Below are positions 1 to 12,431 of a stretch of DNA of 12,431 nt, piece by piece. The notes under the pieces were generated by a model. It was not told the origin of the DNA and searched no databases. It worked only from the letters and a program-made list of their open reading frames with translations. The stretch is taken from contig DAHVKR010000009.1 in the NCBI GenBank assembly GCA_027320785.1, forward strand, positions 1-12,431, written 5' to 3'. Every line of letters begins with the position of its first letter. The stretch's first letter is position 1. The DNA is from Bdellovibrionales bacterium. GTDB taxonomy: Bacteria > Bdellovibrionota > Bdellovibrionia > Bdellovibrionales > Bdellovibrionaceae. The translations under genes were made by a program, and so were the position numbers.

Positions 1-31
1 ATTGTGGAGGTCCTAAAATCAGGAGGGGTAT

Positions 32-478
32 ATGAAATCATGGATTTTAAGTTTAGCGCTGACACTGAGTGCAGTTCCGGCGATGGCTTCACTGACTGGC
101 AATTGGATCGGTTGGGGTACTTGGTCTTATCAAAATGAAAATGATGGCGTGAAGTGCGACACCATGCAAATGGCTTGGACCGAGACAGACACCTCATTGG
201 TTCTTGAAAAGGGTTCCTATGACTGTGGCGTTGTGGGCATGGAAATCGATCAAATTAAATGGACTCGCCAAGGGCAAAATATTTTAGATGAGAATCAGAA
301 TGTTGTCGGTCAGTACGATGGCACTGATTTGAAAATGACACTCGCTGGACCGAACCCTACAACTAAAATCAATGTTTCTCTTCATCAAGAAGCCGGGCAT
401 TTTGATTACCGAGAAGTGTGGTACACAGATAAAGAGAAAATCTACATTATCAAAGGTCGACTTTTTAAACATCAGTAG
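32..478 (+). CDS. Small secreted protein of unknown function
   Basis: The 148-residue product starts with a clear signal peptide: Lys2, a hydrophobic core (about residues 4-16) and an AMA cleavage motif ending near residue 19, so it is probably exported to the periplasm or beyond. The mature part (about 129 residues) opens with a Gly/Trp-rich stretch (GNWIGWGTWSY) and alternates short hydrophobic and polar segments, which suggests a small beta-sheet or barrel fold. It has two cysteines (Cys42 and Cys65), which could form one disulfide in the periplasm. The start is supported by a very strong Shine-Dalgarno sequence (AGGAGG at 21-26, five bases before ATG). It lies alone on the plus strand, facing the topoisomerase genes, and ends 10 bases before a strong terminator. 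I do not recognise the family. The lipocalin-like appearance of the N-terminal GNW motif is only an impression. Confidence 0.85.
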   Translation: MKSWILSLALTLSAVPAMASLTGNWIGWGTWSYQNENDGVKCDTMQMAWTETDTSLVLEKGSYDCGVVGMEIDQIKWTRQGQNILDENQNVVGQYDGTDLKMTLAGPNPTTKINVSLHQEAGHFDYREVWYTDKEKIYIIKGRLFKHQ

Positions 479-487
479 CATCGCTAC

Positions 488-531
488 CGTGGCTCCCGAG
501 ATTTAGATATAGGAGCCACGTTTGATTTTTT
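488..531 (+). terminator. Intrinsic terminator of the secreted-protein gene
   Basis: A perfect 9-bp stem (CGTGGCTCC at 488-496 pairing with GGAGCCACG at 512-520) with a 15-base loop is followed by TTTGATTTTTT (521-531). This is a classic rho-independent terminator for the plus-strand gene. The right arm lies inside the final codons of the opposing top6A gene and the loop holds that gene's stop codon. On the minus strand the same hairpin has no U-tract after it, so it should act mainly in the plus direction. Confidence 0.9.
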
Positions 532-1678
532 CCAGAATGATCTTCTCTGTTTTAATGGGATCTTTTGGATCCACTGAGAAATAACTTTGTTGTTCGCAAC
601 GAATCTTCTCCTTCAGCAACCAACGACAGATATCAGCCACTCCTTTATTCTTCTTATCTAAGAAGAAGGGATCGTTTTCTAAGGCATCCTTGGCTTTTTT
701 CAAGGCTCGGGCCTCTACCGGATCTGATTCTTTCACCTTATAAAAAGGTAAATCATAGCGTTTCACATCATCAGGAAGCACCCCCAAGAATTTCACCTCA
801 GGAGCCGAAAAGTCAGCATTACGAATCAATGAAGAGGCCGAGCCTGCCTTCAAGGTTCTAAAAATATTCTGCATGGTGTAGGCATCCAAATCTCCGAAGA
901 AGTACATAGGAACAGCTAGCTCTTCTTGAATTAATCGACACCATCCCCGTACCGCATTGGAAGGAACCCCTCCTGCTCCCATCAAAATACAATTATTTCG
1001 ACGAGTAAATCCCATGGTGACCAGGGTGTTGGCTGTTGATTCAGATTCCACAATGAGACAAAAATCAATTTTCTTCTTAGCTTTCAGCTTCAAAGCTTGA
1101 GGTTTATTCTTCGGCATAAAGGGAGCTGTTCCCAATGTGGAAAGATCAACAGTCGCTTTTTCACCACCAGGCAAAGTTTCTGTCACAACTAGCTGCTGGG
1201 AATATGTCTGTCCGCCCTTATCATTGGCGAAACAGTTGAGTTCTTCCCGGTAAACACGAAGCATATCGCAAACAAAATCGATAATAGAGTCCGATTCGTT
1301 TTGATCTTCAAAATCCAAAGGCTTATAGCGAGAATCACCCTTAATAAGACCCTTACAGATATAGTAAAGCTCCCTTTTTGAGTTCACCGCACCGATTTCG
1401 AGATTGCGCAGTAGAATTTCTAGAATAAAAACAACCCGCGCCAGCTTTTGTACCGATGAAACGTTGAGCTCTGTACGCACGACCTTATCACCCGGGGTCA
1501 AGTAGCCCACCTTCGGATTATAAAAAGAGTTATCTAAAGTCGTTTTCACTGCTTCCAAATAAGGACGTTTGGAGTTTTCCAAATCTTTCAACATTCTCTC
1601 CGCTAAGTTTTTAGCTTCCTTTGGAATGTTGATTTTGAGATCACGAACTTTTAAAAGTCCACCCGTATGCTGTGCCAT
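503..1678 (-). CDS. top6A: DNA topoisomerase VI subunit A (Spo11-like)
   Basis: This is the DNA-cleaving subunit of a type IIB topoisomerase, 391 residues from the chosen start, a normal length for the family. The 5Y-CAP domain carries the signature RELYYIC; by alignment from memory with archaeal Top6A and Spo11, the second Tyr (residue 106) is the catalytic one that attaches to the DNA 5' end. The Toprim domain follows, with Mg-binding residues Glu211 (IVESES) and Asp263/Asp265 (GDLDAYT), and the family-typical ILMGAGGVPSNAVR segment between them. The start is taken as ATG at 1678, because AAGG lies seven bases before it; a GTG two codons upstream (1684) lies only one base after that site. 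It begins 30 bases after top6B ends and is surely cotranscribed with it. Its 3' end encodes one arm of the opposing gene's terminator. Identification is firm; which topological task it does in a cell that presumably also has gyrase is unknown. Confidence 0.95.
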   Translation of the reverse strand: MAQHTGGLLKVRDLKINIPKEAKNLAERMLKDLENSKRPYLEAVKTTLDNSFYNPKVGYLTPGDKVVRTELNVSSVQKLARVVFILEILLRNLEIGAVNSKRELYYICKGLIKGDSRYKPLDFEDQNESDSIIDFVCDMLRVYREELNCFANDKGGQTYSQQLVVTETLPGGEKATVDLSTLGTAPFMPKNKPQALKLKAKKKIDFCLIVESESTANTLVTMGFTRRNNCILMGAGGVPSNAVRGWCRLIQEELAVPMYFFGDLDAYTMQNIFRTLKAGSASSLIRNADFSAPEVKFLGVLPDDVKRYDLPFYKVKESDPVEARALKKAKDALENDPFFLDKKNKGVADICRWLLKEKIRCEQQSYFSVDPKDPIKTEKIILEKIKRGSYI

Positions 1679-1708
1679 ATTCACACCTTATTCAAATAGG
1701 ATTCAAAA

Positions 1709-3508
1709 TTACTTTTTTGCTCGAGTTTCAGCTGAGCGTTTCTTTTTTTTCAGGCTAGCAGGAGGAGCTGCTTTCCCCGTTCCTTGAGGAGGGGGAGCCT
1801 TTTTCGTTGTACTTTGAGTTGGAATCTCATCAACGCTTGAGGTGTCCTCCTCTTCCCCTTCACTACCATCTTCTCCCATAATTTTTCTCTGCTTAGCTCG
1901 CATGGCTGATAGTTTTTGAGTGGCTTCTTCAAGTTCGCTTATAGCCGCCTTCGAGTCCCGACCCAAAATCTTATTCAATCCCTCTTCTGCTTTTTTCTTA
2001 CGGGCCTCACTGGCTCCGACAATAGTTGCTAATTTCTCGACAAGAATAGGACCGAACTGCTCGATATGAGCTAGTTTTCTTTCTAAATCAGCTTCTTTAT
2101 TCTCTTTTTTAATGTGTCGAGAAAGTTTTTGCCCAGCCTGAATAAGTGCCAAACGAATTTCAGCCACTAATTCTTCAGAAGCATCAATAGTTTCCTTAGA
2201 GGCATTTTTAAACTTAATAAAAGGAGAAACCATAGAGACGGCAAAAACATAAGGACCTAATGGAAGAGAGTTCTTGGGTTGTTGCAAGCCGTAGGACTTC
2301 CAATTGACCGACTCAATGGCCCAAGTAATGGCACATCCTGATTTATCAAACTGCAAAGGAACTCGATTCGCAAATCGAAGCAACTGCACAGGGCTTTCAG
2401 CCTCTGTGTTACGGTTTTTAAAACGAGCCAAGGCCACTTCTACAACAACTGGTTTAAAGTCACAAATACGTGGTTTTCGAGTCACGACCGAGAAAAAGTC
2501 GACTTCACCTAAACGCCCAATAGACTTCGACAAGGCTTCCTCTCCCACTGTCAAAACAGATCGAGTTGAAGGTGCCATCAGCTCTGTATTCTGAACAGCA
2601 GAAAAAACCTTCTTAAAATCCTCTTGGCTAATACTTGTAATGGGTTTTTCCAAAAGGTTTTTGGGAAGTCCATTTTTAACAAATTGATTAATCGAGTCTT
2701 CACTTATTCGTGAAAACCCGGTTCGCAAAAATTTTCGAAGAGTGACCTTTCCAAATAAAGTGGCATGAGTAATAAACTCACCCAATTTAAAGGTATGAGG
2801 ATGAGGTAACGTCGAATCCGGAACCTGTGGAACTACCGTCGAAACTCGCTCCACCGTAACCTTTTCATTGTCTCCTAATTTATAGGAAACGGAAACATGG
2901 GGATTCAGAAGAATCGTCCCCTCCATATAGGTCACTAAACCACCATCGCCATTCAACTGAATGCGACCGTCCATCACAAACTCGACACGTACGCCATGGG
3001 GTTTATTCCAATCGATGGTTTCACGATTTTTAAGAGCTCCAATGTTGGATTTAATATCCACATCCACTTGAGCCCTCACCGCCTTGCGCATATTTTTTGT
3101 TTTGGAAGTAACCAAGACACCTTTGGCATTGGTCATCTGCGCCCATGTTGTCGCGGCACTAATTCCAATCCCTTGCTGTCCTCGAGAACATTTCCCTCGA
3201 CCAAATTTGGAAGAGGCCAAATACTCACCATAAACTTTTGCTAAATCTTTTTCTTCAATCCCAGGTCCATTATCTTCGACAATCACCTTTACCAAATCTG
3301 TGTTTCGAGACGATCCTGTCCCCACCTTTTTGATCTCAACATAGAGATCCGGTAGAATATCAGCCTCTTCACAGGCATCCAATGAGTTATCGACGGCCTC
3401 TTTGAGGGTGGTTAAAACAGCTTTTGTGGGCGAAGAAAATCCCACTTGCTGAAGATTCTTGGCAAAATACTCTGCTGTACTACTTTTTGTGATTTCATTA
3501 CGAGCCAT
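1709..3508 (-). CDS. top6B: DNA topoisomerase VI subunit B (GHKL ATPase)
   Basis: This is the ATP-binding, strand-gating subunit of topoisomerase VI (599 residues). The GHKL fold is complete: N-box KEAVDNSLDA (Glu37, Asn41), G1 VEDNGPGI (Asp79) and G2 SRGQQGIGIS (residues 108-117). After it come an H2TH-like region (about 256-300) and a transducer domain (about 310-470) with the family segments ANRVPLQFD, WKSYGL and SKETID; a conserved lysine in this last region is the likely ATP-sensing residue. A predicted helical segment (about 470-540) leads to a tail unlike typical archaeal forms: an acidic stretch (about 546-560), then a Lys/Pro/Ala-rich basic end, probably disordered. No Shine-Dalgarno sequence is visible before the ATG. 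The gene lies 89 bases downstream of an HNH gene on the same strand and immediately upstream of top6A, with which it should form an A2B2 complex. Confidence 0.95.
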   Translation of the reverse strand: MARNEITKSSTAEYFAKNLQQVGFSSPTKAVLTTLKEAVDNSLDACEEADILPDLYVEIKKVGTGSSRNTDLVKVIVEDNGPGIEEKDLAKVYGEYLASSKFGRGKCSRGQQGIGISAATTWAQMTNAKGVLVTSKTKNMRKAVRAQVDVDIKSNIGALKNRETIDWNKPHGVRVEFVMDGRIQLNGDGGLVTYMEGTILLNPHVSVSYKLGDNEKVTVERVSTVVPQVPDSTLPHPHTFKLGEFITHATLFGKVTLRKFLRTGFSRISEDSINQFVKNGLPKNLLEKPITSISQEDFKKVFSAVQNTELMAPSTRSVLTVGEEALSKSIGRLGEVDFFSVVTRKPRICDFKPVVVEVALARFKNRNTEAESPVQLLRFANRVPLQFDKSGCAITWAIESVNWKSYGLQQPKNSLPLGPYVFAVSMVSPFIKFKNASKETIDASEELVAEIRLALIQAGQKLSRHIKKENKEADLERKLAHIEQFGPILVEKLATIVGASEARKKKAEEGLNKILGRDSKAAISELEEATQKLSAMRAKQRKIMGEDGSEGEEEDTSSVDEIPTQSTTKKAPPPQGTGKAAPPASLKKKKRSAETRAKK

Positions 3509-3597
3509 AAAACACAGTTAAGGGGAAAAGTACTCACAAGCGCAAGCACTTTGGCCTTAATCCATTGTGTCATGAGAAGGTTTTGCTTTTTTTGTAA

Positions 3598-3906
3598 TCA
3601 CTTCTTTTCAGAAGATGGATCTTTTAATTCCTCTAAGGCTATCTCCGCCCGCGTCTTATAACCCTTTTTTGTATTGCACTCTTTGCAACTGGGTACGCAG
3701 TTTTTCTTATCACTTTTTCCACCACGAGCGATGGGAATCAAATGATCCATGGTGAGTTCGCTCGGCTTAAATTTTTTTTGGCAATGGTAGCAAATGCCGC
3801 GCCCCAACTGCCCCTTCCACCAGGCTGACGCCCTGAGCTCACGCGCCTTGGCTTTTTCTTTTTTTTTGTGAGCCTCCGAAGCTGGAGCAAAATAATGGTC
3901 TACCAT
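3598..3906 (-). CDS. HNH endonuclease family protein
   Basis: A 102-residue protein with a textbook HNH/zinc-ribbon core: Cys39-x2-Cys42, then Asp54-His55 (MDHLIP), Gly62-Gly63, Asn69, and Cys74-x2-Cys77-Asn78. The DH pair and the downstream Asn are the usual catalytic and metal-binding positions, and the four cysteines should hold a structural zinc. The N-terminal 30 residues are Lys/Glu/Ala-rich and helical. The start is placed at ATG 3906 because AAGGG lies about seven bases upstream; an in-frame TTG at 3945 would add 13 residues but falls within the likely promoter. The gene precedes top6B on the same strand with an 89-base gap and no clear terminator, so cotranscription is possible. Small HNH proteins of this sort occur widely as free-standing nucleases, so a link to the topoisomerase is only suggested by position. 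Confidence 0.9.
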   Translation of the reverse strand: MVDHYFAPASEAHKKKEKAKARELRASAWWKGQLGRGICYHCQKKFKPSELTMDHLIPIARGGKSDKKNCVPSCKECNTKKGYKTRAEIALEELKDPSSEKK

Positions 3907-3916
3907 ATGAGCCCTT

Positions 3917-3945
3917 GATATAAGTTTGTTCTCACTTCTTAGCAA
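3917..3945 (-). promoter_or_regulatory. Candidate promoter of the HNH gene
   Basis: Read on the minus strand there is TTGCTA (3945-3940), a 17-base spacer and TATATC (3922-3917), ten bases before the HNH start codon. The predicted transcript start would lie only a few bases before ATG. The match is by eye against the sigma-70 consensus and the region is generally AT-rich, so the call is tentative. Confidence 0.3.
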
Positions 3946-4108
3946 TCTTAATTTAAACTGTAGAACTTTTACCTATGTCGAAAACGATTTAATCACTGTC
4001 TAAACTCTCGACTTTAAAACACCGATGAGCTGCTTGATAAAGCACAAAGAAAGAGACTCAACCTTGGTTTCTTCTTTGCACTTTACAATTCCCACGGGAG
4101 GTCCCAAG

Positions 4109-4327
4109 GTGAAACACATTCAGGATAAAAATGACTGGTTCTACGAGCTGCGTCCTCATGGTTGTATTGTATTGGGTATTGTGGGTTTTTTCTCTCGAGG
4201 TCTCATTGGTGGCTATACAGGACTAGCCCTATTAGCCTACGCCAGCAGCCTGACTCTTATTGCCATGGGATTCTATATCTTTTCCATGCGACGAAATTAT
4301 CGAAAATCCATGACCTGGATGAAATAA
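4109..4327 (+). CDS. Small membrane protein, two predicted TM segments
   Basis: From the GTG at 4109 the product is 72 residues: a short charged N-terminus, two hydrophobic segments (about residues 18-34 and 39-60) and a basic C-terminus (MRRNYRKSMTWMK). By the positive-inside rule the C-terminal end should be cytoplasmic. The start was chosen because GGGAGGT (4096-4102) sits six bases before the GTG, a near-perfect Shine-Dalgarno site. An in-frame ATG at 4025 would add 28 polar residues that look non-coding, but it cannot be ruled out. The gene diverges from the HNH gene and is closed by its own terminator 25 bases downstream. I do not recognise the family. Confidence 0.65.
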   Translation: MKHIQDKNDWFYELRPHGCIVLGIVGFFSRGLIGGYTGLALLAYASSLTLIAMGFYIFSMRRNYRKSMTWMK

Positions 4328-4352
4328 AGCTTCATTTTTTTCTCTTTTTGAG

Positions 4353-4375
4353 ACGGCCCGAATGGGTCGTTTTAA
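4353..4375 (+). terminator. Intrinsic terminator after the small membrane protein gene
   Basis: ACGGCCC (4353-4359) pairs with GGGTCGT (4364-4370) through seven base pairs including one G-T wobble. The loop is four bases (GAAT), and the stem is followed directly by TTTAATT. It separates the small membrane protein gene from the cNMP-binding protein gene. Confidence 0.75.
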
Positions 4376-4436
4376 TTAAGAAACAGGGTCTTTTCTCCGA
4401 TGAGACATTAAAGTTCCAATCGGAGGCAGATCCCAT

Positions 4437-5591
4437 ATGTCATCATTACAAAAAACCTATAAACGCGGTGATGTGATCTACAAAGAAGGCGACAAAATCA
4501 CCCACGTGATTTTTGTCCAATCTGGATCTGTTCAGCAAACCTTGCTTCGAAATAAAAAGAAAGTGGAGCTCATGACCTGCGGAGCTAATAGCGTTTTGGG
4601 CGAGTCAGGTCTTGCCGGGGCTCCTGCTCATAATATTTCGGCTATTGCTATTCAAGAAACTAAAACCCTTGAAGTCCCACTGGATACATTCAAAACTCAA
4701 ATTGAAGCAGCTCCTCAGTTTCTTAAAATTCTGATCAAAAGTTTTGGAGAACGTTTACATAAGGCCATGCAAGAGATTCGCTCATTCAAAATGGCACAGG
4801 ACTCAACCCCCTGCCCCGATGAAAACGTACCTCAAGTTTTTGGCGCTATCTTCTTTTCCGTCCTCCACAAAGGTGTGAAACAAAAGGATGGAGTATCTTA
4901 TGAAATAGATTGGTTTGTCTTTCGCCAATACTGTCAACGCGTACTCGGGCAATCACTCAAGCGAGTTGAGAGTGCTGTAGATATTCTGGTGAAAATGCAA
5001 CTCGCTCAGTATATTATGGGTAAACCTCCCGAAGACCCTGATGGGCCTGATCAAAAAATGGGAGCGCTCTTCTTTGATATTCAGCCCATCGAGGCGTTCT
5101 TTGAGTTTTTTCAATACTATTACTACAAACCTGGAAAATCTGATCTCCTTAAAGTGGAAGATTCTGCCACGCAGATTGTTCAACTGATGTTAAAATGTGT
5201 TGAAGGTGTGGAGCCCGATCGATTTGGTACGGTCAGTATTGAATACGCCGCTTTTGCTGAAAAAATGCAAGAAGAGTTGGGAGTTAAACTTTTGGCTGAC
5301 CACTTTATTCGCCTTGAAAACAAAGGTGTTTTCAGCAAGCGTCGCACGACAGGGGATAAGGTTTATATCGACTTCGATTTACGTGAATATAAAAACATCC
5401 TCTACTCTTGGAAGTTTATCCGCGAAATCAATAAATGGAATGAGCGTGGCTTCGTCGATCTTGATGAAAAAGAAGAAGTTCGCAAAAAGAAAACAGACGG
5501 GCCCACTTGTCCTCAATGCGGAACCCCTTACCAGGCCGATCAAAAGTTTTGTGGAGAATGCGGGCAAAATCTGGTGGCTAAAGCCAGCTAG
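4437..5591 (+). CDS. Cyclic-nucleotide-binding-fold protein with C-terminal zinc ribbon
   Basis: The 384-residue product begins with a Crp-type cNMP-binding beta-roll (about residues 5-110): RGDVIYKEGD, the IFVQSGSV strand pair, LGESGLAG at the phosphate-binding cassette, and a closing helix. The arginine that normally contacts the cyclic phosphate seems to be missing (AHNISAIA where pRsAtv is usual), so it may bind another ligand or none. No standard Crp helix-turn-helix is obvious. The middle (about 130-340) holds two stretches that could be winged-helix-like (about 130-200 and 230-320). The end is a four-Cys zinc ribbon, Cys358-x2-Cys361 and Cys372-x2-Cys375. A signal peptide is absent, so it is cytoplasmic. 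GGAGG (4422-4426) lies ten bases before ATG. The flavin reductase gene follows 58 bases later but may have its own promoter. The target is unknown. Confidence 0.85.
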   Translation: MSSLQKTYKRGDVIYKEGDKITHVIFVQSGSVQQTLLRNKKKVELMTCGANSVLGESGLAGAPAHNISAIAIQETKTLEVPLDTFKTQIEAAPQFLKILIKSFGERLHKAMQEIRSFKMAQDSTPCPDENVPQVFGAIFFSVLHKGVKQKDGVSYEIDWFVFRQYCQRVLGQSLKRVESAVDILVKMQLAQYIMGKPPEDPDGPDQKMGALFFDIQPIEAFFEFFQYYYYKPGKSDLLKVEDSATQIVQLMLKCVEGVEPDRFGTVSIEYAAFAEKMQEELGVKLLADHFIRLENKGVFSKRRTTGDKVYIDFDLREYKNILYSWKFIREINKWNERGFVDLDEKEEVRKKKTDGPTCPQCGTPYQADQKFCGECGQNLVAKAS

Positions 5592-5612
5592 TCGCTTTCT
5601 TGACTAGAGAAT

Positions 5613-5642
5613 TTGACAGGTCCTGCCTTCACTGCCTAATCT
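5613..5642 (+). promoter_or_regulatory. Candidate promoter of the FMN reductase gene, nearly leaderless
   Basis: A perfect -35 hexamer TTGACA (5613-5618) is followed after 18 bases by TAATCT (5637-5642), or after 16 bases by CCTAAT (5635-5640). The next gene's ATG is at 5650, so the predicted transcript would begin within about three bases of the start codon. A 6-bp inverted repeat (CTAGTC 5588-5593, GACTAG 5602-5607) lies just upstream, at the end of the preceding gene; it lacks a U-tract and could be an operator or chance. Confidence 0.45.
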
Positions 5643-5649
5643 AGGCGGC

Positions 5650-6234
5650 ATGAAACAAATTATTGTCGGAACCCACCGACCTGATTCAAATTCAAAAAAA
5701 GTAGCTCTCTTCGTTCAAAAACTCTATGAAGAAAAGGGCGAAAAAGTGGGGATTATTGATCTCGCCCAAATTGACATCGAACAATCCCATGGTGGACATT
5801 TTGGAGGAAAAGCCCCTCTTCCTGCTAAACTCAAAGCGGCCATCGACACTATTGCCACTAGCGAAGGTTTAATTCTGATCATCCCTGAATACAATGGCTC
5901 CATGCCCGGCGTTCTCAAATCCTTTATTGATTATTGGAAATATCCTGAAAGCTTTGAAGGGCGCCCCGTCGCCTTCATTGGCCTCGGCGGCATGTGGGGA
6001 GGACTTCGCCCTGTTGAACATATGATGCAAGTCATGAGCTACCGAAATGCTTACCTCTTCCCTATTCGAGTTTTTATGCAAAATGTTTGGAAGATCGTAA
6101 CGGCTGAAGGAAACATTGAAGACACCAACGTGGTAACTCTTCTTAAGCAACAAGTGGAAGACTTTCAAAAGTTCTGCAAAGCCCTACAAAGCCAGGGGTT
6201 GGACGCCAACTCTAAGAACTCACAAAGATCTTAA
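5650..6234 (+). CDS. NADPH-dependent FMN reductase family protein
   Basis: A 194-residue flavodoxin-like oxidoreductase of the NADPH-dependent FMN reductase/chromate-reductase group. The N-terminal phosphate-binding loop is GTHRPDSNSKKVA (residues 7-19), where the R-x2-S pattern binds the FMN phosphate. The second family signature is PEYNGSMPGVLKSFIDY (about 79-95), which contacts the isoalloxazine ring; the FIGLGGMWGG stretch (about 109-118) forms the third flavin loop. No signal peptide is present, so it acts in the cytoplasm, transferring electrons from NAD(P)H to free FMN, quinones or similar acceptors; the physiological substrate cannot be read from sequence. It follows the cNMP-fold gene on the same strand, with a likely promoter of its own. 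The ATG has only AGGCGG directly abutting it, too close for a standard ribosome-binding site. Confidence 0.92.
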   Translation: MKQIIVGTHRPDSNSKKVALFVQKLYEEKGEKVGIIDLAQIDIEQSHGGHFGGKAPLPAKLKAAIDTIATSEGLILIIPEYNGSMPGVLKSFIDYWKYPESFEGRPVAFIGLGGMWGGLRPVEHMMQVMSYRNAYLFPIRVFMQNVWKIVTAEGNIEDTNVVTLLKQQVEDFQKFCKALQSQGLDANSKNSQRS

Positions 6235-6533
6235 CCTAACTCAACTCTACACATGCCCAAGGTCCAGGCCTTTTGCGCTGAGATCCTCTCAATTTGAGAA
6301 AAAGACCCTCCCAGCTGATCACAAAATTTATTTTCTTTAAATTATTATCTTTTTGATACATAGTTAATTTATTGAAATTTATATATATTTTCATTTTTTA
6401 TTATTTTTTATGATCACAATAGTGAAAGTTTAATAAGATTTGATAGGATATTCATAAGGCTGAAAACAACATCAAAAAAGCTCAGGGACCGAGCGAGCAT
6501 GGAAGGATCAGCCAAACTGAAAGGATTTAAAAA
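6235..6533 (+). other. AT-rich intergenic region upstream of the lipoprotein cluster
   Basis: About 300 bases without an ORF. The central part (about 6325-6420) is made almost only of A and T, unlike the rest of the window, and has an imperfect palindrome (TGAAA 6373-6377, TTTCA 6389-6393). It is bracketed by two copies of TGATCACAA. TTGATA (6353-6358) lies before several TATA-like stretches, but spacing is ambiguous and no single promoter can be chosen. The last 60 bases are GC-richer, with a small GCTC/GAGC hairpin (6480-6494), and end in the ribosome-binding site GAAAGGA (6519-6525) for the lipoprotein gene. This is the likely control region for the lipoprotein-regulator operon, perhaps with a long leader. 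Confidence 0.6.
6316..6419 (+). repeat. Direct repeat TGATCACAA, two copies flanking the AT-rich block
   Basis: The nonamer TGATCACAA occurs at 6316-6324 and again at 6411-6419, 95 bases apart, both containing the palindrome TGATCA. A TGATCACA also occurs at the start of the regulator gene (about 7469), where it is coding. The two intergenic copies could be operator half-sites, but chance is possible in such sequence. Confidence 0.35.
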
Positions 6534-7358
6534 ATGAAAACACAATATATCGTATCAACCGTTTTAACAGGAGCACTCTTAATGAGCGTTGGTTGCTCAC
6601 CCAAAAGTGCGAAACTCGTATCCGCTTCACTTAAAATGACAGGTTCTGCATCTTCTGCAACTGTCGTGCAAAATGATAGTAAAGGCTTTTTAAGTCTTCT
6701 GATGGGAAAAGCTTACGCCTTGATTCCAACATCGATTCAAGACTCCACTGGTTTAAGCATCAGTCTATCAAGCGCATGGACCGTTGTAGATGAGATCGAA
6801 TTTAAATCAAGCGAAACCACAAGCGCAGAAGATAGTGAAATGGAAGTTGAGTTCCACGGCCCTTATGCGGTCGACTTACTCTCAACGGCTCCCTTGACAC
6901 TGGATACTCAAAATATAGCTGTTAAAGATATCCGCCGAATTAAAATGAAGCTGCAGGCTGCAAGCACTTTGCCCGCTGGAGCACCCGCCGGTTTATTAAA
7001 CAACAGTATCTATCTGGCTGGTACTGTCGGTGGAAACAGCTTCGTTGTTCAAATGGATGATGGAACTGAAATGCAGATCGGTGGCCCAACAGCTTTCCAA
7101 CCCGCTCAAGGTTCAGATCTCTTAGTTGAGATTCAGTTGGCTAACATCTTTAAACAGATCAACATGTCAACTGTAGCGAATGGTGAGGTTATCGATCACA
7201 CCAATCGACACACAGGAGCCAATCTGTGTAACTCAATTGATGCAAGTGCAACAGACATCTACACTTGTATCAGAAAAGGACTTGAACTCCGTGCTAACTT
7301 CGGAGTCGACCAAGACAATGATGATGCCTTGGACCACTCTGACAGCATGGTGAAATAA
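6534..7358 (+). CDS. Predicted lipoprotein with EF-hand-like C-terminal loop, paralogue 1
   Basis: The 274-residue product has a lipoprotein signal peptide ending in LMSVGC, with Cys21 as the lipidation site (Ser at -3 is less common than Leu but acceptable). After a Ser/Ala-rich linker comes a second hydrophobic patch ending in YALIP (about 52-65), then a core (about 75-215) with DEIEFK, FHGPYAVDLLS, RRIKMKL and GAPAGLLNNSIYLAGTV, all of which recur in the gene at 8267. Near the end are Cys232 and Cys245, probably a disulfide, and an EF-hand-like loop at 259-270 with Asp at positions 1, 3, 5, 9 and 12. The core faintly recalls DUF4382-type lipoproteins, but I am not sure. AAGGA (6521-6525) supports the start. 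It is the first gene of a presumed operon with a TIGR02147 regulator, separated from it by a strong hairpin. Confidence 0.85.
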   Translation: MKTQYIVSTVLTGALLMSVGCSPKSAKLVSASLKMTGSASSATVVQNDSKGFLSLLMGKAYALIPTSIQDSTGLSISLSSAWTVVDEIEFKSSETTSAEDSEMEVEFHGPYAVDLLSTAPLTLDTQNIAVKDIRRIKMKLQAASTLPAGAPAGLLNNSIYLAGTVGGNSFVVQMDDGTEMQIGGPTAFQPAQGSDLLVEIQLANIFKQINMSTVANGEVIDHTNRHTGANLCNSIDASATDIYTCIRKGLELRANFGVDQDNDDALDHSDSMVK

Positions 7359-7385
7359 CAGCGTATATGTAAACCACACGCCCCC

Positions 7386-7413
7386 AGAGGGAAGGCTTTC
7401 AAGCCTTCCCTCT
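7386..7413 (+). terminator. Strong hairpin between lipoprotein 1 and the regulator gene
   Basis: AGAGGGAAGGC (7386-7396) pairs perfectly with GCCTTCCCTCT (7403-7413); an extra T-A pair closes a TTCA tetraloop, giving a 12-bp stem. The bases after it (ACTTACGAG) hold no U-run, so it is not a classic rho-independent terminator. It ends only 17 bases before the regulator's ATG. It may act as a partial terminator or attenuator, or protect the 3' end of the lipoprotein mRNA so that it accumulates more than the regulator mRNA. Confidence 0.6.
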
Positions 7414-7430
7414 ACTTACGAGAGAAAACG

Positions 7431-8270
7431 ATGAACAAACAAGAGAAACCAAACATTTACACTTATCATGATCACATCAGCTTCTTGGTTGATTGGTTTC
7501 AGTTTCTTAAAAAAAACAGGAGTGACTTTTCAATGAGATCTCTAGCGCAAAAATCAAAGATTGCATCTGGATATTTGCCGATGGTTCTCAAAAGACAACG
7601 AGAGCTTTCCGAAAAAGCCTTTTTAAAAGTACTCCCACATCTTTCCTTAGATCCACAAGAACGTAAATTCCTCGGACTCCTCAGGCTTGTTGGCGAATCA
7701 AAAGACCCCAATGTCAGAATAGAAGCCGTCAATCAAATGTCACGTCTTCGTAAGTTTCAAGAAAAGAACAACAATGAAATTCGCGTCTATGAATATCTGA
7801 CTAAGTGGTACTATGTCGCCATCAGAGAAATGGCCGCCCTATCCGATTTTAAAATGGACCCCGAGTGGATTAAAAATAAACTAAATGGCCGCATCACAAC
7901 TGCTGAAGTAGACGAAGCTCTCGAGTTTCTAAAAGAACAGGGCTTCCTTGTACAAGATGCCAAAGGCGAGTGGACTCAACCTCAAACAAATCTCGATTGC
8001 CGTGAAGGGATTTTTAAATTGAGCTTAGGACAATTCCATAGGCAAATGTTTGAATTAGCATCCGAATCCATTGAAGATACCCCTCGAGAAAAGCGATATA
8101 TCCTCGGACATACTGTCGCTATTTCGGCACAGGATTTTGATAAGATCAAAGCTATTCTCAATGAGTCTGTCGCAAAAATTACCCAACTAGATGATCAAAA
8201 AGGAAACAAAGAAGAAGTGTACCATATTGAGATGGCCGCTTTCCCCCTCACCAAAGAAGAGAGAAAATGA
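7431..8270 (+). CDS. TIGR02147 (DUF4423) family regulator
   Basis: A 279-residue cytoplasmic protein of the TIGR02147 family, presumed transcription regulators known chiefly from Bdellovibrio-like bacteria and Fibrobacter. The N-terminal part (about residues 30-90) is helix-turn-helix-like, with the family pattern FSMRSLAQKSKIASGYLPMV followed by Leu/Glu-rich helices. The middle (about 117-190) carries the hallmark YLTKWYYVAIREMAAL, the DPEWIKNKL segment and a winged-helix-like AL-FLKEQGFLVQD-GEW block. The C-terminal part (about 195-275), with ILGHTVAIS and a beta-rich end, is likely to be a ligand or partner domain. The ribosome-binding site is weak (GAGAG shortly before ATG), behind a strong hairpin, which suggests low expression. 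Its last codons overlap the next lipoprotein gene by four bases (ATGA), so the two are translationally coupled. Targets are unknown; the flanking lipoprotein genes are the obvious guess. Confidence 0.88.
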   Translation: MNKQEKPNIYTYHDHISFLVDWFQFLKKNRSDFSMRSLAQKSKIASGYLPMVLKRQRELSEKAFLKVLPHLSLDPQERKFLGLLRLVGESKDPNVRIEAVNQMSRLRKFQEKNNNEIRVYEYLTKWYYVAIREMAALSDFKMDPEWIKNKLNGRITTAEVDEALEFLKEQGFLVQDAKGEWTQPQTNLDCREGIFKLSLGQFHRQMFELASESIEDTPREKRYILGHTVAISAQDFDKIKAILNESVAKITQLDDQKGNKEEVYHIEMAAFPLTKEERK

Positions 8271-9127
8271 GAGTGCGTATGAAAATACTAAAATCGTCCC
8301 TCATCACAATGGCCTTTTGCCTGCTGACTCTGCTCACAACCTCGTGTCAGCTGAAAGCAAATAGCACAACGACAGGAAATCCTTTCGTGACTTTCTACGC
8401 AACAGGATCCTCAGCCGCCACAACTGTCGCCAAACAAATGTGGCATGGATTATTAAGTTTATTTTTACCCACGGCCTCGGCCCTTCCCGCACCCGGAACC
8501 ATGATGGATGCCGTTGGAAATACTGTCACAGTGACAAAAATTTGGTTCACGATTGGTGAAATTGAATTTAAGTATGCCGAGCTTCCCGACGGTTCCGAAG
8601 TCGACGGCTCTGATGTTTCATTCACAGGCCCCTATACAGTCGACATGCTGAGCTCATCTCCAACTCCACTCGATGCCGGTAATATCACCATCGATCTCAT
8701 GAGACGTATCAAAGTTAAGCTAGTAAAAACAACGAGTGTCCCAGGTGGAGCCCCAGCTGGTCTTAGCAATAATAGCATTTATATGGAAGGAACTGTTAAC
8801 GGCCATGCCTTTATCTTTACCAGTCAAGATGAGGCTGTTATGGAAATCTATGGTCCTAATCTTGTCACCGCTCTTGAAAACAGCTCACTGCTTTTACAAC
8901 TCAGAACTGCTAACCTTATTAGACGTATTGACTTGTCAGCTATCACATCAAGCACAACTATTTCCGAGTCTAATAAAGTCAACGCCACAAATCCTTGTCC
9001 CAATATTAATTCAAGCGCGAGCGATCTTTACACCTGTATTCGCGGTGGATTTGAAACAGAATCAACACTGGGACGAGATGATAATGGTGACCATGAAATC
9101 GAATCGAACGAGAGTTCTTTCGATTAA
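8267..9127 (+). CDS. Predicted lipoprotein with EF-hand-like C-terminal loop, paralogue 2
   Basis: The 286-residue product is a divergent duplicate of the lipoprotein encoded at 6534. Its signal peptide ends in LLTTSC, with lipidation at Cys27 (Cys23 if translation starts at the in-frame ATG at 8279). Shared blocks in the same order are GLLSLF...ALP (about 61-74), GEIEFK, FTGPYTVDMLS, RRIKVKL and GAPAGLSNNSIYMEGTV, then NPC...YTC (Cys244 and Cys257, the same 12-residue gap) and an EF-hand loop at 271-282 (D-x-N-G-D-x-E-I-E-x2-E), a better match than in paralogue 1. The start ATG at 8267 overlaps the regulator stop, so ribosomes may reinitiate; the upstream AAGAGAG is a weak binding site. Its stop codon overlaps that of the convergent sulfatase-fold gene. 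It is probably anchored in the outer membrane. Function is unknown. Confidence 0.85.
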   Translation: MRVRMKILKSSLITMAFCLLTLLTTSCQLKANSTTTGNPFVTFYATGSSAATTVAKQMWHGLLSLFLPTASALPAPGTMMDAVGNTVTVTKIWFTIGEIEFKYAELPDGSEVDGSDVSFTGPYTVDMLSSSPTPLDAGNITIDLMRRIKVKLVKTTSVPGGAPAGLSNNSIYMEGTVNGHAFIFTSQDEAVMEIYGPNLVTALENSSLLLQLRTANLIRRIDLSAITSSTTISESNKVNATNPCPNINSSASDLYTCIRGGFETESTLGRDDNGDHEIESNESSFD

Positions 9128-10965
9128 AAATAAAGAGCATTATCCCAAAGTCCCTCTGAAAAGACTTCTTTGACGGCCTTCAAACTTTTTTCAAGTTGAG
9201 GGTCTGCGGGGACTTCTTTTTTATAATTATCAAAATCAACAAAGGTTTGCTTATTGTGCTGCTCGATCAAGACTGTCTTCCCGTCCGTTTGAAGATAGAG
9301 GCCGGGAATAAAGGCCGTAAAAGTTCGAGGTCCTGGGCGAAAAACAGAGCGAGACAATGCCACCGTTTTAACATTGGGTATTTTAAGAAAATCATAGAGA
9401 CTGGCTGGAATATCAATCTGTTGAACAAGTTCCTGTCGATCAATCTGTTCCGGCCACTTCGGAATCTGCGGATGAAAAAATAAAATCGGAATACGGTAAG
9501 CTTTAATATAATCATCGAAGTCCGTAAAAACCTGAGGCCCCGTGTGATCCGCCGAGATAATAAAAAGAGTATTGGAATACCACGGCTGCTTCTCTGCATA
9601 TTTGAAAAAATCAGCCAACACAGAATCCGTGTAAGAAATAGATCTTAAAATCTTATGGGGCCCTTTAATATGATCATACTGAGCTTCACTCGGTGGAAGC
9701 TTGTAAGGTTGATGAGAACTCAATGTAAATAAGGCTGAAAAGAAGGGTTGTTTTTTTTGCGTCAGCTGATCCGCAAAATATTTCAAATAAGGTCGATCGT
9801 AGATGCCCCAAACCCCATCACTATCTTCAGGACGAGGGTACTCATTTTTTCCAAAATAATGTCGAATACCGGCCTTCGCAGTAAAGGCATCAAAGTGCAT
9901 GGTTCCATTATCAGCGCCATGATAAAAGCTCGTGTCATATCCTTGATTGTCGAGCACTTCCCCCAATCCCACAAACTGATTGGTTGAAAACTCTGAAGTG
10001 ATAAAGGGCTCTTCCATCAAAGCCGGGATGCCCGACATAATGGCCGCAACCCCCTCAATGGAACGACGTCCACTGGCCATAGCCCGAGTAAACGTCAGAC
10101 TTCTTTTCATCAGACTATCTAAGAAAGGAGTATAGGAGTGATGATTTTCAGGGTTTAATCCTGTGTACTCCCAAGAAAAACTTTCTAGAATCAAAATCAC
10201 AACATTTTGCTTTTGTGTAAAATTCATCTGCGGCAAAATGGGTTGAGAATTAATTCCCCCATTGACCAACTTTAAAGCCTCATCATGCTGAGGAAAGTAT
10301 TTCACTCGTGGAAGAGTGTTTTTACCCACTGTCTTAAGCAGCATAAAGCTTGTATTCAATGACAGCTGATTCATTTGAGCTCTCTCGAAAGCATCCGCAT
10401 TCACAGGCGTGAGAGGTTTTTTCTGAAGGCCCCCACGACTTCCGATCACTAAAAGAATCACAATGACGACTTGCTCAATGACCGCCATTTTTGATTTCCA
10501 TGTAAAAGGTCGACGAGATTCTTTTTTGATAACTCGATAACTCCAGTACCAAAAAAGACCGCCCAAGAGTGCGGCTAGAATCATCCAAATGACATAACCA
10601 CTGATAATTCCCGCTGTTTTATTCTGACCCTCTTTCAAAATGTCCAAAGAAGAATAGGTCATTCGACGACCCCAAAACTTCCACATTTCCACATCAATGA
10701 CATTGACCAACCAAAGCGGTATTTGGATCAGGAAAAAAGGAATCCAGTAAAAACGGCCGATCAGCCATCCCCATAAAACCACAGGCAAAAGGGTCCAGGA
10801 TATGGAAACCATATCAAAAGGAATCCCCACCCAAAAAGCCTTCACCAGGTCCGATAGGTTCTCATGAGCAAAAAGTCTAAAATTCCACCCAAGGAATTCC
10901 ACCCTTAAACTCATGTAAAAAAGGAATAGAATGAGGGCTAAGCGCCAAAACAAGCTGAAACGCAC
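9124..10965 (-). CDS. LtaS/OpgB-like membrane phosphotransferase (alkaline-phosphatase superfamily)
   Basis: A 613-residue enzyme with about five N-terminal TM helices (roughly 5-20, 52-70, 72-92, 118-143 and 162-178) and a periplasmic sulfatase-fold domain (about 250-570), the layout of lipoteichoic acid synthase. Metal and catalytic residues are in place: Glu261 (LILESFSW), nucleophile position Ser302 (SGRRSIEG), His418 (SSHQPY) and Asp473-His474 (ISADHTGP). S. aureus LtaS has Thr as nucleophile; Ser here fits some Gram-negative relatives. It probably moves a phosphoglycerol or phosphoethanolamine head group from a phospholipid to a periplasmic glycan or lipid, but the acceptor cannot be read from sequence. 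The start is GTG at 10965, seven bases after AGGG; an out-of-frame ATG overlaps it by one base. Its stop overlaps the convergent lipoprotein gene's stop, and 54 bases separate it from divergent bolA. Confidence 0.9.
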   Translation of the reverse strand: MRFSLFWRLALILFLFYMSLRVEFLGWNFRLFAHENLSDLVKAFWVGIPFDMVSISWTLLPVVLWGWLIGRFYWIPFFLIQIPLWLVNVIDVEMWKFWGRRMTYSSLDILKEGQNKTAGIISGYVIWMILAALLGGLFWYWSYRVIKKESRRPFTWKSKMAVIEQVVIVILLVIGSRGGLQKKPLTPVNADAFERAQMNQLSLNTSFMLLKTVGKNTLPRVKYFPQHDEALKLVNGGINSQPILPQMNFTQKQNVVILILESFSWEYTGLNPENHHSYTPFLDSLMKRSLTFTRAMASGRRSIEGVAAIMSGIPALMEEPFITSEFSTNQFVGLGEVLDNQGYDTSFYHGADNGTMHFDAFTAKAGIRHYFGKNEYPRPEDSDGVWGIYDRPYLKYFADQLTQKKQPFFSALFTLSSHQPYKLPPSEAQYDHIKGPHKILRSISYTDSVLADFFKYAEKQPWYSNTLFIISADHTGPQVFTDFDDYIKAYRIPILFFHPQIPKWPEQIDRQELVQQIDIPASLYDFLKIPNVKTVALSRSVFRPGPRTFTAFIPGLYLQTDGKTVLIEQHNKQTFVDFDNYKKEVPADPQLEKSLKAVKEVFSEGLWDNALYF

Positions 10966-10983
10966 ATTTATACCCTAGCATAG

Positions 10984-11013
10984 TTGCTTGTTCCGGTCAT
11001 CCTCTGGTAGAAC
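10984..11013 (+). promoter_or_regulatory. Candidate bolA promoter, nearly leaderless
   Basis: TTGCTT (10984-10989), an 18-base spacer and TAGAAC (11008-11013) lie six bases before the bolA ATG at 11020. The predicted transcript would start at or next to the A of ATG, and no Shine-Dalgarno sequence is visible there. The element falls in the 54-base gap to the divergent sulfatase-fold gene, so the two promoters must overlap or the second must lie within bolA. Matches to consensus are partial. Confidence 0.35.
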
Positions 11014-11019
11014 ACCCCT

Positions 11020-11250
11020 ATGACACAAGAGCAAATGAAAGAACGCCTCGAGAAATACTACCCAGGGGACTCTGTAGAGGTTATTGACCTCACCGGGACC
11101 TCTGACCATTGGGAAGTTTTTGTGGAAAGTGCTGCTTTTAAAGGCCTTTCCCGTATTGAACAGCACCAACATGTTATGAAATGCTTTAGCGACGAGCTCA
11201 AAACGGGCGAAGTCCATGCTCTTTCCATACGAACGAAATTGAAAACTTAA
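11020..11250 (+). CDS. bolA: BolA family protein
   Basis: A 76-residue BolA/IbaG-type protein, near the small end of the family. Features are the DHWEVFVES strand with His30, the loop FKGLSRIEQHQHV (about 40-52) in place of the usual R-H-R region, and the C-terminal HALSIRT with the near-invariant His66. In known systems BolA proteins pair with CGFS-type monothiol glutaredoxins and share a [2Fe-2S] cluster, using that C-terminal His as one ligand. The very next gene, 23 bases downstream, encodes just such a glutaredoxin, which strongly supports the call and suggests an iron-sulfur trafficking or iron-sensing role in the cytoplasm. There is no visible ribosome-binding site; see the adjacent promoter entry for a possible leaderless start. 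Whether it is closer to BolA or IbaG cannot be settled by eye. Confidence 0.9.
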   Translation: MTQEQMKERLEKYYPGDSVEVIDLTGTSDHWEVFVESAAFKGLSRIEQHQHVMKCFSDELKTGEVHALSIRTKLKT

Positions 11251-11273
11251 TTTTAAATAAACCAGGAGGACTT

Positions 11274-11600
11274 ATGTCTGACGTTAAAACTCGAATTGAA
11301 GACCTTTTAAATCAAAATAAAGTGGTGCTCTTTATGAAGGGCACTCAAAACTTTCCGATGTGTGGTTTTTCAGCCCGCGCCACCAATATTCTTCAGGACC
11401 TGGGAGTTCCCTTCCTCGACGTCAATGTTTTAGAGGATGAAGAGATTCGTCAAGGGATCAAGGAATATGGAAACTGGCCCACAATCCCTCAGCTTTACGT
11501 GAATAAAAAACTTGTTGGTGGATCTGATATCATGATGGAAATGTATCAGTCTGGCGAACTCAAAGATCTTATCAAAACAGAACTCCAAGCTGGACAGTAG
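11274..11600 (+). CDS. grxD: Monothiol CGFS glutaredoxin (Grx4/GrxD type)
   Basis: A 108-residue single-domain glutaredoxin of the Grx4 class. All family marks are present: VVLFMKGT with Lys22, the active site Cys30-Gly-Phe-Ser, NWPTIPQLYV (about 67-76) with the cis-Pro, and GGSDI (82-86) for glutathione binding. Such proteins bind a bridging [2Fe-2S] cluster with glutathione as dimers, or as heterodimers with BolA, and pass clusters on to acceptor proteins; they have little classical thiol reductase activity. The start is set by AGGAGG (11264-11269) just before the ATG. The gene sits 23 bases after bolA and 9 bases before a DUF2892-like gene, in what looks like a four-gene operon. Confidence 0.95.
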   Translation: MSDVKTRIEDLLNQNKVVLFMKGTQNFPMCGFSARATNILQDLGVPFLDVNVLEDEEIRQGIKEYGNWPTIPQLYVNKKLVGGSDIMMEMYQSGELKDLIKTELQAGQ

Positions 11601-11609
11601 TTTCTCGCC

Positions 11610-11825
11610 ATGAAGTGCAACCTGGCCCTCTGGGATCGAACCCTCCGCTTTATTGTTGCCGTCATGCTTTTGACCTATGTCATTGCCGGGGGACCTTTTT
11701 GGGGCTGGGGAGGACTTTACTTTTTACTGACGGCCGCCTGGGGACTTTGTCCCGTGTATGCCTTCTTTCGATTTAAAACCATTCGTACTCCCCAATCGCC
11801 CTTTAATAATCTGAGGAAACCTTAA
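11610..11825 (+). CDS. DUF2892 / YgaP-like small membrane protein
   Basis: A 71-residue inner-membrane protein matching the YgaP-type transmembrane domain (DUF2892): an N-terminal WDRTLRF motif, two close hydrophobic helices (about residues 11-27 and 30-50) and the conserved GLCPVYAFF near the end, where family members usually have CPlY. In other bacteria this domain occurs alone or fused to rhodanese domains; its role is poorly known. No clear ribosome-binding site precedes ATG 11610, which lies 9 bases after grxD, so translation probably depends on the upstream gene. Its stop TAA overlaps the next gene's ATG by one base (TAATG). The single Cys in the GLCP motif could be redox-active given the neighbouring glutaredoxin, but this is a guess. 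Confidence 0.85.
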   Translation: MKCNLALWDRTLRFIVAVMLLTYVIAGGPFWGWGGLYFLLTAAWGLCPVYAFFRFKTIRTPQSPFNNLRKP

Positions 11826-12431
11826 TGGAAGCTCTTCAAAAGCTCGCCCTACCGAAGACTCATGTTTTAACAGACGAATCCTCTCTCAAAAATTATGGAA
11901 AAGATTGGACGACTTATTTCGATATTAAAGCGTCGGCCGTTGTTTTTCCACGCAATACCGATGATGTCGTCGCCCTTACCAAATGGGCTCGAGAAAACAA
12001 AATAGCTCTCGTTCCCTCGGGTGGACGCACGGGACTCAGTGGTGCGGCCTGTGCAACTCAAGGCGAAGTCATTGTCAGTTTCGATAAAATGAACCAAATC
12101 AAAGAATTCAGTGCCGTTGATCAAACCGTTGTTTGTGAAGCTGGCGTGATCACTGAGAACTTACAAAAATTTGCTCAGGAAAAAGGTCTTTTTTATCCAG
12201 TGGATTTTGCCGCTCGAGGTTCAGCGCAAATTGGAGGTAATATTGCCACCAATGCCGGCGGTATTAAAGTCGTTCGCTATGGAATGACTCGCCAATGGAT
12301 TGCTGGCTTAACCGTTGTCACAGGAACAGGTGAGGTTTTAAAACTCAATCAAGGACTGATCAAAAATGCGACGGGATATGACTTGCGCCAACTTTTTATT
12401 GGTTCCGAAGGCACTTTGGGTTTTATCACCG
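11825..12431 (+). CDS. FAD-linked oxidase, GlcD/D-2-hydroxyacid dehydrogenase type (partial, cut by window end)
   Basis: The first 202 codons of a VAO-type flavoenzyme are visible; the reading frame is open to the window edge. The PCMH FAD-binding domain is well conserved: VVFPRNTDDVVALTKWA, the FAD loop VPSGGRTGLSGAA (about residues 64-76), GGNIATNAGG (about 138-147) and ATGYDLRQLFIGSEGTLGFIT (end of the window). This pattern fits the GlcD, D-lactate dehydrogenase and D-2-hydroxyglutarate dehydrogenase group, which oxidise D-2-hydroxyacids and pass electrons to quinone, an electron-transfer flavoprotein or an FeS partner. The substrate is not decidable without the C-terminal half. GAGGA (11813-11817) lies seven bases before the ATG, which overlaps the DUF2892 gene's stop by one base, so coupling is likely. 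Confidence 0.92.
   Translation, partial: MEALQKLALPKTHVLTDESSLKNYGKDWTTYFDIKASAVVFPRNTDDVVALTKWARENKIALVPSGGRTGLSGAACATQGEVIVSFDKMNQIKEFSAVDQTVVCEAGVITENLQKFAQEKGLFYPVDFAARGSAQIGGNIATNAGGIKVVRYGMTRQWIAGLTVVTGTGEVLKLNQGLIKNATGYDLRQLFIGSEGTLGFIT

Follow-up and report, generated by a model that had tools for sequence, protein, structure and literature searches.

Topoisomerase VI is an enzyme familiar chiefly from archaea and plants, and topoisomerase IV is the chromosome-unlinking enzyme in many other bacteria. What, then, does an intact topoisomerase VI gene pair do in a member of the Bdellovibrionales? We address this question for the pair in a window of 12,431 nucleotides (the whole stretch of DNA that was analysed). 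Bacterial topoisomerase VI has been called sporadic, and PMC11302465, which calls it so, leaves its role to further work. The enzyme of Bdellovibrio bacteriovorus has already been published (PMC11318664, PMC11302465); the pair is not new for Bdellovibrio, and what the window holds is a lineage-specific version of an established family. In this report, we describe the pair as a type IIB A2B2 topoisomerase VI which, in the bacterial class of the window (Bdellovibrio included), most likely is a dedicated decatenase that unlinks replicated chromosomes, a reading that we regard as probable.

The gene pair and its products

The pair lies on the minus strand, with top6B (1709..3508; subunit B, 599 aa, GHKL ATPase plus transducer) separated from top6A (503..1678; subunit A, 391 aa) by a 30-nt spacer (1679..1708). 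Both open reading frames, 503-1684(-) and 1709-3508(-), are complete and open throughout. The mechanical top6A frame begins at GTG 1684 and is 2 aa longer than from ATG 1678, the likely start, which has a ribosome-binding-like AAGG ahead of it at 1689-1686; this start gives the 391 aa of Top6A and the 30-base distance stated in an earlier, sequence-only reading of the window. GC content varies between 0.40 and 0.45 in 1-kb windows. A promoter scan of the window returned 5 sites (6.4 in shuffles) and a terminator scan 6 (4.7 in shuffles); Rfam and tRNA searches of it gave no match.

Top6A matches TP6A_N (PF04406) and TOP6A-Spo11_Toprim (PF21180), and Top6B matches HATPase_c_3 (PF13589), HATPase_c (PF02518) and Topo-VIb_trans (PF09239), all above gathering scores; the NCBIfam equivalogs are also passed, with 440.7 bits for NF003335 (subunit A, cut-off 424), 526.7 bits for NF003218 (subunit B, cut-off 274) and 385.7 bits for TIGR01052 (top6b, cut-off 380.7). 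Sequence relatives in the PDB at E<=0.001 are topoisomerase VI chains only, with four distinct sequences for A and five for B. Top6B keeps EAVDN (37-41), DNGPGI (79-84), SRGQQGIGIS (108-117) and WKSY (403-406), and ends in a low-complexity tail whose last residues are KKKKRSAETRAKK. In Top6A, R102, Y106, E211, D263, D265 and E362 are invariant in an alignment of 46 sequences, the window's first, and align with R102, Y106, E202, D254, D256 and E342 of Methanosarcina mazei, the roles of which are given in PMC13040014. We accordingly assign Tyr106 as the catalytic tyrosine, Arg102/Glu362 as the clasp and Glu211, Asp263 and Asp265 as the TOPRIM acids. Gene integrity and catalytic residues are direct observations; the pair, claimed by the sequence-only reading to be intact, with the catalytic Tyr, the Toprim Glu/Asp-x-Asp and full GHKL motifs, is confirmed far beyond chance.

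Of the 286 PDB matches at E<=10 to the AlphaFold model of Top6A (mean pLDDT 77.8, pTM 0.74), 10 reached E<=0.001; eight of these were Top6A chains, including the best seven, and two were Spo11 chains, ranked 8th and 10th. TM-scores by query length were just 0.38-0.48 and rmsd 13-18 A, which we put down to domain orientation in this predicted single-chain model. Spo11/topo VIB-like systems have a B partner without the full GHKL ATPase; such an identity does not fit the full GHKL motifs of Top6B or the rank of the Spo11 chains below the best seven Top6A. Topoisomerase VIII and the mini-topoisomerases, in which A and B are fused in one short polypeptide and whose kinship the sequence-only reading had named as evidence against itself, do not fit two separate, unfused, full-length genes, nor does topoisomerase IV (ParC/ParE) fit a pair for which neither PF00521 nor PF00204 was reported.

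Type II topoisomerases in the class and a probable role in decatenation

Topoisomerase VI seems to be a constant feature of the window's class. Of the 98 genomes sampled from the class, 96 carry the Topo VI-B transducer domain (PF09239); in a closer set made up of the window's own genome and 58 relatives (59 in total), top6A was matched in 57 and Topo VI-B in 58, and top6B was followed by top6A in all 73 loci with room downstream. The pair had been described as settled rather than freshly acquired, and these counts bear that out. The absence of top6A in G047 is only apparent, its contig of 3921 bp ending just past top6B. G001, a genus-mate 97% complete, is without the pair; loss there is not established, since the entire 12.4 kb window has no DNA match in that genome, which may reflect an assembly gap.

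The type IIA A-subunit domain (PF00521) occurred once in 93 of the 98 class genomes, as two complementary pieces in 2, and was not found in 3; none of the 98 yielded a second type IIA A-subunit. The B-subunit domain (PF00204) was single in 57 of the 59 genomes, the window's own included, and not found in 2. The PF00521 copy of the window's own genome is GyrA (1190.5 bits, cut-off 902) and adjoins a GyrB-like gene; because this metagenome-assembled genome is 67.8% complete, the absence of topoisomerase IV rests on the relatives. Apparent co-occurrence of topoisomerase VI with a second type IIA enzyme was traced to a single gene split into complementary parts across two contigs (G060, G056 and G239) or to overlapping pieces on a single contig (G102); an extra copy in G077 passes the gyrA cut-off (936.3 against 902) in a genome with 5% contamination, and the one in G084, a candidate exception, is a partial match in a genome 73% complete. 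With a second type IIA A-subunit in 0 of 98 genomes, gyrase and topoisomerase VI are seemingly the only two type II topoisomerases of the class. A survey of gyrA/B and parC/E had been proposed by the sequence-only reading, which noted that gyrase and topoisomerase IV usually suffice in bacteria; the topoisomerase VI pair is indeed present, but not as an extra beside both.

Other families of the phylum bear on the same point. Family f18, judged from protein names to be the predatory Bacteriovoracaceae/Halobacteriovorax (Bacteriovorax is called predatory in PMC12642874), has PF09239 in 0 of 96 genomes and at least two PF00521 matches in 84 of 96, some of which may be pieces of one gene; this favours the view that topoisomerase VI stands in for topoisomerase IV. 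In one such locus (Halobacteriovorax/Bacteriovorax, L112), the second enzyme may fill the decatenase slot of topoisomerase VI, from which it differs in being type IIA, with a 480-aa A subunit too short to include a GyrA/ParC C-terminal domain; this subunit scores 366.6 bits with PHROG 551 and at most 188.7 with NCBIfam models, the corresponding values for GyrA of the window's genome being 555.5 and 1190.5. PF09239 and a second PF00521 are both missing from families f14 (n=6), f20 (n=1) and f22 (n=2), and the rechecked genomes (4, 1 and 2, respectively) likewise have no Top6A PF21180; thus, some of the phylum's members seem to manage with only gyrase. The same lack of both was seen in 5 of 35 f17 and 2 of 14 f13 genomes; of these seven, most are fragmented assemblies and one (G223) has a PF21180 match.

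The conservation of the pair and the lack of a second A-subunit are read directly from the genomes; activity, complex formation and cell role are what we infer. By homology, two Top6B subunits would bind ATP and close their GHKL domains around a DNA crossing, one duplex would be cut by Tyr106 of the Top6A dimer, aided by metal at the TOPRIM acids, and the second duplex would pass through the cut before it is resealed; gyrase would control supercoiling while topoisomerase VI decatenates. M. mazei topoisomerase VI is a preferential decatenase (PMC8837201) and, according to unpublished data in PMC11302465, is able to complement a temperature-sensitive parE mutant of E. coli. In the literature, we found no reported activity for any enzyme of the window's lineage.

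The sequence-only reading had left open the enzyme's job in a possible predator, with chromosome unlinking during multi-copy filamentous growth as an example. If the job were special to predators, topoisomerase VI would be an accessory decatenase for the filament stage, when several chromosome copies are unlinked at once, with gyrase doing the routine work; Bdellovibrio does form multi-chromosome filaments (PMC11318664), and topoisomerase VI has been discussed for plant endoreduplication (PMC8837201). However, the absence of Topo VI-B from all 96 f18 genomes argues against a requirement linked to predation, and, gyrase itself aside, the class offers no second type IIA A-subunit for routine decatenation. 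We therefore consider this explanation unlikely.

The HNH gene upstream of top6B

A small HNH protein, likely of 102 aa from ATG 3906, is encoded 89 nt upstream of top6B (3598..3906, minus; the mechanical frame, 3598-3945, starts at TTG). Of 77 loci in which the upstream stretch was long enough, 47 have an HNH gene on the same strand as top6B and no more than 400 nt before it, and a further 20 have one 481-2609 nt upstream, making it a frequent neighbour within the order, with a putative functional link. If the two formed a module for DNA cutting or repair, in recombination or defence, strand passage would not be the function of the pair. In PADLOC, only the HNH protein drew hits, and these were weak (best E 2.9e-9); neither Top6A nor Top6B had a match, and Top6B has retained its GHKL motifs in full. 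Moreover, no HNH gene was found upstream in 10 of the 77 loci, none stands beside top6B in 11 loci of eight other families (f11, f13, f16, f21, f23, f24, f25 and f27; about 0.8-2.3 kb of upstream sequence covered), HNH and top6B lie on separate contigs in five genomes inspected by eye (G117, G122, G142, G162 and G183), and HNH is present in 3 of 4 genomes of f12, which has no topoisomerase VI. A functional module was rejected on the other-family loci and the f12 genomes, and we give this alternative very little credence.

A distinct lineage within a varied phylum

The dedicated decatenase that we propose belongs, as far as sequence can tell, to a deep topoisomerase VI lineage of its own. After the TOPRIM core, its Top6A reads DLDAYT in place of the DxDPYG of most compared enzymes, a common rather than defining pattern (M. 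mazei reads DGDPWS). Among 143 loci in which Top6A was matched, 132 read DLDAYT; of the other 11, five are truncated with the motif unread and six are of another lineage (DGDPYG in 5, DCDPYG in 1). Trees of A and B, as proposed in the sequence-only reading, agree on the same main split; because the branches leading to the archaeal sequences are very long, only this split of two bacterial types, and not the root, was used.

Archaeal topoisomerase VI (M. mazei 2q2e/9o0g, S. shibatae 2zbk and M. jannaschii 1d3y) shares the domains, catalytic Tyr, TOPRIM acids, R/E clasp, GHKL motifs and WKxY with the window's enzyme, but its A subunits are 23-32% identical over the aligned parts and read DGDPYG, DGDPWS or DADPYG, and it differs from the window's Top6B in the low-complexity tail of the latter. 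The other bacterial lineage, of the same enzyme class, comprises, among the best 120 matches listed per Top6A search of a capped candidate list, proteins named as Scalinduaceae, Planctomycetota, Acidobacteriota and Deltaproteobacteria, together with f15 and f19 of the phylum, in whose loci B and A are adjacent. Its A subunits are 29-34% identical to the window's, whereas those of f15 and f19 are 69-77% identical to four named proteins of their lineage and 53-58% to M. jannaschii. The pair of B. bacteriovorus (Bd2864, with Bd2865 probably the B subunit) is the same as ours: the proteins of strain kdesi share 78% (B) and 83% (A) identity with the window's and nothing of substance was seen to differ, although 6 kb of upstream sequence in that strain gave no match to HNH. 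That the pair is decaying or passing horizontally without an important role, as its sporadic occurrence in bacteria (PMC11302465) and the second lineage in the phylum might suggest, is highly improbable given that 55 of 57 top6A matches span at least 90% of the query, 54 of these stop-free (G057 has one internal TAA), that the catalytic residues are invariant and that A and B share their main split.

Together, these distributions incline us, if only slightly, to the view that unrelated enzymes have taken over the dedicated decatenase slot several times within one phylum. The Bdellovibrio class, along with several other families, would have a private, deep topoisomerase VI lineage, and two families a different topoisomerase VI; Bacteriovoracaceae would use a short type IIA enzyme resembling phage topoisomerases, f12 a further GyrA/ParC-type copy, and f14, f20 and f22 gyrase alone. 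Holders of topoisomerase VI and of a second type IIA enzyme scarcely overlap. Relatives in one phylum that seem to rely on topoisomerase VI, on another type IIA enzyme or on gyrase alone would make the role of bacterial topoisomerase VI testable by comparison and by swaps, and the model predicts that quinolones would meet gyrase only, not topoisomerase IV, in Bdellovibrio.

The topoisomerase VI gene pair and its neighbours

The topoisomerase VI of the window is real, intact and old, and its gene pair is the same as that of Bdellovibrio. The genes lie on the minus strand in the reading order small HNH gene (3598-3906), top6B (1709-3508, 599 aa) and top6A (503-1678, 391 aa). Family models and PDB sequence relatives agree in assigning both subunits to topoisomerase VI, and the predicted structure of the A subunit likewise places Top6A there. 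The start of top6A is most likely the ATG at 1678, preceded by AAGG at 1689-1686, and this start gives the 30-nt gap between the genes that the sequence-only reading had claimed. The window comprises all 12,431 bases of contig C427 in a genome of 1.88 Mb (427 contigs, 67.8% complete). Its nearest named relative in one scan, from which very near records were possibly left out, was 'Pseudobdellovibrionaceae bacterium isolate AF21_PE0_C1_S7_39_13' (L120), with a Top6B 82% identical.

The intact pair with its active-site residues, also claimed from the sequence alone, was borne out. Top6B keeps its ATPase motifs (GHKL boxes) and WKSY. R102, Y106, E211, D263, D265 and E362 of Top6A were invariant in 46/46 sequences of an alignment of the window with 45 of the 240 listed relatives. 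By alignment these correspond to R102, Y106, E202, D254, D256 and E342 of M. mazei, which PMC13040014 assigns to the clasp, the catalytic tyrosine and the acidic tetrad. The TOPRIM aspartates sit in DLDAYT, which was present in 132 of 143 fetched loci with a Top6A match (overlapping loci of one genome being counted more than once); the other 11 comprised five with DGDPYG and one with DCDPYG, from another lineage, and five truncated loci. Compared with DGDPYG in M. jannaschii, DADPYG in S. shibatae and DGDPWS in M. mazei, the window lineage has Ala for the Pro of DxDPYG-type motifs; as DxD is intact in DLDAYT, the metal site is expected to be retained. Measured in 77 of 80 loci, the Top6B tail past the last LGRD-like motif ran from 28 to 145 residues with a median of 83, and K and R made up at least 30% of the last 25 residues in 40 of these 77.

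The HNH gene often adjoins top6B in the order. We kept 80 of the 123 loci found, 77 of which reached 600 nt or more upstream of top6B; a same-strand HNH gene lay within 400 nt in 47 of these and at 481-2609 nt in 20, and none was found upstream in 10, some of which had barely more than 1 kb of room. No HNH gene adjoined top6B in 11 loci from other families. Wherever 600 nt or more of downstream sequence was available (73 loci), top6A followed top6B. Close HNH homologues (E<=1e-16) occurred in 154 of 290 genomes, and three of the four genomes of family f12 carried a homologue without topoisomerase VI. We treat the HNH gene as a frequent neighbour of top6B, not a proven partner. Elsewhere, the window encodes a cyclic-nucleotide-binding domain protein with a C-terminal zinc ribbon (4437-5591), a TIGR02147/DUF4423 protein flanked by two similar-looking short proteins (6534-7358, 7431-8270 and 8267-9127 in order along the window) and a sulfatase-domain protein (9124-10965) that distantly resembles lipoteichoic acid synthase and phosphoglycerol transferase. 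Both flanking proteins have signal-like starts, and the first gave a sub-threshold DUF4382 match.

Two topoisomerase VI lineages in one phylum

Another topoisomerase VI lineage is present in families f15 and f19 of the same phylum (loci L062-L067). Its A subunit is 29-33% identical to that of the window and 69-77% identical to four proteins named Scalinduaceae, Planctomycetota, Acidobacteriota and Deltaproteobacteria; identity to the M. jannaschii A subunit is 53-58% for f15/f19 and 32% for the window. Two aligned f19 B proteins (L064, L066) carry an insert in the ATPase domain. The trees of both subunits proposed in the sequence-only reading, built with bacterial and archaeal rows (31 for A, 25 for B), separated the window lineage (20 and 19 rows) from the f15/f19 type and the archaea with support of 100/100; given a very long stem and two archaeal rows longer still, we claim neither a root nor a donor. 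PMC11302465 calls the tree position of B. bacteriovorus Topo VI-B 'likely to be anomalous', and unlike that of its A subunit. Here, with more rows of the window lineage, the trees of A and B show the same main split, and the finer forks are only partly resolved.

Distribution of topoisomerase VI and type IIA enzymes

Throughout the class, gyrase appears to be paired with topoisomerase VI instead of topoisomerase IV. Among 59 genomes (our own and 58 relatives), top6A was present in 57 and PF09239, the Top6B transducer domain, in 58. In two genomes top6A was not found: the G047 contig stops just past top6B, and G001 is of the same genus and 97% complete; no match to the whole 12.4 kb of window DNA was found in G001, reflecting either a gap or a large deletion. 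Across the phylum, PF09239 occurred in 172 of 290 genomes, our own included: 96 of 98 within the class and 76 of 192 outside it. The latter include family f18, with 0 of 96, which we infer to be Bacteriovoracaceae from the names of relatives of the second type IIA protein of one member, G065. As to the two PF09239-negative class members, G291 has a Top6A TOPRIM match and in G001 none was found. One genome placed outside the class (G117, f25; locus L206) has a topoisomerase VI 83% (A) and 76% (B) identical, nested among Bdellovibrio rows in the trees, which is a question either of transfer or of classification.

We counted PF00521, the type IIA A-subunit domain, in the same 290 genomes. Within the class (n = 98) there was one match in 93, two complementary pieces in two and none in three. 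The proposed search for gyrA/B and parC/E yielded a GyrA well above cut-off in our own genome, with a GyrB-like gene adjoining it, and no second PF00521 gene in the class; of 59 genomes, 57 had a single match to PF00204, the B-subunit domain, and none was found in the other two. Outside the class, the 116 genomes without PF09239 had at least two PF00521 matches in 87, one in 28 and none in one, and the 76 with PF09239 had at least two in four, one in 70 and none in two. In a stricter subset (126 of the 192; >=90% complete, <=5% contaminated), the figures were at least two in 66 and one in nine without PF09239, and at least two in three and one in 48 with it. These are counts of genomes, not independent events, and the contrast is mostly one of one class with one family.

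G060 and G102 were rejected as holders of both enzymes, their extra PF00521 being one gene in pieces; G077 has a second gyrA-like gene, possibly contamination, and the extra match of G084 is partial. Families f14 (n = 6), f20 (n = 1) and f22 (n = 2) run counter to the pattern, having neither PF09239 nor a second PF00521, and gyrase appears to be their only type II topoisomerase; one example, G061, is 100% complete. Five of 35 f17 and two of 14 f13 genomes likewise lack both, with a match to PF21180 (Top6A TOPRIM) in G223 and none found in the other six.

Type II topoisomerases of predators in the phylum

In the second type IIA enzyme of an f18 genome (G065; L112:2-2847), the A subunit has 480 aa, which leaves no room for a GyrA/ParC C-terminal domain, and the B subunit encoded next to it has a tail rich in lysine. 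This A subunit scored 366.6 bits with PHROG 551, a phage family, and no NCBIfam model gave more than 188.7; for our own GyrA, as a control, the values were 555.5 and 1190.5. Its best PDB matches were, in order, chains labelled DNA topoisomerase 2 (eukaryotic), a topoisomerase IV A subunit and 'DNA topoisomerase medium subunit' (phage T4-type). With reserve, it may be called phage-like. Among the matches listed (120 of 1163), its relatives included Halobacteriovorax (best 95% identical) and Bacteriovorax, and most were named gyrase subunit A. In f12, three of four genomes had two PF00521 matches, and the copy examined in G059 (768 aa) scored too low for the gyrA and ParC models and passed the cut-off of a general subfamily model.

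The Figure 6 legend of PMC11302465 assigns gyrase and topoisomerase VI to B. bacteriovorus as family representative and topoisomerase IV only to Terrabacteria and Pseudomonadota groups, and our class-wide counts agree with that legend. PMC11318664 enters Bd2864 as topoisomerase VI and labels Bd0005 'Top IV' and Bd2865 'Top II'. Since single-contig relatives (for example G004, G007, G031 and G036) have their sole PF00521 gene directly after the PF00204 gene, at ~4.6-7.9 kb, Bd0005 is probably gyrA; Bd2865 is probably top6B. Among the titles and abstract openings listed for topoisomerase VI, Bdellovibrionota and Halobacteriovorax, none reported a phylum-wide enzyme exchange, DLDAYT or the HNH neighbour, which is weak evidence of absence. 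A similar class split is described for histones in PMC11390915, with 'bacterial dimers' in Bdellovibrionia and face-to-face histones in Bacteriovoracia. The useful addition is the apparent class-wide set of gyrase and topoisomerase VI, to which the other predators of the phylum appear to have a different solution.
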